56,917 nt of DNA from Candidatus Gracilibacteria bacterium CG17_big_fil_post_rev_8_21_14_2_50_48_13. Its GTDB lineage: Bacteria; Patescibacteriota; Gracilibacteria; 1-14-2-50-48-13. Below are positions 1 through 56,917 of the stretch, piece by piece (the stretch's first letter is position 1; every line of letters starts with the position of its first letter). The notes under the pieces are model-generated. The model saw nothing but the letters and a program-made list of their open reading frames with translations. It made no database searches and was not told where the DNA came from. Position numbers and translations under genes: made by a program. The stretch lies in NCBI GenBank assembly GCA_002783265.1, contig PFFG01000011.1:1-56917 (forward strand), given 5' to 3'.

Positions 1-1
1 T

Positions 2-3000
2 TCAACAAATCAGGCTCCAAGCATTGTGCTTCTTGCGCCTAACAACGGTGAAACGCGTTCAAATCAGACGAATACCCTCTTCTGGCAGGGAACGGATCTC
101 GATAACGATGCCATGACCTACTCCCTCTATATTAAGGAGGTAGGACAAGGAACAACATCAGATCGTAATGACCTCCTGCAGGCTGCGAATCGCGTTTTGA
201 CGACAAACCCTCAGACTTCCTTCGATTACACGGTTGCAAACCCCAATGCAATCCGCAACATCTTCTGGATGGTGGTCGTTTCTGATGGAAAGACGACAAC
301 GGAATCTTCGGTTCGCTCCTTTGTGTACCAGCCAGGTGCTGTGAACCAGGCGCCCGTGGTCAACTTGATTAGCCCATCCAATGGATCGACGCAGCCTGCT
401 CAGGCAAGCTACCAGCTTCAGTGGCAGGGAACGGATGCTTCTGCACTTGTGTACAACGTTTACACCCTCGAGGTTGATGCCTTGACGCCTGTGCAGAATT
501 TCACCAACGCGGATATTGCGGTTGCAGGAAATCTTCGTGCACCAAATACGGCAAATACGTCGTACTTGCTCCAGAACCCTACGGCAGGACGCCGTATTTT
601 CTGGACAGTACAGGCAAACGACGGGTCGCTTACGAGCTTCCCTGCTGGTGGACCTTTCCACTTTGATATCTCGAGCACGCAACAGAACAATGTGTCTTTG
701 CTTGCGACGACAACCAATACAAGTGGTGTCGCTACATCGAACTTTTCCGCAGGGCAGACAGCGAACTTGAATCTTGCAGTGACCAATACAACGGGATCTG
801 TACAGACCATCAACTTCCCTACTGCACAGCAGTATCGTTTCCGTGTGGTGAATGTGGCAACGAATGCGGTTGTGCGAACGAGTGACTTTGGTCAGGTTTT
901 CGCTCAGACTCCTTCGACCTTGACTCTTCAAGCGAATGGTACGCAGACCTTTACCTTCCCATGGAATCAGACAGACAACAATGGTGTTTCTGTACCAGCG
1001 GGTCAGTATCGTATTGAGGCAGAATTGACGGCTAATACCCTCCTCACGGCAGCACCGGTGACGGTTACTGTTGGGGGTGGACAGCAAGGCAATGTTCCTC
1101 CTGTGTTTGGAACAAACTTCATGCCATCGAATGGTTCTACCTTTACGACGGTTAGCCCAATGCAGCTCTCTTGGAGTGCAACGGACGCAAACAATGATGT
1201 ACTCACTTACAAGTTGTACCTCATGAGTCAGAATGTGGGGCAGGCTGTTCCTTCTTTGGCGACAGTTATGGCCGCGCAGAACATGGTGAACATTGCAAGC
1301 AATGCAACAAGTTATAGTTTCACGCCAACACTTGGCCAGCAGTACTTCTGGGTCGTAACGGTTTCTGATGCATCTACGACGGTCAATGGAAGTACCATGC
1401 CTTTCACCTTCACGGTGGATGCATCTGTCGTGACAAATGCAGCTCCTGTGGTAGCTCTGTCCTCTCCAGGTGCAGTTTCTACGGCAGCAGCAGTGAATCT
1501 GACAACGGCGGGTTCTACAACCTTCTCTTGGCTTGGTTCTGATGCAGATGCAGCGGACGTGGCGAATCTTCGCTACAACCTCTACATTATGGAAGTGCCT
1601 CTTGCAGACAACGCAGTCTACACGCCAGCGCAAATTGCGGTGGCAGGAAATCTGCGCGCAGCCAATACGGCAGCAAGCAGTGTAACCTACACAACAACCG
1701 ATCAGCGTAAATACTGGTGGACAGTGGATGTGACGGACGGTCGTGTTGCAAACCCAATTCTTTCGGTGAACAGCCCCTTTACCTTCACGGTGAACAGCAA
1801 TGTGCAGACGCCTGCAAATCTTGTGTGGAATGTCCTCACAACAAATGCAGCGGGAAGCACTACACAGCAGAATACCTTTGCAGCGAATGAGAATGTCTTT
1901 ACGACAGTGTCTGTACAGAATACGGGTGGAACGGCGCAGACCATAACCTTCAGCAATAACAACTGGTTTACGCAGACTGTGACAAGTGTTACAAGCGGAC
2001 AGGTGGTGTTCTCACAGAATGCTGTGGGTAACGGCACAACGACGCTGACGCTCAACGCTGGTCAGACCTATACATTCCCTGTTATTCAGTGGAATGGAAC
2101 AGATGCGAACGGTGTTCGTCTCAATGGAAACTTCAATGTGGGTGGAACGGTGAATGCGCTCAACTACAACCCTGTGGTAACGCCTCGCCAGATCACTCTC
2201 TTCGGAGCTTCGGCTGCGAACAATGCACCGGTCTTCACGAGTTTTGCTCCATCCAATGGATCAAACTTTACGACGGCTGCACCGATTGTTCTGACTTGGG
2301 CCGCTTCTGATGCAGATAATGATGCACTAAGCTACCAGCTCTACCTTGTGTCTCAGGCACTTGGACAGACGGCTCCAACCCTGGCTACGGTGATGAATGC
2401 AGGAAACCGTGTGACGCTTGCTGCCAATGCAACAACGCACACGTTTACTCCAGCCCTCAATACGCAGTATTTCTGGGTTGTTACGGTGACAGACGGTCGC
2501 GTTGCGACGCCTGTGGTTGGTGGCACTATGCCTTTTACGTTTACGATTAACCCAACTGCTGTCGCAAATGCAGGTCCAGCGGTAACGCTCACGACACCTG
2601 GAATTGCATCAGCGGGTAACCCTGTCAACTTGCTTACAGCAGGAAACACAGCGTTTACATGGGCAGGTTCTGACGCGGATGCAGCAGATGTTGCGAACCT
2701 TCAGTATCGCTTGTATGTCCTCGAAGTTCCTTTGAGCGACAACACGGTGTACACGTCAGCGCAGATTGCGCAGGCACAAAATATTCGTGGAAATACCAAT
2801 CACCCTACGCAGTCGTTGACGCTCAATCTGAATGATCAGCGCAAGTACTGGTGGACGGTAGATATTACGGATCAGCGTGTTGCCCTTCCTGTTGGAGCCT
2901 TTAATGGTCCTTTTACCTTCACGGTGAATACGACAGCACAGGCGCAGAACCTGGTGTGGGATATGATTGTCACGGGTAGCCCAACATCTGTGACGCCTCA

Positions 3001-4615
3001 GGCGAGTTTTGATCAGAACCAGGTGGCGTACATCCGTACATCTGTTCGCAATACGGGAACAACAGCGCAGACGCTCACTTTCCCTTCTACGAACCTGGTG
3101 ACGGTGACGATTCGCAACACAAGCAACGCAGTGATCTTTACGCAGAATGTCATTGGTACAGCAAATACCCTGACCATTCCTGCAGGAGGTACCATTGATC
3201 TTCCCGTGATGACGTGGAATGGTGCGAACTCCACAACAGGTGGACGAACGAATGGTACGTACAACGTGAGTGCAGCATTGCTTGCAACAAACGGTGTGGC
3301 GACCTTCCCTACGCGCAGCGTAACCCTCACAACAACTTCTACCGGTGGTGGAGGTGGCGGTGGTGGAGGCGGAGGCGGAGGAGTCTACTTTGGTGGTGGA
3401 CCTGGTGGAGGAGGATCGAATGTGGATATTGCATCTCCATTGAACCTTCCTGTCACAGATTCAGGTGATCGTACATGGTATGGTCCGGTACGTTTCGAGC
3501 CATCCAATGGAGAAGTAAAGATTGCTTTGACGCATATTGATAACGCGACGCAGAACTGCGCGAAGTGGCAGAAGGATACGGTGGTAACAACGACGAACGG
3601 TCAGCGTTTCCTTGGAACCTATGCTCCACCGCAGCGTTTTGACCTCACGAGTGTCGATGGTGCAATACGCGGACGAATTCCTTCCGATGCAAAGACGATA
3701 TACAATAGTTTCATTCAGTACGGTAACCTCGGTGAATACTACTCAAAGAGTGTTACACTCTGTGGAACACTTCCTGAAGATATTCGCAAGAAGGCAACAG
3801 ATACGAGTAAGATTGCAATCCTGGGGTATGACCCTCAGACCATGCAGTGGGTACGCCTTGGTGGACTTTCTAACATTGCAAATGGACGTGACTTCTCGGT
3901 AACGGTGAGCAAGTCGATGATGATTGGATTCTTTGAGGTTGGAAGTACCGTTATCCCTGGTGGAAACAACGGAAACACCAATGGAAATCCCGTTGAAGAT
4001 GATAGTTTCTGCCGAAACTTCGGTAGCCCCTTCACGGACACGGATGGTCACTGGTCTGAATACTATGTATGCCGCCTCTACCGTATGGGCGTGGTGACGG
4101 GATACATGGAAGGTGTGCTCAAGGGACTCTACGGTCCTGATCGCAGCATATCTCGTGCGGAACTCACAAAGATTCTTGTGCAGATGTACGGCTACGATAC
4201 ATCGAACGTGAATCCTCGCGGATCCTTCCGTGATGTGAGTGGTGATGAGTGGTTTGCTCCATACATCGCTGTTGCTAAGGAAAAGGGTATTGTTACAGGA
4301 TATGCTGACGGGTACTTCCGTCCTTTCCGCAACATTAACCGCGCTGAGGCAATGAAGATTATTCTCTTCTCTGCAGGCCTTGCAACTGAAGGAAGTGTGG
4401 ATGCAGAGCAGCTTCGTGAGATGGCGGATAGCGATAACTTCGCTGGATTCCGCGATATCCCTGAAGACCAGTGGTTCAGTGGATACATATCCATTGCGAA
4501 GCGTCTCGGTATTGTCTCTGGAAATAACGGCATGTTCCGTGCAGGAGATGAGATGACACGTGGAGAAATGGCGAAGGTTGCGTTCTTTGTTCTCGAACTG
4601 ACGAACAGAAACTAA
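2..4615 (+). CDS. Giant secreted repeat protein with C-terminal SLH domains (5' truncated)
   Basis: This is the C-terminal 1,537 residues of a surface protein. The reading frame is open to the left window edge (codons from base 2 read STNQAPSI), so the GTG at 26 is not the real start. Ig/FN3-like modules beginning NxAP and containing SNGS, DADND and FWVV alternate with domains resembling BsuPI (beta-sandwich, VxNTG, LxAGxT, GxYxV). The set of two Ig-like modules plus one BsuPI-like module recurs three times between about 340 and 3340. A glycine run (about 3345-3420) leads into a unique beta-rich domain. Three SLH domains follow (about 4020-4190, 4220-4370, 4450-4610) with FxDVxxxxWxxxYI and RAE/RGE motifs. 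SLH domains normally bind secondary wall polymer or peptidoglycan, so an S-layer or adhesin role is likely. A strong terminator follows. Confidence 0.9.
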   Translation, partial: STNQAPSIVLLAPNNGETRSNQTNTLFWQGTDLDNDAMTYSLYIKEVGQGTTSDRNDLLQAANRVLTTNPQTSFDYTVANPNAIRNIFWMVVVSDGKTTTESSVRSFVYQPGAVNQAPVVNLISPSNGSTQPAQASYQLQWQGTDASALVYNVYTLEVDALTPVQNFTNADIAVAGNLRAPNTANTSYLLQNPTAGRRIFWTVQANDGSLTSFPAGGPFHFDISSTQQNNVSLLATTTNTSGVATSNFSAGQTANLNLAVTNTTGSVQTINFPTAQQYRFRVVNVATNAVVRTSDFGQVFAQTPSTLTLQANGTQTFTFPWNQTDNNGVSVPAGQYRIEAELTANTLLTAAPVTVTVGGGQQGNVPPVFGTNFMPSNGSTFTTVSPMQLSWSATDANNDVLTYKLYLMSQNVGQAVPSLATVMAAQNMVNIASNATSYSFTPTLGQQYFWVVTVSDASTTVNGSTMPFTFTVDASVVTNAAPVVALSSPGAVSTAAAVNLTTAGSTTFSWLGSDADAADVANLRYNLYIMEVPLADNAVYTPAQIAVAGNLRAANTAASSVTYTTTDQRKYWWTVDVTDGRVANPILSVNSPFTFTVNSNVQTPANLVWNVLTTNAAGSTTQQNTFAANENVFTTVSVQNTGGTAQTITFSNNNWFTQTVTSVTSGQVVFSQNAVGNGTTTLTLNAGQTYTFPVIQWNGTDANGVRLNGNFNVGGTVNALNYNPVVTPRQITLFGASAANNAPVFTSFAPSNGSNFTTAAPIVLTWAASDADNDALSYQLYLVSQALGQTAPTLATVMNAGNRVTLAANATTHTFTPALNTQYFWVVTVTDGRVATPVVGGTMPFTFTINPTAVANAGPAVTLTTPGIASAGNPVNLLTAGNTAFTWAGSDADAADVANLQYRLYVLEVPLSDNTVYTSAQIAQAQNIRGNTNHPTQSLTLNLNDQRKYWWTVDITDQRVALPVGAFNGPFTFTVNTTAQAQNLVWDMIVTGSPTSVTPQASFDQNQVAYIRTSVRNTGTTAQTLTFPSTNLVTVTIRNTSNAVIFTQNVIGTANTLTIPAGGTIDLPVMTWNGANSTTGGRTNGTYNVSAALLATNGVATFPTRSVTLTTTSTGGGGGGGGGGGGGVYFGGGPGGGGSNVDIASPLNLPVTDSGDRTWYGPVRFEPSNGEVKIALTHIDNATQNCAKWQKDTVVTTTNGQRFLGTYAPPQRFDLTSVDGAIRGRIPSDAKTIYNSFIQYGNLGEYYSKSVTLCGTLPEDIRKKATDTSKIAILGYDPQTMQWVRLGGLSNIANGRDFSVTVSKSMMIGFFEVGSTVIPGGNNGNTNGNPVEDDSFCRNFGSPFTDTDGHWSEYYVCRLYRMGVVTGYMEGVLKGLYGPDRSISRAELTKILVQMYGYDTSNVNPRGSFRDVSGDEWFAPYIAVAKEKGIVTGYADGYFRPFRNINRAEAMKIILFSAGLATEGSVDAEQLREMADSDNFAGFRDIPEDQWFSGYISIAKRLGIVSGNNGMFRAGDEMTRGEMAKVAFFVLELTNRN

Positions 4616-4630
4616 GCTGGCTTGGTGCGA

Positions 4631-4668
4631 AAACCCCCTCCCCTAATTGCAGGCGAGGGGGTTTTTGT
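4631..4668 (+). terminator. Rho-independent terminator after the SLH protein gene
   Basis: A perfect 10-bp stem (4631-4640 with 4655-4664) with a 14-nt loop runs into a T-rich tract. It starts 16 bp after the SLH gene stop codon. Confidence 0.85.
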
Positions 4669-4703
4669 TTGCGAGCGCGAAGGGGTACCTCTTGGGGGTA
4701 GTG

Positions 4704-5009
4704 TCACGATAAACGTGTACGGGGTGTTGCGGGCACAACTATCCTCTCTTTTTTGGGCGCTCCTGGTAGGATCACTTCAATGGTGAGTCGTTGCCCTTCC
4801 CTGGTAATCTCCACATCAAAGTCTGTCCGCCGGTTGCGTTTCTCGATAATCCAACGGTGACTTGAGGCGGTAAAGAGAAGGTTTTCGAGGGCTTCACGCA
4901 TAGAGGTGTCTTGCGCTTCCGCAAGGCGTTTTAGTCGTGCCCATGCGAGAACATCCAAGCGAAAGGTGCAGGGTTTGGTTCCATATTCTGGTTCCTGAAA
5001 GTTGTCCAT
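4704..5009 (-). CDS. Hypothetical protein with ribbon-helix-helix-like segment
   Basis: The frame encodes 101 residues from the ATG at 5009. It is open further upstream to a TTG at 5141 (145 residues), but that start lies only 26 bp from the peroxiredoxin terminator, leaving little room for a promoter. A strand-helix-helix pattern (CTFRLD, then WARLKRLAEAQDTSMREALENLL, spanning about residues 15-45) resembles ribbon-helix-helix DNA-binding domains. The rest is a charged beta-rich tail. A small regulator is possible. I recognise no family with certainty. The gene lies between the terminators of two convergent transcription units and must have its own promoter. Confidence 0.5.
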   Translation of the reverse strand: MDNFQEPEYGTKPCTFRLDVLAWARLKRLAEAQDTSMREALENLLFTASSHRWIIEKRNRRTDFDVEITREGQRLTIEVILPGAPKKERIVVPATPRTRLS

Positions 5010-5167
5010 ATAGCGTTGGTTACGTAGTAGTTTACACTTTCCGTGACACCATGTCGCGAAGGGATACCAACGCTCCCCCAGGAAGGTATTGTCTGGATCG
5101 TGCTCAAGACCATGCCTTGCTCTGGCTGGTATGACAAGCAACTTCTGTTCTTAGCGCGTACCAACAC

Positions 5168-5193
5168 AAAAAAACCCGCCAGCGGCGGGTTTT
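5168..5193 (-). terminator. Rho-independent terminator after peroxiredoxin
   Basis: A 10-bp perfect stem (5171-5180 with 5184-5193) has a 3-nt loop. Read on the minus strand it ends in a run of seven Ts. It lies 20 bp beyond the ahpC-like stop codon. Confidence 0.85.
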
Positions 5194-5212
5194 CCATTCC
5201 TTACGTCCGTGC

Positions 5213-5755
5213 TTACGCTTTACCGAGGGTTTTTCCACCCTTGCTCCAGTTCACTGGGCAGAGCTCACCCGTTTGGAAGGCTCCTATAACGCGCTTGATC
5301 TCATCGATATTGCGACCAACAGGAAGATTGTGGACTATTGCTGCCTGCAAAACATTATCTGGATCGATAATGAATGCCCCTCGAAGGCTCATGCCGTCGT
5401 CGTGCAGAATGTTGAACATAAGAGAAAGCTCCTTATTCAAATCGGACAACATGGGGTAGGCAAGGTCCCCAATTTCTTTACTCCAGGCCTTGTGCGAATG
5501 CACAGAATCAATGCTCGCGAGGAGTACCTGCGTATTCATTGCCTCAAACTCCGCTGCTTTATCGGAAAGCTCAATAATTTCCGTCGGGCAGACAAAGGTA
5601 AAATCAAGGGGGTAGAAAAAGAGGAGTTTCCACTTCCCTTTGTAATCTCCAAGACTTACTTTGCTGAAATTGCCTTTATAGTAAGCGTCTAGCGTAAAGT
5701 CAGGAACCGTACTTCCAACACCGAGAACCATAAAGGGATGATCGTGATCGTGCAT
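5213..5755 (-). CDS. ahpC: 2-Cys peroxiredoxin (AhpC/Prx1 family)
   Basis: This cytoplasmic thiol peroxidase reduces H2O2, organic hydroperoxides or peroxynitrite. The 180 residues are full length. The peroxidatic cysteine is C56 in FVCPTE, the active-site arginine is R125 in SLRGAF, and the resolving cysteine is C166 in GELCPVNW, so it is a typical 2-Cys enzyme. The C-terminus is short, without the YF motif of over-oxidation-sensitive enzymes. No ahpF is nearby; the thioredoxin at 50.9 kb is a plausible reductant (inference). The gene sits 25 bp downstream of a small membrane protein gene and has its own terminator. Confidence 0.95.
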   Translation of the reverse strand: MHDHDHPFMVLGVGSTVPDFTLDAYYKGNFSKVSLGDYKGKWKLLFFYPLDFTFVCPTEIIELSDKAAEFEAMNTQVLLASIDSVHSHKAWSKEIGDLAYPMLSDLNKELSLMFNILHDDGMSLRGAFIIDPDNVLQAAIVHNLPVGRNIDEIKRVIGAFQTGELCPVNWSKGGKTLGKA

Positions 5756-5780
5756 AAATTGTATGAATATGTGTAAAAAC

Positions 5781-6002
5781 CTAGTGTAGTATAGGGGTTT
5801 CCTTGTTCACCTCGGTAGTCTTTTTTTGCGGCAGCGCCACATCCTTTTCTCCGTGTGCCTCAATAAAGGCTGTGTATTTCTTCCGCAAAACTATTTTCAA
5901 GACAACTAACCCTATGGCAGCGACAAATAAATAGCCAAGCAGAATTTCTGTGGATGGATCAAACAGGTCGATGGGGCGAAAGAGTGCCGCGTAGTGAAGC
6001 AT
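5781..6002 (-). CDS. Small single-pass membrane protein, unknown function
   Basis: The 73-residue product starts at the ATG at 6002. Extending the frame to 6062 would run into the divergent methyltransferase promoter region. One hydrophobic helix (about residues 18-38: ILLGYLFVAAIGLVVLKIV) is followed by a basic stop-transfer KLRKK-like stretch and a charged, Lys/Glu-rich tail. That predicts a short extracellular N-terminus and a cytoplasmic tail. It lies 25 bp upstream of the peroxiredoxin gene on the same strand and is probably co-transcribed with it. I recognise no family. Confidence 0.6.
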   Translation of the reverse strand: MLHYAALFRPIDLFDPSTEILLGYLFVAAIGLVVLKIVLRKKYTAFIEAHGEKDVALPQKKTTEVNKETPILH

Positions 6003-6073
6003 TGACGGTTGAATTAGGAACTGGCACCATGGTACCTGTACCCACTTATCCCCGCAAGTCATTTGCGCGTTGC

Positions 6074-7273
6074 ATGATTACACCTCCGTTTCAATCTGCA
6101 CAAACACTTTGCGAGACGCATCCTTTTCTAAAGGCGCTCCAGAGCGACGCTGGCCTAGCTGCTCTCAAGGTCATGGAAGAAGCTAAGGGAAATGTTTTGC
6201 AGTTTCGCTTGCAAGGTGCATTCCCCTCCGGATTCCCTGCATTTCTCGCAACCCTGGTGCTCGCGCGTCAGAAATATGCCGATCGGTTTCCCCTCGCACA
6301 TAATATGGTGTTTACGACCAGGGCAGCAGAGCAAGCGACGGGTGAGCGGATTGCCTACTATAAGACGCGCTTTGCTCATGGCGCAAAACGAATTCTCGTA
6401 GCATGCAGTGGGCTTGGTGGTGAACTCATGCACCTCGTGAGAGCATTTCCCCATGCCGAGATTGTGGCAGTAGATGCGGACCCGGATGTGTTGGCCTATT
6501 CTGCTTGGAACACGCTGCTTGTGGCCGACCACCCGAACCTGCAATTTGTCTGTGCCCGTCTAGAAGATGTGCTGCCCCACCTCGGCACCTTTGATCATTG
6601 TTTTTTTGATCCTGATCGCCGCACGGGCGGAAAGCGGCGTCTTGCTCTCGCGGACTATACTCCTGATCCGAATGTGCTTATTCCAGAGCTCCTCAATATA
6701 GCGGAAGCCGTCCACACCAAGGTCTCCCCCATGCTCCGGGACTTTGGCGTACATCTACCTCATGCGATTACCTGGATAGAAGAGGGTTGGACGCTCAAAG
6801 AATGTGTTCTCCATCATGGAACGGGTACCTACCCTTCAGTTGTGCATATTGAAGGAGAAAACATCCTTGAGGATCCAGTACTTTCGCCAGCCAGTCCTAC
6901 GGCGCAGGAGTATTTAGTGGAGCTCTCTCCCGCACTTCTTCGTGCAGGCCAGGTTGATGTGGTGGCATCGGCCTTATCAGCGAGGCGCCTCCATCCAAAG
7001 TCCAGCTTACTCCTCACAAAGTCGCCTGTGGCGCACCCCATGCTGCGTTATTATGCGGTGGAAAAGCAGGTTCCTTTTGCACCAAAACAGCTGAAAAAAC
7101 AGCTCAGGGGCCTATCTTTTGTAGTGAAAAAGCGCTTCTTCCCTCTTGAACCCCGGGAAATTCTACGCCTTTTAAGTGTGAAGGAAGGGGGCGATACGGT
7201 CCTTTTCTGTACCACCGTTGCACCTGCGACTCGCGTTGCATTTTTTTGCAAACGCGGCATAGTAGGCGCATGA
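6074..7273 (+). CDS. Class I SAM-dependent methyltransferase with THUMP-like domain
   Basis: The product has 399 residues from the ATG at 6074, which is preferred because an upstream extension would overlap the divergent gene. The central Rossmann domain carries a SAM-binding loop (ACSGLGGELMHL), an acidic residue after strand 2 (VAVDADP) and a DPDRR motif in place of the usual catalytic loop. The C-terminal about 100 residues (LSPALLRAG to the end) match the THUMP-like domain of an uncharacterised methyltransferase family. The substrate is probably RNA, but this is not established. The stop codon overlaps the start of the RluA-family gene (ATGA), so translation is likely coupled in an RNA-modification operon. 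Confidence 0.82.
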   Translation: MITPPFQSAQTLCETHPFLKALQSDAGLAALKVMEEAKGNVLQFRLQGAFPSGFPAFLATLVLARQKYADRFPLAHNMVFTTRAAEQATGERIAYYKTRFAHGAKRILVACSGLGGELMHLVRAFPHAEIVAVDADPDVLAYSAWNTLLVADHPNLQFVCARLEDVLPHLGTFDHCFFDPDRRTGGKRRLALADYTPDPNVLIPELLNIAEAVHTKVSPMLRDFGVHLPHAITWIEEGWTLKECVLHHGTGTYPSVVHIEGENILEDPVLSPASPTAQEYLVELSPALLRAGQVDVVASALSARRLHPKSSLLLTKSPVAHPMLRYYAVEKQVPFAPKQLKKQLRGLSFVVKKRFFPLEPREILRLLSVKEGGDTVLFCTTVAPATRVAFFCKRGIVGA

Positions 7274-8247
7274 AACAATGGACTATACAACCTGGGGAAG
7301 AAGGCCAGCGCCTCGACAAATATTTGCGCAATATGCTGAAGGCGGCACCTCTGTCGCTTATTTTTCGTCTCTTACGCACAAAAAAAATTAAGGTGAATGG
7401 CAAAAAGGCGGATCCGAGCTTGCGTCTCGATGCGGGTAGTACGCTTTCTGTGTATTTTAATGACGAGGAACTAGCAAAACTGATTGCGGAATCGAAGGAA
7501 CGCCGAAATGCCCATGTACGTGTGGTGAAACCAACCTTCACGGTGCTCTACGAAGACGACGATATTTTGGTGGTGAATAAACCTGCGGGTGTTGCGAGTC
7601 ATAGTGGCACGGGGACCGGTGAAAATACTATGATTAACCAGGTGCTGACCTATCTTGGCTTCACGGGTGAGGGAGCAAAGGCATCGCTTATTCATCGCCT
7701 CGACAAAGATACGTCAGGGACGCTGCTGATTGGGAAAAACCGGAAGGCCACCGCGCTACTTGGCGAACAGTTGGCGTCGAAGGGTTTTCATAAGGAATAC
7801 CTTGCGCTGCTGGATGGTCTTTTGCAAGAAGATTCTGGGACGATCAAGAACACCCTCGCAAAATCCAGTGCACCAGAGCGCACCATGCGAGCGACGCTGG
7901 ACACGGAAGGGGGCAAGGAGGCAGAAACCAAATATGTGGTGGAACACCGTTTTCCCGATGTGGGGGCAACGCTTGTGCGGCTCCAATTGCTGACTGGGCG
8001 CACGCATCAAATTCGTACACACATGGCGGATTTAGGCCACCCCTTGTTAGGTGACGACCGCTATGGAAACTTTGCCCGGAATCGTGCGGTGGCGAAAAGT
8101 CTGGGCATAAAGCGTCAGTTTCTCCATGCTCACCGTTTGCAGTTTCTGCATCCTCGCTCAGGGAAACCGATGACCATTGAAGCACCTCTTCCTGCGGACC
8201 TTACAACAACACTGACCCTGCTTGGCCATGGCAAAACGACAGACTGA
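7270..8247 (+). CDS. RluA-family pseudouridine synthase (RluC/RluD-like)
   Basis: This enzyme isomerises uridine to pseudouridine in rRNA or tRNA. The 325 residues have an N-terminal S4 RNA-binding domain (about 15-70, with GQRLDKYLR and KKIKVNGKKA). The catalytic domain carries the RLDKDTSG motif whose Asp is the nucleophile, then the TGRTHQIRTHM and HPLLGDDRYG motifs. The ATG at 7270 overlaps the previous stop, and the gene overlaps the next (nth) by about 20 bp, so the three genes form a tight operon. The architecture fits RluC/RluD (large-subunit rRNA), but the exact target uridine cannot be read from sequence. Confidence 0.93.
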   Translation: MKQWTIQPGEEGQRLDKYLRNMLKAAPLSLIFRLLRTKKIKVNGKKADPSLRLDAGSTLSVYFNDEELAKLIAESKERRNAHVRVVKPTFTVLYEDDDILVVNKPAGVASHSGTGTGENTMINQVLTYLGFTGEGAKASLIHRLDKDTSGTLLIGKNRKATALLGEQLASKGFHKEYLALLDGLLQEDSGTIKNTLAKSSAPERTMRATLDTEGGKEAETKYVVEHRFPDVGATLVRLQLLTGRTHQIRTHMADLGHPLLGDDRYGNFARNRAVAKSLGIKRQFLHAHRLQFLHPRSGKPMTIEAPLPADLTTTLTLLGHGKTTD

Positions 8248-8860
8248 TATTCTAGAACAGCTGCTCCAGCTGTATCCTGATCCGACGACCGAACTGGTGC
8301 ACCACAACCCCTTTGAGCTGCTGGTGGCGACCATGCTCTCGGCCCAATGTACAGACAAACGGGTGAATTTGGTAACGCCGGCCTTATTTGATGCCTTCCC
8401 TACGGCTCAAACACTTGCACAGGCAACGGTGGAGGATGTGAGGAACTATATCAAGACGATCAATTTCTTTCCGACAAAGGCCAAAAATCTTGTGGCCATG
8501 GCGAAGATGCTTGTTGTGCAGCATGGTGGTGAGGTCCCGAGTGCTCGTGAGGCGCTGGAGGCTCTCCCTGGTGTTGGGCGCAAAACCGCCAATGTGGTTA
8601 TGGCCAATGCTTTTGCTATTCCTACCTTTGCGGTGGATACCCATGTGCATCGTGTGGCAAACCGCCTCGGTTGGGCGACCACCAAAACTCCCGAACAAAC
8701 CGAACAGATACTGCTTAAAAAAATCCCCAACACCTGGTGGATTTGGGGACATCATCTGCTCATTTTGCACGGACGGGCTGTGTGTACGGCGCGGGCACCA
8801 AAATGCGGCGAGTGCCCTGTACGTGAGCAGTGTGCCTTCGGAAAGAAACTGAAGCAATAG
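8228..8860 (+). CDS. nth: Endonuclease III
   Basis: This DNA glycosylase/AP lyase removes oxidised pyrimidines in base-excision repair. The product has 210 residues from the ATG at 8228. The helix-hairpin-helix (LPGVGRKTANV) carries the catalytic lysine, the catalytic Asp is in FAVDTHVHR, and a C-terminal [4Fe-4S] cluster loop has Cys spacing C-x6-C-x2-C-x5-C. All key residues are intact. It overlaps the RluA-family gene by 20 bp and its stop directly abuts the stop of the convergent dut gene, with no room for a terminator. Confidence 0.96.
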   Translation: MAKRQTDILEQLLQLYPDPTTELVHHNPFELLVATMLSAQCTDKRVNLVTPALFDAFPTAQTLAQATVEDVRNYIKTINFFPTKAKNLVAMAKMLVVQHGGEVPSAREALEALPGVGRKTANVVMANAFAIPTFAVDTHVHRVANRLGWATTKTPEQTEQILLKKIPNTWWIWGHHLLILHGRAVCTARAPKCGECPVREQCAFGKKLKQ

Positions 8861-9298
8861 TTACGACGTGCCCGTACTCCCGAATCCCCCTCGCACGGCA
8901 TGATCATCGGCCTTGTGGTCTTCTATGAGTTCTGGCTGCACGGCCGGTAGAAGCACAGCCTGAGACCAGCGTTCGCCCCGCTCAATGGTAATGTCCTTTT
9001 CGCTGGGATTATAAAAACACGTCATGAGTTCATCCTCTGGTCCACAGTAATCTTGATCAATGACCCCCACCCCGTTGCCCACCATGAGGCCTTTTTTCTT
9101 GAGTGTGGAACTGCGGGAAAAGATAAAGAGCCCATATCCAGCGGGTACACGCACCACAAGATTATTCGGCACTAACGCCATTCCCTTCGCGGGAACGACG
9201 GTGGTGAGTCGTGCCGTGAGATCAAAGCCAATGGCGCCGCTACTATGGTACTCAGGCATAGCCAGGTCGGCATCTATTCGGTGGACGGAGAGCTGCAT
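8861..9298 (-). CDS. dut: dUTP diphosphatase (dUTPase)
   Basis: This enzyme hydrolyses dUTP to dUMP and PPi, keeping uracil out of DNA and feeding dTMP synthesis. The 145-residue chain shows the trimeric dUTPase motifs: motif 1 SGAIGFDLTA, motif 2 SRSSTLKKKG, motif 3 GVIDQDYCG, motif 4 ERWSQAVLLP and a C-terminal P-loop-like motif 5 (RGGFGSTG). It is the last gene of a minus-strand operon and overlaps the upstream nuclease gene by 25 bp. The thymidylate kinase at 52 kb acts later in the same pathway. Confidence 0.95.
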   Translation of the reverse strand: MQLSVHRIDADLAMPEYHSSGAIGFDLTARLTTVVPAKGMALVPNNLVVRVPAGYGLFIFSRSSTLKKKGLMVGNGVGVIDQDYCGPEDELMTCFYNPSEKDITIERGERWSQAVLLPAVQPELIEDHKADDHAVRGGFGSTGTS

Positions 9299-10080
9299 AC
9301 ACTATCGGGACAAAGGGTACGAAAGGGGCACTGCGTACAGGTATCAGGAGATGGTGTGGGAGAAAACTCCTCTTTTGTGATCTGTTTCCCGACCTGGTGG
9401 ATGTACGCTCGTGTTTCCTCGCATTGTTCCTTGGAGCGGCGAGTTTCTATGAGCGCATCTTCCCGAAGAAAATACAGTGCCAAGGCGATGCTGTCGAGCC
9501 CCAGATAATCATGGAGCACCAGCGCATACAAACTCAGCTGCAGGTCCAAAGCAGTTTCCTCTGCACTCCGAAGCTTTCCTGACTTGTAGTCGATGACGAT
9601 GAGTTCATTATTGCGCCTATCTATGCGATCTATACGACCGCCGATGCTGCAGCTTCCAACCTGTTCGTGAAAGGGGATCTCCACAGCGACGGTTTCAAGG
9701 AGCTCCTTGGCGTGATGCATATACCAGTTCCGAAGCAGGTGCATGCCCTCTTCTTTTGCCGCATACATCGCTGCGTGATCCGCATACCCCACGGATACCC
9801 AAGCGCTATCGAAGAGTTCAAGCAGACGCTCTATAGGCGGAAGAGTTGGTGTCGCTTCAAAAAAGAGAGACATTTGGCTGGGTTGCTGGAGTCCGTTCTC
9901 GAGACTTTTCCAGAGGCGTGTTCCCTGCACCTCTTGCGTAAACCGGTACAGCGCGTTATGCAGTGATGTGCCAAAACTCGCCTGCCACCAAAGCGGTGTG
10001 GGCAGTTTTTCCCTATATGTATACCAATAACGCTTCGGACAAGCGGCGTAGGTGTACAGATGTGAATAGGAAAGGCGCAT
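9274..10080 (-). CDS. Standalone RecB/Cas4-like PD-(D/E)XK nuclease with Fe-S cluster
   Basis: The product has 268 residues from the ATG at 10080 (a TTG lies two codons upstream). It matches the nuclease domain of RecB/AddB and Cas4. There is an early cysteine (AACPKRYW, C14), an active site with GGRIDRID and IDYKSGK (D151, D164, K166), a QxxxY motif (LQLSLYA) and a terminal CxxCxxxxxC group. Together with C14 that group can ligate a [4Fe-4S] cluster. No helicase domain is fused and no CRISPR array or cas1/cas2 is present, so it is probably a repair exonuclease rather than Cas4. It overlaps dut and follows the HD-domain gene by 32 bp. Confidence 0.85.
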   Translation of the reverse strand: MRLSYSHLYTYAACPKRYWYTYREKLPTPLWWQASFGTSLHNALYRFTQEVQGTRLWKSLENGLQQPSQMSLFFEATPTLPPIERLLELFDSAWVSVGYADHAAMYAAKEEGMHLLRNWYMHHAKELLETVAVEIPFHEQVGSCSIGGRIDRIDRRNNELIVIDYKSGKLRSAEETALDLQLSLYALVLHDYLGLDSIALALYFLREDALIETRRSKEQCEETRAYIHQVGKQITKEEFSPTPSPDTCTQCPFRTLCPDSVCSSPSTE

Positions 10081-10112
10081 AAACAAGCGATACGATCATG
10101 AGCACAGCTTAC

Positions 10113-10973
10113 CTACAAATGTGTTTTTGGTGCAATCTTATCTTGATGCCGGCGCAAAATTGCGCGAATTTCCTCGAGCGCATCATCACGGGTTTTTTTA
10201 GCCTGCTCCACATCGTCGCTGTAGAGCTCGAGATTCTCATCGGTGAGATACCGCTTTATGGTAATGTACAGCTGCGTCAGAAAATGATACTCCTCCATTT
10301 TTTCCGCCTGACTAACAAGCCCCACTCGCAGTGTATCGAGAATTTTCTGCACTTGTTTTTTTGGTTCCTTGTGACGAATGGTCTCCAGGTTATGCATGCG
10401 ATCTCCAAACTTCACGGCGAGGGAATCGTCGTCTTTGATTGCATTGATAAACTGTAGCGCAGACTTCTCCGATGCGGTGAGCATGCCTTTCTTTTTCCAT
10501 TCGTCCCATTCCGGTTTGTTGGTCAGGTTGGTGACGAGATGCTCCATGCGCTCGCCAAATTGTGCGTTTATGTCCGTAAATCGTGCGTCCGTATCCTCAA
10601 CGGTATCATGCAGAAGTGCCGCTATAATGGGAGATTCATTGTACAGGCCTTTTTCGTGTTTTTGATGATAAATCTCGTTCATGGCCACATAGAGCGGGTG
10701 CATGATGTAGGGTTCACCTGATTCCCGTACTTGATGCGCATGTTTTTCCGCCGCGTATTTGTAGGCGGAAAGTACTTGCTTGAGCAGGCTTAAAAACTCG
10801 ACCTGCTTTTGCAAATTTAGATCTTGCACATCCGTTTTCGCCTTTGTCATGATCTCCTCTTCGAGTTCCTCGACGCTGCGCGACCCATAGCTTTCTTTCA
10901 AAAACAACAGCACTTCCTCCAGTTTTGAGAGAAAGAGCTGATCATGCTCGGGTGACGGTTTTGGCGCTTCCAT
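10113..10973 (-). CDS. HD-domain protein, RelA/SpoT-type (p)ppGpp hydrolase-like
   Basis: The 286-residue protein has a C-terminal-extended HD domain like the hydrolase half of SpoT/Rel and the small alarmone hydrolases. Visible motifs are RxSGEPYxxHP (residues 83-93), LLHDTVEDT (HD at 122-123, ED at 126-127) and KFGDRMHNLETI (D191), which supply the Mn-binding and catalytic residues. No synthetase, TGS or ACT domain follows, so the predicted activity is hydrolysis only. The N-terminal 70 residues are a charged helical extension. It sits inside an operon between the Xer recombinase and the nuclease. Its true substrate could be another nucleotide. Confidence 0.85.
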   Translation of the reverse strand: MEAPKPSPEHDQLFLSKLEEVLLFLKESYGSRSVEELEEEIMTKAKTDVQDLNLQKQVEFLSLLKQVLSAYKYAAEKHAHQVRESGEPYIMHPLYVAMNEIYHQKHEKGLYNESPIIAALLHDTVEDTDARFTDINAQFGERMEHLVTNLTNKPEWDEWKKKGMLTASEKSALQFINAIKDDDSLAVKFGDRMHNLETIRHKEPKKQVQKILDTLRVGLVSQAEKMEEYHFLTQLYITIKRYLTDENLELYSDDVEQAKKTRDDALEEIRAILRRHQDKIAPKTHL

Positions 10974-11026
10974 GAGAAAAAGGAAAAATATCTCAGTACT
11001 ATATCACAAAAAGCACTCTTTTGCAG

Positions 11027-12076
11027 CTATTTCATGAACTTCTCATGTACTTCTTTGAGATGTTTATTTGTAATGTTTGTGTAAATTTGTGTTGTGGTAA
11101 TGCTGCTATGCCCAAGCATTTCCTGCACGGAGCGAATATCTGCACCATTGATGAGGAGCTCTGTTGCGAAGGAATGCCGCAAAACGTGTGGAGTGACTTT
11201 CTTTGTGATGCCTGCGTGGGCTGCATAAGACCGTACCATTGCTTCTATCGCGACGGTGGAGAGTCTACGCGCACCGGAATCGAGCACATCATCTGCCTTA
11301 CTGGTACTCCGAGCGTAGTTCAGAAAGAGCGGAGCATGCCCATCTGTGCGTTTTTCCAGGTACGCTGCAACTGCTTCCTTTGCACGTTTTGAAACGAATA
11401 CAAGGCGCGTCTTGCCTCCTTTTCCTTTCACCGTAAATTCACCACGATCAAGGGCTATATGTTCTCTGTCCAGCCGAGCAAGTTCACTAACACGAAGACC
11501 CGTAGAATACAGGAGCTCGAGAATCGCATGGTCACGCCGAGCGCGTAGCTCCAATTGAGTAAGATACTCAGCTCTAGGCTTTTTTCTTCCCCGTGCGGCA
11601 GCGGCGATCCGTTCACCAAGGACAAGATCAACAGAACGAAAAAGCCGCTCGAGTTCTTCCCTGTCGAGATATGCAACTTCACGTGTGGGCTCTTTTGCAA
11701 GTTCAATCTTCTCCGGTGCCAGTGTCTCAATATCATTTTTACGCGCATGTTTCAGGAAGGCCCTGAGTGCAATAATATGATAATTTTGCGTCTTCGTTGA
11801 GAGTGGCAGTCCACTTGCATCTTCAATGTTCGTCAGATGGAGCCTGTACCGTTTTACATCTTTTGCCGTAAGCTCCTCGAGGCGACGTTCTTCACCAAAA
11901 AATGCAGCAAAACGTCCTAAATAATGCCGGTAATTGCGCTGTGTATACTTCGAGAGTTGTTTTTCTACGCTAATATCCAGCAAATATTCTTCAAGATGAT
12001 CACGGAGATTGGGCACGATGCTCGGTCGTAATGGTGCAGGGAGTTTTGGGTGGGCACTGAAGGTGAATGCCTCCAT
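11027..12076 (-). CDS. Tyrosine recombinase, XerC/XerD-like
   Basis: The product has about 349 residues. The N-terminal SAM-like core-binding domain covers about 25-115 and the catalytic domain 130-349. The complete catalytic set is visible: R195 (TGLRVSEL), Lys in the KGKGGKTR beta-hairpin, H297 and R300 (HVLRHSFA), H323 (LGHSS) and the nucleophile Y332 (IYTNI). A basic insertion of about 25 residues (150-180) precedes the first Arg. The most likely role is chromosome-dimer resolution as the single Xer of the genome, though an integrase is possible. From the ATG at 12076 the gene overlaps the upstream ComEC-like gene by 77 bp. A GTG at 12016 would shorten the overlap to 17 bp and keep the whole core domain. 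Confidence 0.92.
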   Translation of the reverse strand: MEAFTFSAHPKLPAPLRPSIVPNLRDHLEEYLLDISVEKQLSKYTQRNYRHYLGRFAAFFGEERRLEELTAKDVKRYRLHLTNIEDASGLPLSTKTQNYHIIALRAFLKHARKNDIETLAPEKIELAKEPTREVAYLDREELERLFRSVDLVLGERIAAAARGRKKPRAEYLTQLELRARRDHAILELLYSTGLRVSELARLDREHIALDRGEFTVKGKGGKTRLVFVSKRAKEAVAAYLEKRTDGHAPLFLNYARSTSKADDVLDSGARRLSTVAIEAMVRSYAAHAGITKKVTPHVLRHSFATELLINGADIRSVQEMLGHSSITTTQIYTNITNKHLKEVHEKFMK

Positions 12077-12908
12077 CAATGCTCGTATTGTATACAGTCA
12101 TACCCAAGGCGGCAAGACGCGAAAGTACTTCCGGTGACGGATGCCCATAGGTATTGTTCACACCGTTCTGAAATGTGACAGCCTTTGGAGAAACAGCCTG
12201 CAGAAAATTGGAGCCGCTGCTTGTTTTGCTCCCATGATGACCACCTTTGAGAAACGCTGCACGAAGTGGCGATCCCTCCTTGAGCAGGGCCTTTTCGACG
12301 ATTTCTTCTGCATCGCCCATAAGCAGCAAGCGATCTGTTGGGAGAACCAGCATGAGCACTAATGAGTGATTGTTTGCGTCAGGTGCCACGGGTGTTTCGA
12401 GGGGAGTCAAAAGATCGAGATATACTCCCACTTCCACCCGCAGGTCCTGATCTTTTCTTGCATGGGTGACGGTGATGCCTTTTCTTTGTGCCTTTGCAAG
12501 AATTTCCCGTATCCCCTCTCTTTGTTCAACTTCGTCGTTTAGGACGATCTCACCCACCTCCATGTGGTCTAAAAGCGCAAGAGTCCCACCGATGTGATCT
12601 TGATCGGAATGGGTGAGAAATACCATATCAAGCGCGTTCACAAACGGTGGGAGAACACGGCTTAGCTCCTCAAGGAGAACATCGCTTTTGGGCCCTGTAT
12701 CGATAAGCACTCGCCTCCCTGTGGGTGTCTGAAGAAGTATGGCATCTCCCTGACCGACCTCCAAAAAATCGACAGATACTCCCACTCGCTGCACTGGAAG
12801 GTATGCAAGCGCTATATTTGTCGTAAGTATACAGAGGATGCTAACAATAACTGAGGCAAAAATGCAACGCATAGGTTTGGGCAAAGAACTAAGCCTTGCA
12901 CCGTACAT
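12000..12908 (-). CDS. Secreted or membrane-anchored ComEC-type metallo-beta-lactamase-fold hydrolase
   Basis: The product has 302 residues from the ATG at 12908. A later ATG at 12872 would remove a short leader but keep the hydrophobic segment. An N-terminal signal anchor (CIFASVIVSILCILTTNIALA) is followed by a metallo-beta-lactamase domain like the C-terminal part of ComEC/Rec2: VDFLEVGQGDA, LIDTGP, THSDQDHIGG as the metal-binding motif, LLMGDA and KGGHHGS. The competence-channel transmembrane domain of ComEC is absent, so this is an orphan extracytoplasmic phosphodiesterase or nuclease domain. It heads the operon that continues with xer, the HD protein, the nuclease and dut. Confidence 0.85.
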   Translation of the reverse strand: MYGARLSSLPKPMRCIFASVIVSILCILTTNIALAYLPVQRVGVSVDFLEVGQGDAILLQTPTGRRVLIDTGPKSDVLLEELSRVLPPFVNALDMVFLTHSDQDHIGGTLALLDHMEVGEIVLNDEVEQREGIREILAKAQRKGITVTHARKDQDLRVEVGVYLDLLTPLETPVAPDANNHSLVLMLVLPTDRLLLMGDAEEIVEKALLKEGSPLRAAFLKGGHHGSKTSSGSNFLQAVSPKAVTFQNGVNNTYGHPSPEVLSRLAALGMTVYNTSIDGGIHLQCPPKTPCTITTEHRAQSP

Positions 12909-13005
12909 GTCTCCCAAATGCCTGTCCAATCATTTCCCCAGATACCGTTGTTCACTTCAAAAAACACCGTATACTGGAGCCAAATATCCGCAACAAAACA
13001 CAGAC

Positions 13006-14757
13006 ATGCAGACGTGGAAAACCCTTCATATTGAGATAGACGACGAGCTTACTGATGTTCTCGAAAAAATGCAGGAGGCAGCAACTCCTCATGTTGCCCT
13101 CGTAATACCAGGCAGATCGCTCCTGCTGACGAGCATGATCAACCTTCGGTTAATACAGAAAAAAGCCAAGCTGCTCGGCCAGACAGTTGCGGTGGTAACG
13201 CGTGACGTCATGGGCAGGACGCTAGCGGAAAAAGCAGGCATGTTTGCCGTGCGACTTGTTGCAGATTTAGAATCAGTGGAGGCCGGTGCTACACCTCGAC
13301 CTGTTGAGGAACATCGTGAAGACAATTTGCATCGTGGAAAGGCGCCTGCGAAAACACAGGCTAAGAAAACAACGCATGAGCCCATTCTCATGGGAAAAAA
13401 GTCGGTCCCTACCAGTAAAGCGAAATCGGGTCACCCAAAAAAGCGTGAACTACCGAAGACAGTCATGGGGAAAATTACTTACCTGCTCGGTCTCGACAAT
13501 CTTGGGAAAAAGGAAGAAGTTCAGGAAGTTTCTCAGTTTCGTGTCAAAGTTACTCCTGCATCAAAAAAGGCCTTTGTCAGTATTCTTTCCCTGAGCCTCA
13601 TTTTGCTGGTGGGTATCTCCGTTTTTGCCCTGCCCCATGCAACTCTTGAATTGACACCTAAGCTCGCCAATGTGCCGGTTTTTTCCAATATTACTATGAC
13701 AGCGGCGCCAACGGATGTTTCTTCGCGTCAAATTCAGTATCAGGAAATTTCTGTGGAGTATGAAAAGGAATTTGAGTATGCGGCTACGGGAAAGAAGTTT
13801 GAAGGAACGAATGCAAAGGGGCGGGTGCGTATCTTTAACCGTGAAGGGAAGGCTCGTTCCATTGTGGGCAATAGTCGCCTGCAGACGCAGGAAGGGCTTG
13901 TTTTCCTTACCACTGGTTTTGTGACGGTTCCCCCAGCTCGGGGGCAAACGCCTGGAACCATCGATGTGGTGGTGGAAGCGCGAGATCTGGATGTGTCCGG
14001 TAACTATATAGGTGACCGGGGGAATATTGGTCCCACCAAATTCACCTTCCCCGCACTCACCTCCAGTTCCCAGCAGCTCCTGTATGCGGAAAGTTTCGAG
14101 GCGTTTTCCGGCGGGGTGACGAAAGTCGATCAACGCATTACTGCAACGGATATGGAAACGGCCAATAAAAATATTGTGACGGATCTGGAAATGCTTGCTG
14201 AAGAGGAACTGCGCGCGGAGTTGGTGCGCAAAAATCTTTCCGGTAATGTGGATCTGTTTGAGCCTGCTGATCCACGGTTTGTCTCCAAGGAATTACTTGG
14301 GGTCGAAATTCCCCGGGATCTTGTTGGTGCTGCGCAGCCAAGTTTCAAGGCAAAAGGTAAAATGCGTGTTCGCGCATACTATTATAAAAAAGATGACCTC
14401 GTTTCCATATTGGAATCTCACTTTAAGGATCATCAGCTGACCTATAATCAGCAACTGGTGGGTATGGATCGCTCTACTCTTTCCTTTGCAAACATTTTCC
14501 CACCGCGGGATGCACAAATTAAAGTGACGGTGAAAATGAATGGAGTGGTCAGCTATAGCTTTGCTAGTGATAGTGATGCCCTGATCCAGCGGATCAAAGA
14601 TAACATCGTTGGGGCAGATCGGGCGCGGGCAATGGCTTATCTACAGAATCTCCCTGAGGTGGATGCTGTGGATATTCAACTCTCTCCATGGTGGCAAAAA
14701 ACTCTTCCTACCTTGAAGGAAAATATTTCTGTACGTATCAAAGATGTAAGGAAATAA
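13006..14757 (+). CDS. Membrane-anchored baseplate-J-like protein
   Basis: The product has 583 residues from the ATG at 13006. The longer frame overlaps the divergent ComEC-like gene and is unlikely. The N-terminal about 90 residues form an alpha/beta domain (IEIDDELTDVLEKM, VALVIPG, VAVVTRD). A lysine-rich linker follows (100-180), then one transmembrane helix (187-209) and a long extracytoplasmic region. That region resembles the baseplate J-like domain often annotated in Patescibacteria (residues about 215-430, GRVRIFNREGKA, RGQTPGTIDVVV). No other phage-tail genes are present. The function is unknown; an envelope or secretion-apparatus component is a reasonable guess. It is monocistronic with its own terminator. 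Confidence 0.72.
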   Translation: MQTWKTLHIEIDDELTDVLEKMQEAATPHVALVIPGRSLLLTSMINLRLIQKKAKLLGQTVAVVTRDVMGRTLAEKAGMFAVRLVADLESVEAGATPRPVEEHREDNLHRGKAPAKTQAKKTTHEPILMGKKSVPTSKAKSGHPKKRELPKTVMGKITYLLGLDNLGKKEEVQEVSQFRVKVTPASKKAFVSILSLSLILLVGISVFALPHATLELTPKLANVPVFSNITMTAAPTDVSSRQIQYQEISVEYEKEFEYAATGKKFEGTNAKGRVRIFNREGKARSIVGNSRLQTQEGLVFLTTGFVTVPPARGQTPGTIDVVVEARDLDVSGNYIGDRGNIGPTKFTFPALTSSSQQLLYAESFEAFSGGVTKVDQRITATDMETANKNIVTDLEMLAEEELRAELVRKNLSGNVDLFEPADPRFVSKELLGVEIPRDLVGAAQPSFKAKGKMRVRAYYYKKDDLVSILESHFKDHQLTYNQQLVGMDRSTLSFANIFPPRDAQIKVTVKMNGVVSYSFASDSDALIQRIKDNIVGADRARAMAYLQNLPEVDAVDIQLSPWWQKTLPTLKENISVRIKDVRK

Positions 14758-14770
14758 AAGAGCATGTATA

Positions 14771-14805
14771 AAAAAACCGCTTTCCACTGAAAGCGGTTTT
14801 TTTTT
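14771..14805. terminator. Bidirectional terminator
   Basis: A 14-bp perfect stem (14771-14784 with 14789-14802) with a 4-nt loop is flanked by A- and T-runs. It serves the baseplate-J-like gene on the plus strand and the H1-like gene on the minus strand. Confidence 0.9.
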
Positions 14806-14815
14806 GAGCGGAGAA

Positions 14816-15205
14816 TTACTCTGCCTTCTCAGCTTTCTTCGCAGGCTTTTTTGCAGCAGGTTTCTTTGCGGGGGCCTTTGCTGCTTTTGGTGCAGCTGCT
14901 GCCTCTTCTTTCTTTTCTGTCTTTGGAGCTGCCGCTTTCTTAGGAGCAGGCTTCTTTGCTTCCGTTTTTAAGCTAGATGCATCGAAGTCATACATTTCCT
15001 TTAATTTCGCATCGTTGAAACCGTATTTGTTCAGCTTTGCTTTTGCGGTCATTATGGCGTTTTTCATCCATTTCGTTGGTCCTTCGTTTTTCAGACGACC
15101 AAGAAGTTTTCCAAAATCTTTGATAGCGTTTTGCGCTTTCTTCGGGTTATTTTTTCCAAGTTTTTGCGGGCTGTAGAGAAGCCGTGCTTTGCCAGATGAA
15201 GCCAT
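14816..15205 (-). CDS. Small basic protein with histone H1-like Lys/Ala/Pro tail
   Basis: The 129-residue protein has a helical N-terminal half (about 1-75, rich in Lys and Asn) that I cannot assign. The tail (about 80-129) consists almost only of Lys, Ala, Pro and Glu, with repeated AKKPA and KKPAKKA motifs like eukaryotic H1 and bacterial Hc1/AlgP-type tails. Such tails bind DNA or RNA non-specifically, so a nucleoid-associated role is likely but unproven. It is transcribed alone on the minus strand, with a shared terminator downstream and the divergent tRNA-Arg gene upstream. Confidence 0.7.
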   Translation of the reverse strand: MASSGKARLLYSPQKLGKNNPKKAQNAIKDFGKLLGRLKNEGPTKWMKNAIMTAKAKLNKYGFNDAKLKEMYDFDASSLKTEAKKPAPKKAAAPKTEKKEEAAAAPKAAKAPAKKPAAKKPAKKAEKAE

Positions 15206-15304
15206 TCCTTCGGTCCATAAAGAGTGTAAATCGCAGAAAGTGTAGCGAAAAGCTGTGAACAGTGCAAGAGAATCGTGTATATACCACTGCTTTCGTGGAA
15301 AATC

Positions 15305-15332
15305 TTGTCATCGAGCTACGCTCTGTTACCAT
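15305..15332 (+). promoter_or_regulatory. Candidate promoter of tRNA-Arg
   Basis: TTGTCA (15305-15310), a 16-bp spacer and TACCAT (15327-15332) resemble sigma-70 -35 and -10 boxes. The -10 box ends 10 bp before the first base of the tRNA. Confidence 0.5.
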
Positions 15333-15342
15333 ACGCGTACGC

Positions 15343-15419
15343 GCCCGCATAGCTCAGTTGGATAGAGCAGTGCCCTTCTAAGGCAAAGGTCGATGGTTCG
15401 AATCCATCTGCGGGTACCA
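15343..15419 (+). tRNA. tRNA-Arg (anticodon TCT)
   Basis: This is a cloverleaf of 77 nt including an encoded CCA. The 7-bp acceptor stem (15343-15349 with 15409-15415) has one G-T wobble. The D arm (GCTC/GAGC), the anticodon loop CTTCTAA giving UCU, and the T arm (GATGG/CCATC around TTCGAAT) are all clear. The first pair of the anticodon stem is a G-A mismatch. UCU reads AGA and AGG arginine codons. The last 21 nt plus three following bases are duplicated 204 bp downstream. Confidence 0.95.
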
Positions 15420-15422
15420 AAT
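15399..15422 (+). repeat. 24-bp direct repeat, copy 1 (tRNA-Arg 3' end)
   Basis: This stretch covers the T-loop end, 3' acceptor strand, CCA and three following bases of tRNA-Arg. It is repeated without mismatch at 15603-15626. The arrangement (an intact tRNA at one end, a copy of only its 3' end at the other) is that of attL/attR sites left by integration into a tRNA gene. Confidence 0.85.
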
Positions 15423-15602
15423 ATACATCAATGAACAAAGTACAAAGGAAAGAGTGAGTTCTTTGCGTATGTTCGCTGATGGATTCGAAACCAGTGAGTG
15501 AAGGAAGGCCCTAATGCCTTCCGGAGTGAACCTTCGGGGCTCCGCCGCAGATGAGACGAACGCGGAGCGCTCAGCGACGCAGAGAGTCCATCGTGAGGTG
15601 GG
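15423..15602. other. Structured segment between tRNA-end repeats (possible mini-element or ncRNA)
   Basis: This 180-bp stretch has no convincing gene. It contains a 12-bp inverted copy of the tRNA T-arm (15478-15489, complementary to 15398-15409), a 7-bp hairpin with a 6-nt loop (15503-15522), and a GGAG/CTCC stem enclosing CC-TTCG-GG, a UUCG-type tetraloop (15523-15543). Base composition is GC-richer than the flanks in its second half. It may be the remnant of an integrated element or encode a small structured RNA. Confidence 0.4.
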
Positions 15603-15626
15603 CGAATCCATCTGCGGGTACCAAAT
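15603..15626 (+). repeat. 24-bp direct repeat, copy 2 (orphan tRNA 3' end)
   Basis: An exact copy of 15399-15422, lacking the rest of the tRNA. It lies 5 bp beyond the stop codon of ftsE on the opposite strand. Confidence 0.85.
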
Positions 15627-15631
15627 GTGTC

Positions 15632-16300
15632 TTACGTCTTCACCGGCCCATCATAGGTTTTGACTCCATTTTCCAACACAATCATTCGCCCTCCAATGTA
15701 TTGAATGATATCGCTATTGTGTGTGGTCATTATCACCGTGGTTCCCGCTTCGTTAATGGCGCGGAGAATATCCACAATACTTTTTGCTGCTGTTTTATCG
15801 AGATTTCCCGTTGGTTCATCGAGGAGAATCATTTTTGGATTATGTACCAAAGCGCGTGCAATTGCCGTGCGCTGCGCTTCACCGCCTGAGAGTTCACTCG
15901 GATACTGGTTTTGACGCCGCAACAAACCAACCTGATCGAGCGCCTTTGGCACCAGTGTATGTATAGTCTCCAGAGATTCGCCACAGACTTCTAGGGCAAA
16001 GGCAACATTCTCATACACTGTTTTATTTGGCAGGAGTTTATAATCCTGAAAAACAATACCAATGTGCCGCCGATACATTTGTACCGTATCAAAATCCATT
16101 TGCTCAATATGATTATCGTCAATCACGAGGGAGCCGGAATCCGGCTTGTGCTGCCCAATCATGAGATGCATGAGAGTACTCTTCCCTGCACCTGATGGTC
16201 CGGTAATACAAACGAATTCACCAGGAGTAATGTCCGCAGAAAAACCATCAAGCACAACGCGTGTTCCAAAACTCTTTGTGAGGTGTTCTATATGAATCAT
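15632..16300 (-). CDS. ftsE: FtsE-like ABC transporter ATPase
   Basis: The 222-residue ATPase is complete: Walker [10 protein letters not shown] (about 34-42), Q-loop [17 protein letters not shown], signature LSGGEAQR, Walker [13 protein letters not shown] and H-loop TTH. The Q-loop region is typical of FtsE, which with membrane partner FtsX activates cell-wall hydrolases at the septum. No FtsX gene is adjacent or elsewhere in the window. The gene starts 4 bp after the ligase/peptidase gene and is the last of the operon, so it might instead power the neighbouring 7TM protein (speculation). MacB/LolD-type ATPases are the main alternative. Confidence 0.82.
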
Positions 16301-16304
16301 AGCT

Positions 16305-18749
16305 TTAAGCGAAAATGGATGGAATGTAGAGAGGGTCCTTTAGCTCGTCCATTTGGGCAATCAAAGGAACACTTTCTATGCTAATTTTACCTTTATATAA
16401 CTGCTGAATATCGCCACCGTGCTTCAAGAAGTATTGCACTTTTTGCAGTCCAGTAAAGTAGACAAGATCTCTTGTGCAACCTCCTGGCTGAGATGTATCG
16501 CCAATACCTCGTTTTACGCGGTATATTTTTCGAAAAGATGACCGCAAAGGATTGGCAATTTTTGCTCCAGGCTTGAAAAAGACCTGAACCAGCGAGCTAT
16601 CCATGGCATCTTTAAAGGTCAGCGGCATCACTTCGAGCGTCTTCAAATACGTCAGTGCAGGTGTAAAGACATGAAGATTTTTCGACTCAAGATTCACGGT
16701 TTGGTTATACACAGCTAAGCCTTCCTCGGTTTGCAAATAGCCTGCCGTACCATTGGTCATAATACGATAGGGCTGGGCTAAGCCATTTTCCAGGCGAAGA
16801 ATATGTGTATCGATTTCATGTGCAAAGAGCTGTTTATTGTGTTCCTTCGTAAAATGAGCGTCATTGCGCAGATACAAAACACGTTTCTTAGATTTTCCAA
16901 CACTGATGCGGCTTCCGTGATTCCGTTTAACAATCGTCCACTCCCTATCGAGGCCATATTTATGCAAATGCTCCACAATATATGGTTCCAGTTCCTCCGC
17001 TGTCAGCCGATGTTTTTCCATAAAAGTATCCCGCTGTTTCTTAAAGAGAACATACAGCTCGTGCGCTTTGACACTGTATTCCTGATTAGCCTTCGCGAAC
17101 AGTTGCTCGGAAAGCTCTGTGTATCGCTCTGCGTCCTGTCCTACGGCTTGATAAAAGTTGAGTTTTAGAAGCAGTTCATCTTTTTTTTGTGCGAATAACT
17201 GTCCACGCAGATCATCCTCTGCGATGGCGATCTTTTCCACTTCATCATGCAGTGCCATAAGCAGATCCTTATCTTCTTTGTACACAAAGGTTGGATTATA
17301 GTTCCCCTTCTTTTCCTCAAAAATTTCCATTTCCTCATGGTAATTGACGGCGAGTAGAGAGAAATGCTTTGAAATGAGTTTTTCCACCCGGGAAAGTTTT
17401 TTATCCGTTTCACGCCACTGACGGACGATTTCCTGTTTCTTCATTTTATTCTGCGAGGAAGATGGGCGCTGTGTGGTTTCCTCATGCATTTGCGGCATTT
17501 CCTTCGTCTCGTATTTATAGGGGTCGATCAGCACATTTTTGAGCTCGCGTTTTCCAATGATCACATCAAAGGAACTTGCATCCATTTCGAGCGGTTTAAA
17601 GATACTCAGAGACTTTTTATCAAGAATCTGATAGCGCATTTTGAGGTCACCATTCTCGGTTTTAATGGATGGATGCTTCTCAATGAGGCTTTCTGCCAAA
17701 GAACTATCGATATAGTTTTCTACGAGACGTGGGTTGATCTTTGCCTGAAACTGTCGTGGACCGCCTGGTAGATGCAATGTGATATACTCCTTATTCCCCA
17801 TGATCGTTCGGCCGGACAGCATTTTGATATCCCGCTCCATTTTGCGGCCAAAGAGCGCTTTCGCTATGGCTATTCCGCGCGCAACAGACTTTACCTTGAG
17901 GCCTTCAACGCGGCGAAGGCGTTTACGGAGAGGTACCAGGTTGGCCACCTGCACCATGAGTCCGGGCCTTGCATTGACTTCAAGGAGTATTGGACCATGG
18001 CGATCGAGAGCAATGTCTACCCCGAGGTAGCCAATATTCGTGATGTATTGCGCTTGCACTGCCATGCGCAGAATTTCATCCCAATAGGGCACGGTGAAAC
18101 CTGTGAGATTACCAATGCCCGGTACTTCATGCACCAAACCATCATGCTGAACGAGATAGGTTAAATCCCCCTTGGCAATATCAATACCTGCGCCAACACC
18201 TCCCGAGTGGAGGTTTGCCTTACCATCAGAGGCTGCCGTAGGTAGGCGCAGCATGGCAAGCACCGGTACCAGGTTAAACACGATAACGCGCACATCCGGC
18301 AATCCCTTATAGGTGATGCCCTGGAGTTTACTGTGCGTAATGATGCGCTTTTCAATGAGTGCGACATCAGAGTACCCCGTCGCGTTGAAGGCCCCCTGTA
18401 CGATGGCCTGTAAGTGCTTCTCCATATCAGCATAGGTGAAACGGCGACCGCTGACGGTAAGCCATCCATAGGGACGTCGTTCGGAAAGAACAACAATTCC
18501 ATTCCCACCCGAACCGTTATTTGGCTTGATAACGATGTCCGCAGGAAGTTTTCGGAGCGTCTCGGAGGAGATATCCTGTACCTTCCGAAAGGTAGCAACA
18601 AGTTTCGGTACACGAATACCCCGTGCCTGCAGAAACTTCTTCGTCTTGAGTTTACTGTCGGCTATGGCAACTGCTTTTTTTGAATTGTATTTCTTGATAT
18701 ACAGCAGCTGACGCGCGTTGATACCAAGAATATCTCGAGGGGAAATCAT
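16305..18749 (-). CDS. Fusion: RimK-related ATP-grasp ligase, degenerate retropepsin-like domain, DUF1704 metallopeptidase
   Basis: The 814-residue chain has three parts. Residues 1-300 closely match the alpha-L-glutamate ligase-like ATP-grasp family: VIKPNNGSGGNG with K75, DVRVIVF, MLRLPTAASDGKANLH, LGVDIALD, LLEVNARPG. Residues about 315-412 resemble the RimK/LysX-associated aspartic peptidase fold (KEYITLHLPG, FQAKI, DVIIGKRELK, LIDP), but the DTGA active-site motif is replaced by NPRL, so it is probably inactive. Residues about 435-814 are DUF1704 (QEGLA/MATCAP-like), with metal motif HEIDTH (H644, E645, H649) and EEGLA (675-679). The chain could both attach and remove an amino acid or peptide tag. 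The gene is 1 bp from the 7TM gene upstream and 4 bp from ftsE downstream. Confidence 0.85.
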   Translation of the reverse strand: MISPRDILGINARQLLYIKKYNSKKAVAIADSKLKTKKFLQARGIRVPKLVATFRKVQDISSETLRKLPADIVIKPNNGSGGNGIVVLSERRPYGWLTVSGRRFTYADMEKHLQAIVQGAFNATGYSDVALIEKRIITHSKLQGITYKGLPDVRVIVFNLVPVLAMLRLPTAASDGKANLHSGGVGAGIDIAKGDLTYLVQHDGLVHEVPGIGNLTGFTVPYWDEILRMAVQAQYITNIGYLGVDIALDRHGPILLEVNARPGLMVQVANLVPLRKRLRRVEGLKVKSVARGIAIAKALFGRKMERDIKMLSGRTIMGNKEYITLHLPGGPRQFQAKINPRLVENYIDSSLAESLIEKHPSIKTENGDLKMRYQILDKKSLSIFKPLEMDASSFDVIIGKRELKNVLIDPYKYETKEMPQMHEETTQRPSSSQNKMKKQEIVRQWRETDKKLSRVEKLISKHFSLLAVNYHEEMEIFEEKKGNYNPTFVYKEDKDLLMALHDEVEKIAIAEDDLRGQLFAQKKDELLLKLNFYQAVGQDAERYTELSEQLFAKANQEYSVKAHELYVLFKKQRDTFMEKHRLTAEELEPYIVEHLHKYGLDREWTIVKRNHGSRISVGKSKKRVLYLRNDAHFTKEHNKQLFAHEIDTHILRLENGLAQPYRIMTNGTAGYLQTEEGLAVYNQTVNLESKNLHVFTPALTYLKTLEVMPLTFKDAMDSSLVQVFFKPGAKIANPLRSSFRKIYRVKRGIGDTSQPGGCTRDLVYFTGLQKVQYFLKHGGDIQQLYKGKISIESVPLIAQMDELKDPLYIPSIFA

Positions 18750-18750
18750 A

Positions 18751-20328
18751 TTATTCTTCTACATCGTGACGGAATAATTCACGAAAGCGCATGTATTCTA
18801 CCACGCGAAGACCTGTATATCGACCGAGGAGGTATTGGATCACAAAGGGAAGGAGCACAAGTTCCGGAAGCGCAAGAAGCAGAAGCTCCATTTGATCGTT
18901 CCGAATGATAAAATAACTAATGATCACAGCAAAATACGTCGCAAAAAGTCGCAGGTATTCCTTGGGGTTTTCTTTGTTGTACACAAGAATCGACAGTTTA
19001 TCTGCTTGCAGCGCAATGAGAAGAATAGGGACAATGGTGAGCACTGCTCGCTGACTCGTTGAGGTATCAATACCGTAACTGAGTCCAAAGAAGGACCCTA
19101 CCACGACACCTACAAAGACGGCGAGGGTGCTTGCGCTCAAAAGAAGCGTCATTTTTGACAAGAACAAAATATTCAGCCGTGCAAGGATAAACCGCATAAG
19201 GACCCCAACGACCACGGCGACAACCATACTAATGGTTGCGAGAGTCCCTCCCACAATATAAAAACACAAAACGAGAACCATCGTCTGAAACAAACCTACG
19301 GTTTCAACGCCAATCAATTGTTTGATAAAACCAATAATCGTGAGCAAAAACGGCATAAACAAAATAAAGACAAGAATCTGCCCTGGAATACCATTGGCTA
19401 TTCCTGCAGATACGAGCCAGGAAAGTGCCATAATAGGCCATTCACCTGCCGCTTCTTTTGTGAGTTTCACATATTCATCCTGCGGAAACTTGGTAACGAG
19501 ATTTTGTGGCGCGTCACTGGAGATAAGAAAGCTCAAGGTGGAAAAAGGATCACGACTCACCACCACCAGTTCCTTTGGCGAAAGCCGTCCAAGCATGCGC
19601 GTACTGATGCGTTGAGACAACCAAAGACTGTCTTTTGTGGTCACCACAATGGTTTTTTCTGACAAATCCACAAGACCCTTTCCTGCCTGCATGGAGATTT
19701 TTGTGAGGGCGGACAAAAAGGATGTACCGCTTGGGCCTCCAACGATGACAGCAGATTGGGCAATGACATCCGTTTGTCCTGCAAGCTCCTCTGAAATGGC
19801 ATCTTCCGTCAGAAGTGGATTGCCTTCCCTACTGGCAATGACATGCAGGTACGTCCCATATTTTTCCGCCAAATCTGTAAGCGTCGGCAAATTATTGTCG
19901 AGGATAGTTCGATCACCGTTGTAGAAAAACGTGACAATCTGTTTGTATGCAAAAATGATTGTCTCTGATGTATAGGTTTGACCATCCACCACAACACTGA
20001 GTTTCACCGTGTATTTCCCTGGTTTGTCGTAGAGATGTACTGCTTCCACACCATTTTCCTTGGTCCCGTCTCCAAAATCCCATGTGTAGACGGCCTTCGC
20101 ATCTTGAGGAATGGTGCTGCGTGATGCATCCAGGATGAAGCGTTTCCCCATTTCTACTTCCGTTCGTCCGGAAATAACGGGACGAATCACTGGAGCAAGC
20201 ACAGTTTCTACGACCTTGTCAGTAGTGTTCTGATTTGCATTTTCCAGCTGCTGCGCTGAAGCAGAAAAGAGGGAAAGCGTGAGGGTGCAAAGGAGCAGAG
20301 CAGAGGTGCGCGTTATAAGAGAGGGCAT
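18751..20328 (-). CDS. PKD domain plus 7-transmembrane protein, partner of the ATP-grasp ligase
   Basis: The product has 525 residues from the ATG at 20328, which gives a clean signal peptide (LLLCTLTLSLFSASA, cleavage before QQ). An ATG at 20352 would overlap dnaB by 14 bp. A PKD domain (about 55-130, with YTWDFGDG and YDKPGKYTVKL) is followed by an extracytoplasmic alpha/beta region (130-290) and seven helices. The helices end in a GRYTGLRVVEYMRFREL motif characteristic of the 7TM family usually found beside RimK-related ligases, where the N-terminus is an inactive transglutaminase. Here that N-terminus is replaced by PKD plus an unknown domain. It probably presents substrate to, or anchors, the fused ligase/peptidase encoded 1 bp downstream. 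Confidence 0.82.
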   Translation of the reverse strand: MPSLITRTSALLLCTLTLSLFSASAQQLENANQNTTDKVVETVLAPVIRPVISGRTEVEMGKRFILDASRSTIPQDAKAVYTWDFGDGTKENGVEAVHLYDKPGKYTVKLSVVVDGQTYTSETIIFAYKQIVTFFYNGDRTILDNNLPTLTDLAEKYGTYLHVIASREGNPLLTEDAISEELAGQTDVIAQSAVIVGGPSGTSFLSALTKISMQAGKGLVDLSEKTIVVTTKDSLWLSQRISTRMLGRLSPKELVVVSRDPFSTLSFLISSDAPQNLVTKFPQDEYVKLTKEAAGEWPIMALSWLVSAGIANGIPGQILVFILFMPFLLTIIGFIKQLIGVETVGLFQTMVLVLCFYIVGGTLATISMVVAVVVGVLMRFILARLNILFLSKMTLLLSASTLAVFVGVVVGSFFGLSYGIDTSTSQRAVLTIVPILLIALQADKLSILVYNKENPKEYLRLFATYFAVIISYFIIRNDQMELLLLALPELVLLPFVIQYLLGRYTGLRVVEYMRFRELFRHDVEE

Positions 20329-20338
20329 GGAGAGATGG

Positions 20339-21691
20339 TTAAACGGATTCATCGGCGAAGTCAAAACGTCGCTCGGGTACAAGGAAGCGACCCTGTTCAA
20401 TTTCAAATATCATTTCACAGTGTCCCACGGGACCATTACGGTTCTTTCGTATAAAGACATCGGCGCGTTTTGGCTCCGGTGTATCTGGATCATAATAGGA
20501 TTCGCGGTAAAGCATGAGAACTACATCCGCATCTTGCTCAATAGAACCTGATTCTCGGAGGTCAGAAAGAGCGGGTTGCTTGTTAGGACGTTGTTCCACA
20601 TTACGAGAGAGCTGAGATAGTGCAATGACAGGCACTTGTAGCTCGCGTCCTATGGCCTTGAGTGCGCGGGAAATCTCGGAAATTTCCTGAACACGGTTCA
20701 TGGGATTGTTCCCTGTCATAAGTTGTAAGTAGTCGATCACGATCATATCCAGACCATGTTCCATTTGCAGCCGACGCGCCTTGGATTTAAGCTCCGAGAC
20801 CGTGAGACCGCCGGTGTCATCAAAGAAAATACCTGCCCGCGAAAGATCTTCCAGGGCGCTACCCATGCGGGAAAAGTCGTCAGCATCCAGAAGACCCTTC
20901 ATGAGTTTGGTGGCATCGACGCGTAGGTAACTACTGAACAAGCGGTCAACCATCTGCTCTTTCGGCATTTCGAGAGAAAAGAACCCGACATTCTTTTGCT
21001 GGTCAATGGCGACGTGCTGGACCACATTGAGGGCAAATGCAGACTTACCCATGGAAGGTCGCGCGGCTATAATGACGAGCTCGCCAGGCTTCAGTCCCTG
21101 CGTGAAAAAATCGAGGTTACTAAAACCATAGGAGTGTCCGCGAAGTTGATCCTTATTATCGTTATCATTTGCCTCACAATATTCATCGTAGCGTTTATCT
21201 ACAATGTCCTTAATATGGACAAAGTGATTGCGCACAAAGGTTTGCGTGACCCCAAAGAGACTCTGCTCGGCCTTTTCGAGGAGCTCAGGCAGCTCTTTTT
21301 CCGTCTGAAATGCAAGAGACGTAATATCCTGCCCGCTTTTGAAGAGATTGCGGAGCACGGATTTGTTTTTCACAATCAGCGCATACTGATACACATTACT
21401 CGAGCTTGGGCACTCTACGGTGAGGTGGGCAAGGTACGTCGGCCCCCCTACGCGCTCTAGGAGATTTCTGTCCTTGAGCCAATCGCTGATGGTCAGGACA
21501 TCAATGGGTTTGTGTGCCTGAAATAACTCAAAAATCCCCGTGTAGATATCGCCGTGAAAAAGCTCGTAAAAATCTTCGGGTCGAAGCAATTCGGCGATCT
21601 TGAGAACGGCGTCCTTATCAATAAGACAGGCACCAAGAACGCTTCGTTCAGCTTCCAGACTGTGTGGGGGGATGCGCAGCTGGTCAGACAC
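20339..21691 (-). CDS. dnaB: Replicative DNA helicase DnaB
   Basis: This hexameric 5'-3' helicase works at the replication fork. The 450 residues start at GTG 21691, matching the usual start just before the IPPHSLEAE motif. The N-terminal domain covers about 8-110, a linker follows, and the RecA-like domain has Walker A ARPSMGKSAFALN, Walker B MIVIDYLQLM, SQLSRNVEQR and the arginine finger near DLRESGSIEQDAD. No intein is present. It lies 33 bp after pepA and 10 bp before the 7TM gene, so replication and the modification cassette appear co-transcribed. Confidence 0.96.
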   Translation of the reverse strand: MSDQLRIPPHSLEAERSVLGACLIDKDAVLKIAELLRPEDFYELFHGDIYTGIFELFQAHKPIDVLTISDWLKDRNLLERVGGPTYLAHLTVECPSSSNVYQYALIVKNKSVLRNLFKSGQDITSLAFQTEKELPELLEKAEQSLFGVTQTFVRNHFVHIKDIVDKRYDEYCEANDNDNKDQLRGHSYGFSNLDFFTQGLKPGELVIIAARPSMGKSAFALNVVQHVAIDQQKNVGFFSLEMPKEQMVDRLFSSYLRVDATKLMKGLLDADDFSRMGSALEDLSRAGIFFDDTGGLTVSELKSKARRLQMEHGLDMIVIDYLQLMTGNNPMNRVQEISEISRALKAIGRELQVPVIALSQLSRNVEQRPNKQPALSDLRESGSIEQDADVVLMLYRESYYDPDTPEPKRADVFIRKNRNGPVGHCEMIFEIEQGRFLVPERRFDFADESV

Positions 21692-21724
21692 GGCAAAAGA
21701 GTGAAGGAGTAGAATCGTGGGGGT

Positions 21725-23191
21725 TTATTTTCTCGTCAGGTACTCAACCATGAGTCGAACACCATAACCTGTCGCAAAATCGGAGTGTATACCATCGCCC
21801 TTAGATGTTGTCGCAACACCTGCAATATCCATATGTACCCATGGGATAGAGGCATCTACAAATTCTTTGAGGAAGATACCACCCATGATGGTGCCTGCGA
21901 CGCGTTTCTCACTCACATTAGCAATATCGGCAATATCACTATTCATGAACTTTCTATAATCGTCTTCTAAAGGCAATTGCCAGACATGCTCACCAACTTC
22001 CTCGCCGAGCATGTGTAGCTTTTCCATGGCCTCCTGGTTTGTTCCCATTACCGCAGCGTATTTTGGCCCTAAGGCGACTGTAACAGCACCCGTGAGTGTC
22101 GCAAAATCCAGAATTTCCGTTGGCTTTTCCAAAGACGCATAGGCAAGAGCGTCCGCAAGAATCAAACGACCTTCGGCATCTGTGTGCTTTATTTCTACCG
22201 TTTTACCATTGAAAGCCGTATAGACATCATCTGGTTTGAAGGCACCGCCGTCCACGGAGTTCTCAACAAAGGGAAGGTAGGCTATGACGTTCACCTCCGC
22301 ACCGAGACGTGCAAGGGCATGCATGACACCCATAACGAGTGCCGCGCCACCCATGTCACCCTTCATAGTGTTCATATACGTATCAGGCTTCACCTGCACG
22401 CCACCCGTATCAAAATTCACACCTTTTCCGACCAGTGCAACAAACTTTTTGTTGGCAGGGTTTCCCATATAGGTCACCTTTGCGAAATGGGGATCTTCGC
22501 TACTTCCCTTTCCTACCGCCCAAACGAGCTGCATGCCCATTTCCTGAATTTTCTTTCCATCAAAAATTTCCACATGGAAAGGCGCATTCTTTTCATCAGA
22601 TTTCAAAAGATACGCTAAATACTGTGGTGGAGTTGCATTACTGGGTTCATTGACAATATCTCGTGTCCATGCGATGGATTTCGCAATCTCCAGTGCTCGA
22701 GCAACCGTTGCGGTATATTCTTTTGTTGGCTTTTCGAGAAACAAAAGAATCTGCTTTGTTTGTTCTTTGGCTTCATTTTTCTTGCTCTTGTACTTCGTAA
22801 AACTGTAGGTGGCGAGGACGCTACTGAGGACAAGTTCTGTCAGATAGGAGGTATAGGCATCACCCGTCGCTATATGTGCCGCAAGGACTGCCAGCTCTGA
22901 ACCCTTATGCAAATGGGCACGAACCGCGTTTCCTAAAGGGCGCTGTACATGTCTTGGAAGAAGTTTTCCTTGTTCCCCAATGCCTACAAAGACGAGATAG
23001 GTTTTCCCGTCATTAAAAATATACTGCTGGCCCTCTTTTCCCGTAAAATCTTGCGATGTGAGCATCGATGCAAAGTCGGACAGTTGCTGCGGAAGCAATA
23101 AAGTGTCTTTGTCATGGGCAACCGGAACAATACAACGCATCCCTGTGGGGAGAGACTGTTCGATAGCTCGTAGATCAACGGAGAGAACCAT
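21725..23191 (-). CDS. pepA: Leucyl aminopeptidase (M17, PepA family)
   Basis: This cytosolic di-metal aminopeptidase releases N-terminal residues from peptides. The chain has 488 residues. A macro-like N-terminal domain (1-170) precedes the catalytic domain with VGKGVNFDTGG (Lys and Asp ligands), MKGDMGGAA, and the signature HTDAEGRL with the catalytic Arg and metal-binding Asp/Glu. The family signature usually reads NTDAEGRL; His replaces Asn here. It is the first gene of the minus-strand operon leading to dnaB. Alternatives such as cysteinylglycinase or DNA-binding (XerA-type) roles are known in the family but not shown here. Confidence 0.95.
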   Translation of the reverse strand: MVLSVDLRAIEQSLPTGMRCIVPVAHDKDTLLLPQQLSDFASMLTSQDFTGKEGQQYIFNDGKTYLVFVGIGEQGKLLPRHVQRPLGNAVRAHLHKGSELAVLAAHIATGDAYTSYLTELVLSSVLATYSFTKYKSKKNEAKEQTKQILLFLEKPTKEYTATVARALEIAKSIAWTRDIVNEPSNATPPQYLAYLLKSDEKNAPFHVEIFDGKKIQEMGMQLVWAVGKGSSEDPHFAKVTYMGNPANKKFVALVGKGVNFDTGGVQVKPDTYMNTMKGDMGGAALVMGVMHALARLGAEVNVIAYLPFVENSVDGGAFKPDDVYTAFNGKTVEIKHTDAEGRLILADALAYASLEKPTEILDFATLTGAVTVALGPKYAAVMGTNQEAMEKLHMLGEEVGEHVWQLPLEDDYRKFMNSDIADIANVSEKRVAGTIMGGIFLKEFVDASIPWVHMDIAGVATTSKGDGIHSDFATGYGVRLMVEYLTRK

Positions 23192-23248
23192 AGAATTTGT
23201 GATTGTGTATAAGCCGATTCATTATACGGAGAAGCGCAAAGAGTACAA

Positions 23249-23284
23249 TAAAAAAGGGTTCAGGAGCGGGATGCTCCTGAACCC
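23249..23284 (-). terminator. Terminator after the TSP3-repeat surface protein gene
   Basis: A 12-bp perfect stem (23256-23267 with 23273-23284) has a 5-nt loop. On the minus strand it is followed by a run of Ts. It is 14 bp past the stop codon at 23298. Confidence 0.9.
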
Positions 23285-23297
23285 AAGAATCCATTGA

Positions 23298-25532
23298 TTA
23301 CTCTTCGTGTTCTTTCTTCTGTGCGCGAAGTGTTGCCGAGAGTTTTCCTGTATAGTGTTCCACACTACGTAGCTCGAGAAGTTTTTTGCCATCAAAGGAT
23401 GGGAAATATTTGCTCAGAAGCTCTTTTGGCATATTGACCACATAGCGAATGGAATATCCTTCTACATTTTTCGGCAGATCTTTTCCGAACAGGACATCAA
23501 TGGGTTCACCACCACCTTCAGGAATCAAATACATTTCTTCGATATCGAGTACGGTCAGGAGCGTTCCTGGTTTCGCTTTTGCAAAGTCCTTGAGAACGAT
23601 CGTGCTCTTCTCATCTTCCGCCCATGTATTTAGGTAGAAGCCAATGTAGCGGACATCCAAATCCTTTGTACTGAGTGGCTGTCTTGACTCCCACGTGAGC
23701 TGCCCGATGCGATTCGTCTTTTCCAGACTCTGTAATTCCTTGCGGTCGATACTAAAGAGGACGAGATTACTCTTTCGCATCATGCGTGCTCCGAGCATAA
23801 TGAGGAGAAGCACAGCAGCGCCACCTAAAATCCACCAATACGGGAATGTGTCGAGTAAGATGGAGCCATCCGCCGCCATGGTGAAAGGTATGGTTACTTT
23901 TTCACTACGCACATTATTAGGTAGTGTAGCGTACAAAACGACTTTGTGTGGGCCAGGATTCAGAGCGCGTGCTGAGGTCACCACAAACTCACCGGTTGGT
24001 GTGTCACTGATGACGGCCGACGATGCAAGGGTACTGCGGAAGTGACCAATAACCGTTGAGCCAAACACGGTGGTTCCATAGACCTGGGGCTTCATTTTTG
24101 TTGATGTGATTTTCGTCACATCGGGAGCGGGTACATTGAGACTGTTGTCGATAATGAAGTACACCGTTTGTGACTGTCCAGAATTATCTGCATACACCGC
24201 TGCAACACGGTGGTCCCCCTCTACAAGATCCAGAAAAGGTTCAATCATGAAGGTTCCACCTTCATCGACGGTATCTTCCCCAATGAGCATTTCTGGTTTG
24301 CCTTCCTTCATTTCGTACAAGCGCACATTAGCGCCGGGTTTTCCATTACCTACCACGAGCGGTCGTGGGTCCTTTGTACGCATGCCATCTTTGACATTGG
24401 TAATGATAAGTCCTTCTGTGCTTGGTGTACTTTCTTTGCTGAGTGGGTTAGACCCATGATTTAACACCTCTTCACCATCAGAGATCTCATCTTGATCCGT
24501 ATCGTGGTAAAAAGGATCTGTCCCCATGGCAAGCTCTGCTTTGTCGGAAAGCCCATCTCCGTCACTATCGCGCAGACCAACAGTATTGAGGGAACCAGTT
24601 GGCAGCCCCCGAAGCAAGCCGCGGTCGTTGTATTCTTCGTACTTAATATTATACGTCTCTTCAGGTGATAAATTGAGCGTTGTGGACAAAATCTGAGGAT
24701 TCTTACAGGTCTCCCGTAAAAGGGATGTAATGGAATTTTCACGCACAAACTGCTCTGGTGTGTAGGGACATGTGGACATGCCCGAACCAGAACCCGTATC
24801 CGGTGCTGCGCTTCTCGTGATAACATCCGTTGTGGTCGTGGTAACAACCGCTGTTGGTGTTTGTCCGGACGTTTGGGTCGTTGCAACGGCAGTATCGCCC
24901 GGAAGTGGACCCGTATTCGTCAAATTGGCGGAGAGTGGAACACCGCTACTTCTCGTAATGGAATCAATATAGGCTTTGAGGGCTTGCTCTTGATCTTCCT
25001 GAGCGGAACGAATAATGGCATCCAGTAAGCGATAGTCTGGTTCCAGGGTGACGGGAGGAGTTTCTGCCGTCGGCTCCTCTGCATTCACGCCAAAGTTAAA
25101 CCGATCACTGAAATTGACGGAACCACCACGGGTATTTTCACCGCGCACACCGATAATATACACATGGTTGTTATCAAAGGTTCCCGGCGTTTCTAAAATC
25201 CATTCCTTATTGCCATAGGCGAGCAATTCAACGGCTGAATCACTGGAAAAACTGGTTCCATTGTAATATTTCCCCGTCGTTTGATCATACACACGGACAA
25301 ACACCTTGGCGATGTCCAGCGAAGGGTCGGTTACCTCGCCAACAATAGCGGGAATACGCGCATAAATTTTTCCTGGTGTAGGAAAGGTCAGATTGAGTCC
25401 CTCAGCAGTGGTTGAATCTGCAATGGAAACAGGCGTCTGTTGGGCTGAGGCAGATATGAATTGTCCGCCCGCAAAGAGTAGACTGAGCGCAAGTAAAGTG
25501 CTTGCGACAAAACGTTTTTGTGCGATCCTCAT
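23298..25532 (-). CDS. Surface protein with calcium-binding TSP3-like repeats and C-terminal membrane anchor
   Basis: The 744-residue protein begins with a signal peptide (TLLALSLLFAGGQFISASA). Residues about 45-150 are Ig-like, 150-255 a Ser/Thr/Pro-rich linker. Residues 321-366 carry thrombospondin type-3-like Ca-binding motifs (DSDGDGLSD, DTDQDEISDGEE), and two further beta-sandwich modules fill 375-550. A transmembrane helix at 564-583 is followed by basic residues and a cytoplasmic domain of about 155 residues that I do not recognise. A GGTGA element 3 bp before the ATG is one of the few ribosome-binding-like sequences here. The anchored topology with a sizeable cytosolic domain suggests signalling or tethering rather than a simple adhesin (inference). 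Confidence 0.82.
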   Translation of the reverse strand: MRIAQKRFVASTLLALSLLFAGGQFISASAQQTPVSIADSTTAEGLNLTFPTPGKIYARIPAIVGEVTDPSLDIAKVFVRVYDQTTGKYYNGTSFSSDSAVELLAYGNKEWILETPGTFDNNHVYIIGVRGENTRGGSVNFSDRFNFGVNAEEPTAETPPVTLEPDYRLLDAIIRSAQEDQEQALKAYIDSITRSSGVPLSANLTNTGPLPGDTAVATTQTSGQTPTAVVTTTTTDVITRSAAPDTGSGSGMSTCPYTPEQFVRENSITSLLRETCKNPQILSTTLNLSPEETYNIKYEEYNDRGLLRGLPTGSLNTVGLRDSDGDGLSDKAELAMGTDPFYHDTDQDEISDGEEVLNHGSNPLSKESTPSTEGLIITNVKDGMRTKDPRPLVVGNGKPGANVRLYEMKEGKPEMLIGEDTVDEGGTFMIEPFLDLVEGDHRVAAVYADNSGQSQTVYFIIDNSLNVPAPDVTKITSTKMKPQVYGTTVFGSTVIGHFRSTLASSAVISDTPTGEFVVTSARALNPGPHKVVLYATLPNNVRSEKVTIPFTMAADGSILLDTFPYWWILGGAAVLLLIMLGARMMRKSNLVLFSIDRKELQSLEKTNRIGQLTWESRQPLSTKDLDVRYIGFYLNTWAEDEKSTIVLKDFAKAKPGTLLTVLDIEEMYLIPEGGGEPIDVLFGKDLPKNVEGYSIRYVVNMPKELLSKYFPSFDGKKLLELRSVEHYTGKLSATLRAQKKEHEE

Positions 25533-25627
25533 GGGTCACCGGTGTTAGGTTTTTGTGTGCGTCTCCTGCCTAGGGCGTGCCATCTATTCAGGATTCAAAA
25601 CATTGTAGCACACAAAACCTATTTCTA

Positions 25628-26677
25628 TCAACCCTCTCCGAGCATCTCGAGCATAGGAGGTGAAACATAAATTTTGTTTCGGGCATCGAAGGTGACTTTT
25701 GCGAGTAAACCGGTTTTTTCGCATCGTTCTAGAAGGATACTTGCATTGGGCTTCGTCAGAGAGGTAACCTCCGCAATTTCTGCAAGCGTCGTATGTGGAT
25801 GGCTTGCTAAATGCGGGACGAGTTTTTCAAGATGGACAAAGGAACGTCCAAAATCACCTTGTATACTGCGCAGATGCTTCCAAAGGCGGAGATATCCGGA
25901 GGTGCCGTGCAATGCTGCGTTGAGGCTTTGCTCACAAATTTCTTGCCAACGATTGGCCCAGAGAGGCTCTGAGGTTTCTAGGTCACCAAGAAGATCGCGT
26001 GCGTAGACCTGCTTTTGTTGGGCAAGTCCGTAGCTGAGAGGAAGGAGAAGTGATGAAGGAATTCCCCAAAATGCAGCAACTTTTTGGGTCCAGGCACGAA
26101 TCCAGAGTGCGTTGTCTTTTTGGAAAGGGAGAAGGAGAAAGGCGTACTGATGTATGCTCCCCAGTTTTTCTAGAGGGTCGCTTCCGGGCCCTTCGTTAAT
26201 TGCTTGCATCAGAGCCTCAATATGCTGAGAAAGTATGCTAGCGGGTGGTGCAGTGTAGACCGCTGTTTCCTGAGAAGATCCACCGATCCAGAGGTCGGAG
26301 GATCGAAACTCTGCCCGAGTCCCTGTCACTGCAGCATACACATGCAGCAAGTCTTCACGCGTCAGGAGAGGATGATCTTTTGCTGTCAGGTGTTCTTCCG
26401 CATCGCGAAGTCTTGTCACATATTCTGCTGCGGCTTGCTGAAAAAAAGCAAGCCGATGTGCCGCAGGTGAGAGATGACTTATGGCTGCTTCAGGGAAATC
26501 AATGGTGAGATTGGCCCAAGTGTTTATAGAAGAAAGGACTGCGAGAAGACCCTGTGCGTGCTCCGCCTCATGAAAAATCATGTCGAGTTTTCCAAGGGTC
26601 CGATAGAGGGAGGTTCTTGGAGAAAATGGTGGTTTACGACGTGAAAATTCAGGGTAAAGGGCAATACTACCAGTCAT
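25628..26677 (-). CDS. Fic-fold protein with degenerate active site and C-terminal winged helix
   Basis: The product has 349 residues from the ATG at 26677, chosen for its clear AGGAG ribosome-binding site. The Fic family N-terminal signature is present (EFRSSDLWIGGSS, residues 123-135; YTAPPASIL; alpha-helical IEALMQAI). At the catalytic loop the canonical HPFxxGNGRxxR reads LPFQKDNALWIR (183-194), so the catalytic His, both glycines and the first Arg are lost. AMP-transfer activity is therefore unlikely. The C-terminus (about 285-345, LAEIAEVTSLTKPNASILLERCEKTGLL) is a winged helix. A DNA-binding or regulatory pseudoenzyme is the best reading. It lies 57 bp after queG. Confidence 0.8.
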   Translation of the reverse strand: MTGSIALYPEFSRRKPPFSPRTSLYRTLGKLDMIFHEAEHAQGLLAVLSSINTWANLTIDFPEAAISHLSPAAHRLAFFQQAAAEYVTRLRDAEEHLTAKDHPLLTREDLLHVYAAVTGTRAEFRSSDLWIGGSSQETAVYTAPPASILSQHIEALMQAINEGPGSDPLEKLGSIHQYAFLLLPFQKDNALWIRAWTQKVAAFWGIPSSLLLPLSYGLAQQKQVYARDLLGDLETSEPLWANRWQEICEQSLNAALHGTSGYLRLWKHLRSIQGDFGRSFVHLEKLVPHLASHPHTTLAEIAEVTSLTKPNASILLERCEKTGLLAKVTFDARNKIYVSPPMLEMLGEG

Positions 26678-26682
26678 GGGCG

Positions 26683-26688
26683 CTCCTT
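26683..26688 (-). promoter_or_regulatory. Shine-Dalgarno site of the Fic-like gene
   Basis: AAGGAG on the minus strand ends 5 nt before the ATG at 26677. It decides that start over an upstream in-frame start at 26737. Such a clear site is rare in this window. Confidence 0.75.
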
Positions 26689-26733
26689 TTGTTACGATTT
26701 GAGGTTTATTCGAAACAAAAGTACCATAGTGCC

Positions 26734-27666
26734 TCATTCTTGCAAGTCTTCCTTGGGGAGACCAAGGTTCCGACGAAGACCTTTTCGTTTAGATCTCATG
26801 AGTGGCGTTCCTGCAAACTTTTCGAGAAATGCAGCATCTGATCGGAGCGCTGGGTCTTCTGGATCGAGGGATGTGTACCGCGGTGAAAAATCTGGCACGG
26901 TCGTCTCTTTATTGCGCAGTCGATTGTTATAGGGGCAGACTTCCTGACAAATATCACAACCAAAGGTTCTGCCCTTCATGGCTTTCTTCACCACCTCTGG
27001 AATCTCATCTTCTTTACTTTCAATGGTGTAGTATGCAATACACTTGGTGCTGTCCAGCATACCGTCTGCAATAAAAGCACCCGTTGGGCATGCAGTTTGG
27101 CAACGATCACACGTCCCGCACCGCCTGATCGCCGGGGCATCATGCTCCAGTTCCAGTGAAGTAAGAACTTCCGCAAGAAACACGTAACTTCCGAATTCCT
27201 CTGTGATCAACATACCGTTTTTCCCAATGAATCCGAGCCCGGCTTTTTCTGCATACGGTCGTTCCATAAACGGTCCGTAATCCACATATGAGCGGAAGGT
27301 CGCTTCCGGAAATTCTTTTCGCAAAAGAAGAATTAAATGCTTCTGCATAGAAGCAATAACTTTATGATAATCTCGACCCCGTGCATATCGTGCAATCACG
27401 CCATCTTCTGGCTCTGGTTCCTTTCGACTGAAATAATTGAGGGCAAGCATAATGACGGACTTGGCTTCCGGAATAACAGCACGAGGGTTTGTGCGGCGCT
27501 GCACATCGGAGAGCCACTGCATACCACCGTTGTACCCTTTTTGGATCCATTCTATATATCGGTCTCGTGCCTCTGGGATAATATCACTACTGGTGATTCC
27601 ACAGAGATCGAAGCCTACCTCTATTGCACAGGCTTTAATATGGAGACTTGCTTCTCTTGGAGACAT
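26734..27666 (-). CDS. queG: Epoxyqueuosine reductase
   Basis: This cobalamin- and Fe-S-dependent enzyme makes the last step of queuosine in tRNA (epoxyqueuosine to queuosine). The 310 residues lack the C-terminal extension of longer homologues. The N-terminal B12-binding region contains DYHKVI and YVDYGPFMERPYAEKAGLG. The two [4Fe-4S] clusters are served by CGTCDRCQTACPTGAF and a second group beginning GCDICQEVCPYN. No other queuosine genes are in the window. It follows an unknown 135-residue protein gene by 24 bp and precedes the Fic-like gene. Confidence 0.94.
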   Translation of the reverse strand: MSPREASLHIKACAIEVGFDLCGITSSDIIPEARDRYIEWIQKGYNGGMQWLSDVQRRTNPRAVIPEAKSVIMLALNYFSRKEPEPEDGVIARYARGRDYHKVIASMQKHLILLLRKEFPEATFRSYVDYGPFMERPYAEKAGLGFIGKNGMLITEEFGSYVFLAEVLTSLELEHDAPAIRRCGTCDRCQTACPTGAFIADGMLDSTKCIAYYTIESKEDEIPEVVKKAMKGRTFGCDICQEVCPYNNRLRNKETTVPDFSPRYTSLDPEDPALRSDAAFLEKFAGTPLMRSKRKGLRRNLGLPKEDLQE

Positions 27667-27690
27667 GGCACGAATAAGAAATTTGCTTTC

Positions 27691-28098
27691 CTATCGTGCG
27701 AGTTCTAGTTGAGAAGTCAAGAGACGAAGGGTTTGCACAACACCCTTAGGCTTATGCAGATGGGAAGAAACTGTGTCGACCTGGTTTTGAAGAATAGCTT
27801 CTGCAAGAGGTATAAGTGCATCAATATTTTGCGTGTGGGCAACATATTCGGCAAAGGCTGATCGAAGTATTTCCATGTTTTCCGTATGATTCTGAAACCA
27901 CGCAATTTTGCCATATCGGCGCTCAAATTCTGTCGCTAAGGATTCAAAGGTATAGCTGTCGATATCAATGGAATGTTTTGCCTTGGTTTCGTACATACCC
28001 TTCCATATAATAGTGCTGTCTTCCATATGTAACATGGACCGCAGGAGGACAGCGAAGAGAAGCGATTGGCTGTTTCGGGAACAAAGAATGGAGATCAT
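27691..28098 (-). CDS. Hypothetical protein
   Basis: The 135-residue protein begins with a mildly hydrophobic stretch (SLLFAVLLRSML) and continues as mostly alpha-helical, charged sequence. I recognise no domain, no signal peptide is convincing, and no catalytic motif stands out. It is the first gene of a probable minus-strand operon with queG and the Fic-like gene. The 71-bp region upstream is shared with the divergent bactofilin-like gene and contains an 18-bp perfect palindrome. Confidence 0.6.
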   Translation of the reverse strand: MISILCSRNSQSLLFAVLLRSMLHMEDSTIIWKGMYETKAKHSIDIDSYTFESLATEFERRYGKIAWFQNHTENMEILRSAFAEYVAHTQNIDALIPLAEAILQNQVDTVSSHLHKPKGVVQTLRLLTSQLELAR

Positions 28099-28130
28099 GG
28101 GGGTGGGGGTTACGGGTCAAACCTACTATA

Positions 28131-28148
28131 GGTGATAAATTTATCACC
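28131..28148. promoter_or_regulatory. 18-bp perfect palindrome between divergent genes (candidate operator)
   Basis: GGTGATAAATTTATCACC is fully self-complementary. It sits 33 bp from one start codon and 21 bp from the other, just upstream of a GATAAT -10-like box (28154-28159) for the plus-strand gene. A dimeric repressor or activator bound here could control both directions. Confidence 0.6.
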
Positions 28149-28169
28149 ATCAAGATAATTTTCAAAAAT

Positions 28170-29246
28170 ATGCACAATTTCTATAAGGCTGCTTTGCTTG
28201 TGATGCTATTTGCTTTGCCAACGGCTCATGCAGCTTCGGGGATCCAAAATATCTATCGTCTGGATACCACAGTCCATATTCAGCAGCCCGTCGACGGCGA
28301 TGTCGTGGCCTTTGCTGGTGATCTCATTATTGATGCTCCTGTCTCCGGTGATGTCCTGACGACGGCAGGTAAGGTAGAAATCCATGCGCCTATTGGTGGA
28401 GACGTTCGGGCACTTGCTTCAAGACTTTTGATCGGTGATGCTCATGTGCAGGGAGATATTCAATACGTTGGTTCGGAGTTTATTTTATCCCCTGCCGCTT
28501 CTGCCTCGGGTGTACTTATGGTGCAGTCTGGCCAGGCAATTGTGCAGGGGCAAACAGGTTCTGGGTTTACATTAGAAGCATCAGATATTACTTTTGGCGG
28601 TGCACATCAAGGTCCTGTCTCTCTACGCTCTTTATCTCTGCAATTCCTAGGAGGGACAACGGTAAACTCACTTCTGTCGTATGCGAGTGACCAGGTTCGT
28701 GATGCATCTGCCGTCACGGCTGGGACGATCGAGGTCCTATCGCAGGGAATAAATTCTCTACAAGAGCAAGGTATGATGTTTCTGTGGAGTACGCTTCTGA
28801 GTGCATTTGCAGCGCTACTTTTGGCGATTTTGCTCCGCCAATGCGCACCGCAATTTGTCACCCAGGTCACGCAGAAATTGCGTGAAAAAGGTACGGCCAA
28901 TATTTTTTGGGGAGTGTTGTTCTTTTTCCTCTTCCCCGGCTTTATGAGTCTGCTGATGGGTGGGGTCTTGGCTCTGTACCCTCTTGGTCTTGCGTTCTTG
29001 CCACTCGTTTTGGTTGCTGCGCTTGTGTACATATTACTCTTTCTTTTGGCACCGGGAGTTTTCGTCCTCACACTTGCGCTTCATCACATGGCAGAGACAA
29101 AATCACGTTGGCAACGATGGACTGCCCTTCCGACGGCTTCACTGGTTTTCGGTCTTGCCATGAATCTTCCCTTTGTCGGTACGATGCTGCTTTTTGCCAT
29201 CCTTACCTACACAGCTGGAGCTATCCTCCGACCGCAAAAAGCCTAA
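28170..29246 (+). CDS. Bactofilin-like beta-helix protein with signal peptide and membrane domain
   Basis: The 358-residue protein has a signal peptide (AALLVMLFALPTAHA), then about 100 residues of short beta repeats with the GDV-x16 rhythm of the polymer-forming cytoskeletal (bactofilin) fold (QPVDGDVV, APVSGDVL, APIGGDVR, AHVQGDIQ). Four to five hydrophobic helices follow in residues 200-350. Unlike cytoplasmic bactofilins, the beta-helix is predicted to lie outside the membrane. Function unknown; a structural envelope scaffold is plausible. Divergent from the unknown-protein/queG/Fic operon; convergent with uvrB, with only 10 bp between stop codons. Confidence 0.78.
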   Translation: MHNFYKAALLVMLFALPTAHAASGIQNIYRLDTTVHIQQPVDGDVVAFAGDLIIDAPVSGDVLTTAGKVEIHAPIGGDVRALASRLLIGDAHVQGDIQYVGSEFILSPAASASGVLMVQSGQAIVQGQTGSGFTLEASDITFGGAHQGPVSLRSLSLQFLGGTTVNSLLSYASDQVRDASAVTAGTIEVLSQGINSLQEQGMMFLWSTLLSAFAALLLAILLRQCAPQFVTQVTQKLREKGTANIFWGVLFFFLFPGFMSLLMGGVLALYPLGLAFLPLVLVAALVYILLFLLAPGVFVLTLALHHMAETKSRWQRWTALPTASLVFGLAMNLPFVGTMLLFAILTYTAGAILRPQKA

Positions 29247-29256
29247 GGGTACTTCT

Positions 29257-31233
29257 TTACGGCCGTGACTCGAGTTGCGCACGCGCATCCATCAATTGAT
29301 CGCGTATTTGCGCTGCCTTTTCAAACTCCATATTTGCAGAGAGAACATCCATCTCAAATTCCAGCTTACCAATAAGTTTTTTGAGCTCACGCTTAGGCAA
29401 GGTTGTGATTGAGGAGCGAGCAGCAGTATCCTTCGTTTTTTTACTTTCCATCCCCAAATCCTTAATACTCGAAATAACCGTCTGCGGTGTAATGCCACGC
29501 TCTTCGTTGTACGCGATTTGCAGTGCCCGGCGACGTGCCGTCTCCGATATGGATTTCTGCATAGCGTCAGTGATTTTGTCCGCATACATGATGACGCGGC
29601 CATTGCTATTGCGGGCAGCTCGACCAATGGTCTGCATCAGGGCACTTTCACTGCGAAGAAAGCCTTCCTTATCCGCGTCGAGAATCGCCACTAGGGAAAC
29701 TTCAGGGAGGTCAAGCCCCTCACGCAGGAGGTTAATACCCACAATGATATCAATATGTCCGAGGCGTAAGTCTCGCAGTATTTCAAGCCGTTCGATGGTA
29801 TCGATATCCGAGTGAATATATTTCACCCGAAGCGCAAGATCCGAGAGATAATCCGTGAGTTCTTCTGCATTGCGTTTCGTCAGTGTTGTAATCAGAATCT
29901 TTTCACCACGTGCAAGATTGATGCGAATCTCCGAAAGGAGGTCGTCAATGTAGTGCTGTGTTGGTCGAACAAAAATTTCCGGATCAAGAAGGCCAGTAGG
30001 ACGAATAATTTGCTCCACCTTTTGCTGACCGTTAGAAGCTTCATACTTTCCAGGGGTTGCAGAAACAAAAATTGCTCGCTGCATTTTGCGTTCAAATTCC
30101 TCAAATTTCAGAGGCCGGTTGTCGAGAGCACTTGGCAGGCGAAAGCCGTGGCGGATCAGACTTTCTTTACGGGCCCGGTCCCCGTTGTACATGGCGCCAA
30201 TTTGTGGAATGGTGATGTGGGATTCATCGATAAACATCAAGAAGTCCTCTGGAAAGTAGTCGATGAGTGTTGTCGAAGGCTCCCCTGGTTCTCTTCCCGA
30301 TAAATAGCGGGAGTAGTTTTCAATACCCTGGGTAAAACCCAGTTCTTTGAGCATCTCAATATCGTATTCGGTTCGTTGCTTAATGCGGTAACTTTCCACC
30401 AAGGCTCCCTGTGTCTCAAAATACTTCACCTGCTCGGCAAGTTCTTCCTGGATGAGTGGAATAATTTCTGTGACGCGTTCAGGAGGTGTTGCGTAGTGAC
30501 TTGCCGGGAAGATGCGTATTTCCGGGAATTCATTGATGACCTCGCCCGTAATGTGATCTGCTTCACTGATACGTTCCAGTTCATCATCAAAAAATTCGAG
30601 ACGAAACACCGTGTCCTGGTTTGGGGGGAAGACCTCCACCGTGTCCCCCAGGACATGAAACATCCCCTGAGAAAATTCGATTTTACTGCGCTGATACTGA
30701 AGTCTGGTGAGTTCCATGAGGAGCTCATCGCGCGCGTAGTTCTTGCCTGCAGTCAGGGTCATCGCCATGGATTCATAGTCGCGTTTGTCACCGATACCGT
30801 ATATGCAGGAGACGGAGGCAACAATAATAACGTCTCTCCTAGACAGCAGGCTCACCGTCGCCGCATGACGAAATTTCTCAATTTCCTCGTTAATGGCGGC
30901 GTCCTTTTCAATAAAGGTATCCGTTTTCGCGATATATGCCTCCGGTTGATAGTAATCGTAGTAGGAAACAAAATAATGCACGGCATTATGGGGGAAAAAT
31001 TCGCGAAACTCCGCAGCAAGTTGGGCGGCGAGGGTTTTGTTATGGGCGATCACCAGGGTTGGCCGCTGCTCCTTTGCAATGATGTTGGCCATGGTAAAGG
31101 TTTTTCCTGAACCTGTGATGCCGAGCAGCGTCTGAAAACGCATTTGCTGACGAAGGCCTTCCGACAACTGTTCGATAGCGAGAGGCTGCGATCCGGCAGG
31201 GGCATATTTCGAGACAAGTTCAAATTTTTTCAT
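29257..31233 (-). CDS. uvrB: Excinuclease ABC subunit B
   Basis: UvrB is the damage-verification helicase of nucleotide-excision repair, working with UvrA and UvrC. The 658 residues are full length: Walker A GITGSGKT, the beta-hairpin region YYDYYQPEAY, FIDESH (DEAD-type box), the helicase motifs near QTIGRAARN and a C-terminal UVR motif (KLEFEMDVLSANMEFEKAAQIRDQL) that contacts UvrC. uvrA and uvrC are not in the window. I see no LexA-type SOS box (GAAC-N4-GTTC) in the 66-bp divergent region shared with rsmG. Confidence 0.97.
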   Translation of the reverse strand: MKKFELVSKYAPAGSQPLAIEQLSEGLRQQMRFQTLLGITGSGKTFTMANIIAKEQRPTLVIAHNKTLAAQLAAEFREFFPHNAVHYFVSYYDYYQPEAYIAKTDTFIEKDAAINEEIEKFRHAATVSLLSRRDVIIVASVSCIYGIGDKRDYESMAMTLTAGKNYARDELLMELTRLQYQRSKIEFSQGMFHVLGDTVEVFPPNQDTVFRLEFFDDELERISEADHITGEVINEFPEIRIFPASHYATPPERVTEIIPLIQEELAEQVKYFETQGALVESYRIKQRTEYDIEMLKELGFTQGIENYSRYLSGREPGEPSTTLIDYFPEDFLMFIDESHITIPQIGAMYNGDRARKESLIRHGFRLPSALDNRPLKFEEFERKMQRAIFVSATPGKYEASNGQQKVEQIIRPTGLLDPEIFVRPTQHYIDDLLSEIRINLARGEKILITTLTKRNAEELTDYLSDLALRVKYIHSDIDTIERLEILRDLRLGHIDIIVGINLLREGLDLPEVSLVAILDADKEGFLRSESALMQTIGRAARNSNGRVIMYADKITDAMQKSISETARRRALQIAYNEERGITPQTVISSIKDLGMESKKTKDTAARSSITTLPKRELKKLIGKLEFEMDVLSANMEFEKAAQIRDQLMDARAQLESRP

Positions 31234-31283
31234 TGCAGGCGAGGTGGTTTTTTGTAAGCTACAAACACTTCTACTACCTTAGC

Positions 31284-31299
31284 GGAAAACCGGTTTTCC
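31284..31299 (+). promoter_or_regulatory. 16-bp perfect palindrome abutting the rsmG start codon
   Basis: GGAAAACCGGTTTTCC ends at the base before the rsmG ATG (31300). As DNA it could bind a dimeric protein. As RNA it could fold into a 6-bp stem with a CCGG loop directly in front of the start codon. No ribosome-binding site is visible. Confidence 0.5.
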
Positions 31300-32022
31300 A
31301 TGCAAGCAAATTCTTTCAATGTGCTGCTCAAAACCTTTGAGCATTTGGGAAAACGGCCAACGGATGCGCAGCTTGCGATGCTCTCGCACATGATGGATGC
31401 CTACATGGAGCGGATACACCTGTGTAATTTTACTGCGCACCGTACGGAGGAACGTTTTGCGCTGTTTAATATGGCAGACAGTGTTCTACCTGTTCTCCTC
31501 GGTCTCATGCAGTTTCAGGACGGGATGAAGGTTGCCGATATTGGGACAGGCGGTGGTTTTCCTGGGGTGCCCTTCGCGGGTTTGTTCCCAAAGGTACAAT
31601 TTGATCTCTTCGACAGCGTTGGCAAAAAGCTGCGCATCATTGAGGATGTTGCAAAGGTTTGTTCTCTGACCAATCTGCACACCTGTCACGGTCGTCTGGA
31701 AGAATACGGACAGAAGCAGGCACGCGCATCCTATGACATGGTGACCTCCCGGGCTGTTGCGCATTGGACGACACTGCTTGAATTGGGGCTGCCGCTGCTC
31801 AAAGTAGGCGGCACCATGTATGCCTATCAAGGGGAGAAAATTTTTGCGGATCTGGATGAAAAACCGGAAGTTCCTGAAATTCTAGGCGCACGGGTTCAGG
31901 ATATTCGCCCCTATAGCCTTGCAGAGAATGGAAATCGCTATATTGTAGTACTCACAAAAGTAGCGCCTACCCCAAGAATGTACCCACGGATGGCATCGCT
32001 TCTGATAAAAAGTCCCCTGTAA
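31300..32022 (+). CDS. rsmG: 16S rRNA (guanine527-N7)-methyltransferase
   Basis: RsmG (GidB) methylates G527 of 16S rRNA, and its loss gives low-level streptomycin resistance. The 240-residue protein has the SAM-binding loop ADIGTGGGFPGVP, an acidic residue after strand 2 (FDLFDS), KKLRIIEDVA and VTSRAVAHWTTLLE, as in the family. It is divergent from uvrB and followed after 14 bp by an unknown gene on the same strand. The usual gidA neighbour is absent. Confidence 0.93.
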   Translation: MQANSFNVLLKTFEHLGKRPTDAQLAMLSHMMDAYMERIHLCNFTAHRTEERFALFNMADSVLPVLLGLMQFQDGMKVADIGTGGGFPGVPFAGLFPKVQFDLFDSVGKKLRIIEDVAKVCSLTNLHTCHGRLEEYGQKQARASYDMVTSRAVAHWTTLLELGLPLLKVGGTMYAYQGEKIFADLDEKPEVPEILGARVQDIRPYSLAENGNRYIVVLTKVAPTPRMYPRMASLLIKSPL

Positions 32023-32036
32023 CCATCGCACATCTT

Positions 32037-33014
32037 ATGTTCAATACACTTCGTGATAGTTTTTCAAAGCTTTCCAAACACGTAGAACCAACGCTTTCTG
32101 CGGTCAAAAACTCCGTTTCCAAGGTTGCAAAAAATTTTCATTCGCGTCTGCGTACAGTGACGGACTTTGTTCAGGAAGCATCAAATCCACCTGCCCTGCT
32201 TCCCTATCGTCCGGAAAATATTGCCTGGTTGCGCCACGCTGCCCCTGAGGTTCAGAAGACGACGCCCGCCGAGGTCACAGAACAAGCTGTAGAGGAGCTG
32301 AGCGAAGAAAATCTTGCAACTCCTTTGGATGCGCCGGAGTATATAGACCCTCGGATGGAGGCGCAGATCTCCATGGAAGAACAAAATGATGCGGCCTACG
32401 ACCGCCTTCTTGAACTGCACATAGCAATAGAGGATCTTACACCACAGCTATCCTTACTCACACGGCTTGCATCAACGGATAAACAGTATGAATATCGAAA
32501 ACAATCTGTGCAGTTGGATTTGCAGATGAAGCGTGAAGCATTGCGGGATATGCTCGCACCTCGCTTTGGCCTGTATGCGAACATGGAGGTGGATGCTCTG
32601 CATGTCAGTCTTCGTTCTCGAGGGTACACACCCGTTTCCCCAAAAGATACACCCATCTACGATCGTCTGATGCTCGCCCTCGATAAAGCGGGTGAATATG
32701 CAAAGGACTATGCGGGTGACGGCACGGTGTGGGTGCACCGAGATATCCTTTCCGCTGCACGGCAGATGGGAACAAATACGGAATACATTCACAAGGTTGC
32801 GACGCAATTGATTCGCAGCGGAAATGTTTGTCCCATGATTCACCTTGAAGAATTAATGGCACAGATGGGCTACGATTTCTTCCCCGCAGAGCGCACCCCC
32901 TTTATGCAGGATGTCTTTCGCAAACAAGGTATTGCAGAAGGTGCACGCTTTGTGTTGAAATCAGCCCAGAGAATGCCCTCGACAACCCGCGGTTATGCTC
33001 TAGCGCGCAATTAG
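32037..33014 (+). CDS. Hypothetical protein, predicted helical cytoplasmic protein
   Basis: The 325-residue protein has no signal peptide. The N-terminal about 45 residues form a Ser/Lys-rich amphipathic helix (KLSKHVEPTLSAVKNSVSKVAKN). Residues 100-190 look helical and coiled-coil-like (EEQNDAAYDRLLELHIAIEDL). The C-terminal 120 residues (RLMLALDKAGEYAKDYAG, ILSAARQMGTNTEYIHKVATQLIRSG) resemble helical DNA-binding or adaptor domains, but I cannot name a family. It probably forms an operon with rsmG and ends before a hairpin terminator. Confidence 0.65.
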   Translation: MFNTLRDSFSKLSKHVEPTLSAVKNSVSKVAKNFHSRLRTVTDFVQEASNPPALLPYRPENIAWLRHAAPEVQKTTPAEVTEQAVEELSEENLATPLDAPEYIDPRMEAQISMEEQNDAAYDRLLELHIAIEDLTPQLSLLTRLASTDKQYEYRKQSVQLDLQMKREALRDMLAPRFGLYANMEVDALHVSLRSRGYTPVSPKDTPIYDRLMLALDKAGEYAKDYAGDGTVWVHRDILSAARQMGTNTEYIHKVATQLIRSGNVCPMIHLEELMAQMGYDFFPAERTPFMQDVFRKQGIAEGARFVLKSAQRMPSTTRGYALARN

Positions 33015-33043
33015 GTTTTCATTAAAGAGAACTCCTGTATACT

Positions 33044-33077
33044 AAAAGGCTACTTATTTTTTTATCGTAGCCTTTTT
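33044..33077 (+). terminator. Hairpin terminator that runs into the next start codon
   Basis: A 10-bp stem (33044-33053 with 33067-33076), a 13-nt T-rich loop and a short T run end exactly at the ATG (33078) of the amidase gene. It can terminate the rsmG unit or attenuate the amidase. A TATACT box (33038-33043) lies just upstream. Confidence 0.65.
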
Positions 33078-33614
33078 ATGAAAAAACTTTTTTTTGAGGT
33101 GGGACACACGAAGGGTAAGGATCCAGGGGCGATGGCCTTTGGAACGACGGAGCATGTGGAGGTCACTCGCCTGGTTGCCCGATGCTGTGAAGAACTTGCT
33201 TCTCTGGGAGTGCAGGCAGAATGTATTCCGGTGCATCTCTTGCTACACGAGAAAATAGCGTGGATCAACCGCAAGGCAGTGCCAGAAGATGTGCTTGTGA
33301 GTGTTCATATGAATAGCGGGAAGAGTTCCGCAAGGGGTCTGGAAGTCTACTATTACGGTGGAAGCAGTGAGAGTTTGCACGCGGGCGCTCGACTGCAGAA
33401 GGCGCTTTCGCTGGAGACGATGCTCAGCAATCGGGGTCTCAAACCGGATACGCAGACGCGCCACGGAAGATTGGGTATTATCCGTGATACAAAACCCTGG
33501 GCCTTTTTACTTGAATTTGGTTTTCTGACCTCGCAGGAAGACCTCGAGTACGTCCGTACGAAGGGTGGGGGCGACTTGGCGCGAGCTCTTTTCGCCTGGC
33601 TCTCTTCCTGGTAG
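33078..33614 (+). CDS. N-acetylmuramoyl-L-alanine amidase (Amidase_3), no signal peptide
   Basis: The 178-residue protein is a zinc amidase that cleaves the bond between muramic acid and the stem peptide. Likely Zn ligands are His in EVGHTKG, Glu in TTEHVEV and His in VSVHMNSG; the catalytic Glu is in LLEFGFL. It consists of the catalytic domain only, with no secretion signal or wall-binding domain, like many phage endolysins. Export would require another route, or it acts after lysis. The ATG directly follows a terminator-like hairpin with no ribosome-binding site. It precedes rlmE by 43 bp. Confidence 0.85.
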   Translation: MKKLFFEVGHTKGKDPGAMAFGTTEHVEVTRLVARCCEELASLGVQAECIPVHLLLHEKIAWINRKAVPEDVLVSVHMNSGKSSARGLEVYYYGGSSESLHAGARLQKALSLETMLSNRGLKPDTQTRHGRLGIIRDTKPWAFLLEFGFLTSQEDLEYVRTKGGGDLARALFAWLSSW

Positions 33615-33657
33615 GGTTTTGCCTTTCATTTTTTTCGACTCTCCGTATCATACGGAC

Positions 33658-34299
33658 ATGACTAAACCCTACAATCATCGCGATAAATTTTTTAAGAAGG
33701 CAAAGGCCTCCGGCCTTCGTGCCCGTTCTTTCTTTAAAATTGAAGAAATTGATCAACGATTGCACCTCCTGCGACCGGGAATGCATGTGCTCGATCTGGG
33801 CGCAGCGCCTGGAAGTTTTATGCAGTATGCTGTCCGCAATCTCGGTCACGGTGGCTACGTCTTGGGTGTTGATCTATCACTTATGCAACCCGTGGGCGGC
33901 CTTGCAAAGTCTGAGGTCTTACAGGGCGATATTTTTACTGAGGAAACACATGCGCTTGTGCGTGAGAAACACCCTGCACCTTTTGATGCGGTGGTCAGTG
34001 ATCTCGCGCCAAAAACAACGGGCATGAAAGATGTAGATCACTGGAGTAGTATTGAACTTTCCTACGAAGTACTCCGGTACGCGAAAGAGCATTTAAAACG
34101 AGGCGGCCCCTGTCTTATGAAAGTATTCCAGGGGGAGGATTTTGACCGTTTTCTTCGCCATACAAAAAAACTTTTTCGTGATGTGCGCATTGTGAAGCCT
34201 GATGCTACAAGGGATCGCAGTCGAGAGGTGTATGTGGTGGGACTTGGGTTTACCGGAGAGGGAAAAACTCCAAAAACGATCCAAAGTCCAACGGAATAG
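33658..34299 (+). CDS. rlmE: 23S rRNA (uridine2552-2'-O)-methyltransferase (RlmE/FtsJ family)
   Basis: The product has 213 residues from the ATG at 33658, the start that aligns with the family. The SAM loop is VLDLGAAPGSF, and the K-D-K-E catalytic tetrad of 2'-O-methyltransferases is visible: Lys in ARSFFKIEE, Asp in VVSDLAPKTTG, Lys in CLMKVFQG and Glu in SREVYVVG. The target is U2552 in the ribosomal A loop in well-studied homologues. Its 3' end overlaps the convergent PGRP-domain gene by 50 bp. Confidence 0.92.
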   Translation: MTKPYNHRDKFFKKAKASGLRARSFFKIEEIDQRLHLLRPGMHVLDLGAAPGSFMQYAVRNLGHGGYVLGVDLSLMQPVGGLAKSEVLQGDIFTEETHALVREKHPAPFDAVVSDLAPKTTGMKDVDHWSSIELSYEVLRYAKEHLKRGGPCLMKVFQGEDFDRFLRHTKKLFRDVRIVKPDATRDRSREVYVVGLGFTGEGKTPKTIQSPTE

Positions 34300-36916
34300 C
34301 CCCGGCAACTTTTTTTGTGAGGAGACCCAGATCGATAGTATCTATACGTCCTTCAAGACTTAGGGCAAGCTGGACACCGGAAGCAGTGACACTTCCTGTG
34401 GGTATCGTGAAGGTTGCAGTTTGTCCCGGTGAAACGGCAGCGTCACCATTCATAGGTGCACGCAAGGTTCCGGCGAGGAGAATCGAAACTTTACCAGGAC
34501 GCCAGGTGACTGCTCCTGCGTTCTTGACGCTGAGGGTGCTTGATGCGGTCTTTTGGGAGACACTCGTGGTCAGAAGAGAAGCACGAAGCTCTTTGTCTGC
34601 CACAGTGACAGTTTTGTTGATGGGTTTTAGTAAATCCTTTTCGCCAATTTTCAGAGAAAAGGCACCGGTAAATGTTCCTGGAACATAATTTGTTTGAAAT
34701 GGGAAGCGCAGAGCAGTAGTTTTCCCGGGTTCAAGTGTTCGCGCATCAAAGACACCTTTTTCCAGGGTCAGGAGCCCTGCCGTCGTTGGCAATGTCAGCG
34801 TTGGCTCCAGCACAGAGAGGTTTTCCCAGGTCGCCTGAGATGTGTTCGTGACATACATGACATAGGTGCCTGCGGCATCGATGGAGGTGGTGAGATCCGC
34901 CGTCGCCGTCGGGTTAAAGGCGAGTTTCAGGCGACTGTGCTCACCTGGATGCACTATAGAGACGGCTGTTCGTACCGGTGTTCCAAAAAGACTGGCTTCC
35001 TCGTTGATGCGAAGGGTAAATACCAGGGTAAAATTTCCCTCCCTGAGCGGTGCTGTGACCACAAATGGCACATCGACGAAGCCACCTGGTGCCACATCTT
35101 TGGGTAGTTCTGTGCGGTCCGGAAGGGGCGTTAAAGTGCCATCAGCCGAGCTTGTAGCCACCTCAATATAGGCACTGCTGGCTCCAGATTTTTCCCAGGT
35201 GACATTGCCTGAATTTTTCAGGCGCACAGTGCCTCGTATAGGCTCTCCAAATGTATAGCTCGTATAGGTTTGTGTTGCGGAAGCATCACTAAAGGCGACG
35301 GTTCCCTTTTGCATGGTCACGGGTAGTGGAAAAGCGTTCATGGCAAATCGACCGCCGGCAACAGGAAGAATATTGATGTTGCCACTGAAACCTGCATAGC
35401 GATTTTGCAAGGTGAGCTTGAATTCCCCGGTGTCGCCTGGAGGGGTAATGGAGGAAAGGTAGGCAGCTTTAGTTGCTGAAGCGTCGCCGGAAAGGACGCG
35501 AAAGGCTCCCTTCGGAGCATCCACGATGCTTAAAAATGTGGAGGTGTCCCAGGTCTCCGTGCCTGTGTTCACGAGGGTTAGGGTGATGCTTTTTGTTTCT
35601 CCCGGTCCAAATTGTGCTGGTGTTTCAAGCGGGTTAAAGGAACTCGTAAACTTTGCGTTGCTGATAGTTCCCAGAGGACCCGTAGGTGTCACATCGATCC
35701 CACTCATGCTGTCCTTTGTCAGTTGCCGAAGACTCGGTAACTGTGCATAGAGATCTTTTCCAGGACAAGCGGTCGCCGCTTCGTCCGAGTCGCGATGACC
35801 CAGAATACTGTCCGTCGTTTTGCCGTAAAATAGCGATGTTCCTGTGGGGTCAAGATTGTATTTTTTGCTCAGGTAGGCGAGGATTTTTGCAAGCCCCGCC
35901 TTTTGGTTCGCACCAACGGTTTCCGATTCAAAGTTTCCCATGGCGGATACGCCTATGGAGGAAATATTGCGCCAAACTGCATGGGCCGCAACAACTTTGT
36001 CACCACCGAAACGCCCTTCATAGATATTCCCAGTAGGGCCGACGATAAAATTATATCCGATATCTCCCCATCCACGGACGATGGAGTGATAGTAGTAAAT
36101 TCCTCTGAGGGCGATTTCTTCATCTTGGCGGTTGATCACACCATCACCGTTTTGGTCCTTATTCAGTTCCGCCGTATGGTGCACAAACAATTTGCGAATC
36201 TTTGCTGATTTGTTCACGGCCCAGGCAAGCTCCTTGCCACCCACGGAAGGAATACGTTCTTCGATTTTGACATCTTCCGGGTAGGCTGCGGCAACGGCAG
36301 CTGCTTTTTTTTGTATGGCATCGCTGCTGCCTTCAGAACTTCCACAGTACCAGGATTTTGCTGCACACAATTCATCACGCGCTGTATTCCACCCCTCGGC
36401 AAACAAATACTTGTCATCGGCGCCCCATTCGCTTCGAGTGATAATGAGGCCATCCTGCAGGGCATCTGCTCTTCGTGGTGCGAGAGTGAAGTCTATGTGA
36501 TTTTTGGTTTCAAAACTGATTGCTTCCAGGTGTGTAAATTCCACGGGGCCCTCGGCGAGCACTTTCAGCTCCAACGATGGGCTTTGGGGAAGATAGATGC
36601 GTTCAGAAAATCGCTTGTAGTCCTCTTCTCTGGTCATGTCTTCATCGGTATGCAGCACTTCCCAGTCACTCCAGGTGCCTGCCTCTAGGTAGCGCACAAG
36701 AAAATCGATCTCATCGCCACTGGTTGTACTGTAAGTCAGTGCAAGGGATGAAGCGGGAGCAGGAAACTCAGCCGTAAGGACACTATGCGGTGTAAAGGTG
36801 TACGACTGGGTAAGGTCGGTAAAATGCGCCTGGACGGAATACTGCACAGAAAACCGAGCAGGAACAATGCTCCAGAGGAGCGCAAAGACAAGAAGGAAAG
36901 CAAGCGCTTTGCGCAT
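34250..36916 (-). CDS. Secreted PGRP/Amidase_2 protein with EF-hand-like loop and Ig-like repeats
   Basis: The product has 888 residues from the ATG at 36916. The signal peptide is LAFLLVFALLWSIVPA. After an N-terminal beta domain (30-140) comes a peptidoglycan-recognition/amidase domain (about 155-400). Zn ligands are H246 (VHHTA), H374 (GHRD) and C384 (TACPG), with Y288 in IGYNF. An EF-hand-like loop (DQNGDGVINRQD, 254-265) is inserted. The C-terminal half (410-888) holds about four beta-sandwich modules with LVNTGTETW and LKNSGNVTW motifs. It should hydrolyse or bind peptidoglycan outside the cell. It is the last gene of the infB operon, 10 bp after the Wzz-like gene. Confidence 0.88.
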   Translation of the reverse strand: MRKALAFLLVFALLWSIVPARFSVQYSVQAHFTDLTQSYTFTPHSVLTAEFPAPASSLALTYSTTSGDEIDFLVRYLEAGTWSDWEVLHTDEDMTREEDYKRFSERIYLPQSPSLELKVLAEGPVEFTHLEAISFETKNHIDFTLAPRRADALQDGLIITRSEWGADDKYLFAEGWNTARDELCAAKSWYCGSSEGSSDAIQKKAAAVAAAYPEDVKIEERIPSVGGKELAWAVNKSAKIRKLFVHHTAELNKDQNGDGVINRQDEEIALRGIYYYHSIVRGWGDIGYNFIVGPTGNIYEGRFGGDKVVAAHAVWRNISSIGVSAMGNFESETVGANQKAGLAKILAYLSKKYNLDPTGTSLFYGKTTDSILGHRDSDEAATACPGKDLYAQLPSLRQLTKDSMSGIDVTPTGPLGTISNAKFTSSFNPLETPAQFGPGETKSITLTLVNTGTETWDTSTFLSIVDAPKGAFRVLSGDASATKAAYLSSITPPGDTGEFKLTLQNRYAGFSGNINILPVAGGRFAMNAFPLPVTMQKGTVAFSDASATQTYTSYTFGEPIRGTVRLKNSGNVTWEKSGASSAYIEVATSSADGTLTPLPDRTELPKDVAPGGFVDVPFVVTAPLREGNFTLVFTLRINEEASLFGTPVRTAVSIVHPGEHSRLKLAFNPTATADLTTSIDAAGTYVMYVTNTSQATWENLSVLEPTLTLPTTAGLLTLEKGVFDARTLEPGKTTALRFPFQTNYVPGTFTGAFSLKIGEKDLLKPINKTVTVADKELRASLLTTSVSQKTASSTLSVKNAGAVTWRPGKVSILLAGTLRAPMNGDAAVSPGQTATFTIPTGSVTASGVQLALSLEGRIDTIDLGLLTKKVAGAIPLDFGSFLEFFPLR

Positions 36917-36926
36917 GGAGATGGAT

Positions 36927-38111
36927 TTATGAAGCAAAGATGAGCACACGATCTGTTGTACTGACTTGCGCTATATGTCGCAGGGTTGCCAGTTTGGTCA
37001 CGCCGACCTTCACCACAACGACCATAAGTACACCTTCAAGGAGATAGACATAGGGGCTTTCAGGTAGTGAAGCAGAAAGAATGGCGACATCATGCGCATC
37101 AGAAAGAGCCTGTATATGGGTTGTACTTGGTATTCGCCCCTGTCCGCTTCCGATAAAACGGAGGAGAGGATCCTCAGGGTGCAATTGCATGGCAACCTTG
37201 ACGAGCTCTTCTGCGGAGAGATTATCAAAGAATCCCTTCACTTTGCCAAGTCGGCTTCCAACGCCTGACGCTTCCAGAAGGCCAGTACTACCAGCATTCC
37301 CCTCGATGAGGACAGTTTTTTGAGCGAGAAGACTGGAAGCTTCCTTCGCGATAGCTAGAGCAGAGGCTTCCTTTGGTGCATGGGTATCCACGATAAGTGC
37401 CGTGCCTCCCTCTTTTGCAAGCAGTGCAGCGAGAGCACGGAGATCATGAATATGAGAGAGTTTTCCAAGAGAGGTATTGCCCAAAATCTGCTCGGCCTGA
37501 TGGGGAAACAAGACGACGCCCCGCAGGAGATCGATGAGAATAACCAAAAGACAAAGGAGAATAAAGACGGCGGTAAAGGCGACACCTGCAGCGAGCACAC
37601 TACTTGTTTTTGACTCTTCAATCGTGGATTGAAAATCCACCAGATCATAGCTGGAGTTACTCGCCTCGTTCACTTTCGCGACACGCTCCTTGAGATAATT
37701 TTGGAGTGCAGTACCCAAATCTTCCACGAGAGACTTGCTGGACGCGGTGAACAAAATATTCAAATTTTGTTTCTCCTGTTTACGCACCTTAATCATGCTG
37801 TCGAGAGGGAGATCCTTTGCTGCTGGGACGCGGTCTCGGAGATCCGTAAAGACAGAAGGATTCCGGAACCAACCAATGATGGCTTCTGCAAAACGGTCCG
37901 CCGATTCAAAGTAGGACAGTGGATCGTAGTTTGCATCGATGAGGCGAGTGGGATCTACCTTTGTGGTCGTGGAAAAGACAATCGTATTCTTATACTCCAC
38001 CGGCATGAGATATTTCACATATCCAAAGGCGCCTGCTCCCGCTAGAAGAGATATGAGAAGCACTTTAATGATGTGACGCTGAAGAATCTGTAAAAGGTAG
38101 ATGAGTTCCAT
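36927..38111 (-). CDS. Wzz-type polysaccharide co-polymerase with degenerate kinase-like domain
   Basis: The 394-residue protein has two transmembrane helices (about 13-32 and 178-202) enclosing a Wzz-type extracytoplasmic domain (EYKNTIVFSTT, LDSMIKVRKQEKQNLNILFTA). The cytoplasmic part (215-394) follows the layout of BY-kinases such as the CapB type (ALIVDTHAP, KTVLIEGN, DVAILSASLP). It has no recognisable Walker A, Walker A' or tyrosine cluster, so it is probably kinase-dead. Wzz proteins set the chain length of exported polysaccharide. Its position beside a GT4 glycosyltransferase fits that role. Confidence 0.8.
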   Translation of the reverse strand: MELIYLLQILQRHIIKVLLISLLAGAGAFGYVKYLMPVEYKNTIVFSTTTKVDPTRLIDANYDPLSYFESADRFAEAIIGWFRNPSVFTDLRDRVPAAKDLPLDSMIKVRKQEKQNLNILFTASSKSLVEDLGTALQNYLKERVAKVNEASNSSYDLVDFQSTIEESKTSSVLAAGVAFTAVFILLCLLVILIDLLRGVVLFPHQAEQILGNTSLGKLSHIHDLRALAALLAKEGGTALIVDTHAPKEASALAIAKEASSLLAQKTVLIEGNAGSTGLLEASGVGSRLGKVKGFFDNLSAEELVKVAMQLHPEDPLLRFIGSGQGRIPSTTHIQALSDAHDVAILSASLPESPYVYLLEGVLMVVVVKVGVTKLATLRHIAQVSTTDRVLIFAS

Positions 38112-38129
38112 AAAGGGAGGTTTGAAAAG

Positions 38130-39296
38130 TTAAGAATGTTGATCGAAAACGATACCACGGCCACGGCTTTGTTTCCAACGAAGGAGCGTGTCGTCGACAT
38201 ATTGGGACAGCTGTGTGATGAAACGCTGCGTATCAAACTGCGCTGCATGGTCCTGAAGCACCGTAGGAGAAAAAAGAGAGTCCTCAAAGGCAAGAAGTTT
38301 TTCCGTTAAACACTCTGCCGTTTGTTCTTCCATAAGGACACCGGTTTTCCCAGGGATCACAAGTTCGGCCGTGCCACCCTTCCCGAGGCCAATAACGGGA
38401 GTTCCCGCGGCCATGGCTTCGACGGTCACGATACCGAAATCTTCTATTTGCGGCACAATAAAGGCACGAGCGCCTCCAAACAAGGTAGGAACCTCCTCTT
38501 CTGGTATAAAACCAAGAAATTCAATATTGGATTTCGCCTTCGCCATAAGTCGCTCACGTTCAGGACCTTTGCCAAAGATCTTGAGTGGGAGCCCCGTTGC
38601 ATTAAAGGCATCCACTATGATATCAAACCGCTTGTTCGGAACGAGGCGACCACCTGCGAGAAAGTAGTTTTGTTTATCAAAAGTTCCTGCAAAACGTTTC
38701 GTATCGACAGGTGGATAAATGACGGTGCTGGGTCGGCGATAAAACTTTGCAATTTGACCGGCAATATACGATGAATTTCCAATGAAGGCATCAACGCGAT
38801 CTGAGGCAAGCCTGTCCCAAATGCGGATGTTATGAATCATGCGATCAACGGCGCCCTTCACAAACGGTAGATGGGGGGTATTTTCCTTGAGGTACCGATG
38901 GGAATTTTCCCAGGCATAGCGCATGGGGGAATGGCAATAGGCAATATGGAGCGTATCCGTGTTTGTAATAATACCTTTGCTGCAGGAATGATTACTGGAG
39001 ATAACCAAGTCATACCCCGAGAAGTCGAAACTCTCGAAGGCAAGGGGCATAAAGGGCAGGAAGAGTTGAAACTTCTTGCGTGCAAACCAGGAAAAGGGCG
39101 GTTTATCTAAAAAGGAGGTGATGACCTCGCGACCTTTGAACATGGGCAGCTCCTCTGGGCGATATACGGTGGTATAGATAGGTGCCTTTGGAAACAGATT
39201 GGACAATTCAAGCAGGACGCGGTTTTCTCCACCAAAACTGGTCATCCAATCGGTGACCAGAGCAACTTTGAGCTCATCTTTCCTACTGCTGTGCAT
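38130..39296 (-). CDS. Glycosyltransferase family 4
   Basis: The 388-residue GT-B enzyme transfers an activated sugar, probably for surface polysaccharide or glycolipid. The N-terminal domain has DWMTSFGGENRVLLEL. The C-terminal domain has AGGRLVPNKRFDIIVDAF, GKGPERERL and the E-x7-E motif (EDFGIVTVEA), followed by GTPVIGLGKGGTAE, which are the donor-binding motifs. Acceptor and sugar cannot be told from sequence. It lies 11 bp after infB and 18 bp before the Wzz-like gene. Confidence 0.92.
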   Translation of the reverse strand: MHSSRKDELKVALVTDWMTSFGGENRVLLELSNLFPKAPIYTTVYRPEELPMFKGREVITSFLDKPPFSWFARKKFQLFLPFMPLAFESFDFSGYDLVISSNHSCSKGIITNTDTLHIAYCHSPMRYAWENSHRYLKENTPHLPFVKGAVDRMIHNIRIWDRLASDRVDAFIGNSSYIAGQIAKFYRRPSTVIYPPVDTKRFAGTFDKQNYFLAGGRLVPNKRFDIIVDAFNATGLPLKIFGKGPERERLMAKAKSNIEFLGFIPEEEVPTLFGGARAFIVPQIEDFGIVTVEAMAAGTPVIGLGKGGTAELVIPGKTGVLMEEQTAECLTEKLLAFEDSLFSPTVLQDHAAQFDTQRFITQLSQYVDDTLLRWKQSRGRGIVFDQHS

Positions 39297-39307
39297 ACAT
39301 CAAAGAA

Positions 39308-41713
39308 TTATAAGGTGCGCTCAATACGTTCAATTTTGTACACTTCAAAAATATCCTTTGGTTCCGGTGTGCATTTACTGATAAAGCGTATTCCACATTC
39401 ATGACCTTCACCAATTTCCTGAACGGTTTCTGTTCCCTTTTGGAGGGAATCAATTTTTCCTTCACCGACTAATTTATCGCCACGAATGACGCGCACATCT
39501 GCCTTGGCATAGAGCTTGCCCTTGAGAACGCGACCACCGATAATCATATATTTTCTCGACGAGAAGAACATTTGCATCACTTCGAAGTCACCAAGATGCA
39601 CCTCGCGAAGTTCTGGATCAAGCATGCCGGAAAGCAGGCTCGCAATTTCTTCCGTCAGGTGGTAAATGACGCGGTAATTCTTGATGGTGACATTCATCTT
39701 TTCCGCACTCTTATCGACCTGTGGTGAGCTGGCAACATTAAAGCCAATAATCAGCCCCTGCGCTGCTGATGCCATAAGCACATCAGTTTCTGTGACATTC
39801 CCTACCCCACTATGAATAATAGTCACTTCTACCTCTGTGGTATTGAGTTTGAGGAGGGAGTTGCGCACAGCTTCCAGGGATCCCTTTGTGTCTGCTTTTA
39901 ACACAATTTTGAGCTGTTTCAGATCGCCCTGACCGATGCGGGAAATGAGGTCGTTAAAGGTCACGCCAACTCCGGCTTTAAAGGAAGAACTTGCACGCAG
40001 TGATTTCACCTCGACGGCTTTTTCACGGGCCAGTCGCTCAGAGGTGACTGCCTGAAGAATATCGCCCACATGAGGAGTCTCGGAAAACCCTGCGATACGG
40101 ACAGGTGTTCCTGGACCAGCAGTTTTGAGACGCTTTCCTCGGGATGAGAGCATGATTTTCACACGACCATAAGCTTCACCAACAACAAAGTTATCCATAA
40201 GGTTGAGTGTTCCTGTGCTCACAAGGACCGTTGCAACGGGCCCCATACTTGGGTCGAGATGGGCTTCAATAATGGTTCCGAGGGCAAGTCGGTTCGGATT
40301 CGCGCGAAGATTCGCCATATCCGCCACGAGGAGAATCATTTCGAGAAGGGTTTCAATCCCCTCACCTGTTTTCGCGGAAATGGGCGTCATGATGGTATCG
40401 CCACCCCACGCCTCTGGCACAAGATTGTGTTCTGCAAGTTCGGCCATAACCTTATCGGGCTGTGCGCCCTCTTTATCCATTTTATTGAGTGCAACGATGA
40501 CAGGAATTCCAGCATCGCGTGCGTGATTGATTGCTTCAATCGTTTGTGGCTTCACACCTTCATCAGCGGCAACAACAAGAATGGCAATGTCGGTAGCCTT
40601 CGCGCCACGGGCACGCATGGCGGTAAAGGCCTCATGTCCTGGTGTGTCCAAAAAAGTAATTTGTCTGTCTTGAATATCCACCTGGTAGGCACCAATTTGC
40701 TGCGTAATACCACCCGCCTCCGTGGAAACTACTTTTGATTTGCGGATGTAGTCAAGAAGCGACGTCTTTCCGTGGTCAACGTGTCCCATGATACTGACGA
40801 TGGGTGCGCGTGGAGAAAGGGTTGAAGGGTCTTCATTTTCCAGCATTTTCGACAGGTTTCCCACCATAAGGTCTGTCGTGGAGAAGGTCGATTCCTCTTT
40901 TTTAATGGTGAGTTGAAATTCACTAGCGATAAGGGCAGCTGTATCAAAATCAATTTTGTGATTAATGGTCACGAAGACACCATTTTTGAGAAGTTCTGCA
41001 ATAATTTTTCCCGCTGGAATACCAATTTTTTCTGAAAACTCCTTAACAGAAATCAGTTCAGGAATCGTCACATTGTCCTTTGGGGTGAGATCGACCTCCG
41101 CTTTTTTGCGATGTTCATTTTTTAGCTGTATCTCTTCATCTTCTTCATCCTCATCGTCCACTCGTGCGACTTTCTTTTGTGCTTTGCGACTAAGACGCTC
41201 TTCCTGACGTTCGACGCGATTAATGGTCTGATCAAGCTCTTCTTCCTCGTCGAGGTCAGTAGTGGTTTCTTCATCGGATTCCAGATCAATATCCAGTGCT
41301 ATTGCCCCAGCATTGACACTCAGGGTCTTTACTTCCACTTTTTTCTTGTTGCGGGCTGCCTGTGCTTCCGCTGCTTTTTTCTCTTCTTCTTTTTTCTTAT
41401 CGGCAGCTTTCTTACGGTTTTCCTCACGTTTCTTGCGTTTTCGGTCTTCCTCATCCTCCACCTCTACGGTTGAGGAATGGGAAAATAGTGCATCCTTGGT
41501 GGGAATAATATCGGCTCCGGATGTGTCTTCTTCGACGGAACGACGAAGAAGAGGTGCATGATCTTCCTTGTATTGGGAAACTATTTCCGGAACGATATCA
41601 TCGGAGACACTGCGGGCAGTGGCACTGATCTCATAACCGAGTCGGTGAATAATATCGCGTAATTCTTTTGTGGTGCGTGCGCCTAGCTGGGCTTGGAGGT
41701 CTGATAACTTCAT
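39308..41713 (-). CDS. infB: Translation initiation factor IF-2
   Basis: IF-2 is the GTPase that places initiator fMet-tRNA on the ribosome. The product has 801 residues from the ATG at 41713. An N-terminal IF2_N helix bundle ([11 protein letters not shown]) precedes a Glu/Lys-rich linker (about 75-200) and a second IF2_N-like module ([11 protein letters not shown]). The G domain has [20 protein letters not shown] and ALNKMDKEG, and the beta-barrel and C2 fMet-binding domains follow. The usual nusA and rbfA neighbours are absent. Instead it heads an operon with three cell-surface genes. Confidence 0.97.
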
Positions 41714-41867
41714 GGAACCGGTCGGGATCAATAGTGCAAAATGTCTGCTTCATTCTACGTTTTGGCCGCTTCATGTCAACTCTCGAGGCATTCTGATCTC
41801 ATTGTCATGTTTTTTAAACGACGCAAGTCATACTAGAGGTCCGAATGGGGCCCCTTGTGGTATACTT

Positions 41868-42500
41868 ATGCATGAATTACCTTATAAAAACACACCCGTG
41901 GCGTCCCAACTCGAAAAAATCGCATTGGCACTAGATATGCTTGAAAGTGCAGAAACAGCAGTCCGTTCTGCGAGACACTTGCTTTCAGAGCTAACTGGAG
42001 CAAAAGGCATTGTCCAAAAGCAGTCTCTCACGCAGTCTCTTTCTGATGTGAATGCTCCAGAAATGCACGGTGACCTGAAAATTATTGAGGGTGTTTTTGA
42101 TGGAGAGCGCATGATTGGTAAAGACAATCACCAATATGCGGTTCCAGCGAACTATGCGAGTAAATCAAAATTGGTGTCCGGTGACCTGCTCAAGCTGACT
42201 ATTCACCCTGATGGAAGCTATAAATACAAGCAAATTCAGAAGGTGGAAAGCAAAAATATTATGGGAACACTGACCTACGATGGAGGAAAATATAAGGTGC
42301 TTGCGAATGGAAAACTCTACAACGTCCTTCTTGCTTCTGTGACATATTTTAAGGGAGAGGTTGGCGACAAGGTGAGTATTATTGTTCCAGAACATCAGGA
42401 GACAGACTGGGCGACGGTAGATGTGATTATTCCTCAGACGGATACGGATTACGGTGACGAGGAGATTTTGCAGGAAGCGTTGCAAAAAGACGCGGAGTAG
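41868..42500 (+). CDS. Hypothetical protein, two-domain beta-rich
   Basis: The product has about 210 residues from the ATG at 41868; a GTG at 41898 is the alternative start. An N-terminal helix pair (EKIALALDMLESAETAVRSARHLLSELTG) is followed by a beta-rich region with a repeated pattern (IIEGVFDGERMIGKDNHQYAVP; IMGTLTYDGGKYKVLANGKLYNVL) and an acidic C-terminus. It resembles conserved unnamed Patescibacteria proteins, but I assign no function. OB- or SH3-like barrels that bind RNA are a possibility (inference). It precedes tsaE by 29 bp. TATACT (41861-41866) sits right before the ATG. Confidence 0.68.
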   Translation: MHELPYKNTPVASQLEKIALALDMLESAETAVRSARHLLSELTGAKGIVQKQSLTQSLSDVNAPEMHGDLKIIEGVFDGERMIGKDNHQYAVPANYASKSKLVSGDLLKLTIHPDGSYKYKQIQKVESKNIMGTLTYDGGKYKVLANGKLYNVLLASVTYFKGEVGDKVSIIVPEHQETDWATVDVIIPQTDTDYGDEEILQEALQKDAE

Positions 42501-42529
42501 GTAAGGTGATGGGGCAATAATCCCATCGT

Positions 42530-42958
42530 ATGACTAGCTTTTCTTCCGTTGATACAACTGGTCTCAAGGCTGCGGCGGCGTATCTTTATGAGCAAGTGCA
42601 AGATGCGTCTTTTGCGGTCGTTTTGTTGTCTGGTGACCTTGGTGCAGGGAAAACCACGCTCACGCAGGAAGTTGCGCATCTCTTTGGTCTCGAGGGGATT
42701 TCAAGCCCAACCTACAGTGTGTTGAAAAGTTACGACCTACCCGATGGAAGAGAGATGCACCATCTGGATTTATATCGCACTGTATCCCGTGAGGAGCTCG
42801 AAGTTGCGGGGATCATGGAGCTTTTCTGGAAAGAGCGGGGTATATTCTTTGTCGAGTGGCCAAAATTTCTCGAGGATGTTCTTCCGCATGTACCGAAAAT
42901 CCTCCATGTAACCTGCACCCTCCATCCAGATGGACGTCGTGAAGTTGCTATCACATGA
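42530..42958 (+). CDS. tsaE: tRNA threonylcarbamoyladenosine biosynthesis ATPase TsaE
   Basis: TsaE works with TsaB and TsaD to make t6A37 in ANN-decoding tRNAs. The 142-residue P-loop protein shows SGDLGAGKTTLTQ (Walker A), SSPTYSVLKSY (the STYxxxxxY-like switch), HHLDLYR and FFVEWPKF, all as expected. tsaB and tsaD are not in the window. Its stop overlaps the start of the GT2 gene (ATGA). Confidence 0.95.
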   Translation: MTSFSSVDTTGLKAAAAYLYEQVQDASFAVVLLSGDLGAGKTTLTQEVAHLFGLEGISSPTYSVLKSYDLPDGREMHHLDLYRTVSREELEVAGIMELFWKERGIFFVEWPKFLEDVLPHVPKILHVTCTLHPDGRREVAIT

Positions 42959-43839
42959 GTATTGCCATCGTTATTCCCGCGCATCATCGGGCAGAACCCT
43001 TACGTCGGTTGCTTGCCTTTTTGGTCAAGGAAGGGGCGGGCGAGCAAACTTGTGTTGTGATTGATGGTGCAGATAGGACTGTCGAAAAAATCGCTCGGTA
43101 TTTTCGGGTAGCGACGTTTTGCCTGGAAACTGCACGGGGAGCAGCCTATGCGCGTAATGTGGGAACGACCCTGCGGGATGCAGATTGGTATGTATTTCTC
43201 GATGATGATGTGGTTCCAGCGCGCGGTTGGTGGAAACGTGTCCAGGAGGTAATCCGTCGTTCGCGAGCAGATTTGATTAGTGGCGCCGTTGTCTATGAGG
43301 GCCGACGTGTCTATCCAGAGCGCGTCGTGGAAAATCCCACAGCGCACTTCCCCCTCGGTGCCCACCTGTTTGTTCGACGGACCGTCTTTTGCGCCTTGGG
43401 TGGCTTTGATGTTTCGGCCAGTGCTCTCCATAACGAAGATATAGAGTTTGCACTCCGACTTGAAACGGAAGGTTTTCGCTGCGAAAAACGTCCCGATCTC
43501 ATTGTCTATCACAGGGCTGCATGGTGGGGGCACCCACGTGATGTCTATAGAGCGTCAAACCGTATCAGCGAGATTCCGCGGTATTATTCCCTGTATCCTG
43601 CGGCAGCTAGGCGTCTTTTTACCGATCGCCTTGGTCCGCTTCTCTTTCCCAGAGAAGTACTTGTGCTGGTGTTTTTTCCACTGTTGGTTGTTCCCCTTTT
43701 TTTGCGCTTTTGCTATCGTAACCGGCACAATCTCCACGCCGCACTTCCCTACTTTCTGGCCAAATGGCCTGCATCACTCTTGCTGCGTCGACTAGCTTTG
43801 TGGAAAAGTGCTTTGAAACATAGGGTTTTTCTTGTATAA
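42955..43839 (+). CDS. Glycosyltransferase family 2
   Basis: The 294-residue GT-A enzyme begins IAIVIPAHHRAEPLRRLL. It carries the metal- and nucleotide-sugar-binding DDD motif (YVFLDDDVVPA) and a downstream ALHNEDIEFALRL motif that contains the catalytic acidic pair. The C-terminal region has a hydrophobic segment (VLVLVFFPLLVVPLFLRF) suggesting membrane association. The substrate is unknown; a surface-polysaccharide role fits the other glycosyltransferase and ManC in the window. It is translationally coupled to tsaE (4-bp overlap). Confidence 0.88.
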   Translation: MSIAIVIPAHHRAEPLRRLLAFLVKEGAGEQTCVVIDGADRTVEKIARYFRVATFCLETARGAAYARNVGTTLRDADWYVFLDDDVVPARGWWKRVQEVIRRSRADLISGAVVYEGRRVYPERVVENPTAHFPLGAHLFVRRTVFCALGGFDVSASALHNEDIEFALRLETEGFRCEKRPDLIVYHRAAWWGHPRDVYRASNRISEIPRYYSLYPAAARRLFTDRLGPLLFPREVLVLVFFPLLVVPLFLRFCYRNRHNLHAALPYFLAKWPASLLLRRLALWKSALKHRVFLV

Positions 43840-43867
43840 ACCCTCTAGTTCATTTTCCCTTTCACCC

Positions 43868-44848
43868 ATGTTTTGGAAAGATATAGCAAAGCCCATGGTG
43901 ACACTCGCTCCCATGGATGGTTACACCGATCAGCCGTTTCGCCTCTTGGTGCGCGAAATAGAGCCGCGTGCGGTGCTCTTCACCGAGTTTTTGTCGGCGG
44001 ACGGTATTGTGTACGGCGCGGCCCCCATATTAAAAGATCTCCAGCTGGAAAAGGCAGAGTCTCCCTTGGTCGTGCAGATTTTCGGTAAGGATCCGGAAAT
44101 TTTGGCGAAGGCGGCCTTGTATGTACAGCAGTGTGGTGCAGATGCTATTGATGTGAATATGGGATGTCCTGCAAAGAAAGTGGTGAACTCGCTGCATGGC
44201 TCTGCTCTCATGAAAAATATTGACCTGGCCTGCAAAATTGTTGAACGGATGAAGGCAACGGTGGATATACCTGTTTCCGTGAAAACGCGACTTGGATGGG
44301 AGGATAGCGACCAATTAATTCCTTTTGTTTCCCGCCTAGTGGAGGCCGGCTTAGATCACATTACTATTCACGGGCGAACTTATGCTCAGGCGTTTAAAGG
44401 TGAAGCGGACTGGTCCATGATTTACGAACTGAAAAAAGCGATCCCCATCACCGTGATGGGTAATGGTGATGTGAAAAGCTATGAAACCGCACGGGAAAAA
44501 CTAGGTAATCTCGATGGCGTGATGATCGGACGTGCTACCTTTGGAAACCCCTGGCTGATCAAAGAGGTGGCGGGCCATCTGCTCGACGGATCCAACTGGT
44601 CAAGTTCCTCTATGACCTTTGAGGAGAAACTTCCGGTGATTATTCGGCATATTGAGCTTTCTCATCAGTATAAGGGAGATCGAGGCATGCTGGAGATTCG
44701 TAAACATCTGGCGTCCTATGTTCGTGGAGTACATAGTGCGACCCATTATAGGCCGCAGTTGGTCACGGTGGAATCACCCAAACAAGCGATAGATCTGGTG
44801 ACGGACATCGCGAAAAAAGAGCGAGAACTGGCGGCTCAACTCGTGTAG
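43868..44848 (+). CDS. tRNA-dihydrouridine synthase (Dus family)
   Basis: This FMN enzyme reduces uridine in the tRNA D-loop. The product has 326 residues from the ATG at 43868. The TIM barrel begins VTLAPMDGYTDQPFR. The catalytic Cys is in VNMGCPAKKV, and VKTRLGW, ITIHGRT, VMGNGDV and MIGRATFGNPW provide flavin and phosphate contacts. It looks DusB-like. It lies 28 bp after the GT2 gene, and its end overlaps the convergent CPBP protease gene by 13 bp. Confidence 0.95.
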   Translation: MFWKDIAKPMVTLAPMDGYTDQPFRLLVREIEPRAVLFTEFLSADGIVYGAAPILKDLQLEKAESPLVVQIFGKDPEILAKAALYVQQCGADAIDVNMGCPAKKVVNSLHGSALMKNIDLACKIVERMKATVDIPVSVKTRLGWEDSDQLIPFVSRLVEAGLDHITIHGRTYAQAFKGEADWSMIYELKKAIPITVMGNGDVKSYETAREKLGNLDGVMIGRATFGNPWLIKEVAGHLLDGSNWSSSSMTFEEKLPVIIRHIELSHQYKGDRGMLEIRKHLASYVRGVHSATHYRPQLVTVESPKQAIDLVTDIAKKERELAAQLV

Positions 44849-45537
44849 TCAACAAAAATTGCCAGTGCATTATTGACTGTATGAAAGATAATGGCGGGCC
44901 AGATATTGCCGCTTTTATAGCAGAGAAAACCTGCCGCCGATCCAAGAATCCACAGGGTGAGGATGGTGCCGCTTTGCATATGCGCTAGGGCGAACAGGAG
45001 TCCTGAAAGACTGATAGCAAGGGGTGCAGTCGTGAAGCGAAGAAAATAGGGGAGCAGAATTCCCCGGAAAATCAACTCTTCTGCAATTGGAGCGAGAAGC
45101 CCTGCGGAGAGAAGGAGGAAAAATGTTCCCAGACCTTGCTGTGGAAGGCGTGCGATGGAGGTGCCGTCCCCTGTAATACCCGGTATGGAGCCACCCGCAA
45201 GTGTAGCGAGCAATGCAAGGATACCAATAAGGCTTCCCCAAAGAAGAACGGGATACACGATGGTCCAAAGCCATCCCGGAAACTGGGTGGAAACGGTGTA
45301 TCGCCCCCAGTACTGATCATGACGGCGAAAAAAGACCAGTGCACCAAAAATCCAAAAGAGGTACGCAAAAAACAAGGTTATGGCTCCGAGGTCCTGGAAA
45401 GCATTCAGTGCTGGAATCGCGCGGAGAAGCAAACCACGGAGAGCGAGAAGACCGAACAAGGAACCAATGCAGTACAAAAAAAAGTACAGTATTTCTGACA
45501 AAGAAAACTTTGCGGGAAGGAGGGGGGTAGTCTTCAT
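44836..45537 (-). CDS. CPBP-family intramembrane metalloprotease
   Basis: The 233-residue polytopic protein (about 7 hydrophobic helices) contains the Abi/CAAX-protease motifs EELIFRG, FALAH and FHTVNN, the proposed metal-binding residues. Family members cleave prenylated or bacteriocin-like peptides or give bacteriocin self-immunity. No bacteriocin gene is adjacent. The start overlaps the upstream RsuA-family gene by 4 bp, so the two are co-translated. Confidence 0.88.
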   Translation of the reverse strand: MKTTPLLPAKFSLSEILYFFLYCIGSLFGLLALRGLLLRAIPALNAFQDLGAITLFFAYLFWIFGALVFFRRHDQYWGRYTVSTQFPGWLWTIVYPVLLWGSLIGILALLATLAGGSIPGITGDGTSIARLPQQGLGTFFLLLSAGLLAPIAEELIFRGILLPYFLRFTTAPLAISLSGLLFALAHMQSGTILTLWILGSAAGFLCYKSGNIWPAIIFHTVNNALAIFVDYTS

Positions 45538-46274
45538 GCAGCATTTTTCATGAGACCTTGTCGTTCCTGCTCGGAGAGTAACCGGTACTTCCCAAGAGGG
45601 AGATCTCCCAGTTCAAGGCTACCAATACGTACACGGCGAAGATAGCGTACGGGATGCCCGACGGCTGCACACATCAGGCGGATTTGTCGTTTTTTCCCTT
45701 CTCCGAGAGTGATATGAAACCGTGAAGTTTTTCCGTCGCTGGTTAGATGCTCGACCTTAGCTGGGTAAGTATGATACGGTTTTCCTTCAACAATAATGTC
45801 GACGCCGTTCCGGAGCGTCGTGGCCGCTTTCTCATCCATGCGTCCACGCACGATGACCTCATATTCCTTTTCCTTCTCAAAGGAGGGATGCATGAGGCGC
45901 TGCGCAAAATCACCATCATCCGTCAATACAATGAGCCCCTCTGTTTCTTTATCTAGTCGTCCAACCAGAAAGAGGCGGCGTCCCTCGGTGGCTTCTTTGG
46001 GCAGTAAGTCAGGTACTTTTTTGCGTGAATCTCCCGTTGTGGTGGATAAATACCCTGAAGGTTTATGGAGGGCAATATAGAGATTATGCTCAGGTTTTGT
46101 GCAGGGTTGACCAAAAATTTCGACGCGGTCGACGTCGGGGTTGATAAAGGTCGTTACCGTCGTCGCCGGATTTCCGTTGACGGTGACACCTCCTGCAAGA
46201 ATAAGTTCTTCTGCTTTTCTGCGTGCTGCATAGCCGGTTTGCGCGATGAATTTTGCGAGGCGAACCTGTTCCAT
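45534..46274 (-). CDS. RsuA/RluB-family pseudouridine synthase
   Basis: The product has 246 residues from the ATG at 46274, where the S4 domain (VRLAKFIAQTGYAARRKAEELI) begins. The catalytic Asp is in GRLDKETEGLIVLTDDG, and GKKRQIRLMCAAVGHPV is the family RNA-contact motif. It modifies a single rRNA uridine (16S U516 for RsuA, 23S for RluB/E/F); which one cannot be decided. TATACT lies 12 bp upstream of the ATG on this strand, compatible with a short leader. Confidence 0.93.
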   Translation of the reverse strand: MEQVRLAKFIAQTGYAARRKAEELILAGGVTVNGNPATTVTTFINPDVDRVEIFGQPCTKPEHNLYIALHKPSGYLSTTTGDSRKKVPDLLPKEATEGRRLFLVGRLDKETEGLIVLTDDGDFAQRLMHPSFEKEKEYEVIVRGRMDEKAATTLRNGVDIIVEGKPYHTYPAKVEHLTSDGKTSRFHITLGEGKKRQIRLMCAAVGHPVRYLRRVRIGSLELGDLPLGKYRLLSEQERQGLMKNAA

Positions 46275-46405
46275 AGGAAAAGAGAAAGTATAGCACATGT
46301 GTACCGTGATTTTTTGTATTCGGCAACCAGAAGGCCTCTTTTTTACCTTGCAAGGTGTCCCTGCATTGCGTAGCCTAGGTAGGTACTCTTTTGCAAAACT
46401 CTCGC

Positions 46406-48613
46406 ATGCGTGGAATAATATTTGATTTAGAAGCAACGGGCCTCTCACCAGAAAAGGGTGATGTCATAATTGATGTTGCCGCAATTCGTGTCGGACCTGA
46501 TGGCATAGAGGATCGATACCAATCACTGGTTTCTGCTGGAAGTGTAGAAGTATCACCGTTCATTGCTGCACTTACGGGAATTTCTGCGGAAATGCTGAGT
46601 ACAGCTCCTTCCTGGGAAAATGTGCGCGAGGAACTCCGTGCATTTTTTGGTAATGAGTTACCGATTTATGGACACAATGTGCAGTTTGATATGCATTTTC
46701 TGGCACAAAAAGGTCTGCCACTTGCAGCATCGCGGTTTGTGGATTCTTGTGATTTTGCGACACTCTATTTTCCTGAAGCGCCATCCCATAGCTTAGAGGT
46801 GCTCAGTAGCTACCTTCGTCTGCCACATACGGAAAAGCATCGAGCCATGGGTGATGTGCTTGCAACCTATGAGCTGTTGCGTGTTCTTGCTCATGAACGT
46901 GATGCGGATCCGATGCACGACAAAGTGTTGCATGTACTTCAGGCCAAAGGTACCCAATGGTCAGGAAAGCATTTCTATAATCTCGCTATTCCATCTGCCC
47001 AAGTACCACACGTGCTTCCTTCTGTGGAGCAAGATTCAGCATTACAGATTCCTGGCCCGGGCACTCGTGTCGCACGTATTCGCCCCAGTGTTCCGCGTTT
47101 TCTCGAACTTGTATATGCGCAGCCTATGCCGACGGTCTCTCTTGTGAGCCCTGCGGAAATGGAAACCGCCAGGGATGCGATTTCCAGCATGCACGATATG
47201 GCCTTTTTTGATCATCCTTCGCAAATGGTCACCGTAGCTGTGAAAAAACATTTTGCTGATCTGGACGTTTGGACTGCTGAGGAAACCTTGTTTGCCCTTC
47301 GCCTCCTGCGCACCGATGATCGTCGATTCCCTCTCCATCAATCAGCACTCAGTATCACACACCGGGAAAAATTTCTTCTTCCCCGCTTTGCGGTCGATGA
47401 ATCGTGTATTCCTGAGCTTTTCGCCAAAAAGGGACATGTAATCATGACCTACCATGCATGGCATACCTTCAAAGACCATATTCCTGCGGACGCACGATTT
47501 CTGGTTTCCGATGCGATGCGGCTTGAGATGCATCTCCATGCTTCTTCAAAGGCCTATTTGAGTTTTGATCAGCTCACGAGCCGTCTGAAAAATATCAGTG
47601 CTCGTGCAGAAGAGCATGGCGTTTCGGTCTCTGAACACGTCGCCAAGCTCGAATTTGTCCTTCGCTACATGTTTACAGGTCTTGCCAAGCTGCTTCGCAG
47701 CGATCAGAAGGAAGTGAGTCTCACGGATACTCCCGAGTTCATTCTTTCCTTTGGGGAAACCTGGGCAAAGGGGTTGCAAACTCTCCGTGAACATGTGGCG
47801 GGTACGGAGGCGGAAATAGCTCTGGATTCACTGATCACCCTTGCGGAAGAGCAGGTATACAACTGTATCCAACGACTGACCGATGCTCGATACATGTCTA
47901 TTGTGTCGCGTCTGCCCCAAGGCGTGATGCTGGTGCAGGAGCGAACCGATCTTGCCGAAGAAAAGGCTTGGTTTGAAAACCGAGACGATGTTGTGCTTGC
48001 CATGGGATACACAGATGGACGACTTTCTCCTTTTATTCCTGTGCAGGAAATTGTAGAAATTGATCCCTTGTCGCTGCCGAACGTACATCTTGATCGAGAA
48101 TGTTCACAAGAGCTTTCCGCGAGCTTCTCACCAGTGGATGCACTGTCTATGCTAGGCAAGCAGCATAACAAACTAATGGTTTGTCCTGGATCGGGTTCCC
48201 ATCTGGATAAGGTGTTTGATGCTTTGTATGCGGGACTCCATGGAGAGCTTTGTACTGTGCTTGCTAATGGAAAAACTGGCGGTCGCGGGAAGGTGCGGTA
48301 TAGTTTTCTCCATCAAGACAAAGCGATTGTTGTGGCGAACGCGGCGGACGCAAAGGGTATGGGTGTAGAAGCCGACGCTCTGATCATTACTTCATTGCCT
48401 TTCCCCGCAACCATGAGTGCCTATTGGCGTGAACACTATGGCGACCAAAATTTTGGCACCTTAAGCCTTCCTCTCCTTCTGCAACAGTTGGTGGATCTCG
48501 TTTGGTCCACGGCAAAAAGTGACGGTATGACTGTCTATATTACAGATCAGCGACTCTTCGAAAAACCCTATGGGCGAGAAGTCCTTGAGCTTTTTGCGGA
48601 CTTGAGGAAGTAG
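46406..48613 (+). CDS. DnaQ-type 3'-5' exonuclease fused to a degenerate DinG-like helicase
   Basis: The product has 735 residues from the ATG at 46406. Residues 1-165 are a complete DEDDh exonuclease: D7 and E9 (FDLEATG), D95 (GHNVQFD), H145 and D150 (HRAMGD). The rest follows the layout of DnaQ-DinG helicases but without the active motifs. No P-loop is present, the DEAH box region reads VSDAM (367-371) after a VIMTYHA motif, and the QGxGRLIR motif VI is replaced by LQQLVDLVW. The characteristic C-terminus (VYITDQRLFEKPYGREVLELF) is kept. It is probably a nuclease with a helicase-derived binding scaffold. Divergent from the RsuA-family gene. Confidence 0.82.
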   Translation: MRGIIFDLEATGLSPEKGDVIIDVAAIRVGPDGIEDRYQSLVSAGSVEVSPFIAALTGISAEMLSTAPSWENVREELRAFFGNELPIYGHNVQFDMHFLAQKGLPLAASRFVDSCDFATLYFPEAPSHSLEVLSSYLRLPHTEKHRAMGDVLATYELLRVLAHERDADPMHDKVLHVLQAKGTQWSGKHFYNLAIPSAQVPHVLPSVEQDSALQIPGPGTRVARIRPSVPRFLELVYAQPMPTVSLVSPAEMETARDAISSMHDMAFFDHPSQMVTVAVKKHFADLDVWTAEETLFALRLLRTDDRRFPLHQSALSITHREKFLLPRFAVDESCIPELFAKKGHVIMTYHAWHTFKDHIPADARFLVSDAMRLEMHLHASSKAYLSFDQLTSRLKNISARAEEHGVSVSEHVAKLEFVLRYMFTGLAKLLRSDQKEVSLTDTPEFILSFGETWAKGLQTLREHVAGTEAEIALDSLITLAEEQVYNCIQRLTDARYMSIVSRLPQGVMLVQERTDLAEEKAWFENRDDVVLAMGYTDGRLSPFIPVQEIVEIDPLSLPNVHLDRECSQELSASFSPVDALSMLGKQHNKLMVCPGSGSHLDKVFDALYAGLHGELCTVLANGKTGGRGKVRYSFLHQDKAIVVANAADAKGMGVEADALIITSLPFPATMSAYWREHYGDQNFGTLSLPLLLQQLVDLVWSTAKSDGMTVYITDQRLFEKPYGREVLELFADLRK

Positions 48614-48616
48614 ATG

Positions 48617-49348
48617 CTACAAACGTGCGCCTCGACCGCCGTCCAGGATGAGGACTTCCCCTGTGATATTTCTTGCCTTCGATGAAGCAAGAAAAAAGAT
48701 GCTTTCTGCCACATCCTCTGGGTCATTGAAACGACCTAGGGGAATTTGTGCTATTTTCTGGGCAACTTTTTCTTTGTCTTCCATAAAATCCATAAATTTG
48801 CTCCAGGTATAGCTTGGTGCGACTGCGTTGACCCTGATCGGTGCGAGGGTTTGTGCCAAACATTTTGTCATATGAATAATGCCTGCCTTTGAAATAGCAT
48901 ATTCCAAATGATTCTTTCGCGGGTAGATTCCTGCAACGGAAGCCACATTGACAATGGCCCCATGGCCTGCACTCACCATCTGTCGCGCAATTACCTGCGT
49001 CATAAAGTAGGTGCCTCGCAAGTTTGTTCCAATAACATGGTCCCAAATCTCGGGTGTGCTGTCCAGAAACTCGTGTTCGTCGTAGACGCCTGCGCAGTTT
49101 ACCAGAACATCAATGGGCGTGGATGTTTTGCCGAGGTTGTTTTCTAGCTCTGAAATGGACTCCAGATCTGCAATATCAATATGCATGGGGGAAAATGTTC
49201 CACCTGCCTGTTGAATTTTTAACTCGGCCGTTTGTCGTTCTGGACTATTTTGGAAATACCCCAAGATGATGTGATGACCTTCCTTTGCAAAACGTACTGC
49301 CGTTGCAAGACCAATCCCAGAAGTTGCTCCAGTTATAAGAATATTCAT
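48617..49348 (-). CDS. Short-chain dehydrogenase/reductase (FabG-like)
   Basis: This 243-residue NAD(P)-dependent oxidoreductase shows TGATSGIG (cofactor), NCAG, catalytic Ser in VASVAG and Tyr-Lys in EYAISKAG, and IPLGRFNDPEDVA typical of FabG-like enzymes. The substrate may be 3-oxoacyl-ACP, but no other fatty-acid genes are near, so a sugar or other substrate is possible. It ends 3 bp from the convergent DnaQ-DinG gene. Confidence 0.9.
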   Translation of the reverse strand: MNILITGATSGIGLATAVRFAKEGHHIILGYFQNSPERQTAELKIQQAGGTFSPMHIDIADLESISELENNLGKTSTPIDVLVNCAGVYDEHEFLDSTPEIWDHVIGTNLRGTYFMTQVIARQMVSAGHGAIVNVASVAGIYPRKNHLEYAISKAGIIHMTKCLAQTLAPIRVNAVAPSYTWSKFMDFMEDKEKVAQKIAQIPLGRFNDPEDVAESIFFLASSKARNITGEVLILDGGRGARL

Positions 49349-49404
49349 TTTTGCATGTGAGTGTGTATTTTACACATTCTAACACACATAATGCATGTAA
49401 ACGA

Positions 49405-49430
49405 AAAAAGCCCCCGCATGGGGGCTTTTT
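49405..49430 (-). terminator. Terminator after rpsA
   Basis: An 11-bp stem (49405-49415 with 49420-49430) has a GCAT loop and is flanked by A and T runs. It begins 15 bp past the rpsA stop on the minus strand. Confidence 0.88.
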
Positions 49431-49445
49431 CTTCTTGCAGTGAGA

Positions 49446-50627
49446 TTACTCAGCTGCTTCCTCAGAAGACTCTTCTTTTTCTTCCTTCTTTGCTTTCTTC
49501 GCAGGCTTTTCATCAGCTTCCTCCTTTGCGCCTTCTGGCTTTGGAAGAAGTTCCTTGATGGAAAGACCAATACGATGCTCCTTGAGATCAAGCGTAATGA
49601 TCTTCGCTTTGACGCGCTGACCTACCTTGAGGAAATCGTTGGCATCCTTCACGACCTCGTGAGAAATCTCAGAGAGGTGAATAAGACCATTGATGTCCTG
49701 CTCAACGTGCACGAAGGCACCAAAGTCAGTGAGGCGAGTAACTGGTCCTTCAACCGTGTCACCTTCCTTATACTTCTGTGCGATGGAGACCCATGGATCA
49801 TCCTTGAGACGCTTCATAGAGAGAGAAATCTTTCCTCCTTCTACGCCGATGACGAGTACTTCTACCTCGTCGCCAACCTTTCCATACTTACCTGGGCTGG
49901 AAACGTGCCCCCATGCAATTTCAGAGATGTGGACAAGTCCTTCAAGACCACCAAAGGTCACGAAGATACCGTAGCTCACAATTCCACTGATCTTACCCTT
50001 CACACGGCTACCTGGTTCAAGCTTGCCAAGAGCTTCCTTGACCTGCTCTTCCATGGCTGCACGCTCTGAAAGAATGAGTTTGCGTCCTTCTTCATCGATG
50101 TTGATGATGCGAACGGTGAAATCGATACCAATGAGTGCATTGAGACGCTCAAGAATCTTTTCTGAATTTGCGCCTTCCACACGTGGGTAGTGCAGAGGTG
50201 CAAGCTGTGATACAGGAATGAAGGCTTTGATGCCATCCATTTCGAGGAGAAGACCTCCCTTATTCGCTTCCAGTGCTTTCACGGTCAGCGTTTCTTTGTT
50301 GTCATACATTTCCTTAAATCGATCCCATGCGCGGATCTGTGATGCCTTTCGGAGTGAAAGGACAACGAGACCGTCAGGGTTCTCATCGCCAATAACCACG
50401 GCAGTAACGCGGTCACCGATATTGAGAGAATCTTTGGTGTTCGCAGAATCATTCAGGTCACGACCGGCAATAATACCAGTAGCAACTCCATTAAGATCGA
50501 CAAGAATCAAGCTCTTGTCCTTGTGAATAATATCTCCTTCAATAACGCTCCCAAGCTCAAAAAATGCGAGTTCGGTGTTCGTCTGTTCGAGATACTGATC
50601 CATAGCTGTAGCGGTGGCTGTAGCCAT
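49446..50627 (-). CDS. rpsA: 30S ribosomal protein S1
   Basis: S1 binds mRNA leaders and helps start translation of structured or SD-less mRNAs. The product has 393 residues from the ATG at 50627. Four S1/OB-fold domains are visible (about 25-90, 110-175, 195-265, 280-350), the last two with the classic GIVSYGIFVTFGGLEGLVHISE and RLTDFGAFVHVEQDINGLIH patterns. A Glu/Lys/Ala-rich tail ends the chain. Four domains match Gram-positive and CPR forms rather than the six of E. coli. It is monocistronic. Confidence 0.92.
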   Translation of the reverse strand: MATATATAMDQYLEQTNTELAFFELGSVIEGDIIHKDKSLILVDLNGVATGIIAGRDLNDSANTKDSLNIGDRVTAVVIGDENPDGLVVLSLRKASQIRAWDRFKEMYDNKETLTVKALEANKGGLLLEMDGIKAFIPVSQLAPLHYPRVEGANSEKILERLNALIGIDFTVRIINIDEEGRKLILSERAAMEEQVKEALGKLEPGSRVKGKISGIVSYGIFVTFGGLEGLVHISEIAWGHVSSPGKYGKVGDEVEVLVIGVEGGKISLSMKRLKDDPWVSIAQKYKEGDTVEGPVTRLTDFGAFVHVEQDINGLIHLSEISHEVVKDANDFLKVGQRVKAKIITLDLKEHRIGLSIKELLPKPEGAKEEADEKPAKKAKKEEKEESSEEAAE

Positions 50628-50907
50628 AAAACACAGTGTTAGAAAGGGTAAATAGTTGGATGGTCGAGGGCAACTCACTGTGCATACCTTGCAGTTGCCA
50701 TCTATAAATATCCACTAACTACTCTATAGAGTTTTTTGCGAAGAGCAATACTCATGTCTTGACGTCAAAAAGAAAGTATTTTATTGGCATGAGCAGCCAA
50801 GTGCGATGCCAAAAAATTTTCCTTGATGAATAACGAAAGTAGGCTCAAAATGAATAAGAACAAAGACGCACAATCGTCACGTTCCTTCAATTCTTAATAA
50901 TGCGCGT
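50628..50907. promoter_or_regulatory. Divergent regulatory region of rpsA and trxA
   Basis: This 280-bp gap has no gene I can support. It holds a 12-bp palindrome ACTCTATAGAGT (50721-50732) within a weak minus-strand promoter (TTGCTC, 16 bp, TAGAGT), a TTGACG -35-like box in AT-rich DNA near 50758, and TAATAAT (50895-50901) six bases before the trxA ATG. The last fits a -10 box of a leaderless trxA transcript. Confidence 0.4.
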
Positions 50908-51255
50908 ATGGCACATATCGATGTAACAAGTAGTTCTTTCCAAAATGATGTTTTGGATGCAAGTAATGCAGCCGTTGTTCTTGCGGATTTCTGGGCACCC
51001 TGGTGTGGACCTTGCCGTATGATTGCTCCTTTGCTTGACGAAATAAGTGAAATGCCGGAATTTGCCGGAAAATTGGTTGTTGCGAAAATCAATGTCGATG
51101 AGCATGCGGACCTTGCAGAGCAGTTTGAGATTCAGGGAATTCCCAATATGAAATTTTTCCGCAATGGAAAAGTTGTTGCGGAATTGACTGGATTTCATCC
51201 TGCAGAGACAAAGGATGCACTTATCGCAAATATCAAAGCACATCTCCCTGCCTAA
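50908..51255 (+). CDS. trxA: Thioredoxin
   Basis: The 115-residue protein has the redox-active WCGPC motif in ADFWAPWCGPC, the buried Asp and the cis-Pro loop (GIPNMKFF). It reduces disulfides in ribonucleotide reductase, peroxiredoxin and others; the 2-Cys peroxiredoxin at 5 kb is a likely client. Its stop codon is directly followed by the rnhB ATG with no spacer, so the two genes are co-transcribed. Confidence 0.96.
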   Translation: MAHIDVTSSSFQNDVLDASNAAVVLADFWAPWCGPCRMIAPLLDEISEMPEFAGKLVVAKINVDEHADLAEQFEIQGIPNMKFFRNGKVVAELTGFHPAETKDALIANIKAHLPA

Positions 51256-51837
51256 ATGCAGAGCTACTCTCTTCACTATCGTATAGGTATTGATGAAGCG
51301 GGTCGCGGTGCCTGGGCAGGTCCAGTTGTTGCTGCAGCCGTCTACCTGCCATCACCTATACAGGGGTTGGCTGACTCTAAGGTTCTCTCCCCTAAACAGC
51401 GAGAGAACCTTTTTCAAAGGATAATAAACGAAGCCTATGTTGGTGTTGGTGTGGTGTCCCATGAGGACATCGATGCTAAGGGCATCAAGGCAGCAACGCA
51501 TGCAGCAATGGAGTGTGCACTAAAAGAGCTTCTTGCTGTCCTTGATCCTACCGCTACCCCCCTTGCCATGGTGGATGGCAACGATCGATTCACTTTTTCT
51601 ATTCCCCATTTTTCCTATATTCGGGGTGATAGTCGATTTCCCTGCATTTCTGCGGCATCTATCGTCGCGAAAGTACATAGAGATAGGCTCCTTTGTGCCT
51701 ACGAGGAGATGTATCCAGGGTATAATTTTGCGCAACATAAAGGGTACGGCACGCAAAAACACCGGGATGCACTTGCCCAATTTGGCGCTTTAGATGTGCA
51801 CCGAAAAACCTATGCGCCAATTCGGCAAGTGCTGTAG
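51256..51837 (+). CDS. rnhB: Ribonuclease HII
   Basis: This enzyme removes single ribonucleotides and RNA-DNA hybrids. The 193 residues include the DEDD metal-binding motif starts: IGIDEAGRG (Asp, Glu), LADSKVLSPKQR, MVDG and ASIVAKVHRD. All catalytic acids are present. It starts at the base after the trxA stop and converges with tmk (12-bp gap). Confidence 0.95.
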   Translation: MQSYSLHYRIGIDEAGRGAWAGPVVAAAVYLPSPIQGLADSKVLSPKQRENLFQRIINEAYVGVGVVSHEDIDAKGIKAATHAAMECALKELLAVLDPTATPLAMVDGNDRFTFSIPHFSYIRGDSRFPCISAASIVAKVHRDRLLCAYEEMYPGYNFAQHKGYGTQKHRDALAQFGALDVHRKTYAPIRQVL

Positions 51838-51849
51838 GCAAAAACGGCA

Positions 51850-52533
51850 CTATAGCGCATGTTTCTTTAGGAAGGGTTCAACAATTGCCCAAACGCGCTC
51901 GTGGACTTTTTCTGGAGGCAGAAACGCATCCCCTTCCATACATTCCACCGTTTCCCAATAGGGGAACAGTTCAGCGGCTTCTCCATAGGACTGGTAGGCT
52001 TTTTTCAGGTGTTCCGCATTATCGTACAAGTCTTTTGAGGTGCGTTTTTCTTCGTGAAAACGGTGCTCAATCATAGCAAGTGCAACACTGACGGGAACAT
52101 GAAGGTATAGCACAAGGTCCGGGCGCGGGATTCTCAGTTGCTCATATTCAAAATGATCGAGCCATGCATAGTAGGCTTTTCGTTCCTTAAAATTTTCAAT
52201 TCTCCCTCCCTGGTGCCCGACATTTGATGACGTATACCGATTTGACACAAGTATAGTGCCTTTGTTTAGTTCACTTTTGAGTTCTGGCGCAGCATCCATG
52301 CGATCAAAGGAATAAAACATCGACGCAATGTGCGGCTGCGCACCTCCCTGCTCTTCCAAATCTCCTCGAAGGAGCTTGCGGACAAAATAGGAGCTCTCCT
52401 TATCATACCGTGGGAAGGTGGGAGTTTCGACTCTATGGCCAAGCTTTTCAAGATGCTCGCAGAGCAGTTTCGTTTGCACAGTCTTTCCAGAGCCATCAAT
52501 TCCATCTATTACTATGAGAAGTCCTTTGCCCAT
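51850..52533 (-). CDS. tmk: Thymidylate kinase
   Basis: This enzyme phosphorylates dTMP to dTDP. The product has 227 residues from the ATG at 52533. The P-loop is IDGIDGSGKTVQTK, the DRY-like motif is SNRYTSSNVGHQ, and a lid region follows (HRFHEEKRTSKDLYD). It shares the dTTP pathway with dUTPase (8.9 kb). Divergent from ftsH, with 164 bp between starts. Confidence 0.94.
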   Translation of the reverse strand: MGKGLLIVIDGIDGSGKTVQTKLLCEHLEKLGHRVETPTFPRYDKESSYFVRKLLRGDLEEQGGAQPHIASMFYSFDRMDAAPELKSELNKGTILVSNRYTSSNVGHQGGRIENFKERKAYYAWLDHFEYEQLRIPRPDLVLYLHVPVSVALAMIEHRFHEEKRTSKDLYDNAEHLKKAYQSYGEAAELFPYWETVECMEGDAFLPPEKVHERVWAIVEPFLKKHAL

Positions 52534-52697
52534 GGTGAACAATGAAAAAGTATAGGTGATTTTATACTAGAACCTTCCTCGAGAATCTCAAGGGGACTTT
52601 GGGTTTCATCAAGATAAATTTGCGATGTGAACACGAGTCTGTACAATGGGTCATGGAAAGAATCTGTTTCTTTTCTTCTCACTTTTCTGACTTTTCA

Positions 52698-54590
52698 ATG
52701 AAAAAAGAATCTCCTAAGCAGGTGCCGAAAAAAGCACCCAATGCAAAAAAGAATAATAACTCCTTTTATACGTTTCTGATCCTTGTACTCCTTGCGGGTG
52801 CAGCCTTTTCATTTTTCAGCCCCTACGGCGCAGGCCAGCAAACACAGGAGATCAGTGTAACAGAGCTGGTGAAGCGTTTTAATGAAACGCCACCATCTTT
52901 GGTGAAAATTGAGTTTGATGGAAATATTGTCTACGCCGACACAGGTTCAGGAGCAAAAATTAAGGCCGTATTGCCACCTGGTACCACAGCAGCGGACCTG
53001 AATATGGTTAATAATGCCAACGGCATTCCGGTTTCCGGGCGTGATAAGCGTGTAGAAAACTTTGTTGCAGGATTCATCTCTGCCCTTGGACCTATTCTTA
53101 TCGTTTTTATTCTTATTTTGTTTGTCATGCGCCAGGCGCAGGGGAATGCAAATTCCGCCTTTACCTTTGGTCAAAGCAAAGCAAAGTTGCATGATAAAGA
53201 ACGGAATCAAACAAATTTTAAAGACGTCGCGGGCTCTGATGAAGCTAAAGAAGACCTGCTGGATATTGTCGACTTTTTAAAGAACCCAAAGAAATATCTG
53301 AAAATGGGTGCAAAAATTCCCAAGGGTGTTCTCTTATACGGCCCTCCCGGTACGGGTAAGACGCTGCTTGCACGCGCTGTCGCCGGTGAAGCAGATGTTC
53401 CTTTCTTTACCATTTCCGGTTCCGAGTTTGTGGAAATGTTTGTCGGCGTGGGAGCGTCACGTGTTCGCGACCTCTTTAAAAAAGCTAAACGCAGCGCACC
53501 TGCGATAGTCTTTATCGATGAAATTGATGCGGTGGGTCGTCAACGGGGCGCTGGAGTAGGCGGTGGGCATGATGAACGTGAACAAACCCTGAATCAGATC
53601 CTCACGGAAATGGATGGTTTTGAAATGGACACGAATATCATCGTTATGGCCTCGACGAACCGTCCTGATGTACTCGATCCTGCTCTTCTCCGACCAGGTC
53701 GTTTCGACCGTCGTGTGCTTATTGATCGGCCAAATTTGAAAGAACGAGAAGAAATTCTTCAAGTGCACGCAAGAAAAAAACCCCTCGAAAAAGATGTCGA
53801 TTTTGCATCTCTCTCAAAAAAACTCCCTGGTTTTACGGGGGCAGATATTGAAAACCTCTTGAATGAGGCTGCAATTCTTGCAGCAAAGCGTGGTCTGAAA
53901 CTCATATCCAATAGTGAAATTACGGAAGCCTTTGAAAAAGTCGCTCTCGGTCCACAAAAGAAGTCCAGCCGACTTTCTGACTACGAAAAGAAACTGACTG
54001 CCTATCATGAACTAGGACACGCTGTTGTAGGCCACATGCTTCCTCATTGTGATCCTGTCCATAAAGTGAGCGTCATTTCCCGGGGCATGGCCTTGGGTGT
54101 GACATGGTTTATTCCTGATGAGGACGTCCACCTTCAGTCGAAGGCAAAATTCCTCAATGAGATTGCCTCTCTTCTCGGTGGTCGTGCTGCGGAAGAAATT
54201 TTCTACGGAGCTGAGAATGTGACGACGGGAGCATCGAATGATCTGGAGCGCGCCTCTGAGATAGCAAGAAAAATGGTGACGGCCTATGGAATGAGTGATG
54301 CCATTGGTGGTGTTGTGCTGGAAACGCATAAAAACGTTTTCCTTGGTCGTGATATGGGTGAGACGCGAGGGTTTAGTGAACAAACGGCGCAGAAGGTCGA
54401 TGAAGAAGTGCGCCGCATTCTCGACGAAACCTATGCGCAAACGCGGGCCATTATTACCAAACATAAGAAACTGATGGATGTTATGGCGAAGGACTTGCTT
54501 GCAACGGAAGAACTGAGTGAAGAACAGTTTGCGCAATACTTTATCGACGCCGGTATTGAGGTACCCAAGAAAACAGGAAACGCGGCGTAG
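52698..54590 (+). CDS. ftsH: ATP-dependent zinc metalloprotease FtsH
   Basis: FtsH is the membrane AAA+ protease for quality control of membrane and regulatory proteins. The product has 630 residues from the ATG at 52698, which gives a normal basic N-terminus. Two transmembrane helices (about 23-42 and 120-144) flank the extracytoplasmic domain. The AAA domain has Walker A GPPGTGKT, Walker B IVFIDEID and an SRH near [21 protein letters not shown]. The protease has HELGH and a downstream Asp ligand (near ASNDLERAS). All motifs are intact. It shares a bidirectional terminator with hrcA. Confidence 0.97.
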
Positions 54591-54599
54591 GCAAATAGT

Positions 54600-54632
54600 A
54601 AAAAAGCCCCTCCGATTCCGAGGGGCTTTTTT
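54600..54632. terminator. Bidirectional terminator between ftsH and hrcA
   Basis: A 13-bp perfect stem (54600-54612 with 54620-54632) with a 7-nt loop has A and T runs on both sides. It serves both convergent genes. Confidence 0.9.
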
Positions 54633-54638
54633 AGAATC

Positions 54639-55343
54639 TTAGCTCGAGAGCTCACTGCGCACATGGTTGAGTGCTGCCATATTAAATGCGTAGTTCATGC
54701 GCTTCGGGCCGAGTATGCCAAGAATACCATCGCCCAGTGTTGCAGAGGAGAAGGTCACGGCAATAAGGCTGCAGCTTTGAATTTCTGGAAGTATATTTTC
54801 TTCCCCAATGAAGACACGTACCTCATCATCGATTGGGAGTTGGTGCAGCAAATCTAAAAACAGTTCCTGGTCCTCGAGAACCTTGACCACTGTCGAGGCT
54901 TCCATGCTATTCGTAAACTCAGGCGTCTGGAGGATATTCGAGAGGCCGAGATAGTAGGCTTTCCCATGCGGCGGAATCGTTGCAAAGCTCACGCCTCCAC
55001 AAGTGCGTGCAAGAAGACTAACGGCATAATAAATGCGGTCTTCCGCTACCTGACGCTTAAGACTATCCACAGCTATGTCTCCCTGAGCCATGGCAGAGAC
55101 GTGAGACTCCCCCATGAGTTCATCGACATACATACGAAAACCGTGGGTGGTCGGCACACGCCCGGCGGAGGTATAGGGCTGATAGAGGAGTCCGTGCTTT
55201 TCCAGCCATGACATATCATTGCGGATAGTCGCTGGACTCACATCCATATCCATTTTCTCCAGCAAAAACTTCGACCCCACAGGCTCTGCAGAGACAATAA
55301 AACTTTCTATAATGGCTTTGAGTATGCGAAATTTTCTTTCCAT
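54639..55343 (-). CDS. hrcA: Heat-inducible transcription repressor HrcA (short form)
   Basis: HrcA represses chaperone operons at CIRCE operators. The 234 residues are about 100 shorter than typical HrcA. The N-terminal winged helix is intact (VSPATIRNDMSWLEKHGLL, SAGRVPTTHGFRMYVD), and the effector region is reduced but keeps the C-terminal GILGPKRMNYAFNMAALNHV. No canonical CIRCE element (TTAGCACTC-N9-GAGTGCTAA) was spotted in the window, and no groEL or dnaK is adjacent. The gene lies 6 bp after yebC. Confidence 0.93.
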   Translation of the reverse strand: MERKFRILKAIIESFIVSAEPVGSKFLLEKMDMDVSPATIRNDMSWLEKHGLLYQPYTSAGRVPTTHGFRMYVDELMGESHVSAMAQGDIAVDSLKRQVAEDRIYYAVSLLARTCGGVSFATIPPHGKAYYLGLSNILQTPEFTNSMEASTVVKVLEDQELFLDLLHQLPIDDEVRVFIGEENILPEIQSCSLIAVTFSSATLGDGILGILGPKRMNYAFNMAALNHVRSELSS

Positions 55344-55349
55344 GGCGTG

Positions 55350-56075
55350 CTATGATTTCATACTAATCGTACTATAAATCTGCTGAATGTCATCATTATC
55401 TTCCATCATATCAATGAAGTTGGCGAGTGTTTGCATGTCTTCTTCAGACTCAATGACCGTCGACTGTAGAGGAACATAGCCTAGTTTTGCTTCTTCGACG
55501 CTGAGTCCCGCCTCCTTAAGTGCTGTATTGACTCGACCAAGTTCCGTTGGAGGGCAAACGGCCTCCACAAGACTTGGTTCGAGAAAGACATAGTCTTCCA
55601 CACCTGCATCCATGAGGGCAAGTTCACTGCTTTCCAGGTCATCCGTCAGGCGGATCTGAAAAATACCTTTCCTCTGAAATTGAAAACTCACGGATCCACT
55701 CTCTGCATACTTCCCGCCGTATTTCGAAAAAATATGGCGGACATGCGCCACTGTTCGGTTTGGGTTATCAGTGAGAGCGACAACGAGCATGGGAATGCCC
55801 AAGGGGGCGTATCCTTCGTAGAGAAGTTCTACGAGCTCACTTTCACCAAGAGACTCTCCCTTCCCTTTTTTTATGGCTCGCTCAATAATGTCGTTCGTCA
55901 TGTTCGCCGCCTTTGCTTTGCGAAGTACCAGTTCAAGAGCTGCATTCATGGTGGGATCTCCTCCCCCCTGTTTCACCGCCATGGTGATCGCTTGAGCCAG
56001 TTTGGTAAAGGTTACCCCACGCTTGTTATCTGCCTTATTTTTCTTATGTTTAATTTCATACCAGCTGCCTGCCAT
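55350..56075 (-). CDS. yebC: YebC/PmpR-family regulatory protein
   Basis: The 241-residue protein has the family N-terminus (MAGSWYEIKHKKNKAD, where most homologues read MAGHSKW), three alpha/beta domains and acidic surfaces (NRTVAHVRHIFSKYGG, YAPLGIPMLVVALTDN). Members are described as DNA-binding regulators and, more recently, as translation factors that relieve stalling at proline stretches. It sits between the manC-like gene (29 bp upstream) and hrcA (6 bp downstream). Confidence 0.94.
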   Translation of the reverse strand: MAGSWYEIKHKKNKADNKRGVTFTKLAQAITMAVKQGGGDPTMNAALELVLRKAKAANMTNDIIERAIKKGKGESLGESELVELLYEGYAPLGIPMLVVALTDNPNRTVAHVRHIFSKYGGKYAESGSVSFQFQRKGIFQIRLTDDLESSELALMDAGVEDYVFLEPSLVEAVCPPTELGRVNTALKEAGLSVEEAKLGYVPLQSTVIESEEDMQTLANFIDMMEDNDDIQQIYSTISMKS

Positions 56076-56104
56076 GAGTGTATTGGACGTGAATAAATAA
56101 GAAA

Positions 56105-56917
56105 CTACAAGTAGTCATTGAGTTTCTCTGCTTTGATCTCGTCAACGAGGAGTTTAATTTCAGGAGCGCGCTCCGCGGGCATAACTAGGAGAGCGTCTTC
56201 CGTATCAACAACGATCATATTTTCTAAGCCAAGCACGGCAACGGTTTTTTTCCCCTGTGAAAATATCAAGGAATTTTTCGTGTCAACGGTGACCACCTGC
56301 CCCTGTGTCACATTCCCTTTTTCATCAGAATCACTGCGGGCAGCCTTGAGTTCGCGCCAGTTCCCAACGTCTGTCCATCCAAGACCGTCTGCCGGCACGA
56401 CGGCGATATGCGGCGTTTTTTCCAGGATACCAAAATCTATAGAGATTTTATCCATACTGCGGAAGGCGGCGGGTAGAATTTCCTCATACCTGTCTGTTCC
56501 CAGTGCTCCCTGTAGCTCCTGAAGCGCGGCAAAAGTGCTCGGTAGGTGTGTTTGAAACAACTCAAGCAGGACGGCGGGTCGCACGACAAATATACCCAAA
56601 TTCCACAAATATTCCCAGGATTCGCTATATGACTGTGCTCGCTCCAGATCAGGTTTTTCCACAAAACGCTCAACTTGAAACACGTTGTCGGTCAGTTCCT
56701 CTGACATTTTGATGTACCCATAGGTAGTCGCCGGGTAGGTTGGTCGTACGCCTAAGGTCACGACGTGTGATGCAGAGGATTTTGCAAAGGTCTCTGCCCT
56801 CTGAAGATAGGTGAGAAATCGTTCTGGATGACCAAATAAATGATCGGAAGGGAGAATGACGACGGGTTCCTCAGGATCTTTCATCTCTTTGAGGAGATGT
56901 ATCAGCGCAAGTCCAAT
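56105..56917 (-). CDS. manC: Mannose-1-phosphate guanylyltransferase (5' truncated)
   Basis: At least 270 residues are visible. The frame is open to the right window edge (reading IGLALIHLLKEMKDPEEP), so the N-terminal nucleotide-binding GxGxRLxPLS motif lies outside. The visible part shows VVILPSDHLF, LGVRPTYPATTYGYIKM, FVEKPD, WNLGIFVVRP, SIDFGILEK and GWTDVGNW, matching GDP-mannose pyrophosphorylases. The MPI-type cupin half of bifunctional ManC is absent. It makes GDP-mannose for surface glycans, fitting the glycosyltransferases in the window. It heads the yebC-hrcA operon. Confidence 0.92.
   Translation of the reverse strand: MGLALIHLLKEMKDPEEPVVILPSDHLFGHPERFLTYLQRAETFAKSSASHVVTLGVRPTYPATTYGYIKMSEELTDNVFQVERFVEKPDLERAQSYSESWEYLWNLGIFVVRPAVLLELFQTHLPSTFAALQELQGALGTDRYEEILPAAFRSMDKISIDFGILEKTPHIAVVPADGLGWTDVGNWRELKAARSDSDEKGNVTQGQVVTVDTKNSLIFSQGKKTVAVLGLENMIVVDTEDALLVMPAERAPEIKLLVDEIKAEKLNDYL

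Follow-up and report, generated by a model that had tools for sequence, protein, structure and literature searches.

We propose, with confidence that is about evenly balanced, that a single bacterial polypeptide combines the writer and the eraser of a C-terminal poly-glutamate mark on a membrane receptor, a MATCAP-type carboxypeptidase having replaced a retropepsin eraser and the receptor tail having co-evolved to Glu-Glu. The protein is encoded on the stretch of 56,917 nucleotides analyzed here (the window; contig 4 of a 1.28-Mb, 97% complete CPR genome) and comprises 814 amino acids (16305..18749, minus strand; ORF, Pfam, NCBIfam, and orthologue matches). A sequence-only reading had described it as one chain with three domains, which Pfam/NCBIfam, profile alignment, and Foldseek bear out; its enzyme parts are established by homology. 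An AlphaFold2 model built from 36 orthologues reached a mean pLDDT of 87, with a pTM of 0.52 that leaves the relative placement of the domains uncertain.

The N-terminal domain (residues 5-300; 17850..18737, minus strand) is an ATP-grasp ligase of the RimK/RloC type. It matched PF14397 at residues 14-282 (2e-66; 224 bits versus a Pfam cut-off of 31.4) and, at residues 5-286, the RimK-related ligase family TIGR02291 of NCBIfam (3.6e-79), the latter with 266 bits versus a cut-off of 314.2, so that glutamate specificity is not assured. Foldseek with the fusion model retrieved RimK (5zct and 5zk6, the latter the RimK-RpsF complex), and the nearest solved relatives of the ligase include cyanophycin synthases as well as RimK. 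The ligase appears to belong to the RloC/TIGR02291 branch, and its invariant N259 aligns with N262 of RimK, a residue in contact with the last bound Glu. It probably transfers L-glutamate onto a protein C-terminus.

At the other end of the chain, residues 440-814 (16308..17432, minus strand) form a MATCAP/DUF1704 metallopeptidase domain. PF08014 matched residues 477-813 (1.5e-30; 106.9 bits versus a Pfam cut-off of 27), TIGR02421 of NCBIfam residues 450-813 with 98 bits, far under its cut-off, and in Foldseek the fusion model matched human MATCAP (7z5g/7z6s; E 3.5e-12). The earlier claim of an intact peptidase held in the class alignment: the zinc-binding/catalytic motif HEIDTH (residues 644-649; 16803..16820, minus strand) and EEGLA (675-679; 16713..16727, minus strand), the expected third zinc-ligand motif of the family, are both present, and HExxxH together with EG[LMI]A is retained in 41/41 class members. 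The domain is predicted to be a zinc carboxypeptidase, an activity known for human and Tetrahymena MATCAP/DUF1704 members, of which TMCP1/2 shorten poly-Glu chains on tubulin and trim C-terminal residues, MATCAP/TMCP1 acting mainly as a detyrosinase whose target is the terminal residue adjoining an acidic tail (PMC10499314). This last activity, along with the score of the ligase under the cut-off of a glutamate-ligase-like family, lends some appeal to a quite unlikely alternative, a bacterial counterpart of tyrosination/detyrosination, in which the ligase would add a residue other than glutamate (e.g., a single one, like tubulin tyrosine ligase) and its removal by the MATCAP domain would expose a Glu-Glu encoded at the end of the membrane partner. 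It has to be set against the kinship of the ligase with RimK and cyanophycin synthases, and against the retropepsin domains of the ligase's relatives, which belong to a poly-Glu-cleaving family.

Between the two enzymes lies a domain of residues 315-412 (17514..17807, minus strand; pLDDT mostly 82-91), previously read as a RimK-associated aspartic-peptidase-like domain devoid of DTGA. The region alone has no Pfam match, PF05618 misses it, and profile-profile comparison alone detects it: a profile of 30 orthologues aligned over the full length with the active retropepsin of other CPR ligases, a comparison set collected via PF05618 matches (hhalign 99.6%, E 4e-24), which confirms the relationship to retropepsins. 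When the PDB was searched with the profile, the sole meaningful match was the retropepsin-family entry 9g58 (E 0.23). In the hhalign alignment, NPR of the window protein stands opposite the catalytic DTG, and among class members this position reads D[TS]GA in 0/41 and D[TS]G in 5/41, in agreement with the missing motif. The flap region is shortened; the distance from the catalytic site to IGRRDLxxFLIDP, a rough motif measure, has a median of 38 residues versus ~98 in active domains, and the SxxGxxxRP-like flap segment of the latter has no counterpart in the class alignment. By its profile, the middle domain is a homologue of the RimB/RloA retropepsin that has lost the catalytic site. As RimB also stimulates RimK (PMC11957791), a dead copy may have reason to persist.

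A contig search with a single sequence returned no relatives, an alignment query did retrieve them, and the fusion protein was matched in 252 of the 353 genomes of the class (probably Gracilibacteria/Peregrinibacteria), with Ca. Peregrinibacteria, Peribacteria, and Gracilibacteria among the named relatives. Most of the matches listed are single open frames of about 780-830 aa; several families of the class read TGA as sense. Given this spread and the mostly full-length matches, an assembly artefact absent from relatives is rejected as the source of the fusion. Across 380 genomes of the phylum, many PF05618 matches fall in frames of 430-515 aa, and those read consist of ligase plus active retropepsin; in other CPR classes the ligase and an active retropepsin (D[TS]GA) are joined in one chain, at times with MATCAP encoded by a gene of its own alongside. 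Domain maps of 40 loci form a series of arrangements running from separate genes through full fusion, and include retropepsin, ligase, and MATCAP as separate genes as well as ligase-active retropepsin with 7TM. L136, L181, L182, L183, and L189 combine ligase-active retropepsin and 7TM with a separate MATCAP next door, and L191-L193 carry ligase-dead retropepsin with MATCAP as a separate gene. On a ligase tree of 59 rows, a minimum of two changes is needed to explain the fusion and a minimum of four to explain the D[TS]GA state. Loss of the retropepsin active site and MATCAP fusion go together, and the fusion arose at least twice. In view of the locus series and the tree, the middle domain is plausibly the replaced eraser. 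A literature search found no paper naming both DUF1704 and ATP-grasp; the 2009 amidoligase survey lay outside that search.

Further domain combinations were observed. In L132 (4411-7173, minus strand) and L133 (3218-5779, plus strand), one chain of 854-921 aa, adjoining a bare 7TM gene, contains ligase, active retropepsin, and a further C-terminal region, in L132 a second ATP-grasp domain by Pfam. Extra ATP-grasp-like genes lie directly beside ligase-retropepsin fusions in L139, L140, L141, L195, L198, and L199, and might encode additional amino-acid ligases of this pathway. L142 (4332-5645, minus strand) encodes a reversed chain, an N-terminal active retropepsin followed by an apparent ATP-grasp domain, resembling the RimBK hybrid.

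The gene ending 1 bp upstream of the ligase ATG encodes a PKD-7TM protein of 525 aa with an apparent signal peptide (18751..20328, minus strand; Pfam, gene neighbourhood). That it is the partner of the fusion was borne out, as a 7TM gene lies just upstream or nearby in 34 of the 40 loci with flanks, making it a constant companion. Its PKD domain (residues 46-120; 19969..20193, minus strand; PKD_4 by Pfam; 2y72, TM-score 0.88 by target) is followed by a predicted alpha/beta ectodomain (residues about 138-298; 19435-19917, minus strand) and the 7TM core (residues about 300-503; 18820..19431, minus strand; 7TM_transglut at 319-518 by Pfam). Foldseek returned only weak matches for the alpha/beta ectodomain (Nir2, E about 1e-3), which was therefore given no identity, and a transglutaminase domain was not matched in the partner ectodomain, where PKD plus another domain is found instead. 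Of the suggestion that the extracytoplasmic sensor had been exchanged for a PKD domain, the presence of PKD stands; a plain exchange does not, as the alpha/beta domain is there too and in many CPR relatives the 7TM protein is bare, devoid of any ectodomain. The chain closes with the predicted cytoplasmic C-tail YTGLRVVEYMRFRELFRHDVEE (residues 504-525; 18754..18819, minus strand), our proposed substrate, which carries GRxTGLRxxEYxRFRE and ends in an encoded Glu-Glu (-EE; codons GAA GAA, 18754..18759, minus strand). Its cytoplasmic location is suggested by the signal peptide, the seven helices, and positive tail residues.

The FtsE gene 4 bp from the fusion gene (15632-16300, minus strand; no FtsX beside it) is real, yet its assumed membership in the system was not borne out: FtsE is near 0/40 related loci, four FtsX-like permease genes sit on other contigs of the window genome, and we have rejected FtsE/FtsX as components. 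Further along, 14816-15205 (minus strand) encodes a 129-aa Lys/Ala/Pro-rich protein resembling histone H1-like tails, with small relatives in L058 and L059.

The RimK fold of the ligase would also suit a ribosome modifier that glutamylates ribosomal protein S6, with an incidental 7TM linkage. We regard this as very improbable, since the linkage is conserved, the ligase appears to be of the RloC/TIGR02291 branch, and S6 proteins of the class end, e.g., in ..DDLDI or ..DPDISL and that of the window genome in ..EEEVAA; among the class members read, no S6 with a terminal Glu was found, which disfavors S6 as the target.

What points to the 7TM tail as the target is that the partner almost always ends in two glutamates. 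The 7TM protein terminates in -EE at 91 of the 97 distinct fused loci, where 97 refers to distinct 7TM sequences from partly overlapping locus sets and 91 counts L249 under the standard code (the automatic count under code 25 is 90/97). Of the six exceptions, L054, L186, L187, and L224 have a single terminal Glu, and L097 and L248 none. The background frequency of -EE is 12/884 ORFs (1.4%), and terminal Glu is absent from Aeromonas and Legionella RloB. The stretch between the RF motif and the chain end differs in length, yet the two final residues are constant, as expected under selection on the chain end itself. We had set the -EE expectation before reading the sequences of follow-up genomes. 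These were selected on the ground that their 7TM gene mostly lies downstream of the fusion or at a distance from it. Overall, -EE was present in 26/27 genomes in which no 7TM gene was found just upstream of the fusion, and in 24/25 cases with no ligase in the same locus, the exception being L332 (like L097 and L248, a fused-enzyme genome whose 7TM protein lacks terminal Glu). The 1-bp spacing in the window might suggest that the terminal GAA/GAG codons merely serve the following ligase gene as a ribosome-binding site. This idea has a negligible chance of being right and is rejected, as -EE holds in the loci without ligase just mentioned and in at least 27/29 cases with a gene gap >60 bp, is absent from closely spaced active-retropepsin loci, and is most commonly encoded by GAA GAA (57/106), with GAG GAG at only 7.

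The -EE tail also tracks the enzyme type. It occurs in 3/3 loci with dead retropepsin and separate MATCAP (L191-L193) and in 0/18 with an unfused ligase-active retropepsin, a correlation that comprises few independent transitions (at least four of the D[TS]GA state, at least two of fusion), for which a formal independent-pairs test is powerless. The active-retropepsin loci with a neighbouring MATCAP gene (L136, L181, L182, L183, L189) have no -EE, so MATCAP presence alone is no predictor; the tail is linked to retropepsin loss or fusion, and not to MATCAP as such. Appearance of -EE only after retropepsin loss may follow from the fact that RimB needs ~5+ consecutive Glu residues and a carboxypeptidase works stepwise from the end.

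RimK adds alpha-linked Glu to the S6 C-terminus, RimB cleaves poly-Glu (PMC11957791), as does RloA (PMC12239564), and the DUF1704 proteins TMCP1/2 shorten it, so three independent parts point to poly-glutamate. We consider it somewhat probable that these parts make up a self-contained cycle of C-terminal glutamylation at the inner membrane, acting on the tail of the 7TM partner. At the expense of ATP, the ATP-grasp domain would attach amino acids (most likely L-glutamate) to the partner's cytoplasmic C-terminus via normal alpha-peptide bonds, and the MATCAP domain would take them off again, such that the balance between these activities would set tail length or charge. The dead retropepsin, plausibly a descendant of the active endopeptidase eraser still present in relatives, may be kept as a spacer or ligase-stimulating module, and the PKD-bearing ectodomain probably senses the state of the envelope and gates access to the tail. 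We infer that the residue added is glutamate, that the 7TM tail is the substrate, and that control runs in this direction; a role in envelope or hypo-osmotic stress might perhaps be considered by analogy with RloABC. The idea of a compact system that adds and trims residues at the C-terminus of a membrane-linked substrate is thus supported, with the 7TM protein's own -EE tail as the candidate.

It is rather unlikely, in our estimate, that -EE instead occupies the MATCAP active site as a pseudo-substrate or docking motif, holding the enzyme at the membrane and off until a signal arrives, with another protein or free poly-Glu as the real substrate. Such docking would account for -EE and its tie to fused MATCAP and dead retropepsin in the absence of tail chemistry, and it gains from the findings that free poly-alpha-Glu is also made and controlled by RimK and RimB (PMC11957791) and that RloB and RloC act jointly and suppress the loss of RloA (PMC12239564). 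However, one would expect an active carboxypeptidase to strip -EE from an exposed tail, and 41/41 class members retain intact catalytic motifs; moreover, no alternative candidate substrate turned up.

If the glutamylation cycle is real, the 7TM tail would be the first bacterial target of C-terminal poly-glutamylation besides ribosomal S6, the only protein on which C-terminal poly-alpha-glutamylation has so far been seen (PMC11957791). The system would then represent a prokaryotic version of the tubulin tail code and would parallel, at the membrane, the tail cycles of RimK and tubulin; it would also provide a bacterial context where an ATP-dependent ligase may already be opposed by MATCAP-type tail trimming. 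The conserved -EE offers a concrete and cheap test of the targets of RloC-type ligases and bacterial DUF1704 proteins, and could inform studies of RloABC, a stress and antibiotic-tolerance locus.

Among known systems, RloABC of Pseudomonas aeruginosa (PMC12239564) shares with the window the RloC-type ligase adjoining a 7TM_transglut protein, the link to a retropepsin, and the 7TM tail motif G-x-x-x-G-x-[RK]-x-x-E-x-x-R-F, which the homologues from Aeromonas and Legionella display. It differs in that RloA is a separate, secreted, active retropepsin (no PF05618 match was found in the 97% complete window genome), RloB has an inactive transglutaminase ectodomain in place of PKD plus another domain and ends in GKDK (Aeromonas) or KARS (Legionella) rather than -EE, and no MATCAP is reported. 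The RimB-RimK pair and the RimBK hybrid (PMC11957791) likewise unite writer and eraser of C-terminal poly-Glu, and ligase-retropepsin hybrids are thus known; in RimBK, however, an active RimB domain is N-terminal, whereas in the window fusion the retropepsin is dead and comes after the ligase, with a metallopeptidase as an additional domain, and RimK acts on S6, unlike the system proposed here. With the eukaryotic MATCAP/TMCP enzymes (KIAA0895L, KIAA0895), the window peptidase shares the fold and HExxxH, and those enzymes act on acidic C-termini and shorten poly-Glu (PMC10499314). Their substrate is tubulin and no ligase fusion of them is known, whereas the window peptidase shares its chain with a ligase and has a 7TM protein as its partner. 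A parallel is offered by TTL/TTLL ligases, TTL being ATP-grasp-like, and their carboxypeptidases: there, an ATP-dependent ligase and a MATCAP-type peptidase work in opposite directions on an acidic C-terminal tail; the two systems have no substrate in common.
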